Assembly (NCBI RefSeq): GCF_036203305.1
Contig: NZ_CP108131.1
Coordinates: forward strand, 6,758,001-6,822,000
Length of the DNA: 64,000 nucleotides
Direction of reading: 5' to 3'
Source of the DNA: Streptomyces sp. NBC_00190
GTDB lineage: Bacteria > Actinomycetota > Actinomycetes > Streptomycetales > Streptomycetaceae
Below the pieces are notes generated by a model. It was not told the origin of the DNA. It did not search any database and saw nothing but the letters and a program-made list of their open reading frames with translations. The first letter of the stretch is position 1. Every line of letters begins with the position of its first letter. A program made the translations under genes and the position numbers. Below are positions 1-64,000 of this stretch, piece by piece.

Positions 1-1
1 C

Positions 2-607
2 TACTTCAACCGTGACACCGTACGGGCCTACCAGGAGGCCGAGCAGACGCGCGGGGCCTTCCTGCGCGACCAACAGCGCGGGTTCTACGCCGAGGCCGGC
101 CGCCCCGGGCAGCCGGCCGGGGCGGCGCTGGCCGCCTGGGACCGGACCCGGGCCGAGCGGGAGGCCACGTACATGGCCGAGAACCGTGAGGCGGCGGGCG
201 TCGGGGAGCGTGACGAGAGCGACCTGGAGTCGGGCGGCTACGAACAGGTGGCGCTCGCGCTGATGCGGGCCATCGCCCGGGACGAGCGGGCCACGCTGAT
301 CCTCAACGTCCGCAACGGTCCCACGCTGTCGGTCCTCGACGCCGGCGCGGTCATCGAGGTGCCCTGCCTGGTCGACGCGAACGGCGCCCACCCGGTGGGC
401 GTCGCCCCGCTGCCGCTGCACGCGGTGGGACTGGTGACGGCGGTCAAGGCCGTCGAGCGGGAGATCCTGGCGGCCGCCGCGAGCGGCTCGCGGGCGACCG
501 CGGTGAAGGCCTTCGCCCTGCATCCGCTGGTGGACTCGGTGGGGGTGGCGCGGCGGCTGCTCGACGGGTACGCGGCGGAGCACCCGGGGCTGGCCTACCT
601 GCGCTGA
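2..607 (+). CDS. 6-phospho-beta-glucosidase, GH4 family (5' truncated)
   Basis: This is the C-terminal part, about 201 residues, of a glycoside hydrolase family 4 enzyme; the start lies before the window. GH4 enzymes use NAD+ and a divalent metal to cleave 6-phospho-glycosides in the cytoplasm, usually after PTS import. The sequence shows the typical C-terminal GH4 run: an N-R-N-G-P-like strand ([16 protein letters not shown]), then IEVPCLVD, then a helical tail in which [10 protein letters not shown] and VKAVEREI follow the family pattern. The reading frame is open from base 2. No sugar transporter is visible in the window, so the physiological substrate cannot be deduced. 6-phospho-alpha-glucosidase or alpha-galactosidase within GH4 are alternatives, since the distinguishing N-terminal motifs are missing. 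Confidence 0.88.
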
Positions 608-680
608 CTTCCGGTGCGCGGTTACCCCGTACGGCTCAGCGCCGCATGCGGTGGGGCGGGGGCGCTGTGACAGTGCGAAG

Positions 681-2735
681 GTGACCACTGCCCCCGTCGT
701 CGCCGCCGCGCCACCCGTGCTCGACCGGCGGCGGCGGAACATCATCTTCGGCACGATCATGCTCGGCGTGCTGCTCGCGGCGCTCGACCAGACGATCGTG
801 GGTACCGCCCTGCCCACGATCGTGGCGGATCTGGGCGGCGGGGACCACATGTCGTGGGTGGTGACCTCCTACCTGCTCGCGGAGACCGTGGCGACGGTGC
901 TGGTGGGCAAGTTCGGTGACCTCTTCGGCCGAAAACTGATCTTCCAGATCTCCGCCATCGTCTTCATCAGCGGCTCCTTCCTGTGCGGCCTGTCGAGCAA
1001 CATGACGTTCCTGATCGTGTGGCGCGGCGTCCAGGGCGTCGGGGCCGGCGGCCTGATGGTCACCGCCATGGCGTTGATCGCCGATGTGGTGCCCCTGCGC
1101 GAACGCGGTAAGTACCAGGGCATGATCGGCGCCGTCTTCGGCGTCGCCACCGTGATCGGCCCGCTGCTCGGCGGGTTCTTCACCGACCAGCTGAGCTGGC
1201 GGTGGTGCTTCTACGTCAACGTTCCGATCGCCATCCTCGTCGTCGTCGCGGCCGCCCGGACGATCCCGGCGGTGCGGGCCTCGGGCAAGCCGGTCATCGA
1301 CTACCTGGGCATCACCCTCGTCGCGATCGGCGCGAGCGCGCTGATCCTGGCCACCAGCTGGGGCGGGAACGAGTACGCGTGGACCTCGCCCGTGATCATC
1401 GGCCTGTTCGCGGGCGGTGCGCTCGCACTGGCCCTGTTCTGCGTGGCCGAGACACGGGCCGCGCAGCCGATGCTGCCGATGCGGCTCTTCCGCAATCCGG
1501 TCTTCTCGGTGTGCTCCGTGCTGAGCTTCGTCGTCGGGTTCGCGATGCTCGGCGCGTTGACGTTCCTGCCGACCTACCTGCAGTACGTCGACGGGGATTC
1601 GGCCACCGTCTCGGGCGTCCGGACCCTGCCCATGGTCTTCGGGCTGCTGCTCGCCTCCGTCTTCAGCGGCAACGTCACCAGCAAGACCGGCAAGTACCGG
1701 ATCTTCCCGATCGTGGGCAACGCCGTCATGGGCGTCGGCCTGTACCTGTTGTCGCGGATGGAGCCGGGGACCAGCGCCTGGCTGGAGTCGCTGTACATGT
1801 TCGTGCTCGGTACGGGCATCGGCCTGTCCATGCAGGTGCTGACGATCGCCGTGCAGAACACCGTCGACTACGCGGACCTCGGCACGGCCACCTCCGGGGT
1901 CACCTTCTTCCGTACGCTCGGCAGCGCCTTCGGGACGGCGGTCTTCGGGACGATCTACGCGAACACCCTGGGGCCCGAACTGAAGGCGGCCGTCGTGCAG
2001 GCGGCGCGGCTCACCGGAGAGGACCCGGCGCGCCTCGCCGAGGCCGCGTCGAGCCCGGGCGGTGTCCACGGCCTCGGCCCGGTGGCCGCGGGCCCCGTGA
2101 TCGACGCGTACGCGGAGGCCCTGCACACGGTGTTCCTGTGGACCGTGCCGGTGGCGGTGGTCGGCTTCGTCGTGGCGCTCTTCCTCAAGCAGGTGCCGCT
2201 GCGCGACACCGCCCGCGCCGGGTCCACGGACATGGGCGACGGTTTCGGCTCCCCGGCCACGGCCTCCGGGGATTCGGCCAAACTGCTGGAGCTGGCGGTC
2301 GGCAAACTCGTACGGAACATGGGGCCGAAGACGGCGCGCGCGATCGTCGAGAACTCCGACACCCGGCTGGACATCGGTGGCGCGTGGGCGGTGATGCAGG
2401 TGGACATGATGACCCGGACGGTGGGCCACGCAGGCCTGGGCCTGATCGCCGGCCGCCGCTCCGTGCCGCCCGAGGTGCTGCTCCCCGTCTTCGACCGGAT
2501 GGTGGACGAGGGGTTCCTCGGCAGTGCGAACGGCTACTTCACGCTCACCCCGGCCGGGCAGCGGGAGGCCGGTGTCATCTCGGCGGCATGGGCGCAGTGG
2601 CTCGGCAACGAGCTGGAGAAGGACCGCGGGCGGCCGAGGAGCGCCGAACTGCGGGTGGCGGCCGACGCGATCGCGAAGCGGCTGCTGGCGGAGGACCTGC
2701 GCGAGGGCAACTTCGCGCCGAAGGCGGTGGTGTAG
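681..2735 (+). CDS. MFS drug transporter, DHA2/EmrB-QacA type, with C-terminal extension
   Basis: This is a proton-coupled multidrug efflux permease of the 14-helix DHA2 family, in the cell membrane. Helix 1 carries [13 protein letters not shown] (DHA2 motif D1), and [10 protein letters not shown] between helices 2 and 3 is motif A. About 14 hydrophobic segments fill residues 20 to 520. The protein then continues for some 150 polar residues, longer than usual EmrB or QacA. Within this tail, a helix-rich part ending [22 protein letters not shown] looks like a winged-helix fold. I chose the GTG start giving [12 protein letters not shown]; an upstream in-frame ATG at 651 would add ten unlikely residues. 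No regulator is adjacent. Substrates are unknown. Confidence 0.9.
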
Positions 2736-2769
2736 GGGCGTTCGGATGCCGTGCCAGGTCTCCGTGGCG

Positions 2770-2786
2770 GACGGCGGGACGCCGTC
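2770..2786. terminator. Weak hairpin between convergent genes
   Basis: GACGGCG-GGA-CGCCGTC forms a 7-bp stem with a 3-base loop between the convergent MFS and Nudix genes. There is no T-run, as is usual in streptomycetes. A bidirectional terminator is an inference from position. Confidence 0.35.
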
Positions 2787-2822
2787 GCTTCCACAGGCCC
2801 CCGGCTTTACAGGGCGCCGCTT

Positions 2823-3311
2823 CTAGAGGGCGCCGCCGGTCGCGGTCGGGTAGTCGTACGAGGGCACGTGCGGCAGCGACGTGAGGTCCGGGCGCCACGT
2901 GCGCAGGACGGCCGCCGACGGGGGGTAGAGGTCCGCGGGGATCTCGGCCGGGGCGAACCACTCCCAGCGGGCGATCTTGTGGGGCTCGGTGACGGCGGGG
3001 ACTCCGACGGCCGTCGTGGTCACCGCGGCGGCCGTCAGCCGGGTCATGCCGGACTTCGCGTCGATCTGGACGGAGAGCACCCGGATCGCCTCGGGTTCCG
3101 CCCGCAGGTCCGTCTCCTCGGCGAGCTCCCGGGCGGCAGCCTGCTCGAAGCCCTCCCCGGGGTCGACCTTGCCGCCGGGCAGCTCCCAGCGGCCGTCGTG
3201 CGCCTGGCCGAGCAGGACCCGGCCGTCCGGGCCGACCACGACCAGGCCGACGCCGACGACGGCGTTCGGCTGCGGGACGGCCCGTTCGGGGCGTTCGCCG
3301 GTGGTGCTCAT
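2823..3311 (-). CDS. Nudix hydrolase
   Basis: This 162-residue Nudix pyrophosphohydrolase has the box GGKVDPGEGFEQAAARELAE continuing ETDL at about residues 44 to 68. It fits GX5EX7REUXEEXGU except that the penultimate Gly is Asp. Family members hydrolyse nucleoside diphosphates linked to another moiety with Mg2+. The ELPGG lead-in resembles MutT/ADP-ribose-type house-cleaning enzymes; the substrate is not determinable here. Its ATG overlaps the stop of the upstream XRE-cupin gene by four bases (ATGA), so the two are translationally coupled and probably share a promoter. Confidence 0.88.
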   Translation of the reverse strand: MSTTGERPERAVPQPNAVVGVGLVVVGPDGRVLLGQAHDGRWELPGGKVDPGEGFEQAAARELAEETDLRAEPEAIRVLSVQIDAKSGMTRLTAAAVTTTAVGVPAVTEPHKIARWEWFAPAEIPADLYPPSAAVLRTWRPDLTSLPHVPSYDYPTATGGAL

Positions 3312-3925
3312 GTACGTCCTTCCGATGAGGTGGTGGGTCTGGCGCGGATGTGGATCCGCTCGCCCTGGGGGCCGAAGAGGCTGAGGAACTCCGCCGCCCG
3401 CGGGCCCGGGTTGAAGAAGGCGTGCGGGGTGCGCGTGTCGAACTCGGCGGCCTCCCCGGGGCCGAGGACGAGGTCGTGCTCGCCCAGCAGCAGACGGACG
3501 CGCCCGGACAGCACGTACAGCCACTCGTAGCCCTCGTGGACCCGGAGCTCCGGCAGCGGCGGTGTGCCCTCGACGGGCGGGATGATCTGCTTGAAGGCGC
3601 GCACCCCGCCGAAATCGCGGGTCAGCGGCACGTAGGTGTGGCCGTGCCGGACGAAGGGGCGCGGGCGGACCCGGGGGTCCCCGGTCTCCGGTGCGCCGAC
3701 CAGTTCGTCGAGCGCCACCCGGTGCGCCCTGGCCAGTGGGAGCAGCAGTTCCAGTGTCGGCCTGCGCTGCCCGGATTCGAGCCGGGAGAGGGTGGAGAGC
3801 GAGATTCCGGTGGCCTCGCTGAGCTGGGCCAGCGTGGTGCCGCGCTGCTGGCGCAGGGCGCGCAGGCGCGGTCCCACGGCCGTCAGCACGCCCGCGAGTT
3901 CCTCGTCCTGCTCTTCGATGGCCAT
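3308..3925 (-). CDS. XRE family regulator with C-terminal cupin domain
   Basis: This is a 205-residue cytoplasmic transcription factor. Residues about 18 to 72 are an XRE helix-turn-helix (LRQQRGTTLAQLSEATGISL then STLSRLESGQRRPT). Residues about 120 to 195 form a cupin_2 beta-barrel (HEGYEWLYVLSGRVRLLLGE, PGEAAEFDTRTPHAFFNPG), which in this class senses a small ligand. The architecture matches PuuR/SinR-like XRE-cupin repressors. It is divergent from the flavoprotein gene 66 bp away, and a perfect inverted repeat lies in the shared gap, so it likely controls itself, the Nudix gene and the flavoprotein. Start chosen at the first in-frame ATG after the gap. Confidence 0.88.
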   Translation of the reverse strand: MAIEEQDEELAGVLTAVGPRLRALRQQRGTTLAQLSEATGISLSTLSRLESGQRRPTLELLLPLARAHRVALDELVGAPETGDPRVRPRPFVRHGHTYVPLTRDFGGVRAFKQIIPPVEGTPPLPELRVHEGYEWLYVLSGRVRLLLGEHDLVLGPGEAAEFDTRTPHAFFNPGPRAAEFLSLFGPQGERIHIRARPTTSSEGRT

Positions 3926-3933
3926 GACCCCAT

Positions 3934-3948
3934 TTGCCGCTTCGGCAA
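3934..3948. promoter_or_regulatory. Candidate XRE-cupin operator, TTGCCG-N3-CGGCAA
   Basis: A perfect 6+6 inverted repeat with a 3-base spacer (TTGCCG CTT CGGCAA) lies nine bases upstream of the XRE-cupin start in the 65-bp divergent region. Position and symmetry suggest an autoregulatory operator. No experimental site is known to me. Confidence 0.5.
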
Positions 3949-3990
3949 GAGCATTTGTCAAGCGGGGCCGGCGGGCGGACCCTCGCAGGC

Positions 3991-4962
3991 ATGGACAACG
4001 CAAAGGACAACTCGTTCGACGTGGTGGTCGTGGGCGGTGGGGCGGCCGGGCTCGCCGGGGCGCTGACCCTGGCCCGGGCCCGCCGCTCGGTGCTGGTGAT
4101 CGACTCCGGCAGCCCGCGCAACGCACCCGCCGCGCGCATGCACGGATACCTCGGCCACGACGGAGCGAGCCCGGCCGGACTCCTGGCCGGGGGGCGCGCG
4201 GAGGTGACCGGCTACGGCGGGGAGATCCGGCCGGGCACGGTCGTCGCCGCGGACCGGCTGCCCGAAGGGGGTCTGCTGGTCCGCTGCGGGGACGGCACGA
4301 CCGTCCGGGCACGCCGGCTGCTGGTCGCCACCGGGCTGGTGGACGAGCTCCCCGCCGTCCCGGGGCTCCGGGCGCGCTGGGGGCGGGACGTGCTGCACTG
4401 CCCGTACTGCCACGGCTGGGAGGTCCGGGACCAGCCGGTCGCGGTGCTGGCCGACGGCCCCCTCGCCGTGCACCAGGCTGGGCTGTGGCGGCACTGGAGT
4501 GCGCGGACCACCCTGCTGTCGCACACCTGGCCGCTCACCGCCGAGGACCGGGAGGTGCTGGCCGCCCGGGGCGTCGAGGTGGTCGAAGGCGAGGTGACCG
4601 GCCTCGTCGTCGACGAGGACCGGCTGGCCGGGGTGACCCTGGCCGGCGGAGGCGAGCGGCGGTGCCGGGCGCTCGTGGTGGCGCCCCGGTTCACCGCCCG
4701 CTCCGGCGTCCTGACCGGACTGGGCCTGCCCGTGACCACCCTGGAACGGGACGGCCACCCCATCGGCACCTGCGTCGACTCCGACCCGGCGACCGGTGCC
4801 ACCGCCCTCCCGGGCGTCTGGGCGGCGGGCAATGTCACCGCTCCGACGGAGCAGGTGGCGGGCGCGGCCGCGTACGGGGTCCGCGCGGCCGTCGCCATCA
4901 ACGCCGACCTGATCGAGGAGGAGACCCGGCGGGCGGTCGAGGCGTACCGCGTGGGTGAGTGA
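3991..4962 (+). CDS. NAD(P)/FAD-dependent oxidoreductase, thioredoxin-reductase-like with CxxC
   Basis: This 323-residue flavoprotein of the low-molecular-weight thioredoxin reductase superfamily has an FAD-binding GGGAAGLAGALTLAR near residue 15, a redox-active CPYC at Cys137/Cys140 inside HCPYCHGWE, and a C-terminal FAD contact region GVWAAGNVTAPTEQVAGAAA. Family members reduce disulfides or, in natural-product clusters, oxidise dithiols; none of the neighbours decides which. The second nucleotide-binding glycine motif expected after CHGWE is weak here (VAVLADGPLAVHQ), so NADPH use is uncertain. The ATG start follows a GCAGGC run. It is divergent from the XRE-cupin regulator, its likely controller. 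Confidence 0.82.
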   Translation: MDNAKDNSFDVVVVGGGAAGLAGALTLARARRSVLVIDSGSPRNAPAARMHGYLGHDGASPAGLLAGGRAEVTGYGGEIRPGTVVAADRLPEGGLLVRCGDGTTVRARRLLVATGLVDELPAVPGLRARWGRDVLHCPYCHGWEVRDQPVAVLADGPLAVHQAGLWRHWSARTTLLSHTWPLTAEDREVLAARGVEVVEGEVTGLVVDEDRLAGVTLAGGGERRCRALVVAPRFTARSGVLTGLGLPVTTLERDGHPIGTCVDSDPATGATALPGVWAAGNVTAPTEQVAGAAAYGVRAAVAINADLIEEETRRAVEAYRVGE

Positions 4963-5020
4963 GTGAGCGCGTGAGCCGGTGAGCGCGTGACGGGTGACCG
5001 GGTGACCGCGGGTGGCGGTG
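4951..5020 (+). repeat. GTGA-rich low-complexity repeat
   Basis: Imperfect direct repeats of GTGA, GTGAGCGCG and GGTGACCG run through the 3' end of the flavoprotein gene and the following gap. They look like replication-slippage products. No function is evident. Confidence 0.6.
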
Positions 5021-5155
5021 GCGTGGTGCTGAACCGGCGGTGAGCGGCCCCGAACCGCCGGACTTCCGACACCCGTACGGGTTTCGGCCAGGTTCCGTCC
5101 GCGCAGGCTCTGGGCGGTCTGATCGTCGTACCGTTCAGCGGCTCAGGGGGGCGCA

Positions 5156-6538
5156 ATGGCACACGTACTGGTCATCGGCGGAGGTGTCGGAGGGGCGGCC
5201 ACCGCCCTGCTCGCGGCGCGGCAAGGACACACGGCGGAGCTGTTCGAGCGCGACACGCGGGCCCCGGGTACCGCGCTCGATCGCGATTTCTTCGGCTGGC
5301 GGCGGCCGACCGTACCGCAGGCGACGCAGCCGCATGCCCTGCTGGGCGCGGCGCGGGGCGTCCTGCGGGACGAACTGCCAGACGTCCACCAGGAGATGCT
5401 CCGGCTCGGCGCCCGCGAGCGGCACGAGCTGGACTGGTTCGACGTACGGCCGCCCGCGCGACCCGGCGACGAGGACCTCGTCATGCTCCAGGCCCGGCGC
5501 ATCGTCCTGGAGAGCGCGCTGGCCACCGCCCTGCGCGCCGAACCGGGCGTCGTCGCGCGGTACGGGGAGCCGGTCACCGGGCTGCTCACGGAGCCCGGGG
5601 TCCGGGTGACGGGAGTGATCACGGAGGCCGGGAGTTACGAGGGGGACCTCGTCGTGGACGCGGGCGGCCGGCGCGGAGGCGTCGAGCGCTGGCTGACCGC
5701 GGCGGGGTGCCGCCCGCCGGTCGTGGAACGGCACCGCACGGGTCTCGCGTACTTCTGCCGCTGGTACCGGCTGCCCGAGGGCATGGACGAGGGGCCGCGC
5801 CGGCCCTGGGCGGTGACGGGCGGCGCCTTCGCCGGGTGCGCGGTCTTCCCGGCCGACAACCGGCTCTTCGCCGTGACGCTGTTCGTGCACACCGCGGACA
5901 CCACGCGTTCGGCGCTGCGCGACACCGCCGTCTTCGAGGCCGCCGCCCGTTCCTTCCCGCCCGGCGCGGCCTGGCTGGCACTGGGCGCCGAGCCGCTGTC
6001 GGAGGTACTGGCCACCGCGAGCCTGGACAACCGGTGGAGCGCGCTCGCCGACGAGCGCGGGCCGGTGGTGAGCGGGCTGGTGCCCGTCGGGGACGCGATC
6101 ACGCACACCAACCCCACGCTCGGACAGGGCACCTCGCTGGCGCTGTGGGCCGCGCGCAGGGTGGCCCGTACGGCGCACCGGGACCCGGGATCCGAGGCGT
6201 TCGCCGAGGGCCACCACGCCTGGGCGGTGCGCACCCTGAAGCCGTGGTTCGACTTCCAGGTCGTCGCCGACGAGGCCATCGGGGAGCGGTTCGCGACCCG
6301 GGCCGTGCGTGCGGGGACGGCACGGGACGTGGCCGCGCTGTTCGAATGCGCGCTGGAGGATCCGGAGGTGATGCGGGCGCGGGCCAGGGTCCGGCACCTG
6401 GCCGAGCCGCCGGAGCGGGCGTACGCGGATCCGGCGGTCCGGGAGCGGGTGGCGCGCTGGCTGGCCGCGCGGCCGGAGTACGCGCCGAACGCGGTGGGGC
6501 CGGACCGGGCGGAGTGGGAGAAGCTGACCTCGGGGTGA
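5156..6538 (+). CDS. FAD-dependent oxidoreductase (flavin monooxygenase-like)
   Basis: This 460-residue flavoprotein has an N-terminal Rossmann motif VIGGGVGGAATALLAARQGH and glutamate-ended second strand (AELFERD). Around residues 305 to 330 is a VGDAITHTNPTLGQGTSLAL segment equal to the GD motif of aromatic hydroxylase-type FAD enzymes and halogenases. The halogenase WxWxIP motif is not seen, so hydroxylation or dehydrogenation is more likely. The C-terminal 100 residues are helical and unassigned. It stands alone, 193 bp after the preceding gene, preceded by GGGGGGC. The substrate is unknown. Confidence 0.8.
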   Translation: MAHVLVIGGGVGGAATALLAARQGHTAELFERDTRAPGTALDRDFFGWRRPTVPQATQPHALLGAARGVLRDELPDVHQEMLRLGARERHELDWFDVRPPARPGDEDLVMLQARRIVLESALATALRAEPGVVARYGEPVTGLLTEPGVRVTGVITEAGSYEGDLVVDAGGRRGGVERWLTAAGCRPPVVERHRTGLAYFCRWYRLPEGMDEGPRRPWAVTGGAFAGCAVFPADNRLFAVTLFVHTADTTRSALRDTAVFEAAARSFPPGAAWLALGAEPLSEVLATASLDNRWSALADERGPVVSGLVPVGDAITHTNPTLGQGTSLALWAARRVARTAHRDPGSEAFAEGHHAWAVRTLKPWFDFQVVADEAIGERFATRAVRAGTARDVAALFECALEDPEVMRARARVRHLAEPPERAYADPAVRERVARWLAARPEYAPNAVGPDRAEWEKLTSG

Positions 6539-6565
6539 GGGGGGCGGGGCGGGGCGGTCAGCCGG

Positions 6566-7639
6566 TCAGCCGGCCGGCGGGGGGCCGAGCACCTCGGCGA
6601 GGTCGTAGCGGACCACTTCCTCCAACTGGGCGTAGGTGCAGCTCTCCGGCGCCCGGTCGGGCCGCCAGCGGGCGAACTGGGCCGTGTGCCGGAACCGGTC
6701 GCCCTCCATGTGGTCGTACTTCACCTCGATGACCCGCTCGGGGCGCAGCGGTACCCAGGACAGGTCCTTCTTCCCGGTCCAGCGGCTCGTCGCGCCGGGC
6801 AGCCGGGCGCTCTCGTGGGCGGACTCCTCGGCCCAGGCGGCCCACGGGTGGCCCCCGGGGTCCGGCATGCGCAGCGGTTCGAGCTCCTCGACGAGCTCGG
6901 CCCGGCGCTTCATGGGGAAGGCGGCGCACACGCCGACGTGCTGGAGGGCGCCGTGGCCGTCGTAGAGGCCGAGCAGCAGCGATCCGATGATCGGACCGCT
7001 CTTGTGGAAACGGAAACCCGCGAGGACCACGTCGGCCGTACGCTCGTGTTTGATCTTGTACATGAGGCGCGCGTCGGGCCGGTAGGGGAGATCGAGGGGC
7101 TTGGCGATGACCCCGTCGAGCCCGGCGCCCTCGAATCGCTCGAACCACTCCTGCGCGAGGGCGGGGTCGGTGGTCGCGGGCGCGAGGTGAACGGGGGGCC
7201 GGGCGGTGGAGAGGGACCGGGCGAGGGCGTGGCGGCGGTCGGTGAGCGGGGTGTCGAGGAGCGCCTCGTCGCCGAGGGCGAGCAGATCGAAGGCGACGAA
7301 GCTGGCGGGGGTCGTTTCGGCGAGCAGTTTCACGCGCGAAGCAGCGGGGTGGATCCGTTCGGTCAGCCGGTCGAAGTCGAGGCGCCCGCCATGAACGATC
7401 ACGATCTCGCCGTCCATGACGCAGCGCGGGGGCAGGTTCTCCTTCAGGGCCGCCGCCAGTTCGGGAAAGTACCGGGTCAGGGACTTGCCCGTGCGGCTGC
7501 CGATCTCGATCTCGTCGCCGTCGCGGTGCACGATGGCGCGGAAGCCGTCCCACTTGGCCTCGTACTGCATGCCCGGCGGGATCCTGGCCACGGACTTGGC
7601 GAGCATCGGCTTCACGGGCGGCATCACCGGCAGATCCAT
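6566..7639 (-). CDS. ligC: ATP-dependent DNA ligase (LigC type)
   Basis: This is a 357-residue ATP-dependent DNA ligase for repair. The adenylation domain carries the nucleophile Lys29 in AKWDGFRA, then MDGEIV, FVAFDLLAL, DGVIAKP and MYKIKH (ligase motifs III to V). The OB domain follows with RPERVIEVKYDHM (motif VI area). The size fits stand-alone LigC rather than multidomain LigD. Its ATG faces the start of a LigD-type polymerase gene across 75 bp, the conserved ligC/polymerase divergon of streptomycete end joining. No Ku gene is in the window. Confidence 0.93.
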   Translation of the reverse strand: MDLPVMPPVKPMLAKSVARIPPGMQYEAKWDGFRAIVHRDGDEIEIGSRTGKSLTRYFPELAAALKENLPPRCVMDGEIVIVHGGRLDFDRLTERIHPAASRVKLLAETTPASFVAFDLLALGDEALLDTPLTDRRHALARSLSTARPPVHLAPATTDPALAQEWFERFEGAGLDGVIAKPLDLPYRPDARLMYKIKHERTADVVLAGFRFHKSGPIIGSLLLGLYDGHGALQHVGVCAAFPMKRRAELVEELEPLRMPDPGGHPWAAWAEESAHESARLPGATSRWTGKKDLSWVPLRPERVIEVKYDHMEGDRFRHTAQFARWRPDRAPESCTYAQLEEVVRYDLAEVLGPPPAG

Positions 7640-7714
7640 GTCTCCGATTCTGCGGTGGTGCGTCCGGCCCCGCCCGGTGTGCGGGTCCGGCCGGGCCCGC
7701 CTACCGTGGCGCAC

Positions 7715-8734
7715 ATGGGTGCTGCAGGTAATGCGATCGAGCTCGACGCGGGCGGGCGGACGGTGCGCCTGTCCAGCCCGGACAAGGTCTACTTCCCGGA
7801 GCGCGGCCTCACCAAGCGGGACGTGGCCGAGTACTACCTGGCGGTCGCGGACGGCATCACGCGGGCCCTGCGCAACCGGCCGACGACGCTGGAGCGGTAC
7901 CCGGACGGGGTGGGGGGCGAGTCCTTCTTCCAGAAGCGGGCGCCGAAGAACCTTCCCGACTGGATCCCGACCGCCCACATCGCCTTCCCGAGCGGCCGCA
8001 GCGCGGACGAGATCTGCCCGACCGAGCCGGCCGCCGTGCTGTGGGCCGCCAACCTGGGCTGCCTCACCTTCCACCCCTGGCCCGTACGGCGCGAGGACAC
8101 CGACCGGCCCGACGAGCTGCGCATCGACCTCGATCCGCAGCCGGGCACCGACTACCACCACGCGGTGGCCGCCGCGCACGAGCTGCGCGCCCTGCTGGAG
8201 GAGCTGGGACTGCGGGGCTGGCCGAAGACCTCGGGCGGCCGCGGCCTGCACGTCTTCGTCCCGATCGCGCCGCGCTGGACCTTCACCGAGGTCCGCAGGT
8301 GCGCCATCGCCCTCGGCCGGGAACTGGAGCGCCGCATGCCGGGCAAGGTCACGACGGCCTGGTGGAAGGAGGAGCGGGGCGAGCGGATCTTCGTCGACTA
8401 CAACCAGACGGCGCGCGACCGCACGATCGCCTCCGCCTACTCCGTCCGCCCCCGCCCGCACGCCCCGGTGTCGGCGCCGCTGCGCTGGGAGGAGGTGGAC
8501 GACGCGGAGCCGCGCGACTTCGACATCGTGACCATGCCGGCCCGCTTCGCCGAACTGGGCGACCTGCACGCCGAGATGGACGACCACGCCTTCACGCTGG
8601 ACGCCGTACTCGAACTCGCCGCCCGCGACGAGCACGAGCACGGCCTGGGGGACATGCCCTACCCTCCGGACTACCCGAAGATGCCGGGGGAACCGAAGCG
8701 GGTCCAGCCGAGCCGGGCGAAGCGAGAGGACTGA
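7715..8734 (+). CDS. LigD-type DNA polymerase/primase domain protein
   Basis: This 339-residue stand-alone archaeo-eukaryotic primase-type polymerase of the LigD POL family fills gaps or adds nucleotides during non-homologous end joining. It has VYFPERGLTKRDVAEYY, the metal-binding DLD in ELRIDLDPQPG (Asp138 and Asp140), SGGRGLHVFVPI, and a later Asp in RIFVDYNQ. It corresponds in position and type to what has been called polR beside ligC in Streptomyces; the name is from memory and not asserted. It is divergent from ligC, and the next gene converges 15 bp away. Confidence 0.93.
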   Translation: MGAAGNAIELDAGGRTVRLSSPDKVYFPERGLTKRDVAEYYLAVADGITRALRNRPTTLERYPDGVGGESFFQKRAPKNLPDWIPTAHIAFPSGRSADEICPTEPAAVLWAANLGCLTFHPWPVRREDTDRPDELRIDLDPQPGTDYHHAVAAAHELRALLEELGLRGWPKTSGGRGLHVFVPIAPRWTFTEVRRCAIALGRELERRMPGKVTTAWWKEERGERIFVDYNQTARDRTIASAYSVRPRPHAPVSAPLRWEEVDDAEPRDFDIVTMPARFAELGDLHAEMDDHAFTLDAVLELAARDEHEHGLGDMPYPPDYPKMPGEPKRVQPSRAKRED

Positions 8735-8749
8735 ACCGGGCGGGGCGCG

Positions 8750-9991
8750 TCAGCCGGGATTCGGGGCGGTCGGCTTGTGTCCGGGGTACACGTGGTCCGG
8801 ACTGACGATGCTGGTGATCGCCTCGCCGAACAGGGTGCTGGGCTCCTGGCCGTCGTGCGGGACGTCGGTGTTGAGGAGGACCACCATGGTCGCCTGGGCC
8901 TCCGGCAGATAGACGGTCAGCGTCTCGTACCCGGGCAGTGAGCCGTTGTGGCCGATCCAGCCCTGGATGTTGAAGATGCCGAGCCCGTAACCGGCGCCGG
9001 GAATGCCGACCGAGGTGGTCTTCAGCCGCTCGGCCTGGGTCGCGGGCGTCAGCAGCGTGCCGGTGGCGAGGGTCCGTGCCCAACTGCGCAGGTCCTGGAG
9101 GTCGGAGATCATCGCTCCGGCGGCCCAGGCCCAGGTCGGGTCCCAGTTGGTCGCGTTCACGATCTTGCCCGAGTCCGACTGGTCGGTGTAACCCTGCGCG
9201 TGCGGCAGGGGGAACTCGGCCCCGACCGGGAAGAGCGTGTGGCGCAGACCGGCCGGCTGCAGGACGTCCCGTCCGATCACCTCGCGGAGCGGCCGACCGG
9301 TGATCTTCTCGACCACCAGACCGAGCAGGATCAGGTTGGTGTTGGAGTACTGCCACTTCGCGCCCGGTGCGAACTGCACGGGGTGCGCGAAGGAGTAGCC
9401 GAGCAACTGCTGTGGTGTGAAGGGCTTGTCGGGGTTGGCTTCGAACGCCTTGATGAAGCCGTTGTCATCGGTGTAATTGAACAGTCCGCTGCGCATGCCG
9501 GCGAGTTGGCGCAGGGTGATGCGGTCCCCGTTCGGAACTCCGGCGATGTACTTGCCGATGGGGTCGTCCAGGCCGACCTTGCCCTGGTCGACCAGTTGGA
9601 GGAGGGCGGTCACGGTGAACGTCTTCGTCTCACTGCCGATGCGAATGCGGAAATCGCTCTGCATGGGAGCGCCGGTCGCCTTGTCCGCGACCCCGAAGTT
9701 CCTCACGTAACTGCCCTTGCCGGGGGCCCACAGCCCCACGGTGACGCCCGGCACATGGGCCTCGCGCAGGACCTGGAGGATGGCGGCGTCCAGCTGGGCC
9801 GCGACGGCCGGAGTGAGCTGCTTGAACTCCGTGTCGCCGTCCGGGGAGGGGGTGGGGGAGGCGGCGGCGGGGGCGAACCACCCCTGGGCGGGCGCTCCGT
9901 AGGCGGAGCCAGCGACGGCCGGGGCGATGAGCAGACCTGCGGCGGCGGTGGCCACGCAGGCCCGGCGAAGCCGTATGTACGTCGACCTCAC
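8750..9991 (-). CDS. Secreted serine hydrolase, beta-lactamase class C / D-Ala-D-Ala carboxypeptidase type
   Basis: This is a 413-residue exported enzyme. The signal peptide has an Arg-rich start and a hydrophobic core ending AVAGSAYGA. The mature part holds the SxxK motif (Ser120-Glu-Thr-Lys123), the YxN motif Tyr215-Ser-Asn217 and the HxG motif His349-Asn-Gly351, the full catalytic set of class C penicillin-recognising enzymes (Streptomyces R61 carboxypeptidase, EstB-like esterases). The likely role is trimming cell wall stem peptides or hydrolysing esters outside the cell. The GTG start has an excellent AGGAGG six bases upstream. A TetR gene lies upstream in the same direction, with a 219-bp gap. 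Confidence 0.9.
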   Translation of the reverse strand: MRSTYIRLRRACVATAAAGLLIAPAVAGSAYGAPAQGWFAPAAASPTPSPDGDTEFKQLTPAVAAQLDAAILQVLREAHVPGVTVGLWAPGKGSYVRNFGVADKATGAPMQSDFRIRIGSETKTFTVTALLQLVDQGKVGLDDPIGKYIAGVPNGDRITLRQLAGMRSGLFNYTDDNGFIKAFEANPDKPFTPQQLLGYSFAHPVQFAPGAKWQYSNTNLILLGLVVEKITGRPLREVIGRDVLQPAGLRHTLFPVGAEFPLPHAQGYTDQSDSGKIVNATNWDPTWAWAAGAMISDLQDLRSWARTLATGTLLTPATQAERLKTTSVGIPGAGYGLGIFNIQGWIGHNGSLPGYETLTVYLPEAQATMVVLLNTDVPHDGQEPSTLFGEAITSIVSPDHVYPGHKPTAPNPG

Positions 9992-10089
9992 GGCATGCCT
10001 CCTGTTGTTCCTGTCGTACGAGGATCAAGGAAAGCGGTGGGACAAGCGTAGGTCCGCGTCATCAGGGGCGCGATCAGGGATCAAAACAA

Positions 10090-10103
10090 CACGAACGATC
10101 GTG
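10090..10103. promoter_or_regulatory. Palindrome CACGA-N4-TCGTG upstream of serine hydrolase
   Basis: A perfect 5+5 inverted repeat (CACGA ACGA TCGTG) sits about 100 bp upstream of the serine hydrolase start. It is a candidate regulator site by symmetry and position only. Confidence 0.3.
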
Positions 10104-10210
10104 CCAATTTCTCTGCACCGCTGGGCGGCGACGGCGACCGTTCGCGGCGACGGTGGGGGCGGCCGGCACGTCCTGGTCGCGGCCTCGGCCGGCGGCGCAG
10201 CCCGGCCGGG

Positions 10211-10873
10211 TCAGGAAGGGGAGTTGAAGACGGGCGGCCGGTCCGGGAGCTCCTCCGGAGCGGCCGCCACCGCCCGGAGCCGGTCGAGGATGCCGCGGCC
10301 GGCGCGCTCGTACGCCGCCGGGTCCTCGTGCAGGACGGAGTGCGCGTTGGCCAGCTCCATCAGGGCGATCACCTCGAAGGCGAGCTGGGGAACGTCCGCG
10401 GGGTCGAACCCGTCCCGGAGCCCGCCCGCCAGCCGGGCCTCTTCGAGGACCCGCTCGACGTAACGCGTCCAGTCGGAGCGCACCTTGGCGATCTCGTCGC
10501 GTACGGGGCCGGGGCGGGCGTCGAACTCCGCGGAGGCTCCGCAGAAGAAGCATCCGCCGGGGAAGACGCGGCGCCCGGAGTAGCCGAGCCACAGCTCGCA
10601 CACCCGCCACACCTTGGCGAGCCCTGCGGGGTCCTCGCGCACGGGCCGGACGACCTGCTCGACGAACACGTCCACGGCGGCGCGGACGGTCGCGAGCTGA
10701 AGGTCCTCCTTGGAGCCGAAGAGAGCGAACACGCCGCTCTTGCTCAGGCCGAGGTCCGCGGCGATCTTCCCCAGGGACAGGCCTTCGAGGCCGTCCACGG
10801 AGGCGATGCCCACCGTCCGGTCGAGAACCGTCCGTCGCGTCCGGTTGCCGCGTTCCACGCGTCCGTCTGCCAT
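10211..10873 (-). CDS. TetR/AcrR family regulator
   Basis: This 220-residue repressor has the TetR HTH at about residues 28 to 60 (SLGKIAADLGLSKSGVFALF, then GSKEDLQ) and a ligand-binding helical domain that includes LWLGYSGRRVFPGGCFFCGA. The cysteines and the GRRVFPGGCFF block match the C-terminal domain common to many YcdC/QacR-like actinobacterial regulators. It is divergent from the VOC gene. A GAACG/CGTTC palindrome 15 bp upstream of its start is the obvious operator. Confidence 0.9.
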   Translation of the reverse strand: MADGRVERGNRTRRTVLDRTVGIASVDGLEGLSLGKIAADLGLSKSGVFALFGSKEDLQLATVRAAVDVFVEQVVRPVREDPAGLAKVWRVCELWLGYSGRRVFPGGCFFCGASAEFDARPGPVRDEIAKVRSDWTRYVERVLEEARLAGGLRDGFDPADVPQLAFEVIALMELANAHSVLHEDPAAYERAGRGILDRLRAVAAAPEELPDRPPVFNSPS

Positions 10874-10887
10874 CTCCCCATCTTATC

Positions 10888-10903
10888 GAACGGACGGTCG
10901 TTC
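10888..10903. promoter_or_regulatory. Candidate TetR operator, GAACG-N6-CGTTC
   Basis: GAACGGACGGTCGTTC has 5-bp perfect outer arms and a CG centre. It sits immediately upstream of the TetR start and between it and the divergent VOC gene, the standard place for an autoregulatory TetR operator. Confidence 0.6.
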
Positions 10904-11006
10904 ACTCTGTGGAGCGGGCGCCGGGCCGCTGTCAGTGGCGGGTGCCATGCTCGGAAGAGAGAGGACATGGATCGGACAGGACGGGACAGCGGAAGGGGTG
11001 CGGACC

Positions 11007-11798
11007 ATGCTCACCACGGACTACAAGGACGGCTCCCCGAACTGGGTGGACCTCGGTACGCCGGACGTCGCCGCCGCAGCGGAGTTCTACGCGGGACTGT
11101 TCGGCTGGGACTTCCAGGCTGGTGGCGAGGAGGTCGGTGGATACGGGATGTTCCACCTCGGCGGCAAGACGGTCGCGGGCGGCATGACGGTCCCGGCGGA
11201 CCAGGGCCCGTGCGCCTGGCAGGTGTACTTCCAGACCTCCGACGCGGACGCGACGGCGGCGGCCGTGGTCAAGGCGGGCGGTTCGGTGACCTTCGAGCCG
11301 ATGGATGTCCTGGACTTCGGCCGGATGGCGATATTCGCCGATCCGGAGGGAGTGGGCTTCGGGGTGTGGCAGCCCAGGAAGAACAGCGGCCTGGGCGCGG
11401 TGACGGAGGTGGGCTCCCTGTGCTGGACGGAGCTGTACACGGGCGACGTGGCCCGGGCGGCCGAGTTCTACCACGGGGTGCTCGGCTGGGAGATCGGCGA
11501 GACGTTCGAGGGCGGTTCGTACACGATGGCCAAGCCGGCCGGCACGACGGAGCAGGCCTCCTTCGGCGGTCTGGTCCCGATCTCGTCGGATCCGGTGGAG
11601 GACGCCGAACGGCCCTACTGGACGCCGTACTTCGAGGTGGCCGATTGTGATGCGACGGCGGCGAAGGCGGAGGAGTCGGGCGGCAAGGTCCGCCTCACCC
11701 CGGAGTTGATGGAGGGGGTCGGCCGTTTCGCCAAGCTGCAGGATCCCTTCGGGGCGCGATTCGCGGTCATAGCCAGCGTGCCGACGGTGGGCGGATGA
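11007..11798 (+). CDS. VOC family protein with two glyoxalase-like domains
   Basis: This is a 263-residue cytoplasmic protein made of two vicinal-oxygen-chelate domains in tandem, residues about 10 to 120 (NWVDLGTPDVAAAAEFYAGL) and 135 to 258 (CWTELYTGDVARAAEFYHGV). The pairing resembles actinobacterial glyoxalase/bleomycin-resistance-like proteins; each domain ends in the usual DPFGARF or DPEGVGFGV turn. The actual reaction is unknown. ATG chosen because GGAAGGGG precedes it by eight bases. It is divergent from the TetR gene, so probably under its control. Confidence 0.88.
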   Translation: MLTTDYKDGSPNWVDLGTPDVAAAAEFYAGLFGWDFQAGGEEVGGYGMFHLGGKTVAGGMTVPADQGPCAWQVYFQTSDADATAAAVVKAGGSVTFEPMDVLDFGRMAIFADPEGVGFGVWQPRKNSGLGAVTEVGSLCWTELYTGDVARAAEFYHGVLGWEIGETFEGGSYTMAKPAGTTEQASFGGLVPISSDPVEDAERPYWTPYFEVADCDATAAKAEESGGKVRLTPELMEGVGRFAKLQDPFGARFAVIASVPTVGG

Positions 11799-11804
11799 CA
11801 GGGT

Positions 11805-11823
11805 GTTGATCGCCCGTTGATCG
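11805..11823 (+). promoter_or_regulatory. Direct repeat GTTGATCG upstream of whiB-like gene
   Basis: GTTGATCG occurs twice with an 11-bp period, about one helical turn, just upstream of the WhiB-like start. It could be an activator or regulator site; no consensus was matched. Confidence 0.35.
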
Positions 11824-11855
11824 GACGTCCATCGGCGGCGGCCAGTATCACCGGC

Positions 11856-12101
11856 ATGTCGATGAACACCACCACCACCACTGCAACTGCTTGGTACGAC
11901 CTCGCCCTGTGCGCCCAGACGGGCCCGGGCTTCTTCTTCCCCGAGCCCGGCTCTTCGCTGCGCGACGCGAAGCGGCTGTGCGGGGCGTGCGAGGGGCGGG
12001 CGGCGTGCCTGGAGTACGCCCTGGCCAATGACGAACGCTTCGGCGTCTGGGGCGGCCTCTCCGAGTCCGAACGCCACGCCCTGCGCTCGCGCCGCAGCTG
12101 A
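11856..12101 (+). CDS. WhiB-family iron-sulfur transcription factor
   Basis: This 81-residue protein carries the four WhiB cysteines (one in LALCAQT, then CGACEGRAAC, a CX2CX5C arrangement) that hold a 4Fe-4S or 2Fe-2S cluster, and the G-V-W-G-G turn followed by a basic C-terminal tail (HALRSRRS) that contacts DNA. WhiB-like proteins bind sigma-factor region 4 and regulate development and redox responses. The N-terminus is a Thr-rich stretch. ATG at MSMNT chosen; an upstream in-frame start would add 13 residues with no ribosome site. By memory of gene order it may be wblJ; not asserted. Confidence 0.92.
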   Translation: MSMNTTTTTATAWYDLALCAQTGPGFFFPEPGSSLRDAKRLCGACEGRAACLEYALANDERFGVWGGLSESERHALRSRRS

Positions 12102-12677
12102 TCAGGTCCGCGTACCCTTGCCGCTGCGCCGCACCAGCCCCACCCGCAGGGCGAGCTCGAACCCCTCACCGCCGCACTCCTCACGACGCGGCGTGTGGGG
12201 TACGACCCGCACGGGGTAGTGCCCTCCGACGGGCGACACGACCCCACCGAAGCGGGGATCCCCGGCGAACCAGATCCGGTCGGGGCGGTTGTTCTCCAGT
12301 TCCGCCACGGGGAACGGGATGGTGCGGAAGGTGCCCGTGAGGTCATCCCCGAATGTGATGGCGATGGTGGCGGGGCTTCCTGTTGCCCTCCGCGGGAACC
12401 GGCAGGGCAGCTGCCGCCATGGATATGCCTGAAGAATGTCGGCGACGCGGTGTCGCCGAAAGTAGGTGATCACGACCCAGGGCAGGAAGGGTGCCACGAG
12501 CACGGTGATCAGTGCGAACCCGGTTGTGGCATGAGGTACATGGCCGACGCAGCCGAGGGCGACCACGGGAGGAACGCCGAGGCTCAGCACCCAGACCGCG
12601 CGGCGGACGGCCAAACGCTTGTAGCCGAGAGCGGTCGGAGCGTGGTCCCACGCCACCTTGGTGAGTGCGAGCGTCAC
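12102..12677 (-). CDS. Putative two-helix membrane protein of WXG locus
   Basis: This 191-residue protein is not recognised. Two strongly hydrophobic helices, near residues 27 to 47 (WVLSLGVPPVVALGCVGHV) and 51 to 71 (FALITVLVAPFLPWVVITYF), are followed by a soluble domain of about 115 residues rich in beta-type segments with aromatic and Pro residues (ENNRPDRIWFAGDPRFGG). The GTG start overlaps the upstream stop by four bases (GTGA), placing it last in the four-gene WXG operon. Membrane immunity protein, secretion accessory or signal protein are all possible; none is supported by homology I can see. Confidence 0.75.
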   Translation of the reverse strand: MTLALTKVAWDHAPTALGYKRLAVRRAVWVLSLGVPPVVALGCVGHVPHATTGFALITVLVAPFLPWVVITYFRRHRVADILQAYPWRQLPCRFPRRATGSPATIAITFGDDLTGTFRTIPFPVAELENNRPDRIWFAGDPRFGGVVSPVGGHYPVRVVPHTPRREECGGEGFELALRVGLVRRSGKGTRT

Positions 12678-13294
12678 AGGAGCACCTCCAGGATGCGCGA
12701 TGCCCGGGGCGCGGGAGGCGGGCTGGGATCGGGGTCGGTGAAGCTGAGGGTGAGCGCGATCGCTTCGAGGATCTCGGTGTACGCGCCATGGTGCTGGGTT
12801 GCCGCGCTGGTGACGTCGAGAACCAGCACGTGCAGGCCTCCTGGGTGGCTCGTGGCGATCCGTGCCTGGAATACGTGCTGCTGCGCGCGCGGCACGTTGA
12901 TGGTCCCCGCGACGAGATAACACGGAAGCGATGACGGCAGGTCGATGAACCGGCGCGCGGAAGCAGCCCACGCGGCGGAGCGGGCGATACCAAGGGCGGT
13001 TCGTGCAGCGGCTACCCGTGGATTGGGCTCGTCAGTGGGCCGGATGCTCAGAGAGAAGAGCGACGTGCAGACCCCGACCGGTTCGTCCGGATGCAAGCCG
13101 ATCGCGGTGTGCACGACGCCGAGCCCGGCCAGTTCGTCGAGGCCGTCCACCAGTTGAGCCAGTTCCTGCCGGGCATCCGGGCTGCCCAGCGCGTGAGCGA
13201 CGGCGTCCAGGGACGCCCGGTCCTCGGGACCGATGTCGTGGAAGCCTGGGGGCAGCCGAAACCACACCGGCGGCAGGGCGGTCTCGTGCATCAC
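12674..13294 (-). CDS. Conserved hypothetical protein of WXG locus
   Basis: This 206-residue soluble protein has no signal peptide or membrane helix. It begins MMHETALPPVWFRLPPGFHD and has a central alternating hydrophobic pattern (GVVHTAIGLHPDEPVGVCTS, FIDLPSSLPCYLVAGTINVP). The pattern recalls small chaperone/adaptor or ESX-associated hypothetical proteins of actinobacteria, but the family is not identified. It is coupled by ATGA or GTGA overlaps to genes on both sides, so a shared function with the WXG proteins is inferred. Confidence 0.72.
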   Translation of the reverse strand: MMHETALPPVWFRLPPGFHDIGPEDRASLDAVAHALGSPDARQELAQLVDGLDELAGLGVVHTAIGLHPDEPVGVCTSLFSLSIRPTDEPNPRVAAARTALGIARSAAWAASARRFIDLPSSLPCYLVAGTINVPRAQQHVFQARIATSHPGGLHVLVLDVTSAATQHHGAYTEILEAIALTLSFTDPDPSPPPAPRASRILEVLL

Positions 13295-14424
13295 GGCCTC
13301 ACCACCGTCCAGAATTGGCGTGATTTCGCCACTGTGGAAGGGGCGTCGTCCAGGACGCCCCGCACGCCGTCGGCCGCGGTCGATCCGTGCTCGACCGCAT
13401 CGCTGTCACTGGCGTAGTCAAGGACTGCTGTTGTCGCACCCGCTCCTGCCACGGCTACGCCCACTCGGTCCCTCACGTGCTGCGGCGACTCTCGCAACGC
13501 CCACGCGGTGAGTGGGCTCTCCACCTCACGCAAGGTGTTGGCGGTCGACCACGTCGTGCTCCGGAACGCGGTGGCTCCCTCACCCAGGCTTGAGAGGGCG
13601 CTGGCCTCGGGGGCGGCGACCATTGCCGCGCGGGCTGCCGCCGCGCCGGCCTTTGCGCCCGAGGCAACCGCCGCGAGGCCAGGGACGGAGCCTGCCGCGT
13701 CGCCCAGGAGGGTCACAGAACTTTTCCAGAAGTCCGCGTCGAACTCGCCCCTCGTGGCCCCGTCCACCAGAGGCTTCCGGAACTTCGGGTCTGCCAGGTG
13801 CGTCGTGAGAGCTGCCAATGACAGGCCGCCGGCCACGAGCATCACGGCCAGACCTGCCGGCGGGCAGGCCAAGGCGATGCCGGCTCCCAGAAGGCCCAGG
13901 ACCGCCGACGCGTTCGACAAGGCGTCGCCCGGGTCGTCGACGATCTTGTGCCAGATCGAGGACAGCAGGCCCGGTTCCTTCGGGGCCAGGCGGTCCGACG
14001 CCGTGTCCAGCGTCTGCGCCACCCGGCGGGCCTCCGTCGCGTGCTCGGTGGCGAGCTCGCGGGCCAGGCGGCGGGCATCGGCCAGGGCCTCGGGGGACTT
14101 GGCGGAGGCCGCCTGGGCCTCGTACCGGGCCGCCAGGGCACGGTGGGCCACCAGGGTCTCGTGCCAACCCGTGAGCCGCTTCGCGGCCTCGGCGAGGGAG
14201 GTGTGGGCGGAGCCCAGGTAGCGCGGGAGGTCCTGCGAGAGGGAGGCGCGGAAGGCGGTGGCGGCCTCGCCCTGCCAGTCCGAGCTGTGCGAGACCAGCG
14301 CCTTCACGACGCGCGAGGCCTCGCCGAGGGAGGCCGCCGACGCGGAGAGTTTCCTGGTCAGGGCCAGGACCGCCGCCGGATCCCCCGGGGCCGGGTCGAA
14401 GCCGAGGGTGGCGTGGTCAGTCAT
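13291..14424 (-). CDS. WXG100-like N-terminal protein (putative type VII substrate)
   Basis: This is a 377-residue protein. The first 120 residues are helical with a WXG-type turn (SHSSDWQGEAATAFRASLSQ), followed by long Ala-rich coiled helices (AARYEAQAASAKSPEALADA). Around residues 170 to 215 a glycine-rich hydrophobic stretch (VLGLLGAGIALACPPAGLAV) could insert into membrane. The last 150 residues are Ala/Ser-rich with no recognised toxin motif. The layout resembles LXG/WXG polymorphic effectors or structural partners of ESX-type systems. It overlaps the 100-residue WXG gene upstream by eight bases and the next gene by four. Confidence 0.75.
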   Translation of the reverse strand: MTDHATLGFDPAPGDPAAVLALTRKLSASAASLGEASRVVKALVSHSSDWQGEAATAFRASLSQDLPRYLGSAHTSLAEAAKRLTGWHETLVAHRALAARYEAQAASAKSPEALADARRLARELATEHATEARRVAQTLDTASDRLAPKEPGLLSSIWHKIVDDPGDALSNASAVLGLLGAGIALACPPAGLAVMLVAGGLSLAALTTHLADPKFRKPLVDGATRGEFDADFWKSSVTLLGDAAGSVPGLAAVASGAKAGAAAARAAMVAAPEASALSSLGEGATAFRSTTWSTANTLREVESPLTAWALRESPQHVRDRVGVAVAGAGATTAVLDYASDSDAVEHGSTAADGVRGVLDDAPSTVAKSRQFWTVVRP

Positions 14425-14719
14425 GCGTGGCCGCCGCCCGGAGGAAGGCCGCGCGGATGGCCTCCTCCAGCTCCGCGAACTCCGAGGCGCTGCGGTCCAC
14501 GCCGTCCCGTACGGCCTTGACGCGCTTGGTCAGCTCCCGCGCGCCGAAGGCCCATCTCTTCTGGAAGCCGTCACAGGCCGCGTCCAGGTCCGCCGTGCCG
14601 AGCTCGTCGGCCCGTACGTGGTCCAGCGCGCGCCGGGCGTCGCGCAGGGAGACCAGCGAGGAATCCAGCGCACGGGTCAGACGGGTCAGCTGGTCGATGT
14701 CCACCTGAAGCGAGGTCAT
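14417..14719 (-). CDS. WXG100-family-like small protein
   Basis: This is exactly 100 residues, two long helices broken near the middle, as in ESAT-6/CFP-10 proteins. The W-x-G element appears as KRWAFGARE near residue 55, and heptad hydrophobics flank it. WXG100 proteins are secreted as helical dimers by type VII systems or act as partners of larger WXG proteins; the adjacent 377-residue protein is the obvious partner. No ESX ATPase (EccC) is in the window. The ATG lies nine bases past a strong hairpin and lacks a clear ribosome site. Confidence 0.75.
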   Translation of the reverse strand: MTSLQVDIDQLTRLTRALDSSLVSLRDARRALDHVRADELGTADLDAACDGFQKRWAFGARELTKRVKAVRDGVDRSASEFAELEEAIRAAFLRAAATHD

Positions 14720-14728
14720 GACGCGAAA

Positions 14729-14755
14729 CCCTGGCAGAGCACGGCTCTGCCAGGG
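14729..14755 (-). terminator. Strong hairpin after the desaturase gene
   Basis: CCCTGGCAGAGC-ACG-GCTCTGCCAGGG is a perfect 12-bp stem with a 3-base loop. On the minus strand it is followed by GTTTC. It ends the desaturase transcript and lies right before the start codon of the WXG100-like gene. Confidence 0.8.
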
Positions 14756-14791
14756 CAATCGGCATCACTCGCCCGAGCGAGCGGGAATCGG

Positions 14792-15763
14792 TCAGGCCTT
14801 GCGGGCCGCGAGGCGCGCCGCGCGGGCGGCCAGGCGCTCGTCGAACTTGCGGGCCTCGGAGTCCAGGCCGTTCATGAAGAGGCCGAGCTCCTCCTGGGCC
14901 TTGTGGCCCTCCGGGCCCAGGCCGTCGATGTCCATGATCTTCAGGAAGCGGATCACGGGGCTCAGTACGTCGTCGTGGTGGATCCGCAGGTTGTAGACCC
15001 CGCCGATCGCCATCTGCGCGGCCATCCGCTCGAAGCCGGGCATGCCGTGTCCGGGCATCCGGAAGTTGACGACGACGTCCCGTACGGCCTGCATGGTCAG
15101 GTCCGGGGCGAGCTCGAAGGCCGCGCCCAGCAGGTTGCGGTAGAAGACCATGTGCAGGTTCTCGTCCTGCGCGATGCGGGCCAGCATCCGGTCGCAGACC
15201 GGGTCACCGGACTGGTGGCCGGTGTTGCGGTGCGAGATGCGGGTGGCGAGCTCCTGGAAGGCGACGTACGCCACCGAGTGGAGCATGGAGTGGCGGTTGT
15301 CGGACTCGAACCCCTCCGACATGTGCTGCATCCGGAACGCTTCCAGCTTGTCCGGGTCCACGGCGCGCGAGGCCAGCAGGTAGTCGCGCATCACGATGCC
15401 GTGGCGGCCCTCCTCGGCCGTCCAGCGGTGCACCCAGGTGCCCCAGGCGCCGTTGCGGCCGAAGAGCGAGGCGATCTCGTGGTGGTAGCTGGGGAGGTTG
15501 TCCTCGGTCAGCAGGTTCACGACCAGCGCGATCTTGCCGATGTCGGTGACCTTGGACTGCGCCGGGTCCCAGGCCTCGCCGTCCTCGAAGAATCCCGGGA
15601 AGTTCCGGCCGTCGCTCCACGGGACGTACTCGTGGGGCATCCAGTCCTTGGTGACCTTCAGATGGCGGTTGAGCTCCTTTTCGACCACCTCTTCCAGCGC
15701 GAACAGCAGCTTGGCGTCCGTCCACGCCTCCGAGCTGCCGAGGTGGGGAGAGGTGATCGTCAC
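14792..15763 (-). CDS. Acyl-ACP desaturase
   Basis: This is a 323-residue soluble di-iron stearoyl-ACP desaturase-type enzyme that inserts a cis double bond into acyl-ACP for membrane lipid. The iron ligands are in the two family motifs, WTAEEGRHG and ARIAQDENLHMVFYR, with a third glutamate in LLTEDNLPSYH. The length fits bacterial DesA-type proteins. The GTG start giving MTITSPHLG is preceded by AGGAG at five bases, better than an upstream ATG. It has its own promoter with a large palindrome and its own terminator. Likely repressed by an acyl-CoA- or acyl-ACP-sensing TetR/FadR-type factor encoded elsewhere. Confidence 0.92.
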   Translation of the reverse strand: MTITSPHLGSSEAWTDAKLLFALEEVVEKELNRHLKVTKDWMPHEYVPWSDGRNFPGFFEDGEAWDPAQSKVTDIGKIALVVNLLTEDNLPSYHHEIASLFGRNGAWGTWVHRWTAEEGRHGIVMRDYLLASRAVDPDKLEAFRMQHMSEGFESDNRHSMLHSVAYVAFQELATRISHRNTGHQSGDPVCDRMLARIAQDENLHMVFYRNLLGAAFELAPDLTMQAVRDVVVNFRMPGHGMPGFERMAAQMAIGGVYNLRIHHDDVLSPVIRFLKIMDIDGLGPEGHKAQEELGLFMNGLDSEARKFDERLAARAARLAARKA

Positions 15764-15789
15764 GGGTACTCCTGGGTGCAAAGCGAATT

Positions 15790-15822
15790 ACCTACGGTTC
15801 CGTAGCCTACGGAGTCGTAGGT
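15790..15822. promoter_or_regulatory. 33-bp palindromic operator upstream of acyl-ACP desaturase
   Basis: ACCTACG-N3-CCGTAG, a central C, then CTACGG-N3-CGTAGGT form a near-perfect 33-bp palindrome in which only the two trinucleotide spacers and the centre differ between strands. Each half also contains a short imperfect palindrome (TACGG..CCGTA-like), as if two dimers of a TetR-type repressor bind. It lies 27 to 59 bp upstream of the GTG start. Confidence 0.7.
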
Positions 15823-15865
15823 TAAGCGCGACATTAAGACCCAGCCAAGCCCCACCCCTGCCTAT

Positions 15866-15884
15866 GTCCGGTTACGTCCGGTTA
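15866..15884. promoter_or_regulatory. Direct repeat GTCCGGTTA, 10-bp period
   Basis: GTCCGGTTA occurs twice, separated by one base, giving a one-turn spacing of the kind used by response regulators and winged-helix activators. It sits about 100 bp upstream of the desaturase start. Confidence 0.35.
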
Positions 15885-16098
15885 TCTGTGCAGTTTGGGG
15901 CGGGTTCGAGCGTGAATCGACGAGCCAAACTCATGCCGGCAGGTGGTCCGCGGCCCCCGCCTTGACGGCGGATACGGGCTCGCGGAGGGCCTCGATCGAG
16001 TCGGTGACGCGCGCGGCGGACACCGCCCGAGGCGCTGCAGCCGAGCTACTCGACAGGCCGGCCGGGCGGCGCCCACGGTGCGGGCACCGCCCGCCCCG

Positions 16099-17736
16099 TC
16101 AGTGCCACAGCGTCTCCCGGACCTCCTCGGCCGTGGTGGGCCGCAGGTCGCCGTCCAGCAGCAGCCACCGGGTGATGCCGATCGACTCCAGGAACGGCAC
16201 GTCGTGGCTGGCCACCACGAGTGCTCCCTCGTACGACTCCAGCGCGTCCGTCAGCTGCCGCACGCTCGCGAGGTCCAGGTTGTTCGTCGGCTCGTCCAGC
16301 ATGAGCAGCTGCGGAGCGGGCTCCGCCAGCAGCAGCGCCGCCAGCGCCGCGCGGAAGCGCTCGCCGCCGGACAGGGTGCCGGCCGGCCGGTCCGCCCGGG
16401 CGCCCCGGAACAGGAAGTGCGCCAGCCGCGCCCGGATCAGGTTGTTCGTGGCCTGCGGGGCGAACCGCGCCACGTTCTCCACCACCGAACGGCTCTCGTC
16501 GAGCACGTCCAGCCGCTGCGGCAGGAACCGCGTGGTCACATGGGTGACCGCCGTGCCGGACTCCGGCGCCAGCAGCCCCGCCACCGTCCGCAACAGCGTG
16601 GTCTTGCCCGAACCGTTGCGGCCCACCAGTGCGATCCGCTCCGGGCCGCGCAGCTCCCACTCGCCCCGTACGGCTGCCCCGTGGGGCAGGCGCAGGTTGC
16701 TCAGGGTCAGTACGCGCCGGCCCGGCGGGACCTGGGTGGCGGGCAGGTGGATCCGGATCGCGTCGTCATCGCGCACCGCCTCCACCGCGTGGTCCAGCCG
16801 CTCCTTGGCCTGGGCCAGCTTCTCGGTGTGCATGATGCGGTGCTTGCCCGCCGATTCCTGTGCCGCCCGCTTGCGGGCGCCCATCACGATCTTCGGCTCG
16901 CGCTTGGTGTCGTTCATCTTCTGGCCGTAGCGCTTGCGCCGCGCCAATTTGAACTGGGCATCGGCGAGTTCGCGCTTCTGTCGCTGTACGTCGGCCTCCG
17001 CGACCCGGACCATCCGCTCGGCCGCCTCCTGTTCGGCGGCGAGCAACTCCTCGTAGTCCGTGAAGTTCCCGCCGTAACAGCGGACTTCGCCGTCGTGCAG
17101 ATCGGCGATCTGGTCGACCCGCTCCAGCAGCTCCCGGTCGTGGCTGACCAGGACCATCACCCCGGTCCAGGACTCGACCGCCGCGTACAGGCGGCCCCGG
17201 GCCCGCAGGTCCAGGTTGTTGGTGGGCTCGTCCAGCAGCAAGACGTCGGGGCGCGCGAGCAGCAGGGCGGCCAGCCGCAGCAGTACGGACTCGCCGCCCG
17301 AGAGTTCGCCGACGGTCCGGTCCAGGCCGATGCGGACGAGACCGAGCTGGTCGAGCGTGGCCCGCGCCCGCTCCTCGACGTCCCAGTCGTCGCCCACGGC
17401 GGCGAAGTTCGCCTCCGTGGCCTCGCCCGCCTCGATGGCGTGCAGGGCGGCCCGGACGTTGCGGATGCCGAGGGCCTCGTCCACGCGCAGCGCGGTGTCG
17501 AGGGTGATGTTCTGGGGGAGGTACCCGACACTGCCCGCGACGGACAACTGGCCCTTGGAAGGGGCCAGTTCACCGGCGATGAGCTTCAGCAGGGTGGACT
17601 TCCCGCAGCCGTTGAGCCCGATCAGGCCGGTACGGCCGGGGCCGACGGCGAGCTGGAACCCGTCGAAGACGGACGTTCCGTCGGGCCAGTCGAAGGAGAG
17701 CGCGGAGCAGGTGACATAGGCAGGGGCGTGACTCAT
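16099..17736 (-). CDS. ABC-F ATPase (ribosome-associated, possible antibiotic resistance)
   Basis: This is a 545-residue soluble twin ABC protein without membrane domain. Walker A motifs are GLNGCGKSTLL near residue 42 and GRNGSGKTTLL near 355; each half has LSGGE and a DEPTNNLDL Walker B. Between them is the ABC-F linker of about 80 residues, charged and helical (RKRYGQKMNDTKREPK), which reaches into the ribosomal P/E site. Actinomycete members of this type either protect ribosomes against macrolide, lincosamide or pleuromutilin-type drugs or act in translation. No biosynthetic cluster adjoins. The 180-bp leader with hairpins suggests attenuation. Confidence 0.9.
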   Translation of the reverse strand: MSHAPAYVTCSALSFDWPDGTSVFDGFQLAVGPGRTGLIGLNGCGKSTLLKLIAGELAPSKGQLSVAGSVGYLPQNITLDTALRVDEALGIRNVRAALHAIEAGEATEANFAAVGDDWDVEERARATLDQLGLVRIGLDRTVGELSGGESVLLRLAALLLARPDVLLLDEPTNNLDLRARGRLYAAVESWTGVMVLVSHDRELLERVDQIADLHDGEVRCYGGNFTDYEELLAAEQEAAERMVRVAEADVQRQKRELADAQFKLARRKRYGQKMNDTKREPKIVMGARKRAAQESAGKHRIMHTEKLAQAKERLDHAVEAVRDDDAIRIHLPATQVPPGRRVLTLSNLRLPHGAAVRGEWELRGPERIALVGRNGSGKTTLLRTVAGLLAPESGTAVTHVTTRFLPQRLDVLDESRSVVENVARFAPQATNNLIRARLAHFLFRGARADRPAGTLSGGERFRAALAALLLAEPAPQLLMLDEPTNNLDLASVRQLTDALESYEGALVVASHDVPFLESIGITRWLLLDGDLRPTTAEEVRETLWH

Positions 17737-17757
17737 GGAGGCCTCCAGGTTGCGTGA

Positions 17758-17816
17758 GTGGTGAATGCAACGCGGGGAGACAGTCGACGCCCGGATGGCG
17801 TGTCGCTGTCTCGAAC
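17758..17816 (-). promoter_or_regulatory. Structured leader of ABC-F gene, possible attenuator
   Basis: On the minus strand GAGACAG..CGAC..CGCC pairs with GGCGTCGACTGTCTC (about 15 bp with two bulges), followed by a smaller GTTGC/GCAAC pair just before the gene. Resistance ABC-F genes are often controlled by ribosome-stalling attenuators in the leader; here this is inferred from structure only, and no convincing leader peptide was found. Confidence 0.4.
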
Positions 17817-17925
17817 CTCAGATGAGCAATGTCCTGCTCCGTTTCGACGGCAATGGGGCGATCACGAAGCTACGGACGGCCGGAGCCGCCCGCAAACGAA
17901 TTAAGGGACCGGTGGCTCCGGTGGC

Positions 17926-18342
17926 TCAGCAGGTGTCGCGCATCAGCTCGGCCAGGCTGTGGTCCATGTCGAGGTAGAGGTGCTCCAGGCCCTCCGGAAC
18001 CACGGCCCGAGAGCGCTCCAGGAACCGGTGCAGCTCCGCCGTCGCCATGAGCACGATCGCCACGCCCTCGGGTGCGTGGAATTCGATCGTGGTCCGCTCG
18101 GCGTCGTACGGGCGCACGCGCACGTCGCCGGAGCCCGACGGGCGGTTCAGTCCGGATTCCAGCAGCTCGCGCGCGAAGGTCCAGGAGACCTCGACGCCCT
18201 CCAGCGTGGCCGGGGCGGGGAAGGCCATGCGCACGGCGAACGGATCCGATCGATCGTAACAGAGAGTGACGGGAATGGTCTCGACCTTCGGCGCGGTGGC
18301 GACCAGACGGGCCTGTACGGCCTGCTCGATGACAGTGATCAA
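17926..18342 (-). CDS. ssgD: SsgA-like sporulation/cell-division protein
   Basis: This 138-residue protein belongs to the SsgA-like (SALP) family unique to morphologically complex actinomycetes. SALPs localise peptidoglycan synthesis and septation during sporulation. The family hallmark appears as LCYDRSDPFAVRMAF near residue 28, then SWTFARELLESGL and GDVRVRP, with the C-terminal LERSRAVVPEG. The ABC-F and WhiB neighbours match what I remember for ssgD; the symbol is tentative, the family is not. The ATG has GGGAGTG upstream. A 179-bp upstream region contains two palindromes. Confidence 0.85.
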   Translation of the reverse strand: MITVIEQAVQARLVATAPKVETIPVTLCYDRSDPFAVRMAFPAPATLEGVEVSWTFARELLESGLNRPSGSGDVRVRPYDAERTTIEFHAPEGVAIVLMATAELHRFLERSRAVVPEGLEHLYLDMDHSLAELMRDTC

Positions 18343-18434
18343 GGCTCACTCCCTTGCGGCGGATCTGCTGCCGGGCTGTGGGGTGAAACCCGGCAACCCG
18401 ATAGACGCCGGAATCGGCAAATCCGTGCATGGGA

Positions 18435-18455
18435 GGTGACGTGAGCTGTGTCACC
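18435..18455. promoter_or_regulatory. Inverted repeat GGTGAC-N9-GTCACC upstream of ssgD
   Basis: A perfect 6+6 inverted repeat with a 9-base spacer in the ssgD promoter region. Possible operator; no consensus matched. Confidence 0.4.
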
Positions 18456-18472
18456 GATTGGCCGGAACATGC

Positions 18473-18488
18473 CTGTGTGATCGCACAG
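18473..18488. promoter_or_regulatory. Crp-like palindrome CTGTG-N6-CACAG
   Basis: CTGTG TGATCG CACAG fits the actinomycete Crp pattern GTG-N6-CAC with extended arms. It lies about 130 bp upstream of ssgD and 35 bp downstream of the Fe-S gene. Crp controls germination and development genes in Streptomyces, which suits ssgD. Confidence 0.45.
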
Positions 18489-18521
18489 AGTGACCATCAG
18501 GGAGGCGTGATGACGGGAAGA

Positions 18522-18935
18522 TCAGTCGGAATGACAGGTTCCGGAGAGGTCGCAGAAGGGCTGGTTACCGCTCACTCCACAGGCGCAAAGCATGGCCCGG
18601 GTCTCTTTGCGGACGGTGCCGTCCGGACTCGTCACGCTCAGGTCGCCGCGCAGCACGAGCCGGCCGGCCCGGTCGCGTGCGACGGTGGTCGGCCGGTCCG
18701 GCTCCTCGGCCGGGCCGTCCGTGAGCCGGTACTGGAGCGCCCCCGAGGGGCAGCGCCGGATCACCTCGGCGACCCGCTCGGGATCGGCGCCGTCCGGCTG
18801 GACCCAGGGGCGACTGCCCGAGTCGAACACCTCGGGCAGTCCTCGTACGCACTCGGCGGCGTGCAGGCAGCGGCCGGTCTCGTAGGTGACGGTGACGAGC
18901 TTGCCGTCGTAGGCCTTGGGCTCTTTTGAGGGCAT
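18522..18935 (-). CDS. YjdI-like and CDGSH-type double iron-sulfur protein
   Basis: This 137-residue protein has two Fe-S modules. Residues 10 to 75 match the YjdI/(4Fe-4S) mono-cluster domain with Cys23, Cys29 and Cys62 (GRCLHAAEC, RRCPSGAL). Residues 105 to 137 are CDGSH-like: Cys117-x-Cys119-x2-Ser-x3-Pro-x-Cys128-Asp. The fourth ligand position, normally His in CDGSH, is Gly132 here, but Cys134-His135 follow. So the cluster may be held differently. Electron transfer or Fe-S sensing is likely; no partner gene adjoins. Confidence 0.82.
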   Translation of the reverse strand: MPSKEPKAYDGKLVTVTYETGRCLHAAECVRGLPEVFDSGSRPWVQPDGADPERVAEVIRRCPSGALQYRLTDGPAEEPDRPTTVARDRAGRLVLRGDLSVTSPDGTVRKETRAMLCACGVSGNQPFCDLSGTCHSD

Positions 18936-19009
18936 GGGCCCAATCTAGGAAGGCGGGGCCCGCGACGCACCCTGGACGACGAAACGGGGGTGCGTTAGCT
19001 TCCGGCGCC

Positions 19010-20134
19010 ATGAGACTTCTGGGAGTTGGCATGTGCGCGGCGGGTTTGGCGGTGGGGCTGCTGGCGGCGCCCGCTCAGGCATCCGCCGGGGCGTCGGCCG
19101 GGTCGTCCGCTCGGGCATCCGCGGGAGCGGAGCCGGCCGAGGCGGAACTGCGCGGTGCGCGATGGGCGTTGAAGGGCACCGGGAAGGACGTCCGCTTCCG
19201 GGGACTGTCGGCCGTCAGCCGGACCACGGCCTGGGTGGCCGGCTCCAAGGGAACCGTCCTGCGCACGGTCGACGGAGGCCGCACCTGGGGCGACGTCTCG
19301 CCGCCGGGCGCGGCCGCGGAAGGGCTGGAGCTGCGCGACATCGAGGCCTTCGACGCGCGCCGCGCGGTCGCCCTGTCGATCGGTGAGGGCGAGGCCTCCA
19401 GGGTGCTGCGCACCGAGGACGGCGGCGCCACCTGGACCGAGGCCTTCCGCAACCCCGACCCGCGCGCGTTCTACGACTGCCTCACCTTCTTCGACTCCCA
19501 GCACGGGCTGGCGATGAGCGACCCGGTGGACGGGCGCTTCCGCATCCTGTCGACCGACGACGGCGGGCGGAGCTGGCGGGTGCTGCCGGGCGAGGGCATG
19601 CCGGCGGCGCTGCCGGGCGAGGCGGGCTTCGCGGCGAGCGGCCAGTGCCTGGTCAGCGCGGGCCCGCGCGACGTCTGGCTGGCCACGGGCGGCGGGGCGA
19701 CCGCGCGGGTGCTGCACTCCGCGGACCGCGGCCTGACCTGGCGGGCCACCGAGTCCACCGTCCCCGCGGGCGACCCGGCGCGGGGCGTCTTCGCCCTCGC
19801 CTTCCGGGACCGTACGAGGGGCCTCGCGGTCGGCGGCGACTACCGCGCCGGGCAGGCCTCCCCGCAGGCCGCGGCCGTCTCCTCCGACGGGGGCCGCAGC
19901 TGGCGCCAGGCGGCGGCCCCGCCGCCGGCCTACCGCTCCGGCGCGGCCTGGTACCCGTACAGCGGCGGCACCGCGCTGGCGGTGGGTCCGACGGGCACGG
20001 ACGTGACGGCGGACGGCGGCCGCAACTGGCGGCCGCTGGACGCCGGGTCGTTCGACACGGTCGACTGCGCCGCGGACACCGGCTGCTGGGCGTCGGGGGA
20101 GAAGGGGCGGGTGGCCCGGCTGGAGCGCCGCTGA
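19010..20134 (+). CDS. Secreted BNR/Ycf48-like beta-propeller protein
   Basis: This 374-residue protein has a signal peptide (hydrophobic residues 3 to 24, cleavage near AQASA) and a run of S-x-D-x-G-x-x-W Asp-box repeats: RTVDGGRTWGDV, RTEDGGATWTEA, STDDGGRSWRVL, HSADRGLTWRAT, SSDGGRSWRQA, TADGGRNWRPL. Six visible blades suggest a six- or seven-bladed propeller like the photosystem II assembly factor Ycf48 or sialidase-type scaffolds, but sialidase catalytic residues are not evident. The function outside the cell is unknown. Its stop abuts the stop of the convergent GNAT gene in a TGATCA palindrome. Confidence 0.85.
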   Translation: MRLLGVGMCAAGLAVGLLAAPAQASAGASAGSSARASAGAEPAEAELRGARWALKGTGKDVRFRGLSAVSRTTAWVAGSKGTVLRTVDGGRTWGDVSPPGAAAEGLELRDIEAFDARRAVALSIGEGEASRVLRTEDGGATWTEAFRNPDPRAFYDCLTFFDSQHGLAMSDPVDGRFRILSTDDGGRSWRVLPGEGMPAALPGEAGFAASGQCLVSAGPRDVWLATGGGATARVLHSADRGLTWRATESTVPAGDPARGVFALAFRDRTRGLAVGGDYRAGQASPQAAAVSSDGGRSWRQAAAPPPAYRSGAAWYPYSGGTALAVGPTGTDVTADGGRNWRPLDAGSFDTVDCAADTGCWASGEKGRVARLERR

Positions 20135-20623
20135 TCAGCCGGTCGCGGTGAACCGGTCCATGCCCGGGTAGCGGCCGGGGGCGAAGCCCGCCGCCCGGTA
20201 GACCGGTTCGCCGTCCTCGCTGGCGTGCAACTGGACGTAGCCGATGCCGATGCCCTCCAGCCAGCCGACCAGTCCGTCGACGATCGCCCGCCCGTGGCCG
20301 CGCCCCCGGGCGGGCCCGTCGGTGACGATGCCGTCGACGTAACCGCGCCGGCCGTCGGTCCACCGGGGGCTCGGCAGGTGGTGCGTCACCCAGGCCATCC
20401 CGGTGGCCAGCAGCGGCTCACCGGGTGCGCCGCCGACTACCAGGCAGCGCATGCCGGGGCGTTCGCCGACCCGCTCGGCGAACCAGTCGTACGCGGTCTG
20501 CCGCCAGGCGGCGTCGGCCGGCCCCGGGTCCACCCCCAGGGAGGCGAGCGCGACGGCGCGCAGCCGGATCAGCTCGGGTATGTCGCCGGGGGCCGCGAGC
20601 CGGGGGCTGACGGGGGCGGTCAT
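20135..20623 (-). CDS. GNAT family N-acetyltransferase
   Basis: This 162-residue acetyl-CoA-dependent acyltransferase has motif A, PARGRGHGRAIVDGLVGWLE, which binds the pyrophosphate of CoA, and motif B IGIGYVQLHASEDGEPVYRA with the Tyr near the end. Substrate is not predictable. Preceded by a GGAGACAGAG ribosome site. Probably transcribed alone; the YciI gene lies upstream in the same direction with a 48-bp gap, so co-transcription is possible. Confidence 0.9.
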   Translation of the reverse strand: MTAPVSPRLAAPGDIPELIRLRAVALASLGVDPGPADAAWRQTAYDWFAERVGERPGMRCLVVGGAPGEPLLATGMAWVTHHLPSPRWTDGRRGYVDGIVTDGPARGRGHGRAIVDGLVGWLEGIGIGYVQLHASEDGEPVYRAAGFAPGRYPGMDRFTATG

Positions 20624-20671
20624 CTCTGTCTCCTTTGTCGGACGGTGGGCGACGGCTCCGGGGCCGGGGCC

Positions 20672-20971
20672 TCACGCCACCGGGTTCTCGCGCACCGTCG
20701 CGAGGTCCGCCGACGTCTTCGTCGCGATGAACTCCGTGATGCGGTAGGAGCAGACGCCCGCCACCGTGAACGGGTCCTCGGAAGCGATCTTCTCGATCTC
20801 CGCCCGGGAGACCCCGCCGGCCAGGATCACACCGCCGTCGCGCGGCACCTTGCGGCCCGACGCGAGGAAGACGCCCGCGGCGTAGTGGCCGTCCAGCCAG
20901 GCGATGTGGGCGTCCATCTCGTCTTCGACGGCTTCGATGGGCGCGATGTAGCTGAGCTCCATGACGAACAT
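20672..20971 (-). CDS. YciI family protein
   Basis: This 99-residue YCII/ferredoxin-like alpha+beta barrel domain protein matches the family in length and pattern: an opening MFVMELSYIA strand, the AHIAWLDGHYAAGVFLASGR helix-strand unit containing the conserved His22 and Asp27, and EDPFTVAGVCSYRITEF. In E. coli and other bacteria the biochemical role is unclear; some homologues are dehalogenases or lactone isomerases. It is divergent from endonuclease V by 26 bp, so promoters overlap. Confidence 0.88.
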   Translation of the reverse strand: MFVMELSYIAPIEAVEDEMDAHIAWLDGHYAAGVFLASGRKVPRDGGVILAGGVSRAEIEKIASEDPFTVAGVCSYRITEFIATKTSADLATVRENPVA

Positions 20972-20997
20972 GATCGCCAGGCTACTCTCGCTCCATC

Positions 20998-21678
20998 ATG
21001 ACGAGTGCGAAGACCCCCGCCGACGAGGCCGAGGCCCGGGCGATACAGGACGAACTACGCCATCAGGTCGTGCTCACCGAGCCCGGCCCGCCGCCCGGGC
21101 GCGGGCTGGTCGCGGGAGTGGACGTCGCCTACGACGACGAACGCGACCTCGTCGCCGCCGCGGCCGTGGTGCTCGACGCCGCCACCCTGGAGGTCGTCGA
21201 GGAGGCCACCGCCGTCGGGCACGTCAGCTTCCCCTACGTGCCCGGGCTGCTCGCCTTCCGCGAGCTGCCGACGGTCCTGGCCGCCCTGGACTCCCTGACC
21301 GCCGCGCCCGACCTCGTCGTCTGCGACGGCTACGGGCTCGCCCACCCCCGCGGCTTCGGCCTCGCCTGCCACCTCGGCGTGGTCACCGGGCTCCCGGCCA
21401 TCGGGGTCGCCAAGAACCCGTTCACCTTCACCTACGAGGAACCGGGCGCCCGGCGCGGCGACTTCGCCCCGCTGGTCGCCGCCGACGGCGCCGAGGTCGG
21501 CCGGGCGCTGCGGACCCAGGACGGGATCAAGCCGGTCTACGTGTCCGTCGGGCACCGCGTCTCGCTGGACAACGCCTGCGCCCACGCCCTCGCCCTCAGC
21601 CCGCGCTTCCGGATCCCCGAGACCACCCGGCACGCCGACTCCCTGTGCCGCCGCGCCCTGCGCGAGGCGACGGGGTGA
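20998..21678 (+). CDS. nfi: Endonuclease V
   Basis: This 226-residue endonuclease V repairs deaminated purines by cleaving one base 3' of deoxyinosine. It shows AGVDVAYDD (first catalytic Asp), VPGLLAFRE (the YIPG wedge region), VCDGYGLAHPRGFGLA (second Asp and the helix around the active site), GVAKN and DGIKPVYVSVGH. All are Nfi hallmarks. The length is normal. ATG chosen as first in frame. Immediately after the stop a GACGGGG-rich repeat begins. Confidence 0.94.
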   Translation: MTSAKTPADEAEARAIQDELRHQVVLTEPGPPPGRGLVAGVDVAYDDERDLVAAAAVVLDAATLEVVEEATAVGHVSFPYVPGLLAFRELPTVLAALDSLTAAPDLVVCDGYGLAHPRGFGLACHLGVVTGLPAIGVAKNPFTFTYEEPGARRGDFAPLVAADGAEVGRALRTQDGIKPVYVSVGHRVSLDNACAHALALSPRFRIPETTRHADSLCRRALREATG

Positions 21679-21724
21679 CGGGGGCGACGGGGGGACAGGG
21701 GGACAGGACGACGGGCTGACGGGT
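21667..21724 (+). repeat. GACGGGG direct repeats after nfi
   Basis: A short array of degenerate GACGGGG and GGGGACAG units fills the convergent gap between nfi and the reductase gene. It is low-complexity slippage-type sequence; no hairpin dominates. Confidence 0.55.
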
Positions 21725-21738
21725 GGCCCCGGGATGCG

Positions 21739-22956
21739 TCAGCGGGCGTCCGCCACCCGGAAGGTGATCCCGGCCTTCTGCAGGCGGGTGATCAGCGCGT
21801 CGCCCATCGCCACGGCCGTCGTCAGCTGTCCGGCGGCCTTCGGCAGGGCGTCGTAGGCCAGGCAGAGCGCCGACTCCGCCAGCATCTTCGCCGTCTCGCC
21901 GTACCCCGGGTCGCCGCCCGACACCTCGGTGAGCACCCGCCGGCCGCCGCCCTCGCCCACGAACCGCACCGTGAACCAGCTGCGCGCCCGCCGCTCCGCG
22001 TCGGGCCCCTGACCCGGTTCCCAGCGGTTCATCAGCCACCGCCGGACGGGCGGGACCTGGGCCAGGGCCACCGTCGCGCCCAGCGCCGCCGTCCCGCCCA
22101 CCGCGACCGGGAGGTGCTTGACCGACGCGTAGTGCCGGTAGCGGAAGTCCGGGCCGTACCGCTCCAGGGCGGCGGCCGACCGGGCCACGATCGCCGGGTC
22201 CAGCGTGGGCAGCGGCAGCGCCCAAGTACTGGTCTCCCGGCTGAACCGCGGCGGCCCCACCGGTCCCCGTGCCCGCCGCCCCAGCAGCCGGGGCTCGTGC
22301 AGCCGGCGGGCGTGCGCGGCCGCCAAGGTCTGCGGCCCGCGGCTGAGGGCGGTCAGCGCGGAGGCCAGGGTCCCGCCCGAGAACAGCGCGTTGGACCGCA
22401 TGAACCCGTCGACCGTCAGGGGGACGCCCTCGGGCAGCCGGCCGACCGTGAAGTACGCCCCGAGGTCGGCCGGGATCGAGTCGAAGCCGCAGGCGTGCAC
22501 GAGCCGCGCCCCGGTCTCCCGGGCCCGCGCGTCGTGTTCGACGTACATCCGGTCCACGAACTCGGGTTCCCCGGTGAGGTCCAGGTAGTCCGTGCCCGCC
22601 TCCGCGCAGGCGGCGACCAGTTCCGCGCCGTACCAGACGTACGGGCCCACGGTGGTGGCCAGTACCCGTGTGGACGCGGCCAGTTCGCGTACCGCTCCGG
22701 TGTCGGCCGCGTCCGCCCGCAGCAGCGGGAGCCCCGCACAGGCCGGATCGATCACGGCGAGCCGGTCGCGCAGCCGCTCCAGCTTCGCGAGGTCCCGGCC
22801 CGCGAGGGCCCACCGGCAGTCGGCGGGGGCGTGCGCGGCGAGGTACTCGGCGGTCAGCGCCCCCACGAACCCGGTCGCGCCGAAGAGCACGACGTCGTAG
22901 GCCCGTTCCGGATTCTCCGCGGCCTGCGGACGGTCCTGCCGAACCCGTGCGTTCAT
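21739..22956 (-). CDS. Saccharopine dehydrogenase-like / trans-acting enoyl reductase family protein
   Basis: This 405-residue NAD(P)-dependent reductase has the Rossmann motif VVLFGATGFVGALTAEYLA near residue 22, then the AGRDLAKLERL second strand and the conserved TTVGPYVWYGAELVAACAEA and HACGFDSIPADLGA blocks. This is the pattern of mycobacterial Rv2449c/Rv2953-like proteins, the latter reducing phthiocerol and glycolipid precursors in trans. A hydrophobic segment (VGGTAALGATVALAQVP) may bind membrane. The substrate here is unknown, but a lipid is likely by family. It stands alone. Confidence 0.87.
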   Translation of the reverse strand: MNARVRQDRPQAAENPERAYDVVLFGATGFVGALTAEYLAAHAPADCRWALAGRDLAKLERLRDRLAVIDPACAGLPLLRADAADTGAVRELAASTRVLATTVGPYVWYGAELVAACAEAGTDYLDLTGEPEFVDRMYVEHDARARETGARLVHACGFDSIPADLGAYFTVGRLPEGVPLTVDGFMRSNALFSGGTLASALTALSRGPQTLAAAHARRLHEPRLLGRRARGPVGPPRFSRETSTWALPLPTLDPAIVARSAAALERYGPDFRYRHYASVKHLPVAVGGTAALGATVALAQVPPVRRWLMNRWEPGQGPDAERRARSWFTVRFVGEGGGRRVLTEVSGGDPGYGETAKMLAESALCLAYDALPKAAGQLTTAVAMGDALITRLQKAGITFRVADAR

Positions 22957-23018
22957 GAAACCGCTCCTCCCAGCTGATGTCGGTGGCCGAGGCTAGCGTG
23001 ACGCGCATGCGGCAGCGG

Positions 23019-23066
23019 ACGGCGCCCCGGGAGCAGGCCCGAAAGGGGCCGGTCCCGGGGCGCCGT
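23019..23066 (-). terminator. Strong hairpin terminator of PKD protein gene
   Basis: ACGGCGCCCCGGGA pairs perfectly with TCCCGGGGCGCCGT (14 bp), and the enclosed loop itself contains GGCCC-GAAAG-GGGCC. It lies 21 bp past the stop of the PKD-protein gene on the minus strand. Confidence 0.85.
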
Positions 23067-23086
23067 GTCGGACACCCGCGGTCGGG

Positions 23087-24748
23087 TCAGTTCTTGGCGT
23101 AGAAGCCGAAGGTGTCGACGACCAGGTCGGTGGACTGGTAGCCCATGTTCCAGAAGTCGATGACGTTGTTGGTGCCGGAGCTCCCCTGGACCAGGTTGGG
23201 GACGGTCTTGCCCGGGGTCCAGTTGAGGTTGGAGGAGTTCGGCGGGGTCGGCCAGGTCTCCCAGCCGCCCTCGTAGGCGCTCCAGGAGTTCGGGTCCGGG
23301 GAGACGGTGAGGAAGCCGGTGCCCGCCGTGTTGGTGACGGTGGCGTTGAGGACGAGAGCGGTGACGTTCGGGTCGCCGCCACCGACGCGGCCGTAGATGT
23401 AGCCGCGGCCCTCCAGCGGACCGCTCCACTCGCGGGTGTCGAACCAGCGGTTGGGGAAGGAGCGGATGAGCGCGCTCTGGCTGTCGGGGCTGTAGTAGCC
23501 GACGACATCGACCACCACGTGGGTCCCGGCCCAGGCACCGTTGCGGATGCTGATCTTGCCGTCCGGACCGATCGGGACGATCACCGAGTTGGCGATGGTC
23601 TGGCCCGCCGTGAAGTTCAGGTTCGACGCGGTCGGGGCCTGGCTGCCGGAGGGGTAGACGTTCAGGTGCCCGTCCGACTTCGGCTCGGTGACGGTCACGT
23701 TGAGCGCGACGGCCTTCGCGGTCGACGGGACGCCGGCGCGCCCGGTGATCTGGGTGCTGAAGCTGCCGTAGCCCGCGACCTGGCCCTGGCCCGTGCCGAG
23801 GCCCTCGCGGGTGTCGACGACGCGGCTCGGGTCGACCGAGGTGTAGCCGCTGGCCGCGGTCTTGGAGAAGTAGCCCGTGACGTCGGCGATGAGGTCGATG
23901 GCACCGTCGCCGTGGTTGTAGATGTCCACGTAGCCGTTCTCGCCGACCGACGCGAGCACCAGGTTCGGGACGGTCTGCCCCGGGGCGTAGTTGACGTTCG
24001 AGGTGGTCGGCAGGTCGCCGCCCTCCGCGTACACGCGGACGTGTCCGGCCTTGGTGGGGTTGGTGACGGTGACGTTGAGGGCCACCGCGGTCACCCCGGC
24101 CGGGATCTGCGCGGCGCCGGCGACCTTGACGCGGGCGGTGCCGTAGGCGGGCACCTTGGTCGAGGCCCCGCCGGTGCGGGTGTCGAGCAGACGGGTCGGG
24201 GCGTGCGGGGTGAACTCGTTGCCCGCGGTGCGGACGACGATCTCGTTGGTGCCCCGGAGGGTGGTGCCTTCGATGAGGCTGACCTTGACGGTGTAGACAC
24301 CGGCATGGGCGTAGGTGTGGTCCAGCGACTGGGCGGTCGGGTAGGCCGGCGTCGACGACGTCTGGCCGTCGCCCCACTCGATGACCGAACTGATCGAGGC
24401 GTTCGGGTCGGTGGTGAACGTCATGTCCAGCTTGATCGCGTGTGCGCTGGTGGCCCCGGCCTTGAGGTCGACCGTCGGGTCGACGGTGGCCGTGCCCTCG
24501 GTCTGCGGAGCGGCCTGCTTGCCGCCCTTGGCGGCCGGGTGGACCGTCTTGGACGCCGGGCTGGAGAAGGTCTCGGCGCTGAACGCCTTGGCCTTGGCCG
24601 CGTTCAGGTCGAGGTCGGGAACGGCGACCCCCTGGCTGCCCGTCCCCTTGGCCCCGCCCGGGCCCGTCGCGTTGGCGACGCCCGGGACGAGACCGACGCC
24701 GGCCGCGACGATGGCGGCAGCGGAAAGCATGAGTCGGCGATTGCGCAC
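23087..24748 (-). CDS. Secreted PKD-domain protein with three beta-rich repeats
   Basis: This is a 553-residue exported protein. A signal peptide (RNRRLMLSAAAIVAAGVGLV, ending VANA) is followed by a linker, a PKD domain at about residues 95 to 178 (WGDGQT, DHTYAHAGVYTVKV), then three copies of a 115-residue repeat. Each repeat opens with a LLDTR/VVDTR/WFDTR motif and ends with a VDVVGYYS-like strand, and holds ALNVTVT and a GQTVPNLV-type turn. Such repeats are common in actinomycete surface proteins, probably for binding carbohydrate or wall. The GTG start is preferred because GGGGGGG precedes it; an ATG four codons earlier has no ribosome site. Confidence 0.83.
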   Translation of the reverse strand: MRNRRLMLSAAAIVAAGVGLVPGVANATGPGGAKGTGSQGVAVPDLDLNAAKAKAFSAETFSSPASKTVHPAAKGGKQAAPQTEGTATVDPTVDLKAGATSAHAIKLDMTFTTDPNASISSVIEWGDGQTSSTPAYPTAQSLDHTYAHAGVYTVKVSLIEGTTLRGTNEIVVRTAGNEFTPHAPTRLLDTRTGGASTKVPAYGTARVKVAGAAQIPAGVTAVALNVTVTNPTKAGHVRVYAEGGDLPTTSNVNYAPGQTVPNLVLASVGENGYVDIYNHGDGAIDLIADVTGYFSKTAASGYTSVDPSRVVDTREGLGTGQGQVAGYGSFSTQITGRAGVPSTAKAVALNVTVTEPKSDGHLNVYPSGSQAPTASNLNFTAGQTIANSVIVPIGPDGKISIRNGAWAGTHVVVDVVGYYSPDSQSALIRSFPNRWFDTREWSGPLEGRGYIYGRVGGGDPNVTALVLNATVTNTAGTGFLTVSPDPNSWSAYEGGWETWPTPPNSSNLNWTPGKTVPNLVQGSSGTNNVIDFWNMGYQSTDLVVDTFGFYAKN

Positions 24749-24952
24749 CGGCCCCCCCATTTTCTGTTAACGCTTGAACAGGTTCGAAAGCTCGCTCAGA
24801 GTACACAGACCCCGGGCAGATGATCAGTGGATATTCGTGGCTGAAAACGGCAGTTCCCCGACGCGTGCGGCTCCCCGCCCGCCTGGTGTGGTTTTGCCCC
24901 GAATGCCTCACCGGGCTCCGCTAGCGTGGGAGGCGATCGACTGGAGGCGCCG

Positions 24953-25345
24953 ATGAAGTCCGCAGTGCGCACGTGGGAGGCGGTACGGGAGTTCGCCCGC
25001 GGGCTGCCGGAGGCCGCGGAGGACCACCCGTGGGGTCCGGAGGACTGCGTGGTGAAGGTCAACAAGAAGATCTTCGTCTTCCTGGGGAACGCCGACGGAC
25101 CGCAGCCGCCCGGCCTGGCCGTCAAGCTCACCGACGAGGCGCTGCACGGGCACGCGATGGCCGCGCCCGGCGCGGAGCCCACCGGATACGGCCTGGGCCG
25201 GTCCGGCTGGGTCTCCGTTCCGCTGGGGGAGAAGGGGGCGCCCTCCGTGCAGGTGCTGTGCGAATGGGTGGAGGAGAGCTATCGCACCGTGGCCCTCAAG
25301 CGGCACGTCAAGGAGCTGGACGCCCGGATCCAGGCAAATGGCTAA
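24953..25345 (+). CDS. MmcQ/YjbR family protein
   Basis: This 130-residue protein has the YjbR fold: helix-strand opening TWEAVREFARGLPEAAEDHP, then the double-psi segment VKVNKKIFVFLG and the C-terminal GWVSVPLGE...VLCEWVEESYRTVALK. Family members are small DNA-binding-like (cyaY-like) proteins of unknown role. GGAGGC lies six bases upstream of the ATG. It is 94 bp ahead of the beta-oxidation operon, but the promoter between them suggests independent transcription. Confidence 0.88.
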   Translation: MKSAVRTWEAVREFARGLPEAAEDHPWGPEDCVVKVNKKIFVFLGNADGPQPPGLAVKLTDEALHGHAMAAPGAEPTGYGLGRSGWVSVPLGEKGAPSVQVLCEWVEESYRTVALKRHVKELDARIQANG

Positions 25346-25355
25346 GCGCTTGCTC

Positions 25356-25384
25356 TTGTGCTGAGTGGAACACGTTCCTAGCAT
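25356..25384 (+). promoter_or_regulatory. Housekeeping-type promoter with embedded palindrome for the beta-oxidation operon
   Basis: TTGTGC and TAGCAT are separated by exactly 17 bp, fitting the HrdB-type consensus. In the spacer lies TGGAACACGTTCCTA (25366-25380), a GGAAC-AC-GTTCC palindrome. It resembles the TetR-type KstR box TNNAACNNGTTNNA, differing at the final A. Binding here would block the polymerase, so repression relieved by an acyl-CoA ligand is the inferred logic. Confidence 0.65.
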
Positions 25385-25439
25385 CGCTGGTGTTACATCA
25401 GTTGTGTCACACCGTGCGGCTAAGGATGCTGGGGGCTCG

Positions 25440-26570
25440 ATGGCAGTGACAGGTAACGGCCCGCTCGCGGGGCTGCGCGTCGTCGAGCTGGCGGGCATCG
25501 GCCCCGGCCCGTTCGCCGCCATGCTCCTGGCCGACCTGGGGGCGGACGTCGTACGGGTGGACCGGCCCGGCGGGGGCGGGCTCGCGGTCGATCCGGCCTA
25601 CGACATCACGAACCGCAACAAGCGTTCCGTCCTGCTCGACCTCAAGTCGGCCGACGGCCCGGCCCGGGTCCTGGACCTCGTCGAGCGGGCCGACGTCCTC
25701 ATCGAGGGCTTCCGCCCCGGCGTCGCCGAGCGGCTCGGCGTCGGCCCGGCCGACTGCCACGCCCGCAACCCGAAGCTGGTCTACGGCCGGATGACCGGCT
25801 GGGGCCAGGAGGGCCCCCTCGCCCACACCGCCGGGCACGACATCGCGTACATCGCCGTCACCGGGGCGCTGGGCATGATCGGCAACCCGGGCGAGCCCCC
25901 GGCGGTACCCGCCAACCTGGTCGGCGACTACGCGGGCGGCTCGCTCTACCTCGTGATCGGCGTCCTCGCCGCGCTCCAGCACGCCCGTACCCCCGGCGGC
26001 GCGGGCCAGGTCGTCGACGCGGCCATCGTCGACGGGACCGCCCACCTCACCGCCATGATCCACGGGATGATGGCGGCAGGCGGCTGGCAGGACCGGCGCG
26101 GGGCCAACCTCCTCGACGGCGGCTGCCCCTTCTACGGCACCTACGAGACCTCCGACGGCCAGTACATGGCGGTCGGCGCCCTGGAGCAGCAGTTCTACGA
26201 CACCTTCACCGAGCTCCTCGGCATCAAGGAGCAGGCCCCGGCCCGTAAGGACCTCGCCCGCTGGGGCGAACTGCGCGAGGCCGTGGCCGCACGGTTCAAG
26301 TCCCGTACGCGCGAGGAGTGGACGGAGGTCTTCGCGGGTACCGACGCCTGCGTGGCGCCCGTGCTCTCGCTGCGCGAGGCCCCGCACCACCCGCACCTCG
26401 CGGCCCGCTCCACCTTCACCGACTTCGGCGGGATCACCCAGCCCGCCCCCGCGCCGCGCTTCTCGGCGACCCCGGCCGCCGTCACCGGCGGCCCCGCCCA
26501 GCCCGGGGCGGACACCGAATCCGTGGCCCGCGACTGGGACGTACCGGGCCTGACCGGGAAGGGTGCCTGA
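25440..26570 (+). CDS. CaiB/BaiF CoA transferase family protein (alpha-methylacyl-CoA racemase-like)
   Basis: This 376-residue family III CoA-transferase fold has RVVELAGIGPGPFAAMLLAD, DVVRVDRPGG, and RNKRSVLLDLK. It has GHDIAYIAVTGALG with the catalytic-type His-Asp, and NLVGDYAGGSLYLVIGVLAA with an Asp typical of the racemase branch. These features resemble alpha-methylacyl-CoA racemase (MCR) more than formyl-CoA transferase. It would epimerise 2-methyl-branched acyl-CoA for beta-oxidation. It opens a five-gene operon; the stop overlaps the next ATG by one base. Confidence 0.85.
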   Translation: MAVTGNGPLAGLRVVELAGIGPGPFAAMLLADLGADVVRVDRPGGGGLAVDPAYDITNRNKRSVLLDLKSADGPARVLDLVERADVLIEGFRPGVAERLGVGPADCHARNPKLVYGRMTGWGQEGPLAHTAGHDIAYIAVTGALGMIGNPGEPPAVPANLVGDYAGGSLYLVIGVLAALQHARTPGGAGQVVDAAIVDGTAHLTAMIHGMMAAGGWQDRRGANLLDGGCPFYGTYETSDGQYMAVGALEQQFYDTFTELLGIKEQAPARKDLARWGELREAVAARFKSRTREEWTEVFAGTDACVAPVLSLREAPHHPHLAARSTFTDFGGITQPAPAPRFSATPAAVTGGPAQPGADTESVARDWDVPGLTGKGA

Positions 26571-27595
26571 TGGAACTGTCGATGATGCTCGACTACGCGG
26601 GCGATCCGCGCCGGGCCGCCGACGAGGCGGCGGCGCTGGAGTCGGCCGGCCTCGATGCCGTGTGGGTCGCCGAGGCGTGGGGCTTCGACTCCCCGACGAT
26701 CATGGGCTACCTCGCCGCCCGCACCGAGCGGATGAAGATCGGCTCGGCGATCCTCAACGTCTACTCGCGCACCCCCGGCCTCATCGCCCAGACGGCCGCG
26801 GGCCTCGACGCGGTCTCCGGCGGCCGGGCGCTGCTCGGCCTCGGGGCCTCCGGTCCGCAGGTCGTGGAGGGCTGGCACGGCAAGCCGTACGACAAGCCGC
26901 TCGGCCGGACCCGCGAGACGGTCGAGCTGTGCCGCCGCATCTGGCGCCGCGAGACGATCGACCACCACGGCATCACCGACATGCCGCTGCCTCCCGAGAA
27001 GGGCGGCCGGCACGGCAAACCGCTCAAGATCCTCACCCGGCCGGTGCGTGACGCCGTCCCCGTCTACATCGCCTCGCTCGGCCCGGCCAACGTCCGCCTG
27101 ACCGCCGAGATCGCCGACGGCTGGCTGCCGACCCTCTTCATCCCGGAGAAGGCCCGAGCGGTCTGGGGCGCGCCCCTCGCGGAGGGTGCGGCCGAGCGGG
27201 CGCCGGAACTCGGCCCGCTGCGGACCGTGGCGGGAGGCCTGCTCGCGATCGGCGAGGACGCGGCCGCCGTACGGGACCTGGCGCGCCCGCAGATCGCCCT
27301 GTACGTCGGCGGCATGGGCGCCGTCGGCAAGAACTTCTACAACGACCTCGCCGTGGCCTACGGCTACGAGCGGGAAGCGAAGAAGATCCAGGAGCTGTAC
27401 CTCTCGGGGCGCAAGCGCGACGCCGCGGCCGCCGTCCCGGACGAGTTCTGCGAGCTGATGACGCTGTGCGGGCCCGAGGGCTACGTACGCGAGCGTGTCG
27501 AGGCCTTCCGCGAGGCGGGCGTCACGATGCTCAACGTCACGCCCGTCGGTCCCGAGCCGGCCCGGCTGATCGAAACCGTCAAGAACTGGCTTTAA
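26570..27595 (+). CDS. LLM-class F420-dependent oxidoreductase
   Basis: This 341-residue luciferase-like TIM-barrel oxidoreductase probably uses coenzyme F420. It has LDAVWVAEAWGFDSPTIMGYLA, MKIGSAILNVYSRTP, GRALLGLGASGPQV and IADGWLPTLF, the usual F420-binding scaffold of actinobacterial enzymes. Its place between a racemase-like gene and an acyl-CoA dehydrogenase points to a fatty acid or sterol side-chain substrate. In mycobacteria such members reduce or dehydrogenate acyl-CoA or oxidise sugars; the substrate here is undefined. It overlaps the gene before by one base and is 10 bp from the next. Confidence 0.87.
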   Translation: MELSMMLDYAGDPRRAADEAAALESAGLDAVWVAEAWGFDSPTIMGYLAARTERMKIGSAILNVYSRTPGLIAQTAAGLDAVSGGRALLGLGASGPQVVEGWHGKPYDKPLGRTRETVELCRRIWRRETIDHHGITDMPLPPEKGGRHGKPLKILTRPVRDAVPVYIASLGPANVRLTAEIADGWLPTLFIPEKARAVWGAPLAEGAAERAPELGPLRTVAGGLLAIGEDAAAVRDLARPQIALYVGGMGAVGKNFYNDLAVAYGYEREAKKIQELYLSGRKRDAAAAVPDEFCELMTLCGPEGYVRERVEAFREAGVTMLNVTPVGPEPARLIETVKNWL

Positions 27596-27605
27596 GGAGC
27601 CCCTG

Positions 27606-28748
27606 ATGCAACGCCGGATCTTCGACGCCGACCACGAGGCGTTCCGCGAGACCGTCCGCACCTTCCTCACCAAGGAGGTGCTGCCGTACTACGAACAGTG
27701 GGAGAAGGACGGCATCGTCAGCCGCGAGGCCTGGCGGGCCGCCGGCCGGCAGGGGCTGCTGGGCCTGGCCGTCCCGGAGGAGTACGGGGGCGGCGGGAAC
27801 ACCGACTTCCGCTACGCGGCCGTGATCGCCGAGGAGTTCACCAGGGCCGGCGCCCCCGGGCTCGCGATCGGCCTGCACAACGACATCATCGGGCCCTACC
27901 TGACCTCGCTGGCCACCGAGGAGCAGAAGCGCCGCTGGCTGCCGGGATTCTGTTCCGGGGAGACCATCACCGCCATCGCGATGACCGAGCCGGGCGCGGG
28001 CTCCGACCTCCAGGGGATCCGCACCAGCGCCGAGGACCGCGGCGACCACTGGGTGCTCAACGGCTCCAAGACCTTCATCTCCAACGGCATCCTCGCCGAC
28101 CTGGTCATCGTGGTCGCCAAGACCACCCCCGAGGGCGGTGCGCACGGCCTGTCGCTGCTGGTCGTCGAGCGCGGCGCGGACGGTTTCGAGCGCGGCCGCA
28201 ACCTCGACAAGATCGGCCAGAAGGCGCAGGACACCGCCGAGCTGTTCTTCCACGACGTCCGCGTTCCCAAGGAGAACCTGCTCGGCGAGCTGAACGGCGC
28301 CTTCGTCCACCTGATGACCAATCTCGCGCAGGAGCGGATGGGCATCGCGATGGCCGGCATCGCGGCCGCCGAGTACCTGCTGGAGATCACCACCCAGTAC
28401 GTCAAGGAGCGCGAGGCCTTCGGCCGGCCGCTGTCCAAGCTCCAGCACATCCGGTTCGAGATAGCGGAGATGGCCACCGAGTGCGCGGTCACCCGTACGT
28501 TCCTCGACCGCTGCATCACCGACCACGCGAACGGCGAGCTGGACCACGTACACGCCTCGATGGCCAAGTGGTGGGCCACCGAGCTGCAGAAGCGCGTCGC
28601 CGACCGCTGCCTGCAACTCCACGGCGGATACGGATACATGACCGAATACCGGGTCGCGCGGGCCTTCACCGACGGCCGCATCCAGACCATCTACGGCGGC
28701 ACGACCGAGATCATGAAAGAGATCATCGGCCGCTCCCTCCTCGGCTAA
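27606..28748 (+). CDS. Acyl-CoA dehydrogenase
   Basis: This 380-residue flavoprotein catalyses the first step of beta-oxidation, forming a trans-2-enoyl-CoA. It contains AMTEPGAGSDLQGI and WVLNGSKTFISNG, the FAD-binding motifs, and GRPLSKLQHIRFEIAEM, LQLHGGYGYMTEY and IYGGTTEIMKEIIGR, in which Glu is the likely base as in short/medium-chain enzymes. AGGAGC lies six bases before the ATG. It is third in the operon. Chain-length preference is not visible from sequence. Confidence 0.93.
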   Translation: MQRRIFDADHEAFRETVRTFLTKEVLPYYEQWEKDGIVSREAWRAAGRQGLLGLAVPEEYGGGGNTDFRYAAVIAEEFTRAGAPGLAIGLHNDIIGPYLTSLATEEQKRRWLPGFCSGETITAIAMTEPGAGSDLQGIRTSAEDRGDHWVLNGSKTFISNGILADLVIVVAKTTPEGGAHGLSLLVVERGADGFERGRNLDKIGQKAQDTAELFFHDVRVPKENLLGELNGAFVHLMTNLAQERMGIAMAGIAAAEYLLEITTQYVKEREAFGRPLSKLQHIRFEIAEMATECAVTRTFLDRCITDHANGELDHVHASMAKWWATELQKRVADRCLQLHGGYGYMTEYRVARAFTDGRIQTIYGGTTEIMKEIIGRSLLG

Positions 28749-28777
28749 CGCTCAGACCTCCCCGAAAGGCTTGACCA

Positions 28778-29992
<1,215 letters not shown>

Positions 29993-30042
29993 ACCGTCCT
30001 GTATCCCCGCCCCCCGGACCTTCCGAAACGAAAGCAGTGACC

Positions 30043-32214
30043 ATGAGCGAGTCCACCACGATCCGCTGGGAACAGGACGAGACCGGCGTCGTCACCCTGA
30101 TCCTCGACGACCCGGGCCAGTCCGCCAACACGATGAACCAGGCCTTCAAGGACTCCATCGCGGCGATCGCCGACCGCGCCGAGGCCGAGAAGGACTCCAT
30201 CCGCGGCATCATCTACACCTCCGCCAAGAAGACCTTCTTCGCGGGCGGCGACCTCAAGGACATGATCCGCCTGCGCCCCGAGCACGCGCAGCTGGCCTTC
30301 GACACCGGTACCGAGATCAAGCGCTCGCTGCGCCGCATCGAGACCCTCGGCAAGCCCGTCGTCGCCGCCATCAACGGCGCGGCCCTGGGCGGCGGTTACG
30401 AGATCTGCCTGGCCTCCCACCACCGCGTCGCCCTCGACGCCCCCGGCTCCAAGATCGGCCTGCCCGAGGTCACCCTCGGCCTGCTCCCGGCCGGCGGCGG
30501 CGTCACCCGTACCGTGCGCCTCATGGGCATCGCCGACGCGCTGCTCAAGGTCCTGCTCCAGGGCACCCAGTACAACCCCCAGCGCGCCCTGGACAACGGC
30601 CTGGTCCACGAACTGGCCGCCACCCCCGAGGAGATGCTCGCCAAGGCCCGCGCCTTCATCGACGCGAACCCCGAGTCGAAGCAGCCCTGGGACGTACCCG
30701 GCTACCGGATCCCCGGCGGCACGCCGTCGAACCCGAAGTTCGCCGCCAACCTCCCCGCGTTCCCGGCCAGCCTGAAGAAGCAGCTGAACGGGGCCCCGTA
30801 CCCGGCGCCGCGCAACATCCTGGCCTGTGCCGTCGAAGGCTCCCAGGTGGACTTCGAGACCGCTCTGACCATCGAGGCCCGCTACTTCACCGAGCTGGTC
30901 ACCGGGCAGACCGCCAAGAACATGATCCAGGCGTTCTTCTTCGACCTCCAGGCCGTCAACGCCGGCCGCAGCCGTCCGCAGGGCGTCGAACCCCGCAAGG
31001 TCCGCAAGGTCGCCGTCCTCGGCGCGGGCATGATGGGCGCGGGCATCGCCTACTCCTGCGCCCGCGCGGGCATCGAGGTGGTGCTCAAGGACGTCAGCGC
31101 CGAGGCCGCGGCCAAGGGCAAGGCGTACTCCGAGAAGCTGCTGGACAAGGCGCTCTCGCGCGGCCGTACGACCGAGGCCCAGCGTGCCGAGCTGCTCGCC
31201 CGGATCACCCCGACCTCCGAGGCCGCCGACCTGGCGGGCTGCGACGCCGTCATCGAGGCCGTCTTCGAGGACACGGCCCTCAAGCACAAGGTGTTCCAGG
31301 AGATCCAGGACGTCATCGCTCCCGACGCCCTGCTCTGCTCCAACACCTCCACGCTGCCGATCTCCGGGCTCGCGGAGGGCGTGAAGCGGCCCGCCGACTT
31401 CATCGGACTGCACTTCTTCTCGCCCGTCGACAAGATGCCGCTGGTCGAGATCATCAAGGGCGCGCAGACCGGCGACGAGGCGATCGCCCGCGCCTTCGAC
31501 CTGGTCCGCCAGATCAACAAGACCCCGATCGTGGTCAACGACTCGCGCGGCTTCTTCACCTCGCGCGTCATCGGCCAGTTCATCAACGAGGGCGTGGCCA
31601 TGGTCGGCGAGGGCATCGAGCCCGCCTCGATCGAGCAGGCCGCGGCCCAGGCCGGGTACCCGGCCAAGGTGCTCTCCCTGATGGACGAGCTCACCCTCAC
31701 CCTGCCGCGCAAGATCCGCAACGAGACCCGCAAGGCCTTCGAGGCCGAGGGCCGGGCGTGGGCCGAGCACCCCGCCGACCGCGTCATCGACCGGATGGTC
31801 GACGAGTTCGGCCGCCCCGGCCGCAGCGGCGGGGCCGGCTTCTACGAGTACGACGAGGCGGGCAAGCGCACCCGCATCTGGCCGGGCCTGCGCGAGCACT
31901 TCGCCAAGCCGGACGCGGAGATCCCCTTCGAGGACATGAAGGAGCGGATGCTCTTCTCCGAGGCCCTGGACACCGTCCGCTGCCTCGACGAGGGCGTCCT
32001 CACCTCCATCGCCGACGCCAACATCGGCTCCATCATGGGCATCGGCTTCCCGGCCTGGACCGGCGGCGTGATCCAGTACATCAACGGCTACGAGGGCGGC
32101 CTGCCCGGCTTCGTCGCCCGGGCCCGCGAGCTCGCCACCGCCTACGGCGAGCGCTTCACCCCGCCGGCGTCGCTGCTGGCGAAGGCCGAGCGCGGCGAGA
32201 CGTACAGCGACTAG
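30043..32214 (+). CDS. fadB: Fatty acid oxidation complex alpha subunit (enoyl-CoA hydratase / 3-hydroxyacyl-CoA dehydrogenase)
   Basis: This 723-residue bifunctional enzyme starts with a crotonase domain (residues about 10 to 200; FFAGGDLKDMIRL, AALGGGYEICLASHH, GLPEVTLGLLPAGGG). The NAD-binding dehydrogenase begins near residue 320 (VAVLGAGMMGAGIAYSCARA), with IEAVFED and HFFSPVDKMPLVEII and the NDSRGFFTSR end of the domain; a dimerisation part follows. It hydrates enoyl-CoA and oxidises the 3-hydroxy product. ATG chosen two codons after a GTG because GAAAG then lies eight bases upstream, as in the thiolase. Last gene of the operon. Confidence 0.93.
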   Translation: MSESTTIRWEQDETGVVTLILDDPGQSANTMNQAFKDSIAAIADRAEAEKDSIRGIIYTSAKKTFFAGGDLKDMIRLRPEHAQLAFDTGTEIKRSLRRIETLGKPVVAAINGAALGGGYEICLASHHRVALDAPGSKIGLPEVTLGLLPAGGGVTRTVRLMGIADALLKVLLQGTQYNPQRALDNGLVHELAATPEEMLAKARAFIDANPESKQPWDVPGYRIPGGTPSNPKFAANLPAFPASLKKQLNGAPYPAPRNILACAVEGSQVDFETALTIEARYFTELVTGQTAKNMIQAFFFDLQAVNAGRSRPQGVEPRKVRKVAVLGAGMMGAGIAYSCARAGIEVVLKDVSAEAAAKGKAYSEKLLDKALSRGRTTEAQRAELLARITPTSEAADLAGCDAVIEAVFEDTALKHKVFQEIQDVIAPDALLCSNTSTLPISGLAEGVKRPADFIGLHFFSPVDKMPLVEIIKGAQTGDEAIARAFDLVRQINKTPIVVNDSRGFFTSRVIGQFINEGVAMVGEGIEPASIEQAAAQAGYPAKVLSLMDELTLTLPRKIRNETRKAFEAEGRAWAEHPADRVIDRMVDEFGRPGRSGGAGFYEYDEAGKRTRIWPGLREHFAKPDAEIPFEDMKERMLFSEALDTVRCLDEGVLTSIADANIGSIMGIGFPAWTGGVIQYINGYEGGLPGFVARARELATAYGERFTPPASLLAKAERGETYSD

Positions 32215-32224
32215 CGCGGTCACC

Positions 32225-32261
32225 GGGAAGGCCGGCCGGGTCGCTCCCGGCCGGCCTTCCC
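32225..32261. terminator. Bidirectional terminator after beta-oxidation operon
   Basis: GGGAAGGCCGGCCGGG and CCCGGCCGGCCTTCCC form a perfect 16-bp stem with a 5-base loop between the convergent fadB and ABM-protein genes. Confidence 0.9.
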
Positions 32262-32275
32262 CTGCGCCCCGCCGG

Positions 32276-33247
32276 TCAGGGCAAGGTCCAGAACTGCCGG
32301 GTCACGAGGTAGAAGACGACGACCCAGAACACGGTCAGCGCGGTGACGGTGCCGATGCCGATGAGGTTGTTCTTCACCGGCGACTCGTCCGGCCGGGGCC
32401 ACAGCCATCGCCCCAGCAGCCGATTCACGTAGTGGGGCATCGTGAGGAAGCTCATGATGAAGCTCGACAGCAGGTTGCCCACGAGCAGTCCGAACCAGAG
32501 CGGCCACTTCAGCGGAGACAGGGCGAGCGTCAGCAGCACGACCGTCGGGTACAGGCCGACCCAGACCGCGATGGAGGTCTTGGTCTCCGAGGGCGGCGGA
32601 GCTTCCTTGCCGTTCTCGTCGAAGGCGAACCAGCTGCCGAACGAGTCGTCGATCGTGCGCATCTTGAAGTCCTCGAACTTCTTGCCCTCGGCGAGGACCT
32701 CCTGCCGCTTGTCCGACGTCAGCCAGGCATCGAGGTGTTCGGCGTTGTCGTAGCGGTACAGGGTGGTCCACTCGTCCTGAAGGCCCTCGATCGGGCGGAA
32801 GATCTCGGTCCCGCGGAAGCCGTCGAACTTGCTCTCCTCCTCGCTCATTTTGCGTTGCCAGTCGAGGAAGTCGTCGACGTGGTCCGAGTGGACGCGGTGG
32901 GTCACCACCACGGTCACGAGCGGATCCGTCGGCTGCGCGCCACCGCTGATCACCTGCTGGGTCGCGGGACCGTCGAAGTACTCCGCGCCGGCGTCAAGGA
33001 GCCTCTGCCGGGTCGCGCCGTTCATCCACGCCTGCAGATGGGCCACCGAATCGAACCGGTAGACGACCGCCCAGTCGGGTTGCACGTCGGTCGGCGGGGA
33101 GACCTCGACGCCGAGGTGTCCGGGGTACTCGGCGACGGCGGCGTTGACCCGGTCCTGCCATTTCTCGTACTCCCGCTCCATGCCGGGCCGGACCTTGCGG
33201 CCGATGATGACCGTCGCCGCGGTTTCCGGATGCTTCTCGGAGGTCAT
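32276..33247 (-). CDS. Membrane protein with two antibiotic-biosynthesis-monooxygenase (ABM) domains
   Basis: This 323-residue protein has two ABM-type ferredoxin-like domains, residues about 12 to 90 (TVIIGRKVRPGMEREYEKWQ) and 107 to 190 (TVVVTHRVHSDHVDDFLDWQ, YRYDNAEHLDAWL). Three transmembrane helices follow (YPTVVLLTLALSPL, LWFGLLVGNLLSSFIMSFL, IGTVTALTVFWVVVFYLV). ABM domains are small cofactor-free oxygenases or heme/quinone-binding modules; the membrane anchor is typical of YgiN-like tandem fusions. The ATG overlaps the molybdoenzyme stop by four bases, so it is co-translated and could serve as an electron or substrate partner. Confidence 0.82.
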   Translation of the reverse strand: MTSEKHPETAATVIIGRKVRPGMEREYEKWQDRVNAAVAEYPGHLGVEVSPPTDVQPDWAVVYRFDSVAHLQAWMNGATRQRLLDAGAEYFDGPATQQVISGGAQPTDPLVTVVVTHRVHSDHVDDFLDWQRKMSEEESKFDGFRGTEIFRPIEGLQDEWTTLYRYDNAEHLDAWLTSDKRQEVLAEGKKFEDFKMRTIDDSFGSWFAFDENGKEAPPPSETKTSIAVWVGLYPTVVLLTLALSPLKWPLWFGLLVGNLLSSFIMSFLTMPHYVNRLLGRWLWPRPDESPVKNNLIGIGTVTALTVFWVVVFYLVTRQFWTLP

Positions 33248-35970
33248 CGTCTCGGGCCCGTCCGCGCCGACTGGCTCTCGACCAGCCGGCTGTAGATCCG
33301 TTCCGGGGTCAGGGGCAGCTCGCGGAAGCGGACGCCCGTGGCGTCACGGACCGCGTTCGCCAGCGCGGGGGCCACCGGGTTGATGCAGCATTCCGCCATG
33401 CCCTTCGACCGCATCGCCCCGACGGAGTCCGACGAGCCCACCAGGAGCAGGTCGGTGCGGGGCACGTCGGCGTAGGCGGGGATCCGGTAGTTGCGGAGGT
33501 TCGGGTTGATCATCACGCCGTCCGCGTCGACCTGGAAGTTCTCGGTCAGCGCGAATCCGATGCCCTGGGCCACACCGCCCTCCACCTGTCCCCGGACCTG
33601 CTGGGGGTTGATGAGCACGCCGGCGTCCGCCGCGTGGACGCTGTACAGCACACGGATCTCGCCCGTCACCTGGTGGACGGCGACGCGGAAGCCCTGCGCG
33701 TTGGAGGTGACGCTGCGGGGCGAGCCGTACGCCTTGCGGGCGGCGGTGAACCGGATGCCCCGCGCCCGGGCCAGGGCCACGAGCTCGGCCAAGGAGACGC
33801 GCTCGTCCCCGCAGACGACGTCCTCGTCGTCCATCGAGCACATCACGACGTGGACGCCCGTGTGCGCGGCGGCGAACTCCAGAATGCGGTCGCGCACCGC
33901 GTTGGCCGCCCGCAGCACCGCGTTGCCCGCCACGAACAGTCCGGCGCTCGCGAAGGCGCCGGTGTCGAAGCCCGTGCGGTCGGTGTCGGACTGCACCAGG
34001 CGGATCCGCGACGGCGTCGTACCCAGCTGGTTGGCCGCGATCTGGACGTGCGCCGTCGAGGTGCCCTCGCCGAATTCGACGGTGCCGACGGCCAGCTCGT
34101 AGACGAGGTCGTCGCCGAGCGTGACCCAGGCCTCGGAGATGTGCTCGGTCGGCGGCGCGGTCTCGTGCAGGGAGCTCGCGACACCGGTCCCGACGAGCCA
34201 CCCGGGGCCGGGAGACGGCTGATCGGCCGTGCGGGCCAGTTCGCCGGCCACGAGGTCGATGCACTTGGCGAGTCCGTCCTCGTTGAACATCACGTCGTCG
34301 GGGCCGTCGTGCAGGGCGACGAGCGGATCGCCGGGACGCACGATGTTGCGGCGCCGCAGTTCGAACGGATCCATGTGCAGCGCGAGGGCCAGCTCGTCCA
34401 TCGCCGATTCCACGGCGAAGGCCGGCTGGGTCATCCCGTAACCGCGCAGCGCGCCGCTCGGAACGGTGTTGGTGTAGACGGAGAAGGCGTCGTACTTCTT
34501 GTTGGGGCAGCGGTAGATCATGACGGCGGACCCGCCCGCGTACAGCGTCTCGCCGCCGTGGTTGCCGTAGGCGCCGGTGTTCGACACGTTGCGGACCTGG
34601 AACGCCGTGAGCGTGCCGTCGTTCTTCGCGCCGAGCTTGACCGTCAGCTTCATCGGGTGCCGGGGCGACGCCGTGGTGAAGTCCTCTTCGCGCGTGAACT
34701 CGAAGCAGACGGGACGCCCGGTGTCCAGAGTGGCGAGCGCGACCAGATCCTCCGAGATGACTTCCTGCTTGCCGCCGAAACCGCCGCCGACGCGCTTGCA
34801 GAACACCCGGAGCTGGTCCGGGCGCAGTGCGAAGAGGTAGGACAGTTTGACCTTCGCGATCGACGGCGACTGCGAACTGGTGCGGACGTTGAGCCGGCCG
34901 TCCTCCATCCAGGCGATCGAGCCGTGGGTCTCAAGGTGCGCGTGCTGCACGCGCGGTGAGAAGTACGTGCCTTCGTGGATCACGTCGGCCGCGGCGAACC
35001 CCGCGTCGACATCGCCGATGTGCGAGTGGATCTCCAGCAGGAGGTTGTGGACGGAATCCCGGACGAACGGATCCTCCGAGCCGTGCAGTTGGGGCGCGCC
35101 CTCGGCAATGGCCTCCTCGGGGTCGAAGACCGCCGGCAGCACCTCGTACTCCACGGCCACCTTTCGGCAGCCCTCTTCGGCCGCCCCGGGCGTGTCGGCG
35201 AGGACGGCGGCGACGCGCTGGCCGGCGAAGCGGACCGTGTCGTCGAGGATGTAGGTGTCGTCCGGGTCGACGAGGTGGTCGGTGTGGATCGCCGTGGTGA
35301 AGCGCCTGCGCGGCACGTCCTCCCAGGTGTAGACGCGTCGCACGCCGGGGACCGCGAGCGCGGCGGTCTTGTCGACCGAGACGATCCGGGCGTGCGCGTG
35401 CGGCGAGTGCAGCACTTTGATGTGCAGCATGCCTTCCATGCGGGTGTCCATCGTGAACTCGGCCCGGCCGGTCACGACATCGTCGGCCGCCGGCGCGCCG
35501 ACGCTCGTTCCGACGGCCTTTCCCGGCACGGCCGTCTGCACGCCGGTGACGCCCTTGACCGCGTCCTCGATCGCCCGGTAGCCGGTGCACCGGCAGAGAT
35601 TGCCCTTCAGTGCCCGCGGCAGATCCGCTTTCTGGGCCTCGGTGAAGGTCGCCGACGTCATGATCATCCCCGCGGTGCAGAAACCGCACTGGAACCCCGG
35701 GGCGTCCCGGAACCGGCGCTGCACCGGGTGCAGGTCGCCGGGTGATCCGAGACCCTCGATCGTGGTCACCTCGCGGCCCTCCGCGCGGAAGGCGGGGGTG
35801 ATGCAGCTGTGGACGGGGTGGCCGTCGAGCCACACCGTGCACGCGCCGCAGTCGCCCGCGTCGCAGCCCTTCTTGACGCCGAAGTGGCCGAGAGCGCGCA
35901 GGAACGTGCGCAGGCACTGGCCGGGGTCCGGTTCTTCGGCGAAGCTCTTGCCGTTGACGACGTAGGTCAT
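33244..35970 (-). CDS. Molybdenum hydroxylase, fused 2Fe-2S and molybdopterin subunits (xanthine/aldehyde oxidase family)
   Basis: This is a 908-residue fusion. Residues 1 to 135 form the two 2Fe-2S clusters: Cys36, Cys41, Cys44 and Cys56 (plant-type), then Cys95-Cys98 and Cys126-x-Cys128. From about 150 onward is the large Mo-cofactor subunit (GVRRVYTWEDVP, KRVGGGFGGKQ, PSGALRGYGMTQ, GGVAQGIGFAL) with the catalytic Glu in SKGMAECCINP. The usual bacterial enzyme keeps the Fe-S subunit separate; here it is fused while FAD remains separate. Substrate could be xanthine, aldehyde or heteroaromatic. Stop and start overlaps bind it to both neighbours. Confidence 0.9.
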   Translation of the reverse strand: MTYVVNGKSFAEEPDPGQCLRTFLRALGHFGVKKGCDAGDCGACTVWLDGHPVHSCITPAFRAEGREVTTIEGLGSPGDLHPVQRRFRDAPGFQCGFCTAGMIMTSATFTEAQKADLPRALKGNLCRCTGYRAIEDAVKGVTGVQTAVPGKAVGTSVGAPAADDVVTGRAEFTMDTRMEGMLHIKVLHSPHAHARIVSVDKTAALAVPGVRRVYTWEDVPRRRFTTAIHTDHLVDPDDTYILDDTVRFAGQRVAAVLADTPGAAEEGCRKVAVEYEVLPAVFDPEEAIAEGAPQLHGSEDPFVRDSVHNLLLEIHSHIGDVDAGFAAADVIHEGTYFSPRVQHAHLETHGSIAWMEDGRLNVRTSSQSPSIAKVKLSYLFALRPDQLRVFCKRVGGGFGGKQEVISEDLVALATLDTGRPVCFEFTREEDFTTASPRHPMKLTVKLGAKNDGTLTAFQVRNVSNTGAYGNHGGETLYAGGSAVMIYRCPNKKYDAFSVYTNTVPSGALRGYGMTQPAFAVESAMDELALALHMDPFELRRRNIVRPGDPLVALHDGPDDVMFNEDGLAKCIDLVAGELARTADQPSPGPGWLVGTGVASSLHETAPPTEHISEAWVTLGDDLVYELAVGTVEFGEGTSTAHVQIAANQLGTTPSRIRLVQSDTDRTGFDTGAFASAGLFVAGNAVLRAANAVRDRILEFAAAHTGVHVVMCSMDDEDVVCGDERVSLAELVALARARGIRFTAARKAYGSPRSVTSNAQGFRVAVHQVTGEIRVLYSVHAADAGVLINPQQVRGQVEGGVAQGIGFALTENFQVDADGVMINPNLRNYRIPAYADVPRTDLLLVGSSDSVGAMRSKGMAECCINPVAPALANAVRDATGVRFRELPLTPERIYSRLVESQSARTGPRR

Positions 35971-36794
35971 GCCGGGCCCCCAGCGATGATTTCGCGACGA
36001 ATCTCCGCGGCGAAGTGCTGTGTGAGGTGGTGACGGTGGTCGGGGGTCCCGTTGGGGTCGGCGAACCAGACGTCGGCGGGAATGGCGTCGATGCTCTCCC
36101 GCAGGGTGTGGGCATCGGGCATGGTCTCGAAGGCGAGCCGTACCGGACGCGTGGTGCCGGCGGTGATGGTGAGCAGCAGATTGCTCGTACCGGGCGTGTG
36201 CGTACCGATGAGGAACACGGTCGAACGGCCGAGCCGGGTCAGGCTGAAGCGGCGGTGCGCGGGGCGCTTGCGCAGGGCGTGCCCCGGGATGTCGATGCGG
36301 CGCAGCATTTCCCCGGGCGCGAGGATGTTGCGGTTGTTCCCGGTCACGAAGTCGAGGGCGTCGACGGTGCGCACCGACCCGTCGGGAGCCCAGAGTTCGT
36401 ACCGCGCCTCGAGCGCGACCGTCAGCGTGATCATCGGGCCGGCGGGCAGGGACATGCAGATGTTCCCGCCGACGGTCGCCGAGTTCCAGACCTTGAACGA
36501 GGAGAGGAACGCCTCGCAGGCGGTCGGGATGAGGGGGCCCGCGGTCCAGTCCGCCGGCGGCACGAAGGCGTACAGGTCGCGGATCGTGCACGTGGCACCG
36601 ATTTCGAGGCCGGCGTCGCTCGGGACGAGGGGGTCCCACGGCAGCGCGGTCAGATCGACCAGGCGCCGCAGGCTCGGCTGCTCCGCGGAGAACAGCCACG
36701 TCCCGCCCGCGAGCCACGCGTCGCCGTCGCGCCAGTCCGCGCCCGGGTGGTCGGCCGGCCGACGCACGACTTCGGTGATGGTGTTGAGGTCCAT
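35967..36794 (-). CDS. FAD-binding subunit of molybdenum hydroxylase
   Basis: This 275-residue FAD subunit (CoxM/XdhB type) carries electrons from the Fe-S centres to the acceptor. It has LAGGTWLFS near residue 28 (the FAD glycine loop), SFKVWNSATVGGNICMSLPA with the family TVGGN motif, and FSLTRLGRS. The ATG overlaps the stop of the fused subunit by four bases (ATGA). It is the first gene of the operon, with 165 bp of upstream sequence, which also holds the terminator of the MerR gene. Confidence 0.9.
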   Translation of the reverse strand: MDLNTITEVVRRPADHPGADWRDGDAWLAGGTWLFSAEQPSLRRLVDLTALPWDPLVPSDAGLEIGATCTIRDLYAFVPPADWTAGPLIPTACEAFLSSFKVWNSATVGGNICMSLPAGPMITLTVALEARYELWAPDGSVRTVDALDFVTGNNRNILAPGEMLRRIDIPGHALRKRPAHRRFSLTRLGRSTVFLIGTHTPGTSNLLLTITAGTTRPVRLAFETMPDAHTLRESIDAIPADVWFADPNGTPDHRHHLTQHFAAEIRREIIAGGPA

Positions 36795-36901
36795 GGGAAT
36801 CGATCTCCCTCACGAGGACATTCGTGAACGGCCCGAGGCACGACCGGCCCGGCGCGGAGATTCCTTTCCAGCGTACTCAGGGAGGCCCGTTTCCGCTCGG
36901 C

Positions 36902-36940
36902 CGAAGCCGGCCCGGCCGTCCGTGGGGCGGGCCGGCTTCG
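36902..36940 (-). terminator. Terminator of MerR gene
   Basis: CGAAGCCGGCCCG pairs perfectly with CGGGCCGGCTTCG (13 bp, 13-base loop) about 20 bp past the stop of the MerR gene on the minus strand. Confidence 0.8.
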
Positions 36941-36959
36941 TGGGGCGGGCCCGGTGTCC

Positions 36960-37688
36960 TCATTCCCCGCCCGAGACGAACGCCGCCCGCAGCTCCTCCT
37001 TCAGCGACCGCTGGAAGGCCGTCACGAGTGCCTGCACCACCATCGGCTGCATGTGTGCGGACAGCGCCTTCATCGACTCCACCCGCTCCGGATCGCTCTC
37101 GCCCTCCGTGAACGGACCCCACACCTCGTCCCGGAACAGCGCCGTCAGTTCGTGCGCCGCCGCCCTGGTGTGCTCCATCAGCACCTTGCGCGCCGCCAGG
37201 ATCGTCTCGTGCGCGATCGGCACGTCCAGCAGCGCGACCCCCAGCCGCAACAGCCCCAGGTCCACCCGGAATCCGTCCGCCGACACGGCGAGCACGTTCA
37301 TCGCCGTCAGCCGTCGCACGTCGATGTCCGACAGGGTCCGCCCCGCCCGCTTCTCCAGCTCGGCCCGCGAGACCTCCTGCGCCGAATCCGGGGCCCAACT
37401 GGCCACCAGCGCACGGTGGATCGCCAGGTCGTGCGCGCTCAGATCGTCCGGCAGCGCGTCCAGGTAGCGCTGACAGGCCGACAGCGTCATGCCCTGGTGC
37501 TGCAACTCCTCGATCAGCGCCAGCCGGGAGAGGTGCTCCGGGCCGTAGTGGCCCACCCGGCGAGGGCCGATCACGGGAGGGGGCAAAAGCCCGCGCGTGC
37601 TGTAGAACCGTACGGTACGGACGGTGACGCCTGCCCTGGCCGCCAGCTCGTCGACGGTGAGCATCGGCTCGGGTGCCTGGTCGGCCAT
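36960..37688 (-). CDS. MerR family transcriptional regulator
   Basis: This is a 242-residue regulator. The MerR winged-helix is at residues 9 to 75 (LTVDELAARAGVTVRTVRFY, STRGLLPPPVIGPRRVGHYG), then a dimerisation helix. A 130-residue C-terminal effector domain, all-helical, ends ALVTAFQRSLKEELRA. Longer C-termini like this are seen in MerR regulators of lipid or drug response. It is divergent from an acyl-CoA ligase, its probable target. ATG at MADQAPEP chosen; no ribosome site stands out, so the MLTVDE start eight codons later is an alternative. Confidence 0.88.
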   Translation of the reverse strand: MADQAPEPMLTVDELAARAGVTVRTVRFYSTRGLLPPPVIGPRRVGHYGPEHLSRLALIEELQHQGMTLSACQRYLDALPDDLSAHDLAIHRALVASWAPDSAQEVSRAELEKRAGRTLSDIDVRRLTAMNVLAVSADGFRVDLGLLRLGVALLDVPIAHETILAARKVLMEHTRAAAHELTALFRDEVWGPFTEGESDPERVESMKALSAHMQPMVVQALVTAFQRSLKEELRAAFVSGGE

Positions 37689-37735
37689 CGTCTGCGCCTC
37701 GCTCTCTGCTCCACATGCTCCACAGCTTGGGTTCA

Positions 37736-37748
37736 ACAGTATTGCTGT
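37736..37748. promoter_or_regulatory. Inverted repeat ACAG-N5-CTGT in MerR/ligase divergent region
   Basis: A small dyad (ACAG TATTG CTGT) lies between the MerR gene and the acyl-CoA ligase. MerR sites are dyads between promoter elements; this is the best candidate I find but is short. Confidence 0.35.
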
Positions 37749-37782
37749 CGCACCAACGATGTGAAACGGCCAGGAGCTGCCC

Positions 37783-39624
37783 ATGACCACGAACCTGCGA
37801 CTGCCCGGACGACCCGAGGAGCTCACCCTCCCCGCCCTGCTGGCCCGCAACGCCGCCGAGCACGGGGACCTGCCCGCCCTCTCCTGGCGGGCCGGCCCCG
37901 GAGCCGCCCAGTGGACCACCCTCACCTGGCGCGAGGTGCGCCGCCAGACCGCCGTCCTCGCCTCCGGCTACGCCGCCCTCGGCGTGGAGCGCGGCGACCA
38001 CGTCCTGCTGATGATGGGCAACCGCCCCGAGCACTGGCTCAGCGACCTCGCCCTCGTCCACCTCGGCGCCGTCCCCGTCACCGTGTACGGAACCTCCGCG
38101 CCCGAGCAGATCGCCCACATCGCCCGCCACAGCCGGGCCAGGGTCGCCGTCGTCGAGGGAGCCCGCGAGCTCGCCCGGTGGGAGCCGCTGCTGACCGACG
38201 CCGACGTGCCCCTGGAGCGGCTGGTCGTGGCGAACGCCGCCGAGGCGGGCCCGCACCGCACGTACGGCTCCCTGTACGCGAGCGGCGCCCGGCTGCACCG
38301 CGCCGACGCCTTCGAGAAGGCCTGGCAGGACACCCGCCCGGAGGACCCGCTCACCGTCGTCTACACCTCCGGCACCACCGGCGACCCCAAGGGCGTCCGC
38401 CTCAGCCACCGCAACCTCATGCTCCAGGCGGTCCGCCTGGACCGGCACGTGGAACTGCCCGAGCACGCCGAGCACATCTGCTATCTGCCCTTCGCGCACA
38501 TCGCCGAGCGGGTCCTCGGCATCTACCTGCCGTTGCTGCGCGCCGCCCACGTACGGCTGTGCGCGGACCCCTCCGCCGTGTCCGGCGCGGTCCGTGAGCT
38601 GCGCCCGGTGCAGTTCTTCGGCGTGCCCCGGGTGTGGGAGAAGCTCGCCGCGTCCGTCCGGGCCGTCCTCGCCCAGCTGCCCGAGGAGCAGCGCGCCGCC
38701 ATCGAGGCGGCCAACGACCTCGCCCGCAGCCGGGCCGGCCACCGCGAGCGCGGGGAGGCGATACCGGCCGCGCTCGAAGCCTCGTACGCCACGGCGAAGG
38801 AGCGGGCACTGGACCCCCTGCTGGGACTGGCGGGCCTGGACCGTCTCGTCTGGACGGCGAGTGCCACCGCCCCGATGCCGCTCGACGTGGTCCGTTTCTG
38901 GGCGGGCTGGGGGATCACCATCATGGACGCCTGGGGACTCACCGAGACCTCCGGCGTGTGCACGGTCAACAGCCCGGACGCCTTCCGGCTCGGCTCGGTG
39001 GGCCGGCCGATCGAGGGGCTGGAGCTGAGGCTCGCCGAGGACGGGGAGATCCTCACCCGCGGCGAGACCGTCTTCGGCGGCTATCTGCGGTCCGACGGAT
39101 CGGTGGAGAGCGCCGCCGACGCCGAGGGGTGGTTCCCGACCGGGGACATCGGCCGGCTCGACGAGGACGGGTTCCTCTGGCTGACCGACCGCAAGAAGGA
39201 ACTGATCATCACGTCCACGGGCAAGAACGTCTCCCCGGCGCTGGTGGAGAACACCGTCAAGGAACACCCGCTGATCGGCCAGGCCCTGGTCCACGGCGAC
39301 GCCCGGTCCTACCTCGTCGCCCTGCTCGTCCTGGACCCGGAGCTGGCCCCGGCCTGGGCCGCCGCCCGGGGCATCGAAGCCGCCTCCCTCGGCGAGCTCG
39401 CCGAACACCCCGCCGTCCGGGAGGAGATCGCCCGCGCCGTCGAGGCGGCCAACGCGCGGCTCAACCGGACCGAGCAGATCAAGCGGTACCGGGTGCTGAC
39501 CGAGGAGTGGGGCCCGGAGTCGGGCGAGCTCACGCCCTCGCTCAAGCTGCGCCGCCGCGTGGTCCGGGAGAAGTACGGCGCACTGATCGACGGCCTCTAC
39601 GAGGCTTCGTACGAGACTCCGTGA
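37783..39624 (+). CDS. Long-chain fatty acyl-CoA ligase (AMP-binding)
   Basis: This 613-residue adenylate-forming enzyme activates fatty acids to acyl-CoA. The P-loop is VYTSGTTGDPKGVRLSH near residue 190; the ANL core continues with YLPFAHIAERVLGIYLPL, WGLTETSGV, GWFPTGDIGRLDEDGFLWL and KNVSPALVENTVK, and the catalytic-lysine region is near KLRRRVV. The fatty-acyl gate and lid insertion resemble FAA1/FadD15-type enzymes. GGAGC lies eight bases before the ATG. It is divergent from the MerR regulator and ends at a strong terminator. Confidence 0.92.
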   Translation: MTTNLRLPGRPEELTLPALLARNAAEHGDLPALSWRAGPGAAQWTTLTWREVRRQTAVLASGYAALGVERGDHVLLMMGNRPEHWLSDLALVHLGAVPVTVYGTSAPEQIAHIARHSRARVAVVEGARELARWEPLLTDADVPLERLVVANAAEAGPHRTYGSLYASGARLHRADAFEKAWQDTRPEDPLTVVYTSGTTGDPKGVRLSHRNLMLQAVRLDRHVELPEHAEHICYLPFAHIAERVLGIYLPLLRAAHVRLCADPSAVSGAVRELRPVQFFGVPRVWEKLAASVRAVLAQLPEEQRAAIEAANDLARSRAGHRERGEAIPAALEASYATAKERALDPLLGLAGLDRLVWTASATAPMPLDVVRFWAGWGITIMDAWGLTETSGVCTVNSPDAFRLGSVGRPIEGLELRLAEDGEILTRGETVFGGYLRSDGSVESAADAEGWFPTGDIGRLDEDGFLWLTDRKKELIITSTGKNVSPALVENTVKEHPLIGQALVHGDARSYLVALLVLDPELAPAWAAARGIEAASLGELAEHPAVREEIARAVEAANARLNRTEQIKRYRVLTEEWGPESGELTPSLKLRRRVVREKYGALIDGLYEASYETP

Positions 39625-39631
39625 CCTGCGA

Positions 39632-39677
39632 GGCCCCCGTTGCGGTGAGCGGCACGCCGCTCACCGCAACGGGGGCC
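39632..39677. terminator. Bidirectional terminator, acyl-CoA ligase / sphingomyelinase
   Basis: GGCCCCCGTTGCGGTGAGC pairs perfectly with GCTCACCGCAACGGGGGCC (19 bp), loop GGCACGCC, between two convergent genes. Confidence 0.92.
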
Positions 39678-39682
39678 GATGC

Positions 39683-40669
39683 CTAGCGGCCGATCAGCGG
39701 GTAGTGGTCCGAGAGGTTGGTGTACGTGTACGAGGTGCCCCAGCTGGAGACCGTCCAGGGTGCCGACTGCTCCTTGACGACGTTGTTCTCCCAGCCCGCC
39801 GGACGGGCGTTGCCCTTGCGGTAGAGGACGTAGTCCAGGTCCTCGCGCGGGTCGGTCGGGTAGCGGTAGTTCGCTATCGAGTTGAGCGCGGTGTCGAAGG
39901 AGTACGGGTGGCCCGTGCGCGTGTCGGAAGCGGCCAGGTCGGCGCCCGCGAGCATGGAGGCGAGCTCTGGCGTGCGCGAGTCGACGTTCATGTCGCCCGC
40001 CACGATGACCTGCTCGTTCGCGGGGATGTTCTTCCCGTCCAGGAACGCGTCGATCGTGCGGAACTGGCGGGCGCGCATCTCCGCGGCCTCGCCCGCGCCG
40101 CAGCCCGGGTCGGTGGACTGCGCGTGGGTGCCGACCACGTGCACCTTGACGCCGTTCACGTTCAGCACGACGTAGGCGAAGCCCTTGTTCGACCACCAGT
40201 CGGCGCCGCAGGCGTCCTTGTAGACGACCTGCTCCTTGCGGACGACGGGCCACTTGCTGAGGATCGTGACGCCGCCGTCCTCCGGGGTGGTGGAGGAGTA
40301 CGCGCCGCCCGTGGCGTCCCAGCCGGACTTGCTGCGGCCGACGACCGGGGTCTGGTACGGGTACTGGGCCGCCGAGTTGGCCTTCAGTGCGTCGGAGGCG
40401 CCGTTGTCGAAGGCCTCCTGGAGCACGACCACGTCGTGGCCCTGGTAGAAGGCGGCCTTGGGGATCTCCGCGGCCCGGTGGTCCTGGCCCCAGTTCGGGT
40501 ACAGGTTCTTGCTCATCAGGAACACGTTGTACGACAGGACGCTCAACCGCGGGGTGGCGGACTCGGCGGCCGTGGCGGCCGGCGCGGTGGTGGCGGCCAG
40601 CGCGCCGGCGGCGACCGCGGCGACGGCAGCGGCGGCGGCCCGGTTGCGGCGGTTCGAGGTGTGCTGCAT
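39683..40669 (-). CDS. Secreted sphingomyelinase C-type phosphodiesterase
   Basis: This 328-residue exported enzyme of the endonuclease/exonuclease/phosphatase superfamily is like Bacillus sphingomyelinase C. A signal peptide rich in Ala (AAVAAVAAGALAATTAPAA) is followed by LSVLSYNVFLMS, VVVLQEAFDNGAS, GTHAQSTDPGC, VIVAGDMNVDSRTPEL (metal/catalytic Asp-Asn) and a terminal LSDHYPLIGR (catalytic His). It cleaves sphingomyelin to ceramide and phosphocholine; other phosphodiesters may be substrates. ATG preceded by GGAG at six bases chosen over one four codons upstream. An inverted repeat is in the promoter region. Confidence 0.88.
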   Translation of the reverse strand: MQHTSNRRNRAAAAAVAAVAAGALAATTAPAATAAESATPRLSVLSYNVFLMSKNLYPNWGQDHRAAEIPKAAFYQGHDVVVLQEAFDNGASDALKANSAAQYPYQTPVVGRSKSGWDATGGAYSSTTPEDGGVTILSKWPVVRKEQVVYKDACGADWWSNKGFAYVVLNVNGVKVHVVGTHAQSTDPGCGAGEAAEMRARQFRTIDAFLDGKNIPANEQVIVAGDMNVDSRTPELASMLAGADLAASDTRTGHPYSFDTALNSIANYRYPTDPREDLDYVLYRKGNARPAGWENNVVKEQSAPWTVSSWGTSYTYTNLSDHYPLIGR

Positions 40670-40730
40670 GGAGGTCTCCATCGATCCTGCGGGGGATGGG
40701 AAGATCGGCTCCGCCATCCAAGCAGCCACG

Positions 40731-40746
40731 GTTACCTCTGGGTAAC
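40731..40746. promoter_or_regulatory. Inverted repeat GTTACC-N4-GGTAAC upstream of sphingomyelinase
   Basis: A perfect 6+6 palindrome 62 bp upstream of the sphingomyelinase start and 120 bp upstream of the divergent DUF2236 gene. It vaguely recalls PhoP-type GTTCACC repeats but the arms are inverted rather than direct, so the regulator is unknown. Confidence 0.4.
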
Positions 40747-40866
40747 ACCCATGACAAGACTTTCTGTCCGGGCCACGACAAGGTGGGGGCGCCGGGGCCC
40801 GGGCGCACGGCACGCGGCCCCGTCATACTGGGAGAACAGCGAGGTCTACACCCTGGGGGCAGACTC

Positions 40867-41793
40867 ATGAGCACGACGGAGCACCCCGCGGGGCACGCTG
40901 CGGAGCATCCCGTGAACGGGACGGCGCGCCGCACGGCCGGGGTCCGCACCGACCCCGAGCCGCCCCCGCCCGGCGGGGTGCTGTGGACCACCGCCGGGGA
41001 CGTCCGGTCCCTGCTGACGCTGCCCGCCGCCTTCACCCTCCAGGTCGCCCACCCCGCGGTCGGGGCCGGGGTCGACCAGTACTCGGTCTTCCGCACCGAC
41101 CCCTGGGGGCGCGGCGAGCGCTCGCTGCGCTCCGTCCAGCTGTGGGTGTACGGCGGGGACGAAGCCGCGGCCGAGGGCCGCAGGGTCCGCCGCCTGCACC
41201 GGGAGATCCAGGGCACCGACACCCGGGGGCGCCGCTACCACTCCCTCGACCCGGCCTGCTACGCCTGGGTGCACGCCACCGGATTTCCCATCGCCCTGTA
41301 CTCCGGGCGCTACCTCTTCCGCCGCATCAGCCCCGCCGACGAGCGGCAGCTCTACCGTGAGTGGCTCCAGGTGGGCCGGATACTCGGCCTCCGCGACCGG
41401 GACATGCCGCAGACCGTCGAGGAGTTCTGGCCGTACTACCGCCGGATGCTGGCCGAGGAGATCGAGCCGACCGCGGTCGCCCGCGAGCTGGTCGCCACCG
41501 ATGTGCCGCTGCCCCGCCCCGAGGGCGGCTCGCTGCCGGTGCGGCTGCTGCTGCGGCTCACCTGGCCCCTGTTGCGCGTGGCCTTCCTGCGCCTGCGGGC
41601 CTTCGTCACCGTCGGCTACATGCCGCCCGAGGCGCGCGCGGCCGTCGGGCTGGAGTGGAGCCCGGCCCAGGAGCGCAGGCTCCGGCGGTTCAGCACGGCC
41701 GTACGGCTCCTCGTACCGGTGCTCCCCGAACGGCTGCGGTACCTGCCCGTCGCGCGGGCGGCGCGGGCCCGATGGCGCGCCGCCGCCCGCTGA
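40867..41793 (+). CDS. Oxygenase MpaB family / DUF2236 protein
   Basis: This 308-residue protein has the family pattern: TLQVAHPAVGAGVDQYSVFR (His next to the putative heme/iron site), the QLWVYGGDEAAAEGRRV helix, and WVHATGFPIALYSGRYLF. Homologues include fungal MpaB' and latex-clearing-type Lcp heme oxygenases, which open double bonds in lipids or rubber; most actinobacterial copies are uncharacterised. It has no signal peptide. ATG has TGGGGGCAGACTC upstream. The M1 aminopeptidase gene converges 5 bp away. Confidence 0.83.
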   Translation: MSTTEHPAGHAAEHPVNGTARRTAGVRTDPEPPPPGGVLWTTAGDVRSLLTLPAAFTLQVAHPAVGAGVDQYSVFRTDPWGRGERSLRSVQLWVYGGDEAAAEGRRVRRLHREIQGTDTRGRRYHSLDPACYAWVHATGFPIALYSGRYLFRRISPADERQLYREWLQVGRILGLRDRDMPQTVEEFWPYYRRMLAEEIEPTAVARELVATDVPLPRPEGGSLPVRLLLRLTWPLLRVAFLRLRAFVTVGYMPPEARAAVGLEWSPAQERRLRRFSTAVRLLVPVLPERLRYLPVARAARARWRAAAR

Positions 41794-41798
41794 CGGAC

Positions 41799-43334
41799 TC
41801 AGCGCTTGTCGCTCCGGTGCTCGTGCTCGTGGTCGTGGATCGTGTTCGTCTCCGCGATCTTCTTCCAGGACTTCGGCTCCGTCTTCGCCGCCGGGGCCGA
41901 GAAGGAACGGGCCGTGGCGGCCGGCGCCGTGGGGTTCAGGGCCGAGGCGTCCGGCTTGCCCGGGGTGTACAGCCAGGTGTCGAACAGCTGGACCAGCGGC
42001 CGGCCCGAGATCTTCTCCGCGTAGGCGACGAAGTCCGCGACCTTGGCGTTGCCGTAGGCGCGCTCGGCCGGCCACCCCTTGAGGATCTGGAAGAACTTCT
42101 CGTCGCCGATGTGGTTGCGCAGCGCCTGCAGGGCGATCCCGCCGCGGTCGTAGACGGCACCGTGGAACTGGTTCTCCGGACCCGGGTCACCTGGCTTGAC
42201 CTGCCAGAACGGGTCCTCGGCCGGGCGCGTGGAGTAGGCCCAGTCGGCGAGCTCCTGCGCCGTGCCCTCGCCCTCCTTCTCCGACCACAGCCACTGGCTG
42301 TAGCGGGCGAAGCCCTCGTTGATCCAGATGTCCTTCCAGCCCTCGACGGACACGCTGTCGCCGTACCACTGGTGGGCCAGCTCGTGCACGACCACCGAGA
42401 CGTTCGCGCCGTTCTGGAACTGGCGCGGCCCGTAGAACGGCCGCGTCTGGGTCTCCAGCGCGAAGCCCGCGGTCACGTTCGGCACGTAGCCGCCCAGCGC
42501 GTTGAAGGGGTACGGACCGAAGACCCCCTCCAGCCACTCGGCGGCCTCGGCCGTCCGCTCCACGCTCGCCCGCGCCGCGCCCGCGTTGTCGCCGAGGTCC
42601 TTGCTGTAGGCGTTGAGGACCGGCAGGCCGCTCGCCGTCTTGTCGGTGGTGATGTCGAACTTGCCGACCGCCAGGGTGGCGAGGTACGTGGCCTGCGGCT
42701 TGTTGGAGCGCCAGTTGTACCGGGTCCAGCCGAGCCGCGAAGTCTGCGACTGGAGGACGCCGTTGCTGATCGCCTGGGTGCCGTCCGGGACGTTGACCGA
42801 GACGTCGAAGGTGGCCTTGTCGAGCGGGTGGTCGTTGCTCGGGAACCACCAGACCGCCGAGTCGGGCTCCTGCGCCGCCACACCGCCGTCGGGCGTGCGC
42901 TGCCAGGCCGTCCAGCCGTCCACCTTCAGCTCGGAGGGCTTCCCCGCGTACTTGACCACGACGGTCAGCGGGGTGTTGCGCGCCAGCGGCCTGGCCGGGG
43001 TGACCTCCAGCTCATGGCTTCCGGAGGCGGCGAACTTCGCCTTGGCCCCGTTGACCCGGACCTCGCTGACCTGGAGGCCGAAGTCGAGGTTGAAGCGGGA
43101 CAGGTCCTGCTTGGCGGTGGCGAGGAGGGTGGCGGTGCCTTCGAGCAGGTCCGTCTTCGGCTGGTACTGCAGGCGCAGGTCGTAGTGCGACACGTCGTAT
43201 CCGCCGTTGCCGCTGGCCGGGTAGTAGGGATCGCCGATACCCGGGGCGCCCGGACCGGAACTCGCCGCCGATGCCGGGATCACCAGCAGCAGGGAGGCGG
43301 CGAGCACGCTCGGGGCGATGACTTTGCGGTGCAC
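41799..43334 (-). CDS. Secreted M1 family metallo-aminopeptidase
   Basis: This is a 511-residue zinc aminopeptidase. The signal peptide (residues 1 to 24, HRKVIAPSVLAASLLLVIPA) has GTG start and GGAG six bases before. The zinc site is His317-Glu318-x2-His321 (VVHELAHQWYGD) with Glu340 in WINEGFARY; upstream, the GxMEN-type exopeptidase motif is altered to AGFALETQ. The C-terminal helical domain is short (compared with 800-plus residue aminopeptidase N), typical for exported Streptomyces M1 enzymes. It removes N-terminal residues from peptides outside the cell. Confidence 0.92.
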   Translation of the reverse strand: MHRKVIAPSVLAASLLLVIPASAASSGPGAPGIGDPYYPASGNGGYDVSHYDLRLQYQPKTDLLEGTATLLATAKQDLSRFNLDFGLQVSEVRVNGAKAKFAASGSHELEVTPARPLARNTPLTVVVKYAGKPSELKVDGWTAWQRTPDGGVAAQEPDSAVWWFPSNDHPLDKATFDVSVNVPDGTQAISNGVLQSQTSRLGWTRYNWRSNKPQATYLATLAVGKFDITTDKTASGLPVLNAYSKDLGDNAGAARASVERTAEAAEWLEGVFGPYPFNALGGYVPNVTAGFALETQTRPFYGPRQFQNGANVSVVVHELAHQWYGDSVSVEGWKDIWINEGFARYSQWLWSEKEGEGTAQELADWAYSTRPAEDPFWQVKPGDPGPENQFHGAVYDRGGIALQALRNHIGDEKFFQILKGWPAERAYGNAKVADFVAYAEKISGRPLVQLFDTWLYTPGKPDASALNPTAPAATARSFSAPAAKTEPKSWKKIAETNTIHDHEHEHRSDKR

Positions 43335-43521
43335 GAATGGCTCCAAGTGGTAGGGGAGACAGATCGGTTCAGGGCCTTGTCGTTCGACCGTATTCACCCG
43401 TGACGCCCCACGTCATGTCCATGGCCCCCGCTGTCACACGATCGCCATCCGGCCGTCACGGGCCGCCGGACAGCGCGGCGAGAGCGCCCGGGGCACCGCG
43501 CGTCGGACACACCCCGCCGAC

Positions 43522-43540
43522 GGCCCGGTACTGCCGGGCC
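43522..43540. other. Stable hairpin in gene-free region
   Basis: GGCCCGG and CCGGGCC flank a 5-base loop; an outer C-G pair extends the stem to 8 bp. It is about 190 bp upstream of the M1 peptidase start and 370 bp upstream of gad, so it is not an obvious terminator of either. Confidence 0.3.
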
Positions 43541-43871
43541 GATGCCCGTGGCCTGCGGCGCAGCGGGCGGTTCAAGGTCCCGCCGGTGCACGTGTGGCCG
43601 ACGCCGAGGAGCGCGCCGAGGACGGGAACGCCCCTCCGGGCAGCCGTAGCTACGCCTTCGGATCGGCTGGATCCGGCCGGACGAACTGCGGGAGGAAGGC
43701 AGGGAAGAAGCCATGGCATTCCCCAGGTCACCCAGGCTCGGGCCGGTCGGCCACGGGTCCCTGAACACCCGTCGACTCTCCCGGGCCGTCCCTCCGGCAC
43801 CCCGGAACCCCGAGAGCGTTTCGCCCGGGATGGCCTAGGTCCGCATGCCACCCGCCGGACCTGTCTGTAGT

Positions 43872-43884
43872 GTCCGAGTCGGAC
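43872..43884. promoter_or_regulatory. Palindrome GTCCGA-G-TCGGAC near gad start
   Basis: A perfect 13-bp dyad about 27 bp upstream of the glutamate decarboxylase GTG. A candidate operator by symmetry and position. Confidence 0.4.
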
Positions 43885-43910
43885 CAATTGACCTATATGT
43901 GAGGTGACCG

Positions 43911-45302
43911 GTGGCGCTCCACAACGCCCAGGAACCGGCGGCCGACCCGGCCGTCGACATCTTCGCGTCCCCACTGAGCGAGCGCCCCCTGCCCAAACGG
44001 TCCATGCCCGGCCTGCCCTCCCCGCCGCCGGTGGTGTTCCAGCTGCTGCGCAACGAGCTGCTCCTGGACGGCAACGCCGCGCAGAACCTCGCGACCTTCT
44101 GCACCACCTGGACGGACGACGAGGTCCGCCAGCTGATGGACCTGTGCCTGGACAAGAACATCGTCGACAAGGACGAGTACCCGCAGACCGCGGAGATCGA
44201 GTCCCGGTGCGTGAACATCCTCGCCGACCTCTGGCACGCCCCGGCCGGTGCGGGCGGCGACGCCAACGCGGTGGGCTGCTCGACCACCGGCTCCAGCGAG
44301 GCCGCGATGCTCTGCGGCCTCGCCCTGAAATGGCGCTGGCGCGACCGCCGGCAGGCCGCCGGCCTCCCGACCGACCGGCCGAACCTGGTCTGCGGGCCGG
44401 TGCAGGTCTGCTGGGAGAAGTTCGCCCGCTACTTCGACGTCGAGCTCCGGCAGGTCCCGGTGGAGCCCGGCGCGACGGGACTCCAGGCGCACCAGCTGCG
44501 CGAGTACGTCGACGAGAACACCATCGGCGTCGTCGCCATCCTCGGCGTGACGTACACCTGCACCTACGAGCCCGTGGGTGAGATCGCCGCCGAACTCGAC
44601 CGCATGCAGGCGGAGAGCGGCCTGGACGTCCCGCTGCACGTCGACGCGGCCTCGGGCGGGTTCATCGCGCCGTTCCTCCACCCGGATCTGGTGTGGGACT
44701 TCCAGCTGCCGCGCGTCGCCTCCATCAACGCCTCCGGCCACAAGTACGGCATGGCCCCGCTCGGCGTCGGCTGGGCGCTGTGGCGTGACCAGAACGCCCT
44801 GCCGGACGGCCTGGTCTTCCACGTCGACTACCTGGGCGGCGACATGCCCACCCTCGCCCTGAACTTCTCCCGCCCCGGCGGCCAGGTCGTCACCCAGTAC
44901 TTCATGTTCCTGCGCCTGGGCCGCGAGGGGTACCGGCGCGTCTACGAGGCCTGCGCCGACACCGCGCAGCACCTCGCCCGGCAGATCGCCGAGATGGGCC
45001 CCTTCACCCTGCTCTACGACGGCGTCGGCGCACTGCCCGCCGTCTCCTACACCCTCACCGATCCCGACTCCGCCGGCTGGAGCCTGTACGACCTCTCCGA
45101 CCAGCTCCGCATGCGCGGCTGGCAGGTGCCCTCCTACCCCCTGCCGCCGGACCGCCAGGAGACCGTCATCCAGCGCGTCCTGGTCCGCCACGGCGTCGAC
45201 CGGGACGAGATCGAACTCCTCGCCGACGACATGCGCAGGGCGATCAAGCACCTCGGGCAGGGCCACGCGCCCAAGAAGGACCGCGTCGGTTTCCACCACT
45301 GA
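43911..45302 (+). CDS. gadB: Glutamate decarboxylase
   Basis: This 463-residue PLP enzyme converts glutamate to GABA and CO2 in the cytoplasm. The PLP lysine is Lys278 in SINASGHKYGMAPLG; HVDAASGGFIAPFL holds the cofactor Asp, and GCSTTGSSEAAMLCGLALKW is the phosphate-binding region. The size and the N-terminal ASPLSERPLPKRSMP match bacterial GadB. The GTG has GAGGTGACC just upstream. No GABA antiporter adjoins, so acid resistance as in E. coli is not implied; a role in GABA-shunt nitrogen metabolism is possible. Confidence 0.94.
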   Translation: MALHNAQEPAADPAVDIFASPLSERPLPKRSMPGLPSPPPVVFQLLRNELLLDGNAAQNLATFCTTWTDDEVRQLMDLCLDKNIVDKDEYPQTAEIESRCVNILADLWHAPAGAGGDANAVGCSTTGSSEAAMLCGLALKWRWRDRRQAAGLPTDRPNLVCGPVQVCWEKFARYFDVELRQVPVEPGATGLQAHQLREYVDENTIGVVAILGVTYTCTYEPVGEIAAELDRMQAESGLDVPLHVDAASGGFIAPFLHPDLVWDFQLPRVASINASGHKYGMAPLGVGWALWRDQNALPDGLVFHVDYLGGDMPTLALNFSRPGGQVVTQYFMFLRLGREGYRRVYEACADTAQHLARQIAEMGPFTLLYDGVGALPAVSYTLTDPDSAGWSLYDLSDQLRMRGWQVPSYPLPPDRQETVIQRVLVRHGVDRDEIELLADDMRRAIKHLGQGHAPKKDRVGFHH

Positions 45303-45347
45303 CGGCACGGCACGGCACGGCCCGGCCCACCACGGCACGGCCGGCCG
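45301..45347 (+). repeat. CACGG pentamer repeat after gad
   Basis: Short tandem and interrupted CACGG/CCCGG units directly after the gad stop. Slippage-type, no function evident. Confidence 0.55.
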
Positions 45348-45400
45348 GATCCGAAGCGTGACACTGGCCGACATACCTAACAGTCGGTAACCTGCCGTCC

Positions 45401-46264
45401 ATGACGCTTCCCACGCTCGCCGCACGGCACTGCTGGCACACCGCGATCAATCCGCTGCACTCCACCGTCTACTTCTCGCCGGACACGACCAAGGAGTTCG
45501 CCGGCCTCGGGATCACCGACCCCCTCGCAGTCAACCTCGCCCACCGGTCCGCGGCCATGGGCGCCGTCGGAGCGGGCACGGTGACCGCCACGTTCTACAA
45601 CTACCGCTACGACCACGTCGCCCGGCACCTCCCGGCCGTCTGGGACATCGCCACGCCCGAACAGGCTCTCGCCGCCCGGCTGCGCGCCGCCGACGCCACC
45701 CTGCGCCGGCTGCTGGGCGCCGAGACCATAGAGTCGCCCGAGCTCGCGGAGGCCGCCGACCTGGCGATACGTGCCACCGAAGGCTGTACCCGGCACGCCC
45801 GCCCCCTGTACGCGGCCCACGCCGACCTCCCCGTACCCGAGGAGCCGCACCTGCGCCTGTGGCACGCCACCACCCTGCTGCGCGAGCACCGCGGCGACGG
45901 CCACCTCGCCGCCCTGCTCATCGCGGACCTGGACCCGCTGGAGGCCCTGGTCAGCCACACCGCCACCGGCAAGGGCATGACCCCGAAGTGGATCAAGTCC
46001 ATCCGCGGCTGGGAGCAGTCCGACCTGGACGCCGCAGTCGCCCGGCTGCGCGGACGCGGTGTGCTCGACGCCGAGGGGTCGCTGACCGAGGAGGGCGCCG
46101 CCCTGCGCGAGCGGCTGGAGACCGAGACGGACCGCCTCGACGCCGCCCCCTACGAGCACCTCGGCGCGGCCGGCCTGGCCCGGCTGGCGGAACTCGGCGG
46201 CGCCCTGGTGATGAAGGCGGTCATGGCCGGAGCCTTCCCGGCGGACCTGCGCGGCAAGGCCTGA
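45401..46264 (+). CDS. SCO6745 family protein
   Basis: This 287-residue soluble protein belongs to the actinobacterial family named after SCO6745. It begins ARHCWHTAINPLHSTVYFSP, has the conserved LAHRSAAMGAVGAGTVTATF, and near its C-terminus a MarR-like helix-turn-wing region (AVARLRGRGVLDAEGSLTEE). The name has no function attached; the wing suggests DNA or ligand binding. It starts about 100 bp after gad and precedes tex by 104 bp; co-transcription with gad is possible but unproven. Confidence 0.85.
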   Translation: MTLPTLAARHCWHTAINPLHSTVYFSPDTTKEFAGLGITDPLAVNLAHRSAAMGAVGAGTVTATFYNYRYDHVARHLPAVWDIATPEQALAARLRAADATLRRLLGAETIESPELAEAADLAIRATEGCTRHARPLYAAHADLPVPEEPHLRLWHATTLLREHRGDGHLAALLIADLDPLEALVSHTATGKGMTPKWIKSIRGWEQSDLDAAVARLRGRGVLDAEGSLTEEGAALRERLETETDRLDAAPYEHLGAAGLARLAELGGALVMKAVMAGAFPADLRGKA

Positions 46265-46315
46265 CCGGCCCCGCGGCCGCGCTCTGGCGGGCTTACCGCC
46301 CCTTGTCACGGCCAC

Positions 46316-46331
46316 CTGCCACAATTGGCAG
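46316..46331. promoter_or_regulatory. Inverted repeat CTGCCA-N4-TGGCAG upstream of tex
   Basis: A perfect 6+6 palindrome 37 bp upstream of the tex GTG. It could be an operator; no terminator-type T-run follows and it is small for a terminator. Confidence 0.35.
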
Positions 46332-46367
46332 CCTTCCAGTGCAAACGAAGGCAGGCGGGACCCGATC

Positions 46368-48803
46368 GTGACGACGTCCATCGAAGGCAGGATCGCCGAG
46401 GAGCTCGGCGTACGGGAGCGGCAGGTCAAGGCCGCCGTCGAGCTGCTCGACGGCGGCTCCACCGTGCCGTTCATCGCGCGCTACCGCAAGGAAGCGACCG
46501 AAATGCTCGACGACGCCCAGCTGCGCACCCTGGAGGAGCGGCTGCGGTATTTGCGCGAGCTGGAGGACCGGCGCTCCGCGATCCTGGACTCCGTGCGGGA
46601 GCAGGGCAAGCTCGACGCCGAGCTGGAGGCGCGGATCAACGCAGCCGACACCAAGGCCCGGTTGGAGGACATCTACCTGCCCTTCAAGCCCAAGCGCCGC
46701 ACCAAGGCGCAGATCGCCCGCGAGGCCGGTCTGGAGCCGCTCGCCGAGGGCCTGCTCGCGGACCCGTCCGTGGAACCGGCCGCCGCCGCGGCCGCGTTCG
46801 TGGACGCGGGCAAGGGCGTCGCCGATCCGGCCGCGGCCCTGGAGGGCGCCCGCGCCATCCTCACCGAGCGGTTCGCCGAGGACGCCGACCTGATCGGCGA
46901 ACTGCGCGAGCGCATGTGGGGCCGCGGCCGGCTCGCCGCGAAGGTCCGGGACGGCAAGGAGGAGGCGGGCGCCAAGTTCGCCGACTACTTCGACTTCGCC
47001 GAGCCGTTCACCGCACTTCCCTCGCACCGCGTCCTCGCGATGCTGCGCGGTGAGAAGGAGGACGTCCTCGACCTCACCCTGGAGCCCGAGGAGCCGAGCG
47101 AGACCCCCGGCCCGTCGACGTACGAGGGCATGGTCGCCCGCCGCTTCGGCATCGCCGAGCGCGGCCGCCCCGGAGACAAGTGGCTGGCCGACACGGTCCG
47201 CTGGGCCTGGCGTACGAAGATCCAGGTGCACCTCGGCATCGACCTGCGGACCCGGCTGCGCGCCGCCGCCGAGGACGAGGCCGTACGGGTCTTCGCCGCG
47301 AACCTGCGCGACCTGCTGCTCGCGGCACCCGCCGGCACCCGCGCGACGCTCGGCCTGGACCCCGGCTTCCGCACCGGCGTGAAGGTCGCCGTCGTGGACG
47401 CCACCGGCAAGGTCGTGGCCACGGACGTGATCTACCCGCACGTGCCCGCCAACAAGTGGGACGAGTCCCTCGCCAAGCTCGCCCGCCTCGCGAAGGAGCA
47501 CGCGGTCGAGCTGGTCGCCATCGGCAACGGCACGGCCTCCCGCGAGACCGACAAGCTGGCCGGTGACCTCATCACCCGCCACCCCGAGCTGAAGCTCACC
47601 AAGGTGATGGTCTCGGAGGCCGGCGCCTCCGTGTACTCGGCGTCCGCCTTCGCCTCGCAGGAACTGCCCGGCATGGACGTGTCGTTGCGCGGCGCGGTCT
47701 CCATCGCCCGGCGCCTGCAGGACCCGCTCGCCGAACTGGTCAAGATCGATCCCAAGTCGATCGGCGTGGGCCAGTACCAGCACGACCTGTCCGAGGTGAA
47801 GCTCTCCCGCTCGCTCGACGCGGTGGTCGAGGACTGCGTGAACGGCGTCGGCGTCGACGTCAACACCGCATCTGCGCCGCTGCTCTCGCGCGTGTCGGGC
47901 ATCAGCGGCTCGCTCGCCGAGAACATCGTCTCCCACCGCGACTCCAACGGGCCCTTCCGCAGCCGCAAGGGGCTCAAGGACGTGGCCCGGCTGGGCCCGA
48001 AGGCGTACGAGCAGTGCGCGGGCTTCCTGCGGATCCGCGGCGGGGACGACCCGCTGGACGGCTCGGCCGTGCACCCCGAGGCCTACCCGGTGGTCCGGGC
48101 GATGGGCAAGACGGCGGGCGGCGAGGTGGCGGCCCTGATCGGCAACACCGGCGTACTGCGCTCCCTGCGCCCGGAGCAGTTCGTCACCGAGGCTTTCGGC
48201 CTGCCCACGGTCACCGACATCCTTCGCGAGCTGGAGAAGCCGGGCCGCGACCCGCGTCCCGCCTTCAAGACGGCGACCTTCAAGGAGGGCGTGGAGAAGA
48301 TCGGCGACCTGGCCCCCGGGATGATCCTGGAAGGCGTGGTCACCAACGTGGCCGCCTTCGGAGCCTTCATCGACATCGGCGTCCACCAGGACGGACTGGC
48401 GCACGTCTCGGCGCTGTCGAAGACCTTCGTCAAGGACCCCCGCGACGTGGTCAAGCCGGGCGACATCGTCCGCGTGAAGGTCATGGAGGTGGACATCCCG
48501 CGCAAGCGGATCTCGCTGACCCTGCGGCTGGAGGACGAGGCGGACCGTTCCGCCGGTGCGCCCGGGCAGCGCGAGGACCGGCAGGAGCGGCGGGGCGGCG
48601 GCCGTCCGCCGCAGCAGCGCGGCGGCGCGGGCACCCGCGACGGCGCAGGCAAGAACCAGGACCGCCGCGGTCAGGGCCAGCGCGGCGGCCAGGGGCAGCG
48701 GCAGGGCGGAGGCGCCTCCGCCCCCGCACCCGCCAACAGCGCGATGGCCGACGCCCTGCGACGCGCCGGCCTCACCGGTCCCGAGGAGCGCCGCAAGCGG
48801 TGA
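46368..48803 (+). CDS. tex: Tex family RNA-binding protein
   Basis: This 811-residue conserved cytoplasmic protein has N-terminal helices (VERQVKAAVELLDGGSTVPF and FIARYRKEATE). A YqgF/RNase H-like domain lies at about residues 325 to 450 (ATLGLDPGFRTGVKVAVVDA), a helix-hairpin-helix pair near 510 to 600, and an S1 domain at about 650 to 720 (GMILEGVVTNVAAFGAFIDI). The last 80 residues are Arg/Gly/Gln-rich and disordered, as often in actinobacterial Tex. Tex binds nucleic acid and influences transcription. GTG start. Confidence 0.94.
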   Translation: MTTSIEGRIAEELGVRERQVKAAVELLDGGSTVPFIARYRKEATEMLDDAQLRTLEERLRYLRELEDRRSAILDSVREQGKLDAELEARINAADTKARLEDIYLPFKPKRRTKAQIAREAGLEPLAEGLLADPSVEPAAAAAAFVDAGKGVADPAAALEGARAILTERFAEDADLIGELRERMWGRGRLAAKVRDGKEEAGAKFADYFDFAEPFTALPSHRVLAMLRGEKEDVLDLTLEPEEPSETPGPSTYEGMVARRFGIAERGRPGDKWLADTVRWAWRTKIQVHLGIDLRTRLRAAAEDEAVRVFAANLRDLLLAAPAGTRATLGLDPGFRTGVKVAVVDATGKVVATDVIYPHVPANKWDESLAKLARLAKEHAVELVAIGNGTASRETDKLAGDLITRHPELKLTKVMVSEAGASVYSASAFASQELPGMDVSLRGAVSIARRLQDPLAELVKIDPKSIGVGQYQHDLSEVKLSRSLDAVVEDCVNGVGVDVNTASAPLLSRVSGISGSLAENIVSHRDSNGPFRSRKGLKDVARLGPKAYEQCAGFLRIRGGDDPLDGSAVHPEAYPVVRAMGKTAGGEVAALIGNTGVLRSLRPEQFVTEAFGLPTVTDILRELEKPGRDPRPAFKTATFKEGVEKIGDLAPGMILEGVVTNVAAFGAFIDIGVHQDGLAHVSALSKTFVKDPRDVVKPGDIVRVKVMEVDIPRKRISLTLRLEDEADRSAGAPGQREDRQERRGGGRPPQQRGGAGTRDGAGKNQDRRGQGQRGGQGQRQGGGASAPAPANSAMADALRRAGLTGPEERRKR

Positions 48804-48857
48804 CCGCAGGTTTGCAGCCACCCCGGCGCGTGAGGTCTCCGTACGCGTTGGCCGAAT

Positions 48858-48878
48858 AGGTCCCCCACCTGGGGACCT
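48858..48878 (+). terminator. Hairpin after tex
   Basis: AGGTCCCC-CACCT-GGGGACCT, a perfect 8-bp stem with 5-base loop, about 55 bp past the tex stop; no strong T-run. Confidence 0.6.
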
Positions 48879-48881
48879 GCC

Positions 48882-48911
48882 TTGCCAACTCCCGTACAAG
48901 ATCTGTAGGCA
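48882..48911 (+). promoter_or_regulatory. Candidate promoter of the ImmA-MAB_1171c operon
   Basis: TTGCCA and TAGGCA with an 18-bp spacer resemble a HrdB-type promoter. It is placed about 155 bp upstream of the first ATG, leaving a longish leader. No operator is evident. Confidence 0.5.
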
Positions 48912-49065
48912 TGGTGGAACGCCCGTTCGTCACCCGGCGGACGGGCATCCGCATTTCCCCTCAGGACCGCATTCCCCCGAGGCCGCCTTGAAGGCACAGG
49001 ACACCATGCCCATGCCCGCACACGCCTACCGACGCTGCCCGAGAAAGGGTCCGAAGAGGGATCAC

Positions 49066-49566
49066 ATGCCCCACCGGCAACTCAGCCTGCGTAAACGGTG
49101 CGAGAACATTATCGGCCATCTGGAATTGACCCACCCGTTTTCACTCGACGCGCTGTGTGGCCGAATAGCCGAGCAGCGCGGCCGCCCCATCCGACTCCAT
49201 CCGCTCCCCAAGGAGGCGGCGGAGTCCGGCGTCTGCGGACTGTGGGTCGGCACCGCCAGCGTCGACTACGTCTTCTACGAGGCGCAGACCACCCCGCTCC
49301 ACCGGGAGCACATCGTGCTCCACGAGCTCGGCCACATCCTCTTCGGCCACCACTCGCTGGAGGGCGAGGAGGCCGACGGAGGCGCCCCCACCGTGCTCGG
49401 GCGCACCAACTACACCACCCGCCAGGAGCAGGAGGCGGAGATGCTCGCCAGCATGATCCGCATCCGCACGGCGAACGCCGGCCCGCAGTCGGCCCTCCAG
49501 GCCAGGGGCACGCTCGCCCGGCTGGAGTCCGCCATGGGCTACGAGTGGGGCCACGATGGCAGCTGA
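49066..49566 (+). CDS. ImmA/IrrE family metallo-endopeptidase
   Basis: This 166-residue protein has the zinc protease motif His-Glu-Leu-Gly-His (VLHELGHILFGHH) near residue 90, and a downstream Glu-rich helix (TRQEQEAEMLASMI) holding the third ligand. Proteins of this family cleave regulators (ImmR, DdrO) or act in regulatory pairs. No HTH partner gene is seen in the window. ATG at MPHRQL has GAGGG five bases upstream; further upstream in-frame ATGs lack ribosome sites. It overlaps the next gene by 11 bases and belongs to a three-gene operon. Confidence 0.87.
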   Translation: MPHRQLSLRKRCENIIGHLELTHPFSLDALCGRIAEQRGRPIRLHPLPKEAAESGVCGLWVGTASVDYVFYEAQTTPLHREHIVLHELGHILFGHHSLEGEEADGGAPTVLGRTNYTTRQEQEAEMLASMIRIRTANAGPQSALQARGTLARLESAMGYEWGHDGS

Positions 49567-50752
49567 CCTGACCGCCTTCGGCAACTGGCTGTCGGTCCCC
49601 AGCGTGGTGTTCCTGTGGATCGCGGTCCTGCTGCGCGCCCCGGGCGCTCTGCGCTCCCGGCAGCAGCGCGGACTGTGGCTGGCCGTCGCCACCGCCGCCG
49701 CCGCGATGACGCTGAACCTCCCCGACGTCGTCGCCTACGCGATGAGACGCGAGGCCTCCTACGCCCACACCATCGGCATGATCCGCAACCTCACCGGCGT
49801 CCTCTCCGCCGGCGCGGTCCTCTACTTCGTGGCCTCCGCCACCGGCCGCCGCCGGCTCCAGCTCGCCTCCTGGGTGGCCACGGCGGGCTGGCTCACCACG
49901 CTGGTCGCGCTGGATCTGGCGTCGCCCGCGCACGGCACGCACACCATGCCGCCGGTCGGCGACCCGGTGCCCTCCCTCACCTACTGGCTGGTGCTGATCT
50001 CCGCGCACCTCACCGCCAACACCATCTGCGTCTCACTGTGCTGGCGCTACAGCCGCCGCACCGAGAGCCGGGGGCTGGCCGCCGGGCTGCGCCTCTTCGG
50101 CCTCGGGACCGCGCTCGCCGGCGTGTTCTGGTTCGCGTACCTGCTCAAGGCACTGTTCGGCAGCACCTGGGCGATGCCCGCCCTGCCACTGATCATGAAC
50201 GTGCACGGCCTGCTGCGCGCCGCGGGCATCCTCGTGCCGACGCTGTTCACCTTCCGCCGCACCGCCGCCGACATCGTCACCGCGTGGCGGCTGTGGCCGC
50301 TGTGGCGCGACCTGGTCCAGGCCGTCCCGCACGTGGCCCTGAACAAGCCGCGGGCCGGGCGGGTGGTCGAGCTGCTGTGGCCGCCGGTCCCGCGCAACCT
50401 GCTGGTCTACCGCAAGGTCATCGAGACGCGCGACGCGATCCTGATCCTCGGGGAGTACGTCTCCCAGGGCGCCCTGGACCTCGCCCGCGGCCAGGTCGCC
50501 GGCCGCGGGGTCCCCGAGCAGCGCCGCACCGCGGCCGCGCTGGCCTCCGTACTGAAGGAGGCGCGGCGGACGAAACTCGACGGACTGCCCGGTCAGCCGG
50601 GCGAGACGGCCGGCCTGGAGCTGACCGTCGCGATCCAGACCTCCGACAAGAGCGGGGACCTGGCGGACGAGGCCCGCTTCCTCGTCGACGTCGCCCAGGA
50701 GTACACCGCACACCGTGACGTGTCCGACCGCCGGGAAGTGAAGCCGTCTTGA
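49556..50752 (+). CDS. MAB_1171c-type multi-pass membrane protein (putative transporter)
   Basis: This is a 398-residue protein. The first 235 residues contain about seven transmembrane helices (SVVFLWIAVLLRAP, LWLAVATAAAAMTL, GVLSAGAVLYFVAS, WVATAGWLTTLVALD, WLVLISAHLTANTICVSL, LFGLGTALAGVFWFAYLL). A 160-residue cytoplasmic tail follows (RVVELLWPPVPRNLLVYRKV). The family is annotated as putative transporter, but transport is unproven; the large cytosolic part suggests sensing or signalling. It is coupled to an ImmA-like protease, a common pairing in actinobacteria. Confidence 0.8.
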   Translation: MAADLTAFGNWLSVPSVVFLWIAVLLRAPGALRSRQQRGLWLAVATAAAAMTLNLPDVVAYAMRREASYAHTIGMIRNLTGVLSAGAVLYFVASATGRRRLQLASWVATAGWLTTLVALDLASPAHGTHTMPPVGDPVPSLTYWLVLISAHLTANTICVSLCWRYSRRTESRGLAAGLRLFGLGTALAGVFWFAYLLKALFGSTWAMPALPLIMNVHGLLRAAGILVPTLFTFRRTAADIVTAWRLWPLWRDLVQAVPHVALNKPRAGRVVELLWPPVPRNLLVYRKVIETRDAILILGEYVSQGALDLARGQVAGRGVPEQRRTAAALASVLKEARRTKLDGLPGQPGETAGLELTVAIQTSDKSGDLADEARFLVDVAQEYTAHRDVSDRREVKPS

Positions 50753-51534
50753 CCACCGTACTGATCACCGGGGCCAGCGCCGGACTGGGCGCGGCCTTCG
50801 CCCGGGGCTTCGCCGCCAAGGGCTGCGGCCTGGTCCTCGTGGCCCGCGACAGGGACAGGCTGCGGTCCGTCGCCCGGGACCTCGGCCGGGAGTTCGGCAC
50901 GGCGGTCGAGGTGCTGCCCGCCGACCTGCTCGACGAGGCGGGCCTCGCGGCGGTCGCCGAGCGGCTCGCCGACCGGGCCCGGCCCGTGGACATCCTGGTG
51001 AACAACGCGGGCTTCGGGCTGCCCGCGCCCTTCCCGTACAGCCCGGTCGAGGACGAGGAGCGGATGCTCGACCTGCTGGTCAAGGTCCCGCTGCGGCTCA
51101 CCCACGCCGTGCTGCCGGGCCTGCGCGAGCGCCGCCGGGGCGCGGTGGTCAACGTCTCCTCGGTGGCCGGACTGCTGCCGACCGGCACGTACGGGGCCGC
51201 GAAGGCCTGGATCACCGCGTTCAGCGAGTCACTGCGGGTGGACATGGAACCGTACGGAGTCCGCGTGCTGGCGGTGGTCCCGGGCTTCACGCGCACCGAG
51301 TTCCAGGAACGCGCCGGGATGGACGTCAGCGCGCTGCGCGAGGCGGTCTGGCTGGAGCCGCAGGCCGTGGTGGACCAGGCGCTGCGGGACCTCGCGCTGC
51401 GCCGCCCGCTGAGCATCACGGGCCGCCGCTACAGGGCGTACGCGCTGGCGGTCCGCCATCTCCCGAGGGGCTTCGTGGCCCGCCGGATGGCCCGCACCCG
51501 GCGCGCCCCGGCAGACGGGCCGGACGAGCGCTGA
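50749..51534 (+). CDS. Short-chain dehydrogenase/reductase
   Basis: This 261-residue classical SDR has the nucleotide motif LITGASAGLGAAFARG, then DILVNNAGFGLP (NNAG), the catalytic Ser in VNVSSVAGLL and the YGAAK Tyr-x3-Lys. It ends with basic residues (RMARTRRAPADG), which may attach it to membrane or nucleic acid. The NADP preference is suggested by basic ARDRDR after strand 2. The start is TTG, overlapping the previous stop (TTGA), so translation is coupled to the membrane protein. The substrate is unknown, lipid or short ketone types being usual. Confidence 0.88.
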   Translation: MTTVLITGASAGLGAAFARGFAAKGCGLVLVARDRDRLRSVARDLGREFGTAVEVLPADLLDEAGLAAVAERLADRARPVDILVNNAGFGLPAPFPYSPVEDEERMLDLLVKVPLRLTHAVLPGLRERRRGAVVNVSSVAGLLPTGTYGAAKAWITAFSESLRVDMEPYGVRVLAVVPGFTRTEFQERAGMDVSALREAVWLEPQAVVDQALRDLALRRPLSITGRRYRAYALAVRHLPRGFVARRMARTRRAPADGPDER

Positions 51535-51554
51535 AACCGCCGCGGCAGCCCGAT

Positions 51555-51579
51555 GCGCGGCCCGGATACCGGTCCGCGC
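51555..51579. terminator. Bidirectional terminator, SDR / small secreted gene
   Basis: GCGCGG-x-CCGG and CCGG-x-CCGCGC (one mismatch) form a hairpin between convergent genes. Confidence 0.65.
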
Positions 51580-51607
51580 AGGGCCTGCTGTGAAGGGGAC
51601 GGATCAG

Positions 51608-51868
51608 CTACCAGCCGCCGTGTCCGCGACCGTGTCCTCCCCAACCGTTGTCGTCGTCATCGTCCCAGCCGCCGTGACGCCAGCCACTGTGGTGACCACC
51701 CCAGTCGTCGTCGTCATCGCCGCCGCAGCCGCCGCCGTTGACGTAGCTGACGTGCTGGGCCGGGGTTGCCGCCGAGGCGGTGCCCGCGGTGCCGAGTGCG
51801 GCTCCGCCGGCCAGCAGGAGACCGGCAGCGGAGGCCGCGAAAAGGCGCTTCGCTCGCTGTGCTTGCAT
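51608..51868 (-). CDS. Small secreted Asp/Gly/His/Trp-rich protein
   Basis: This 86-residue precursor has a clear signal peptide (RLFAASAAGLLLAGGAALGT, cleavage near ASAAT), followed by about 50 residues nearly free of ordinary hydrophobics: YVNGGGCGGDDDDDWGGHH then GWDDDDDNGWGGHGRGHGGW. Acidic DDDDD blocks and His/Trp repeats suggest metal binding, wall adhesion or mechanical roles. A single Cys could dimerise or cross-link. AGGAAAGGG lies upstream of the ATG. No homologue is recognised; it differs from chaplins and from SapB. A 5' leader hairpin is present. Confidence 0.75.
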   Translation of the reverse strand: MQAQRAKRLFAASAAGLLLAGGAALGTAGTASAATPAQHVSYVNGGGCGGDDDDDWGGHHSGWRHGGWDDDDDNGWGGHGRGHGGW

Positions 51869-52189
51869 GGGGATTCCCTTTCCTTCCACCCTCTCGCACC
51901 TCTGCGAGGTGTGCGGGAGCGGAACCGCGGCCGCCGAGGAAAAAACGTGCGGCACGGATCGGATACAGGGCCGCCGGAAATGCGGAAGCAGGTGTCCGGC
52001 CACGGTGCGGCTCGGACGCCACACGGTCCCGGAGCAGGCACGCGTCAGAGGTTCCACCCCTGCCGCCGCGAGACTCCGGCCATGGCAGTGTGCTCCGCGG
52101 TTGCGGCTCTCACCTACAAAGGCTAGTCGCGCACGCCCCGGTTGGCACCTCGGGAACGCAAAGTGCCGCCGACTGCCATTCCTGTCGGG
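51869..52189. other. Gene-free stretch between small secreted gene and ABC-F
   Basis: These 321 bp include the leader of the small secreted gene with its hairpin (51895-51915). No additional ORF is convincing on either strand and no promoter consensus stands out. Confidence 0.5.
51895..51915 (-). other. 5' leader hairpin of small secreted gene
   Basis: CGCAC(AC)CTC pairs with GAGGTGCG through TGC, 27 bp upstream of the ATG on the minus strand. It may be a transcript stabiliser or regulator target. Confidence 0.35.
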
Positions 52190-53827
52190 CTAGAGCTCGG
52201 TGACCTTGCCGTCGGAGACCTGGAGGCGGCGGGTCACCGAGACGGCGTCCAGCATGCGGCGGTCGTGGGTGACCAGCAGGAGCGTGCCCTCGTACGCCTC
52301 CAGGGCCGACTCCAGCTGCTCGATCGCCGGGAGGTCGAGGTGGTTGGTCGGCTCGTCCAGCACCAGCAGGTTCACCCCGCGGCCCTGGAGCAGAGCCAGG
52401 GCGGCGCGGGTGCGCTCGCCCGGTGACAGGGTGGCCGCGGGGCGCAGGACGTGGGCCGCCTTGAGGCCGAACTTGGCCAGCAGGGTGCGGACTTCGGCCG
52501 GCTCGGTGTCCGGGACGGCCGCGCAGAAGGCCTCCAGCAGCGGTTCGTCGCCGAGGAACAGGCCGCGGGCCTGGTCGACCTCGCCGATCAGGACGCCGGA
52601 GCCGAGGGTGGCGGAGCCGGAGTCCGGCGCCAGTCGGCCGAGCAGGACGGCCAGCAGCGTGGACTTGCCCGCGCCGTTGGCCCCGGTGATCGCCACCCGG
52701 TCCGCCCAGTCGATCTGGAGGCTCGCCGGGCCCAGGCGGAAGTCCCCGCGCTTGACCGCGGCTTCGCGCAGGGTGGCCACCACCGAGCCTGAGCGCGGGG
52801 CCGCCGCGATCTCCATGCGCAGCTCCCACTCCTTGCGGGGCTCCTCGACGACCTCCAGCCGCTCGATCGCCCGCTGCGTCTGGCGGGCCTTGGCGGCCTG
52901 CTTCTCGCTGGACTCGCCGCGCAGGTTCTTGCCGATCTTGTCGTTGTCGCTCGCCTTGCGACGGGCGTTGCGTACGCCCTTGTCCATCCAGTTGCGCTGC
53001 ATCTGGGCCCGGCCCTCAAGGGCGGACTTCTTGCCCGCGTACTCCTCGTACTCCTCGCGGGCGTGGTCGCGGGAGCGCTCGCGCTCCTCCAGGTAGGCGT
53101 CATAGCCGCCGCCGAAGAGGTTGATCTGCTGCTGGGCCAGGTCGAGTTCGAGGACCTTGGTGACGGTCCGCGTCAGGAACTCGCGGTCGTGACTGATCAC
53201 GACGGTGCCCGCGCGCAGCCCCTTGACGAACCGCTCCAGCCGCTCCAGACCGTCCAGGTCCAGGTCGTTGGTGGGTTCGTCGAGCAGGAAGACGTCGTAG
53301 CGGGACAGCAGCAGCGAGGCGAGGCCCGCGCGGGCCGCCTGGCCACCGGACAGCGCCGTCATGGGCAGGTCCAGGCCGACCGTGAGGCCGAGCTCGGCGG
53401 CGACCTCCTCGGACCGCTCGTCGAGGTCGGCGCCGCCGAGGTCCAGCCACCTGTCCAGCGCGGTCGCGTACGCGTCGTCCGCGCCCGGCGTCCCGTCCAC
53501 CAGCCCCTGCGTCGCCGCGTCGAGCTCCGCCTGCGCGGCGGCCACGCCCGTACGGCGCGCCAGGAAATCCCGTACCGACTCGGCGGCCCGGCGCTCCGGC
53601 TCCTGCGGGAGGTGCCCCACGGCGGCGGTGGGCGGGGAGAGCCGCAGCTCACCGGTCTCGGGGGTGTCCAGCCCGGCGAGCAGGCGCAGCAGGGTGGACT
53701 TCCCGGCGCCGTTCACGCCGACCAGGCCGATGACGTCGCCGGGCGCGACGACGAGGTCGAGATCGGCGAAGAGCGTGCGCTCACCGTGCGCGGCGGTGAG
53801 CTTCTTGGCGACGAGGGTTGCAGTCAT
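52190..53827 (-). CDS. ABC-F ATPase
   Basis: This is a 545-residue double ABC cassette without membrane part. Walker A motifs GVNGAGKSTLL (residue about 37) and GANGAGKSTLL (about 385), LSGGQ and LSPGE signatures, and two DEPTNDLDL/DEPTNHLDL Walker B motifs. The interdomain linker of about 80 residues is highly charged (RERSRDHAREEYEEYAGKKS). This subgroup (similar to Uup/EttA-like or OptrA-like) works on the ribosome. The ATG is preceded by only ten bases before a pyrimidine run, so ribosome site is weak. A promoter is not obvious. Confidence 0.9.
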   Translation of the reverse strand: MTATLVAKKLTAAHGERTLFADLDLVVAPGDVIGLVGVNGAGKSTLLRLLAGLDTPETGELRLSPPTAAVGHLPQEPERRAAESVRDFLARRTGVAAAQAELDAATQGLVDGTPGADDAYATALDRWLDLGGADLDERSEEVAAELGLTVGLDLPMTALSGGQAARAGLASLLLSRYDVFLLDEPTNDLDLDGLERLERFVKGLRAGTVVISHDREFLTRTVTKVLELDLAQQQINLFGGGYDAYLEERERSRDHAREEYEEYAGKKSALEGRAQMQRNWMDKGVRNARRKASDNDKIGKNLRGESSEKQAAKARQTQRAIERLEVVEEPRKEWELRMEIAAAPRSGSVVATLREAAVKRGDFRLGPASLQIDWADRVAITGANGAGKSTLLAVLLGRLAPDSGSATLGSGVLIGEVDQARGLFLGDEPLLEAFCAAVPDTEPAEVRTLLAKFGLKAAHVLRPAATLSPGERTRAALALLQGRGVNLLVLDEPTNHLDLPAIEQLESALEAYEGTLLLVTHDRRMLDAVSVTRRLQVSDGKVTEL

Positions 53828-53930
53828 GATGGCCCGATCCTATCCGGGCGCGCACTGCCCCCAGGGGCATGGCCGGATAGGTGGGATGCACGGCATTGCG
53901 GCCACCGGACTTCCGTCACACCATGGGGCC

Positions 53931-54887
53931 ATGTCGTTGCGAAACGTGCTCGTCCTCCTCTACGACGGGGTGCAGAGCCTGGACGTGACCGGGCCGGTCG
54001 AGGTGTTCTCCGCCGTGGCCCGGTTCCCCGGCCGGCCGGGTTACGAGATCCGGACGGTGTCGCCGGGCGGCGCGCCCGTCCGCACGAGCAGCGGGCTGAC
54101 CCTGATGCCGGACGGAGAGCTGGAGAGCGCCCGGCCGGGAGGGGGAACCACCCTGCTCGTGCCCGGTGGCCGGTACACGGCCGACTTCGAGCCCCGGATC
54201 ACCGACTGGCTGCGCGCTCACGGGGGTGGCGCGCGGCGGCTGGTGTCCGTGTGCACGGGCGGGCTGCTGCTCGCCGAGGCGGGACTGCTGGACGGGCGGC
54301 GGGCGACGACGCACTGGTACGTGTGCGAGCAGATGGCCCGGGACTACCCGGCCGTCGCGGTGGAGCCGGATCCCATCTACGTACGGGACGGGCCCGTGGC
54401 CACCTCGGCCGGGGTCACGGCGGGCATCGACCTCGCGCTCGCGCTGGTGGAAGAGGACCATGGGCGGGACGTGGCGCTCACGATCGCCCGGCACCTGGTG
54501 GTGTTCCTGCGCAGGCCCGGCAACCAGGCCCAGTTCAGCGCGCAGCTGGAGGCGCAGACGGCGCGGCGGGAGCCGTTGCGGGACGTGCAGCAGTTCATCA
54601 CCGAGCATCCGGGCGGGGACCTGAGCGTCGAGGCGCTGGCCGCCCGGGCCAGGCTGTCGCCGCGGCACTTCTCGCGCGCCTTCCAGGCGGAGACGGGGGT
54701 GACGCCGGGTCGCTACGTCGAGCGGGTGCGGGTCGAGCACGCGCGGCGCCTGCTGGAGGACAGCCGCGAGGGCGTCGCCCAGATCTCCCGGGCGTGCGGC
54801 TACGGCACGCCCGAGGCGCTGCGCCGGGCCTTCGTGAAGACCCTGGGCCAGTCCCCGGCCGAGTACCGCCGCCGCTTCGGCGCCTGA
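53931..54887 (+). CDS. GlxA family transcriptional regulator (DJ-1/AraC)
   Basis: This 318-residue regulator has an N-terminal DJ-1/PfpI-like domain at about residues 4 to 165 (LVLLYDGVQSLDVTGPVEVF, VCTGGLLLAEAGLLDGRRAT). An AraC-type HTH pair lies at residues 215 to 310 (SVEALAARARLSPRHFSRAF; ISRACGYGTPEALRRAFVKT). The Cys in SVCTGG is in the nucleophile elbow of DJ-1 proteins. GlxA regulators sense small molecules; the target is often an adjacent DJ-1 gene, as here. ATG at MSLRNV chosen after GGGGCC. Confidence 0.9.
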   Translation: MSLRNVLVLLYDGVQSLDVTGPVEVFSAVARFPGRPGYEIRTVSPGGAPVRTSSGLTLMPDGELESARPGGGTTLLVPGGRYTADFEPRITDWLRAHGGGARRLVSVCTGGLLLAEAGLLDGRRATTHWYVCEQMARDYPAVAVEPDPIYVRDGPVATSAGVTAGIDLALALVEEDHGRDVALTIARHLVVFLRRPGNQAQFSAQLEAQTARREPLRDVQQFITEHPGGDLSVEALAARARLSPRHFSRAFQAETGVTPGRYVERVRVEHARRLLEDSREGVAQISRACGYGTPEALRRAFVKTLGQSPAEYRRRFGA

Positions 54888-54997
54888 CCTCGGCACGCCC
54901 CGTACCCGGGGCCGCGCCCGGCCCCGGTCCGGGCGCGCGCCGACAGACCTGCCGTCCCCGGCCGGGGGCGGCGCCGATCGACCGCTCCGGAGGAGCC

Positions 54998-55624
54998 ATG
55001 CAGATCGCCGTACTGCTCTACGACCGCTTCACCGCCCTCGACGCCATCGGGCCCTTCGACACGCTCGGCCGCCTCCAGGGCGCCGAGACCGTGTTCGTGT
55101 CCGAGCGTCCCGGGCCCGTGCGGACCGACAACGGGTCGCTCGCCCTCGTCGCCGACAAGGCGCTCCACGAGGTGACCCGGCCCGACATCGTCGTCGTGCC
55201 CGGCGGACCGCATCCCGAGATCGAGATGAAGAATCCCGCGGTCCTCGACTGGCTGCGGGCCGTCGACGCCACCACCACCTGGACGACGTCCGTCTGCACA
55301 GGCTCCCTGCTGCTGGCCGCCGCCGGGCTGCTCGACGGGCGGCGGGCCGCGAGCCACTGGCTGTTCCTGGACCAGCTGCCGCGGTTCGGGGCCGAGCCCA
55401 CCGGGGAGCGGGTGGTGTCCGACGGGAAGTACGTCACCGCCGCGGGTGTCTCCGCCGGGATCGACATGGGCCTCACCCTGCTGGGCAGGATCGCCGGGGA
55501 CGAGTACGCCCAGACCGTCCAGCTGATGACCGAGTACGACCCCCAGCCGCCCTACGACGCGGGCTCCCCGGCCAAGGCCCCGGTCGAGATGGTCGCGCGA
55601 CTGCGGGCGGTCAGTCCTCTGTAG
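54998..55624 (+). CDS. DJ-1/PfpI family protein
   Basis: This 208-residue DJ-1 superfamily protein has IAVLLYDRFTALDAIGPFDT, VVVPGGPHPEI and the nucleophile elbow SVCTGSLLLAAAGLLDGRRA. It resembles the sensor half of its upstream GlxA neighbour, which suggests a duplication. Family members include glyoxalase III, isonitrile hydratase, chaperones and transcription cofactors; the SVCTGS context with a following HWLF resembles isonitrile hydratase (InhA). A strong AGGAG lies six bases before the ATG. The final 14 bases overlap the end of the convergent hydratase gene. Confidence 0.88.
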   Translation: MQIAVLLYDRFTALDAIGPFDTLGRLQGAETVFVSERPGPVRTDNGSLALVADKALHEVTRPDIVVVPGGPHPEIEMKNPAVLDWLRAVDATTTWTTSVCTGSLLLAAAGLLDGRRAASHWLFLDQLPRFGAEPTGERVVSDGKYVTAAGVSAGIDMGLTLLGRIAGDEYAQTVQLMTEYDPQPPYDAGSPAKAPVEMVARLRAVSPL

Positions 55625-56399
55625 GCAGGCCTTGCGCGCGCAGGCCCTCCGTCGGCCAGCGGAAGTCGGGTGCCCGGCGCTCCAGGAACGCGGCGACGCC
55701 CTCCGCGGTGTCGCCGCTTCCGGCCGCCTGCGCCGCCCAGTACCCGTCGCGGTCCGTCCGCCCGTCCGCGAACTCCTTGGCCGCGGCCTGGGTGAGCTGC
55801 GAGCGCGAGACCAGTACGCGCGTGAACTCGGCCACCCGCTTGTCCAGTTGGCCGGCCGGCAGCAGCTCGTCGAGGAAGCCGGTCCGCAGCGCCCGGTCCG
55901 CGTCGATCAACTCCGCCGAGAAGAGGAGGTACTTGGCGGCGGCCGGGCCGACCAGGGCCGTCAGCCGCCTGGTGGAGGAGGCCGGGTAGACGATGCCCAG
56001 CTTCGCCGGGGTCACCCCGTACGACGACCCCTCCTCCGCGAACCGAAGATCGCAGGCCGCGGCCAGCTGGCTACCGCCGCCCACGCAGAACCCGCGGATC
56101 GCCGCCAGCGTCGGCTTCGGGAAGGCGGCCAGCGCATCCTCCGCGGCGACGGCGAGTGCCTGCGGCTCGTCGTTCCCGGTCAGCGAGGAGATGTCCGCGC
56201 CCGCGCAGAAGGTCGGTCCCGCGCCGGTCAGGACGAGGACCCGTACGGCGGGGTCGGCCGCCAGGTCCGCCAGCAGCTCGGGCAGGGCCCGCCACATCGC
56301 GGCCGTCATGGCGTTCCGCTTGGCGGGGTGGGAGATGACGACGGTGGCGACCCCGTCGGCGACCGTGTGCAGGAGGGCTGCGTCCCGGGCTGCGTCCAT
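55611..56399 (-). CDS. Enoyl-CoA hydratase/isomerase family protein
   Basis: This 262-residue crotonase-fold protein hydrates or isomerises enoyl-CoA. It has VISHPAKRNAMTAAMW, VLTGAGPTFCAGADISSL (oxyanion Ala-Gly-Ala-Asp), AAIRGFCVGGGSQLAAACDLRFA and GVTPAKLGIVYPASSTRRLT. The second catalytic Glu position (GxPE in classical hydratases) reads GVTPA-K-L, and in this segment only one acidic residue is well placed, so hydratase activity is less certain. MDAARDAALL start chosen; a longer N-terminal extension lacks conservation. It is convergent with the DJ-1 gene. Confidence 0.88.
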   Translation of the reverse strand: MDAARDAALLHTVADGVATVVISHPAKRNAMTAAMWRALPELLADLAADPAVRVLVLTGAGPTFCAGADISSLTGNDEPQALAVAAEDALAAFPKPTLAAIRGFCVGGGSQLAAACDLRFAEEGSSYGVTPAKLGIVYPASSTRRLTALVGPAAAKYLLFSAELIDADRALRTGFLDELLPAGQLDKRVAEFTRVLVSRSQLTQAAAKEFADGRTDRDGYWAAQAAGSGDTAEGVAAFLERRAPDFRWPTEGLRAQGLPTED

Positions 56400-56713
56400 G
56401 CGCCGGATGCTATCCCGGGCCGTCGATCGGGCCGCCGACCGGGTGGCCACGGGCACGGGGCCCGGGGCATCCTGGGGCTGGTCAGGGAAGACGGGACGCC
56501 GGGCGGAGGCGGACACGGCGGAGATGGCGCGCGAGGCGGCCGGGAAACATCCCGTGGAAAATCAGGAACGGTCGAACAACTGACTCTGTCATACGCCAGC
56601 GGTCAGAATGTGTCCGAATCACGCTGACTTATGGTCAGCGGTCCGGTCCCGACCAGCCCGTTACCCACTCTGGACGCGTGGAGACGATCGAGCGCGAAGA
56701 CGGGGGACGGAAG
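56400..56713. other. Gene-free divergent region before RsbW-like gene
   Basis: These 314 bp hold a perfect GCTGAC-TTATG-GTCAGC dyad (56623-56639), which may be an operator for the ATP-binding protein gene, and the divergent promoters. A GTG-initiated extension of the downstream gene (56678) is possible but has weak ribosome pairing. Confidence 0.5.
56623..56639. promoter_or_regulatory. Inverted repeat GCTGAC-N5-GTCAGC
   Basis: Perfect 6+6 dyad 75 bp upstream of the chosen start of the ATP-binding protein. Candidate operator. Confidence 0.4.
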
Positions 56714-57238
56714 ATGGATGTCAGCGGGAACGTCCCGCCAGCCAGGGAGGGGGAGCCGGAGGCTCCGGCCGACCCCCTCGCGTACGAGGGAGTGTGGCGG
56801 TTCACCGCTCCCGCCGTAGAAGAATCCGTTCCGCAGGCTCGCCGTGCGGTCCGGGACCTCCTCGGGCGCCAAGGCGTGCCCGCCCAGCAGGACCTCGTGT
56901 ACGCGCTCCTGCTGATCGTCTCCGAACTGGTGACGAACTCGGTCCGGCACGCTGCCCTGCTCTCCCCGGAGGTCGCGGTCGAGGTCGCGATCGGCCGGGA
57001 GTGGGTACGGGTGGCCGTCGAGGACAACCACCCGTACCGGCCCAAGGCGCTGGAGGCCGATTTCGGCCAGACCGGCGGCCGGGGTCTGCTCCTGGTACGG
57101 GAGATCACGCGGGAGGCGGGCGGGGTCTGCGACGTCGAGCACACCTCGACCGGCGGCAAGGTCATCTGGGCGGCCCTGCCGATCACCGCACCGGCCGCTC
57201 CCGCCCCTGCCCCGGCCTCCGCGACCCCGGCCGGCTGA
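56714..57238 (+). CDS. RsbW/SpoIIAB-like ATP-binding anti-sigma factor type protein
   Basis: This 174-residue HATPase_c domain protein has SELVTNSVRHAALLS (N box) and NHPYRPKALEADFGQTGGRG then LLLVREITREAGG (G1/G2 boxes). Streptomycetes encode dozens of such serine kinases/anti-sigma-like proteins that act with anti-sigma-factor antagonists. No STAS or sigma gene adjoins, so the partner is elsewhere. ATG MDVSGN chosen because GGGGGA lies six bases upstream; GTG twelve codons earlier is a weaker alternative. Ends with an Ala/Pro-rich tail. Confidence 0.85.
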   Translation: MDVSGNVPPAREGEPEAPADPLAYEGVWRFTAPAVEESVPQARRAVRDLLGRQGVPAQQDLVYALLLIVSELVTNSVRHAALLSPEVAVEVAIGREWVRVAVEDNHPYRPKALEADFGQTGGRGLLLVREITREAGGVCDVEHTSTGGKVIWAALPITAPAAPAPAPASATPAG

Positions 57239-57243
57239 CCGGA

Positions 57244-57255
57244 GTACGGCCGTAC
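57244..57255. repeat. Perfect palindrome GTACGGCCGTAC
   Basis: A 12-bp perfect palindrome in the 36-bp convergent gap between the ATP-binding protein and idi. Too short alone to be a confident terminator. Confidence 0.3.
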
Positions 57256-57274
57256 CGACGTACCGATGCAGGGG

Positions 57275-57874
57275 CTACCAGCCCGCGGCTTCACCGGTCA
57301 GCTCGCGGATCGCGGGCCGCGCCGCGTCCAGCACGGTCATGAACCAGGCCGAGAACGGCACTTCGGCATGCCGCTTCGCCAATTCCTCGGCGGTGACGAA
57401 GGCGGTGTCCCCGACCTCCTCCGGATCCGGCCGCAGAGCCGCCTGCGCGAGTCCCACGAACAGGTGGTTGTACTCCTGCTCCACCAGACCCGATGCCGGG
57501 TCCGGGTGGTTGTAGCGCACCGTTCCCGCCTCTGCGAGGAGCGAGGGCGACAGCCCCAGCTCCTCGTGGGTCCGCCGGGCCGCCGCCGCGAACGGCGACT
57601 CCCCGGGGTAGGGGTGACCGCAACAGGTGTTCGACCAGACGCCGGGGGAGTGGTACTTCCCGAGGGCCCGCTGCTGGAGCAGCAGACGCCCCTGCTCGTC
57701 GAAGAGGAACACGGAGAACGCCCGGTGCAATTGCCCGGGTGCCTGATGGGCGGAGAGTTTCTCCGCCGTGCCGATCGTGTTCCCGGACTCGTCGACCAGT
57801 TCGAGCATGATCGGTTCTTGGGTCCCGGTGCCGTTGGTCGCGCTGTTCGCGGCGGTGGCTGGTGTGGTCGGCAT
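57275..57874 (-). CDS. idi: Isopentenyl-diphosphate delta-isomerase, type I
   Basis: This 199-residue Nudix-like enzyme interconverts IPP and DMAPP in isoprenoid synthesis. It has LHRAFSVFLFDEQGRLLLQQ, the active-site Cys in SNTCCGHPYPGES, the metal-binding THEELGLSPS-like Nudix helix (RRTHEEL), and EYNHLFVG containing the catalytic Glu. ATG giving MPTTPATA has AAGG about seven bases upstream; one two codons earlier is also possible. In several Streptomyces, idi lies near hopanoid genes, which may begin beyond the window. Confidence 0.94.
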   Translation of the reverse strand: MPTTPATAANSATNGTGTQEPIMLELVDESGNTIGTAEKLSAHQAPGQLHRAFSVFLFDEQGRLLLQQRALGKYHSPGVWSNTCCGHPYPGESPFAAAARRTHEELGLSPSLLAEAGTVRYNHPDPASGLVEQEYNHLFVGLAQAALRPDPEEVGDTAFVTAEELAKRHAEVPFSAWFMTVLDAARPAIRELTGEAAGW

Positions 57875-57952
57875 ACCCATCCTTCGCTTCGGACTCGGCC
57901 TTCAGTCTGCCGTACAAAAGAGGCTTGTCCCCACTTCGGAGATCCGCGCATG

Positions 57953-57987
57953 TCCGCCCCCGCCGCGTGATATGCGACGGGGGCGGA
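57953..57987 (-). terminator. Terminator of methyltransferase-GNAT gene
   Basis: TCCGCCCCCG pairs with CGGGGGCGGA (10 bp; an inner CGC/GCG pair tightens the loop). It is 36 bp past the stop of the fusion gene on the minus strand. Confidence 0.7.
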
Positions 57988-58022
57988 TCACTTCGCGTCA
58001 CGGCGCCCGCCGCGCCCCCGCG

Positions 58023-59318
58023 TCAGACTCCGAACGGGGCCGGGTACCTGATCGTGCCCGTCGGCACCGGGACGGAATCGTCCAGGACCAGCGCCATCAT
58101 CGCCTCGTCGGGCACCTCGAAGGGCGCCCTGATCCCGAAGCGCGAGGCCGGCACGAAACCGAAGCGCGGGTAGTACTCCGGGTGTCCCAGCACCAGGACC
58201 AGGGACTCCCCGCGCTCCTTCGCCGCCGCGAGCAGTGCCCGGACGACCGAGCTGCCCGCGCCCGAGCGCTGGAACGCAGGATCGGCGGCCACCGGGGCGA
58301 GCGCGAGCGCCCGTACCCCGTCGACCTCGCACACGGTGAGCAGGGCGTGCGCGGCCACCGACCCGTCGGGGCCCTCGGCCACGTACGACAGCCCGGGCAC
58401 CCAGGAGGTGTCGGTGCGCAGCGCGTCCACGAGATCCGCCTCCAGCGGGGTCCCGAACGCCGCCAGGTTGACGTCGCGTACGGCGGCCACGTCGGCCGCC
58501 GTCTCCGGGCGGACGGGCCAGGCGCCGCCGTCGCCCGCGGTCACCGGGCGCAGGGCGTAGCCCGTGTACCCGTACTCGTGCCCGTGGCGGGCCCGCACGT
58601 CGAGCTCCTCGCGGGTGGCGGCCAGCGCGGCCTCCATCGCGGGGTTCGGGGCGGATCCGTCGTGGGAACGGGCGCGGACCCGCTCGGCGAGCGGGCCGTA
58701 GTACTCGGCCCAGTCGGAGTCGGGCAGGTGGTGCACGCCGAGCACCTGGTACCCCGAAGCCTGGGCGGCTGCGACGGTGCCCGCGGTGGTGCGCAGCGGA
58801 CACTCCTCGTCCCAGAAGGCGCGGGCGCCCGCGGACGGCTCCTCGACGGTCCACTCGCACTCGGTCAGCACGATCGTGCCGCCGGGGGCGAGCAGCCGGC
58901 GCCACCGCGCCAGCGCGGTGGCGAAGCCGATGAGGTAGGCGGAGCCCTCGGCCCAGACGAGGTCGAAGGAGCCGTCCTCGAAGTCCTCGCGGGGGAGTGC
59001 GCCCATGTCCGCCGTGACGGTGCGGACGCGATCGGCGAGTCCGCGGGCCTCGGCGGCCGTACGGAGCTCTTCGAGGAACGGCTCGTACAGGTCGACGGCG
59101 GTCACCTCGGCGCCGCCGGATCCGGGACGTCCCGCCTCGGCCGCGAGCAGCAGGGCGCTGCGGCCCGGACCGCAGCCGAGGTCGAGGACGCGCGGCCGCT
59201 CGGGCAGGGGTCCGCACAGGGACAGCAGGTGCCGGGTGCTCGCGTCGGAACCGGGAGCCTGCCGGGGCAGGCCGCGGTGCAGGGTGAAGAAAGCCTCAAT
59301 GAAAGTGGTGTCGGTCAA
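58023..59318 (-). CDS. Fusion of class I SAM methyltransferase and GNAT acetyltransferase
   Basis: This is a 431-residue two-domain protein. Residues 1 to 255 are a SAM-dependent methyltransferase (VLDLGCGPGRSALLLAAE, then AVDLYEPFL, DMGALP and FDLVWAEGSAYLIGF). Residues about 265 to 431 are a GNAT domain like YhbS (FQRSGAGSSVVRALLAAAKE, VLGHPEYYPRFGFVPASRFG). One polypeptide that both methylates and acetylates, possibly the same substrate, is unusual; the two may come from a gene fusion. The start is TTG with AAGGG six bases upstream. The substrate is unknown. Confidence 0.85.
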   Translation of the reverse strand: MTDTTFIEAFFTLHRGLPRQAPGSDASTRHLLSLCGPLPERPRVLDLGCGPGRSALLLAAEAGRPGSGGAEVTAVDLYEPFLEELRTAAEARGLADRVRTVTADMGALPREDFEDGSFDLVWAEGSAYLIGFATALARWRRLLAPGGTIVLTECEWTVEEPSAGARAFWDEECPLRTTAGTVAAAQASGYQVLGVHHLPDSDWAEYYGPLAERVRARSHDGSAPNPAMEAALAATREELDVRARHGHEYGYTGYALRPVTAGDGGAWPVRPETAADVAAVRDVNLAAFGTPLEADLVDALRTDTSWVPGLSYVAEGPDGSVAAHALLTVCEVDGVRALALAPVAADPAFQRSGAGSSVVRALLAAAKERGESLVLVLGHPEYYPRFGFVPASRFGIRAPFEVPDEAMMALVLDDSVPVPTGTIRYPAPFGV

Positions 59319-59698
59319 CGTGAACCCTTGAACGGGGGCTCCGGCCGACGAGGCCGTTCAGCGCGCGGAGCGCGTGATCAGGCCCGGCCGGACGCCCGGA
59401 GGAAATGGGGGATGCACCGGAGTTCGCCGCGCATGGCCGCGATCACTACGACGGTCATCAACCCACCTCTTCCACTCGACACGATCAGGGGCGTGTCCAC
59501 CGTAACATCGACGCTGTTTGTGGTATCGCGCCGTGATCGTCAATGATGATCACGCCCGGGCCCGGGCCGGGAATATTCGGCTTATCGGGGCGTAAACGGG
59601 TGGTGAACCCCTGCTTCCATTCATCCGATAGCCTCTGCCGACGTGTCGCCGCCCCCCAGTGGCGCCCGTTCGGAATCCGTTACAAGGAGTGAGTTCGT
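59319..59698. other. 380-bp gene-free divergent region
   Basis: This region lies between the methyltransferase-GNAT gene and the CDP-alcohol phosphatidyltransferase operon. It contains a GTGATC-N9-GATCAC dyad (59533-59553), a GC-rich CCCGGGCCCGGG run and, at the end, an AAGGAG ribosome site (59684-59689). A frame starting at 59643 is a shadow. Confidence 0.5.
59533..59553. promoter_or_regulatory. Inverted repeat GTGATC-N9-GATCAC
   Basis: A perfect 6+6 dyad about 150 bp upstream of the CDP-alcohol phosphatidyltransferase operon. Candidate operator. Confidence 0.4.
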
Positions 59699-61477
59699 CT
59701 GCCGACCGTCATCCTCACCGGCCTGCCGGTCCCCGGATCACCGCTCGCTGACGAGCTGCGCTCCCTCGGCTTCGACGTCCGGCCCGCCGCCGGTCCCGAG
59801 GACACCGCCGCCGCGCTGGCCGCCGTACCCGCCGACCAGCGGGTGGCCGTCGTGGACAGCGCCTTCGTCGGGCACGTGCACGCGCTGCGCCTCGCGCTGA
59901 CCGACCCGCGCTTCGACGCCTGCGCGGTCACCGGCGCACTCGCCGTCCAGTCCGGCGCCCGCGAGGCCCTCGACAAGGCCGTGGCCGACGCCCCCGCGGG
60001 CACCGGCCCCTACGCGGACCGGCTCGCCGCCGCGGTCGAGGCCTCCGGGACCGCCGTCCAGCGCCCCGAGCTCGGCACCCTCGTCGCCACCGTCCCCGCC
60101 ACCGCGGCGGACCGGGACGCGGCGAGCGCCGCCGTCGCCGCCGTCGACGACGAGGCCGTCCGCCTGCGGACCGCCGTGAAGTCCCGCGACGGCTTCTTCA
60201 CCACCTTCTTCATCAGCCCGTACTCGCGCTACATCGCCCGCTGGTGCGCGCGCCGCGGCCTGACCCCGAACCAGGTCACCACCGCTTCGCTGGTCACCGC
60301 GCTGATCGCGGCCGGCTGCGCCGCCACCGGCGAGCGCTGGGGCTACGTCGCGGCCGGTGTGCTGCTCCTCGTCTCCTTCGTCCTGGACTGCACCGACGGG
60401 CAGCTGGCCCGCTACTCGCTCCAGTACTCGACGATGGGCGCCTGGCTCGACGCGACCTTCGACCGCGCGAAGGAGTACTCCTTCTACGCGGGCCTCGCGC
60501 TCGGCGCGGCCAGGAACGGCGACGACGTGTGGGGGCTCGCGCTCGGCGCCATGATCCTCATGACCTGCCGGCACGTCGTGGACTTCTCCTTCAACGAGGC
60601 CAACCACGACGCGACCGCCAATACGAGTCCCACGGCGGCCCTGTCGGACAAGCTCGACAGCGTCGGCTGGACGGTCTGGGCCCGGCGGATGATCATCCTG
60701 CCGATCGGTGAGCGCTGGGCGATGATCGCGGTCCTGACCGCCTTCACCACCCCCCGGATCGTCTTCTACGCCCTGCTGGTCGGCTGCGCCTTCGGCGCGC
60801 TCTACACCACCGCCGGCCGGGTCCTGCGCTCGCTGACGCGCAAGGCCACACGCACCGACCGGGCCACCCAGGCCCTCGCGGACCTCGCCGACTCCGCCGT
60901 GCTCGCCTGGACCGGCCCGGCCCGTCCCACGAAGCGGCGGCCGAACTACGAAGCGGTGGTCCTGGCCCTGGCCGGCTCCGTGCTGATGGTCGGCGGGGCC
61001 GTGGTCCGCGACTTCGGCGCCACCTGGCTGATCGGGACCGCCGCGGGCTACGTCTTCTTCGCCGGCGCCGCCGTCTCCGGTCCCCTCAGGGGCCCCCTCG
61101 ACTGGCTCGTCCCGCCGCTCTTCCGGTTCGCCGAGTACGTGACCGTCCTCGCGCTCGCCGCCAAGGCGGACGTGCCCGGAGCCCTTCCCGCCGCATTCGG
61201 ACTGGTCGCGGCGGTCGCCTACCATCACTACGACACGGTCTACCGCATCCGTGGTGGTTCGGGCGCGCCGCCGCACTGGCTGGTGCGGACGACCGGCGGT
61301 CACGAGGGCCGGGTCCTGCTGACCGTGGTCCTGTCCGTCGTCCTCGCCCGTGACGTGTTCCCCGTCGCGCTCACGGCCATGGCCGTGTTCGTGGCACTCG
61401 TGGTGCTCGTGGAGAGCATCCGATTCTGGGTCTCCTCCGGAGCACCCGCCGTACATGACGAAGGAGAACCAGCATGA
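59699..61477 (+). CDS. CDP-alcohol phosphatidyltransferase with N-terminal domain (DUF5941-like), CTG start
   Basis: This is a 592-residue membrane protein. Residues 1 to 170 are a soluble domain of unknown function (MPTVILTGLPVPGSPLADEL; VVDSAFVGHVHALRLALTDP). The CDP-alcohol phosphotransferase motif is complete: Asp230-x2-Asp233-Gly-x2-Ala-Arg-x8-Gly-x3-Asp251-x3-Asp255, in LDCTDGQLARYSLQ then MGAWLDATFD; further hydrophobic helices run to the C-terminus. The enzyme joins a CDP-activated alcohol to a second alcohol. The frame has no ATG/GTG/TTG before residue 49; CTG with AAGGAG nine bases upstream is the only start keeping the conserved N-terminus. Overlaps the next gene by four bases. Confidence 0.8.
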   Translation: MPTVILTGLPVPGSPLADELRSLGFDVRPAAGPEDTAAALAAVPADQRVAVVDSAFVGHVHALRLALTDPRFDACAVTGALAVQSGAREALDKAVADAPAGTGPYADRLAAAVEASGTAVQRPELGTLVATVPATAADRDAASAAVAAVDDEAVRLRTAVKSRDGFFTTFFISPYSRYIARWCARRGLTPNQVTTASLVTALIAAGCAATGERWGYVAAGVLLLVSFVLDCTDGQLARYSLQYSTMGAWLDATFDRAKEYSFYAGLALGAARNGDDVWGLALGAMILMTCRHVVDFSFNEANHDATANTSPTAALSDKLDSVGWTVWARRMIILPIGERWAMIAVLTAFTTPRIVFYALLVGCAFGALYTTAGRVLRSLTRKATRTDRATQALADLADSAVLAWTGPARPTKRRPNYEAVVLALAGSVLMVGGAVVRDFGATWLIGTAAGYVFFAGAAVSGPLRGPLDWLVPPLFRFAEYVTVLALAAKADVPGALPAAFGLVAAVAYHHYDTVYRIRGGSGAPPHWLVRTTGGHEGRVLLTVVLSVVLARDVFPVALTAMAVFVALVVLVESIRFWVSSGAPAVHDEGEPA

Positions 61478-62226
61478 TCGGCCTTGTACTCGCTGCCGGT
61501 GCCGGACGCCGTCTGCGTCCCTACACCGACACCCTGCCCAAGGCCCTCGTGCCCGTCGGTCCCCAGGGCGACGAGGAGAGCATCACGGTTCTCGACCTCA
61601 CCCTCGGCAACTTCGCCGAGGTCGGCCTCACCGAGGTCGCCATCGTCGTCGGCTACCGCAAGGAAGCCGTGTACGCGCGCCGGGAGGCCCTGGAGGCCAA
61701 GTACGGCGTCAAGATCACGCTGATCGACAACGACAAGGCCGAGGAGTGGAACAACGCCTACTCCCTGTGGTGCGCGCGTGAGGTCCTCAAGCAGGGTGTG
61801 ATCCTCGCCAACGGCGACACCGTCCACCCGGTCTCCGTCGAGAAGACCCTGCTCGCCGCCCGCGGCAACGGCCAGAAGATCATCCTCGCCCTCGACACGG
61901 TCAAGAACCTGGCCGACGAGGAGATGAAGGTCGTCACCGCCGACGGGAAGGGCGTCCAGAAGATCACGAAGCTGATGGACCCGGCCGACGCGACGGGCGA
62001 GTACATCGGTGTCACCCTCATCGAGGCCGAGGCCGCCGAGCAGCTGGCCGACGCGCTGAAGACCACCTTCGAGCGCGACCCCGACCTCTACTACGAGGAC
62101 GGCTACCAGCAGCTGGTCAACGACGGATTCACCATCGACGTGGCACCCATCGGCGACGTCAAGTGGGTCGAGATCGACAACCACGACGACCTCGCCAAGG
62201 GCCGGACGATCGCATGCCAGTACTGA
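61474..62226 (+). CDS. NTP transferase (phosphocholine/inositol-phosphate cytidylyltransferase-like)
   Basis: This 250-residue nucleotidyltransferase carries the signature LAAGAGRRLRPYTDTLPK at residues 6 to 23, ANGDTVHPVSVE (metal Asp), and late VEIDNHDDLAKG. It most resembles COG1213/LicC-type enzymes that make CDP-choline or, in hyperthermophiles, CDP-inositol. Here it would supply the CDP-alcohol used by the flanking phosphatidyltransferases. ATGA overlap with the upstream stop couples translation; 13-base overlap with the next gene. Confidence 0.88.
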   Translation: MIGLVLAAGAGRRLRPYTDTLPKALVPVGPQGDEESITVLDLTLGNFAEVGLTEVAIVVGYRKEAVYARREALEAKYGVKITLIDNDKAEEWNNAYSLWCAREVLKQGVILANGDTVHPVSVEKTLLAARGNGQKIILALDTVKNLADEEMKVVTADGKGVQKITKLMDPADATGEYIGVTLIEAEAAEQLADALKTTFERDPDLYYEDGYQQLVNDGFTIDVAPIGDVKWVEIDNHDDLAKGRTIACQY

Positions 62227-63275
62227 CGAGGCTCATCCCCTCGCCCCTCGTCGTCGACATCAGTCGCGGCGCGATGGACGACCTGGCCGGCCTCCTGGCC
62301 GACCAGCGGATCTCCGCGTCCGGCAAGCTGGCGATCGCGATCAGCGGCGGCTCCGGCGTCGCGCTGCGCGCCAAGCTGGAACCGGTACTTCCGCACGCCG
62401 ACTGGTACGCCGTCGTCGACGGCACCATCGACTCCGCGGTCAAGCTGGCCGACGACATAAAGGGCCGCCGCTACGACGCCGTCGTGGGCCTGGGCGGCGG
62501 CAAGATCATCGACGTGGCGAAGTACGCCGCGGCGCGGGTCGGGCTGCCCATGGTGGCCGTCGCCACCAACCTCTCGCACGACGGCATCTGCTCGCCGGTG
62601 TCCATCCTGGACAACGACAACGGCCGCGGCTCCTACGGCGTCCCCACGCCGATCGCCATGGTGATCGACCTCGATGTGATCAAGGAAGCCCCGGTGCGGT
62701 TCATCCGCGCCGGCGTCGGCGACGCGATCTCCAACATCTCGGCCATCGCCGACTGGGAGCTCTCGCACGAGATCACCGGCGAGCCCGTCGACGGCCTGGC
62801 CGCCGCCATGGCCCGTACCGCCGGCCAGTCCGTGCTGCGCCACCCCGGCGGATGCGGCGACGACGAATTCCTCACCGTGCTCTCCGAGGCGCTGGTCCTC
62901 ACCGGCATCGCCATGTCGATCAGTGGGGACACCCGCCCGGCCTCCGGCGCCTGCCACGAGATCAGCCACGCCTTCGACCTGCTCTACCCGGGGCGCTCCG
63001 CGCTCCACGGCGAGCAGGTCGGCCTCGGCGCCGCCTTCGCGATGCACCTGCGCGGGGCCGAGGAGCAGTCCGGCCTCTTCGTCGAGGTGCTGCGCCGGCA
63101 CGGCCTGCCGGTGGCCCCGGAGGAGATCGGCTTCAGCATCGACGAGTTCGTCACGGCCGTCGAGTACGCCCCCCAGACCCGCCCGGGACGCTTCACGATC
63201 CTGGAGCACCTCAACCTGTCCGCAGCCGAGATCAGGGACGCTTACGCCGACTATGCCAAGACCATCCGTAGCTGA
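62214..63275 (+). CDS. Glycerol-1-phosphate dehydrogenase-like (iron/zinc-containing alcohol dehydrogenase family)
   Basis: This 353-residue enzyme of the EgsA/AraM branch of the iron-containing alcohol dehydrogenase/dehydroquinate synthase superfamily has the NAD loop GLGGGKIIDVAKYAA, VATNLSHDGICSPVSI, and the metal region RPASGACHEISHAFDLLYPG with His248 and His252. In this family it reduces dihydroxyacetone phosphate to sn-glycerol-1-phosphate, the archaeal-type backbone; a few bacteria have it. Here substrate could equally be another polyol. It overlaps genes on both sides, so a shared pathway with the cytidylyltransferase is likely. Confidence 0.83.
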   Translation: MPVLTRLIPSPLVVDISRGAMDDLAGLLADQRISASGKLAIAISGGSGVALRAKLEPVLPHADWYAVVDGTIDSAVKLADDIKGRRYDAVVGLGGGKIIDVAKYAAARVGLPMVAVATNLSHDGICSPVSILDNDNGRGSYGVPTPIAMVIDLDVIKEAPVRFIRAGVGDAISNISAIADWELSHEITGEPVDGLAAAMARTAGQSVLRHPGGCGDDEFLTVLSEALVLTGIAMSISGDTRPASGACHEISHAFDLLYPGRSALHGEQVGLGAAFAMHLRGAEEQSGLFVEVLRRHGLPVAPEEIGFSIDEFVTAVEYAPQTRPGRFTILEHLNLSAAEIRDAYADYAKTIRS

Positions 63276-64000
63276 ACTCCGGCCCGTCGTACACCCGGCG
63301 GGCGTCAAGGACCGGGTCAGCGGCGAGCACTGGGGCGGGCGCCTCTACATGCGCGAGATCTCCCTGCGCATCACCCGCTACCTGGTCACCACCAAGGTCA
63401 CGCCCAACCAGCTGACCTACGTGATGACCCTGGCCGGTGTCCTCGCCGCCCCGGCCCTGCTGGTGCCGGGCATCTGGGGCGCCGTCCTCGGCGTCGTCAT
63501 GGTCCAGCTGTACCTGCTGCTCGACTGCGTCGACGGCGAGGTCGCCCGCTGGAAGAAGCAGTTCTCGCTCTCCGGCGTGTACCTGGACCGGGTCGGCGCC
63601 TACCTGTGCGACGCGGCGGTGCTGGTCGGCTTCGGCCTGCGCGCCGCCGACCTGTGGGGCACCGGGCCGGTCGACTGGCTGTGGGCGTTCCTGGGGACCC
63701 TCGCGGCACTCGGCGCGATCCTGATCAAGGCCGAGACCGACCTCGTCGGTGTCGCCCGCCACCAGGCGGGGAAGCCGGTGGTCAAGGACGCGGCGGCCGA
63801 GCCGCGCTCGTCCGGCATGGCGCTCGCGCGCCGGGCCGCTGCCGCGCTGAAGTTCCACCGCCTGGTCCTGGGCATCGAGGCCTCGCTGCTCATCCTGGTG
63901 CTGGCCGTCGCGGACCAGATCCGCGGCGACCTGTTCTGGTCCCGCGTCGGTGTGGCCGTCCTCGCCGGCATCGCGCTGCTCCAGACCGTGCTGCACCTGG
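63253..64000 (+). CDS. Second CDP-alcohol phosphatidyltransferase (3' truncated by window)
   Basis: At least 249 residues are seen; the stop lies beyond the window. The motif begins normally (Asp91-x2-Asp94-Gly-x2-Ala-Arg in LDCVDGEVARWKKQ, Gly108, Asp112) but the last Asp, the usual catalytic base, is Ala116 (GVYLDRVGAYLC). Hydrophobic helices follow (WLWAFLGTLAALGAILIKA; ASLLILVLAVADQ). This may be a divergent or inactive partner of the first transferase, or use another base. Its start overlaps the dehydrogenase gene by 23 bases. Confidence 0.84.
   Translation, partial: MPRPSVAELRPVVHPAGVKDRVSGEHWGGRLYMREISLRITRYLVTTKVTPNQLTYVMTLAGVLAAPALLVPGIWGAVLGVVMVQLYLLLDCVDGEVARWKKQFSLSGVYLDRVGAYLCDAAVLVGFGLRAADLWGTGPVDWLWAFLGTLAALGAILIKAETDLVGVARHQAGKPVVKDAAAEPRSSGMALARRAAAALKFHRLVLGIEASLLILVLAVADQIRGDLFWSRVGVAVLAGIALLQTVLHL

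Follow-up and report, generated by a model that had tools for sequence, protein, structure and literature searches.

A conserved seven-gene Streptomyces operon proposed to make an exported glycerol-phosphate glycolipid or teichoic-acid-like polymer

We propose that a seven-gene operon (G1-G7) of Streptomyces sp. NBC_00190 encodes a cytosolic CDP-activated route to an exported glycerol-phosphate glycolipid or teichoic-acid-like polymer, a reading to which we give slightly better than even chances. The glycerol phosphate of this product would probably be sn-glycerol-1-phosphate (G1P). In the proposed pathway, G3 would convert dihydroxyacetone phosphate (DHAP) to sn-glycerol-1-phosphate, and G2 would join this with CTP to give sn-1 CDP-glycerol, the opposite enantiomer to that formed by TagD. 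G1, which has a choline/ethanolamine-phosphotransferase-like build, would pass phosphoglycerol from CDP-glycerol to a membrane lipid or lipid-linked acceptor, and its sister G4, which lacks the usual catalytic base, would serve either as an obligate partner of G1 or as a transferase with altered chemistry. G5 would then add sugar and G6/G7 would export the product. We observed the gene content, gene order, conservation, predicted folds and motif states of the operon, together with the close kinship of G6/G7 with a TagF-adjacent exporter; the substrates, stereochemistry, acceptor and product of the pathway we infer.

Extent and conservation of the operon

The window, by which we mean the whole 64,000-nt stretch of DNA analysed (GCF_036203305.1, NZ_CP108131.1, 6,758,001-6,822,000, forward strand), contains three genes and all but the last 32 bases of a fourth, all on the + strand: G1 (59699..61477), a CDP-alcohol phosphotransferase with a cytidylyltransferase-like N-terminus and a C-terminal DUF5941; G2 (61474..62226), a LicC/IPCT-like nucleotidyltransferase and proposed CTP:glycerol-phosphate cytidylyltransferase; G3 (62214..63275), a glycerol-1-phosphate-dehydrogenase-like enzyme; and G4 (63253..64032), a second CDP-alcohol phosphotransferase-fold protein. 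An earlier sequence-only reading had described four overlapping genes, and their coordinates, strand, Pfam matches and coding-like G+C by codon position bear this out (overlaps of 4, 13 and 23 bases). The start of G1 is most likely the CTG codon at 59699, behind AAGGAG. Beyond position 64000, where that reading had suggested looking for further genes, the operon runs on with a GT2 glycosyltransferase (G5, 64029-64913), a TagG-like ABC-2 permease (G6, 65009-65938) and a TagH-like ABC ATPase (G7, 65931-66713), followed by putative hopanoid genes. The glycosyltransferase and exporter had been overlooked because the window ended.

The order of the operon genes is identical in 20/20 further Streptomyces loci, and the arrangement is therefore not due to chance. 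Synteny of CDP-alcohol transferase, GT2, tagG, tagH, araM and crtB in Streptomyces has been noted previously (PMC13118837); we found no biochemistry of the operon genes in the literature, judged by titles and abstracts. Outside the genus the loci vary: of the operon genes, most loci in the Micromonosporaceae carry no more than G2, G3 and a single ordinary CDP-alcohol transferase close by, and 9 of 80 loci have no CDP-alcohol motif nearby, 3 of these 9 having an ABC gene. The product may for this reason differ between lineages.

The genes 3' of G7, which we take for hpnC, hpnD and shc, raise the question of whether the operon modifies or transports hopanoids, a tie that the sequence-only reading had raised among its checks. 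Directly 3' of the operon, hpnC and hpnD are found in 18 of 20 Streptomyces loci, but within the 18-kb stretch neither was found on the same strand in the other two. Outside Streptomyces, hpnC, hpnD, hpnH and shc had no match in any of 80 loci, of which 58 were at least 15 kb long. As the association is not conserved outside Streptomyces, we rejected the link, and a hopanoid pathway seems very unlikely.

Formation and activation of the alcohol

G3 matches PF13685 (Fe-ADH_2; 102.9 bits, above the cut-off of 28) and also PF00465, and its closest solved relatives are the G1P dehydrogenases (G1PDHs) 4rgq and 4rfl (E 1e-43). Alignments to 4rgq, 4rfl, 5fb3 and 9h4x show that it shares G1PDH-type motifs. 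D123, H248, H252 and H265 are kept in all 120 rows chosen without a pattern containing the His motif (P rows) and in all 108 locus rows, which were chosen by such a pattern; position 170 holds D in 106 of the 120 P rows and E in the other 14. Particular residues of G3 presumably bind metal. Judged from HMM scores and PDB alignments, the earlier description of G3 as G1PDH-like holds for the motifs and for a G1P dehydrogenase score (241.6 bits) well above that as glycerol dehydrogenase (86.9 bits), but stops short of the curated cut-off (413) of the NCBIfam G1PDH equivalog PRK00843. G3 thus has family and motifs, and likely the reaction (DHAP to sn-G1P), in common with AraM of Bacillus and EgsA of archaea, from which it differs in scoring below that cut-off and in a context of envelope export rather than ether lipid.

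Could G3 nonetheless serve ether lipids? Archaeal-type ether lipid synthesis from G1P has been suggested as a possibility for Streptomyces (PMC6431249), and the G1PDH-like character of G3 is in keeping with it. Against this, GGGP synthase (PcrB, PF01884) had no match in the NBC_00190 genome or in any of 150 Streptomyces genomes, whereas 7 of 14 control genomes matched, 5 of them above the cut-off, with B. subtilis and all four archaea among them; G3 itself is present in 150/150 sampled Streptomyces genomes. The archaeal-type backbone implied by the sequence-only reading is consequently already contradicted, barring an unrelated G1P prenyltransferase, and we give it next to no credence.

G2 matches PF00483 (49.5 bits) and PF12804, passes a membership test for the LicC type and has LicC (1jyk, E 8.8e-13) as its closest solved relative. 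In 71 of the 77 loci that have room for it (72/80 overall), and likewise in 16 of 18 additional stretches, G2 sits immediately 5' of G3, which supports the earlier reading's logic of making a polyol phosphate, converting it to a CDP-polyol and transferring it. Since G2 pairs with G3 and with CDP-alcohol transferases, we infer CTP and a polyol phosphate as its substrates. A TagD-like gene elsewhere in the genome (68.9 bits, under the cut-off of 165.4) means that an additional G3P route to CDP-glycerol may exist alongside the operon.

The same layout might instead handle a different alcohol, with G3 making another polyol phosphate, say from a different ketose phosphate, or a phosphonate. G2 would then form the CDP derivative, and what is exported would bear that group in place of glycerol phosphate. 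This is possible, though we doubt it. G3 is below the G1PDH cut-off and at most 52% identical to its relatives in the other actinobacterial genera sampled; G2 also matches the phosphonate enzyme 6pd1, and its best solved relative, 1jyk, handles phosphocholine; and the CDP-alcohol domains of G1 (62.7 bits) and G4 (53.5 bits) score highest with inositol-phosphate rather than glycerol enzymes, all below cut-off. G3, however, keeps its G1PDH-type motifs. PEP mutase is the entry to phosphonates, and in this genome it scored 45.5 bits against a cut-off of 319.55, in a search that had no positive control (0/14 control genomes passed either); at that score the phosphonate route was set aside.

The two CDP-alcohol phosphotransferases

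G1 matches PF01066 (38.5 bits) and DUF5941 (PF19365, 291.2 bits). Its residues 1-150 (59699..60148, +) have a cytidylyltransferase-like fold that lacks the glycine-rich nucleotide-binding signature, its CDP-alcohol motif D..DG..AR-8-G...D...D is complete (60386..60463, +), and its DUF5941 region spans residues 387-592 (60857..61474, +). With both motif and fold, G1 passes as a CDP-alcohol phosphotransferase, and all four motif Asp are present in 120/120 of its homologues among the matches listed, G1 itself included. Certain other lineages encode DUF5941 on its own (a stand-alone example lies at 8716-9282 of locus L088). A model built from 24 sequences resembles CEPT structures at the level of the fold only (Foldseek E 4.4e-4 for 8gyw and 1.7e-3 for 8ero), identity to the choline/ethanolamine phosphotransferases CHPT1/CEPT1 being 11-13%.

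Fusion of an N-terminal domain to a CDP-alcohol phosphotransferase is also seen in two Archaeoglobus fulgidus proteins, AF2299 and the bifunctional IPCT-DIPPS enzyme (4o6m, 4mnd), both of which align to G1 residues 2 to about 376. G1 differs from them in its short, signature-less N-terminal domain and in its added DUF5941, and the signature-bearing cytidylyltransferase is a separate gene, G2. The sequence-only reading, that the two steps are fused in hyperthermophiles and split here, is right as to G2 but passes over the signature-less cytidylyltransferase-fold domain that G1 keeps fused. A hyperthermophile-like soluble phosphodiester solute (di-inositol phosphate or glycerophospho-inositol) would suit this domain order, which is that of AF2299/4mnd, and G1 and G4 do score with the bifunctional IPCT/DIPPS model. 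Yet membership of that family failed (NF041135, cut-off 580; G1 49.1, G2 43.3 and G4 53.5 bits), and the exporter, the glycosyltransferase and the extra C-terminal membrane region all speak against a solute, which we regard as highly improbable. Streptomyces are, besides, not hyperthermophiles.

G4 also passes the CDP-alcohol phosphotransferase fold test (PF01066, 29.2 bits). The motif with its fourth Asp corresponds to PROSITE PS00379 (PMC9385802). In G4 the motif reads D..DGE.AR-8-G...D...A (63523..63600, +): the fourth Asp, held to be the catalytic base and retained in G1, is replaced by Ala (codon 63598-63600), and G4 fails the complete-motif test. This loss was unexpected. The position is Ala in 120/120 closest homologues, Ala in 17 and His in 3 of 20 further Streptomyces loci, and, outside Streptomyces, His in every one of the 17 loci whose G4 match is strong (166-304 bits). 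An acidic residue 8 places past the third Asp was considered as a substitute base and rejected: G1 and AF2299 carry an acidic residue at that place as well, and so it marks no special compensation in G4.

Export and relation to teichoic acid pathways

G7 scores 178.9 bits with NCBIfam TagH, under the cut-off of 320. G6 and G7 are respectively 57% (over 281 residues) and 76% (over 256 residues) identical to genes of locus L161 of this genome, where an exporter adjoins a TagF-type gene, which establishes their kinship; the operon itself has no TagF-type polymerase. The glycosyltransferase and the teichoic-acid-type exporter point to a cell-surface product.

In comparison with the wall teichoic acid system of Bacillus subtilis (TagD, TagB/TagF, TagG/TagH), the operon has in common a TagG/TagH-type ABC exporter and, as we propose, cytosolic use of CDP-glycerol (PMC7086022). 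It differs in that G2 is of the LicC/IPCT type rather than the TagD type, in that membrane CDP-alcohol phosphotransferases stand in place of TagB/TagF, and in that the G1PDH-like G3 suggests the opposite glycerol-phosphate enantiomer. The lipoteichoic acid (LTA) of B. subtilis consists of sn-glycerol-1-phosphate units (PMC7086022), as the proposed operon product would, although LtaS-type LTA synthesis in Firmicutes draws on phosphatidylglycerol and the operon would draw on CDP-glycerol. No LtaS-like gene was found in the genome: of four PF00884 matches none has several N-terminal membrane helices, three having at most one predicted N-terminal helix in a simple hydropathy scan and the weak fourth (38.3 bits, a 300-residue frame) no membrane helix evident by eye. 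The pneumococcal CDP-2-glycerol genes gtp1-gtp3 offer a further parallel, in which a reductase and a cytidylyltransferase feed a phosphoglycerol-bearing polymer, but with another glycerol phosphate and different steps.

S. hygroscopicus and S. coelicolor make polyglycerol-phosphate lipoteichoic acid, and clear LtaS orthologues are reported to be lacking in sequenced actinobacterial genomes (PMC3196553). Because some Streptomyces thus make LTA without clear LtaS orthologues, we put the operon forward as a testable candidate for the missing Streptomyces LTA pathway. The more specific claim, that Streptomyces and other actinobacteria use it as an LtaS-independent pathway to LTA or to an sn-1 phosphoglycerol glycolipid, we consider unlikely as it stands.

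What the operon joins, throughout the genus, is a G1P-type dehydrogenase, CTP activation, lipid-type transfer and teichoic-acid-type export. Arguments about the lipid divide draw on the gene for a G1P-type dehydrogenase (PMC6431249), and our proposal, if true, would give a reason for such an enzyme in bacteria without GGGP synthase. G4 would also be a natural test of how the CDP-alcohol transferase fold can work without its catalytic base. The LtaS-independent pathway, if real, would add a third route to polyglycerol-phosphate envelopes, built on bacterial G1P, CDP-activated sn-1 glycerol and TagGH-type export, with paired transferases of which one no longer has the catalytic base.

Gene layout and family assignments

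The four genes that the sequence-only reading placed at 59699..64000 of the window, part of an 8.89 Mb genome, are present: G1 (59699-61477; a CDP-alcohol phosphotransferase domain, PF01066, with DUF5941), G2 (61474-62226; a LicC/IPCT-like cytidylyltransferase, PF00483/PF12804), G3 (62214-63275; a glycerol-1-phosphate (G1P) dehydrogenase-like enzyme, PF13685 and PF00465) and G4 (63253-64032; a second CDP-alcohol phosphotransferase, PF01066), with domains from Pfam and successive overlaps of 4, 13 and 23 bases. When the sequence was extended past 64000, as that reading had suggested, a glycosyltransferase, ABC exporter genes and hopanoid genes were found. These are the GT2 gene G5 (64029-64913; PF00535; 4-base overlap with G4), the ABC-2 permease G6 (65009-65938; PF01061), the ABC ATPase G7 (65931-66713; PF00005) and, downstream of G7, the hopanoid genes, identified by sequence recognition. 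All organisms named among the nearest relatives of G1, G3 and G4 are Streptomyces, which is taken as the genus here.

The start codon of G1 appears to be CTG (59699). No ATG, GTG or TTG occurs in G1 where most orthologues begin, and positions 59684-59701 hold AAGGAG, then an in-frame stop, then this CTG nine bases behind AAGGAG, from which the first residues are the same as the starts of most aligned Streptomyces orthologues. A listed protein identical to G1 (P0241) has a later start and 541 residues, most listed homologues having about 590-600.

The description of G3 as G1P-dehydrogenase-like held for its motifs and relative scores and fell short at the curated threshold: G3 has the motifs common to solved G1P dehydrogenases in alignments to its solved relatives, and scores 241.6 bits against the NCBIfam G1P dehydrogenase model (cut-off 413) versus 86.9 bits against glycerol dehydrogenase. 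Its nearest solved relatives are the G1P dehydrogenases 4rgq/4rfl (E 1e-43), followed by 3ce9, named a glycerol dehydrogenase (E 3.4e-41); the best match among the remaining glycerol dehydrogenases is 1kq3 (E 1e-18). D123, H248, H252 and H265 are invariant in 229 aligned sequences, of which 108 locus rows were selected with a pattern including the His motif and 120 listed proteins were not so selected; position 170 is D or E. The top NCBIfam model for G7 is TagH (178.9 bits, cut-off 320), and thus neither G3 nor G7 falls within its curated family, near as both are to it. The top scores of G1 (62.7 bits against a cut-off of 180) and G4 (53.5 bits against 580) are with inositol-phosphate enzymes, so their CDP-alcohol domains alone do not indicate glycerol.

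Distribution and partner genes

At a threshold of 1e-60, G3 is found in 150/150 genus genomes, counting the present one, and the order G1-G7 is unbroken in all 20 further genus loci, chosen to span the G3 identity range. Across the phylum, 64 of 296 sampled genomes have G3 matches at 1e-15, of which many weaker ones will represent other dehydrogenases; fewer genomes have DUF5941 (13/296).

Outside Streptomyces, a scan of titled genome records gave at least 541 confirmed relatives. Among the best 80 of these, G2 lies immediately 5' of G3 in 72/80 loci overall and in 71 of the 77 with upstream room. Among the 18 of 20 stretches L053-L072 that contain G3, four of which also contributed rows to the G2 profile and at least three of which come from contigs already represented among the 80, G2 adjoins G3 in 16, is one gene away in one and is elsewhere on the same contig in one. 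This tight coupling, kept while the partners change, is the best evidence that one enzyme may supply the other's substrate.

Again among the best 80 of at least 541, G5-like and G7-like genes occur near 14/17 and 11/17 of the loci in which the fourth Asp of the CDP-alcohol motif, Ala in this genome's G4, is His. Neither occurs at the 54 loci whose CDP-alcohol transferases are all of the ordinary kind (0/54 each), which are mostly Micromonosporaceae and hence not independent. Nine of the 80 loci have no nearby CDP-alcohol motif, and three of these have a G7-like gene; the G7-like counts leave out weaker ABC matches, such as those at a contig end (L109). At two distant loci the partners, including a WecG/TagA-family glycosyltransferase (L062) and a priming sugar transferase with a type I phosphodiesterase (L064), are fitting for envelope polymers.

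L064 (4897-11754) belongs to a distant actinobacterial family; there, G2 and G3 are accompanied by the priming sugar transferase, the type I phosphodiesterase-like protein and a DUF4012 protein, perhaps for an envelope polymer of a related kind whose transfer chemistry differs. L063, L066, L068 and L069 resemble L064 in gene lengths and order, the family search having covered L064. Micromonospora orduensis (L147, 4397-8901) has the G2-G3 pair twice, inverted and with equal scores, possibly an assembly artefact.

A proposed pathway and its alternatives

What might the operon make? Most likely, with all substrates as we infer them, G3 would reduce DHAP to sn-G1P, G2 would convert this to CDP-sn-1-glycerol, G1 with G4 would transfer phosphoglycerol from it to a lipid or lipid-linked acceptor, G5 would then glycosylate the product, and G6/G7 would export it as the last step. 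Because the G1 fold is CEPT-like and the cytidylyltransferase is soluble, transfer would run from the soluble CDP-alcohol to the lipid.

An archaeal-type backbone, raised in the sequence-only reading, is not borne out: the GGGP synthase family (PF01884) is missing from this genome and from all 150 genus genomes (0/150), in a search that matched 7/14 control genomes (5 over cut-off), including B. subtilis and all four archaea. This runs counter to the accessible part of PMC6431249, which names Streptomyces as a genus with species holding the full set of three archaeal genes; either those species must be rare, or the gene in question lies outside PF01884. A hopanoid role is likewise weakened, if not excluded: hpnC and hpnD come next in 18/20 genus loci, but hpnC, hpnD, hpnH and shc have no match at the best 80 of at least 541 loci elsewhere (58 of them at least 15 kb). 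The same holds for a phosphonate product, no PEP mutase in this genome being over cut-off, as was also the case in the control genomes. A minus-strand gene at 57275-57880, close to both the operon and the hopanoid cluster, was recognised by eye as that of a type I isopentenyl-diphosphate isomerase.

The proposed export of a phosphoglycerol product may be set beside the teichoic-acid genes of this genome, which has four TagF-type genes (PF04464). At L161 6967-11697 (C1:3276966-3281696), a GT2-TagF-type gene, one opposite-strand frame and a TagG/TagH-like pair follow one another; the permease and ATPase of this pair share 57% and 76% identity with G6 and G7, respectively, and therefore the operon's exporter has a paralogue next to a polymerase gene of teichoic-acid type. 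L161 is perhaps the ordinary teichoic-acid locus. A TagD-like gene (68.9 bits, cut-off 165.4) lies with another CDP-alcohol transferase away from the operon, so a sn-glycerol-3-phosphate route may coexist. At L160 7247-8459 (C1:5455246-5456458), amid an apparent exopolysaccharide cluster, a TagD-like cytidylyltransferase gene is convergent with a CDP-alcohol phosphotransferase gene, possibly a second CDP-alcohol pathway.

Prior reports and a possible link to lipoteichoic acid

The operon as such is not a new observation, since the available part of PMC13118837 (2026) reports a CDP-alcohol transferase, a GT2 protein and a nucleotidyltransferase syntenic with tagG, tagH, araM and crtB in Streptomyces, in the context of teichoic acid biosynthesis and secondary metabolism; a Streptomyces sequence also stands in a G1P dehydrogenase alignment (PMC5059525, in part). 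In the literature searched we found no study on the operon's biochemistry, the missing Asp of G4 or a lipoteichoic acid link. What we add is the tripartite make-up of G1, the motif loss in G4, the paralogy between the exporters, the finding that GGGP synthase is absent, and the hypothesis on lipoteichoic acid.

According to the accessible text of PMC3196553, polyglycerol-phosphate lipoteichoic acid was obtained from Streptomyces hygroscopicus and S. coelicolor, sequenced actinobacterial genomes lack clear LtaS orthologues, and its synthesis possibly overlaps with that of wall teichoic acid. None of this genome's four PF00884 matches is LtaS-like: no more than one N-terminal helix is predicted in each of three, and in the fourth, a weak match in a frame of 300 residues, none is evident. 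We hypothesise that the operon is linked to this polymer. Against this, no polymerase is encoded within the operon, and S. verticillus yielded no such polymer (PMC3196553, same text), yet G3 is in all genus genomes sampled. That text gives no stereochemistry for Streptomyces lipoteichoic acid; neither 'stereo' nor 'sn-glycerol' appears in it. In B. subtilis, by the part of PMC7086022 available, wall teichoic acid is built of sn-glycerol-3-phosphate and lipoteichoic acid of sn-glycerol-1-phosphate. Hence a cytosolic CDP-sn-1-glycerol route, if present, would give lipoteichoic-acid stereochemistry from a wall-teichoic-acid-like machine.
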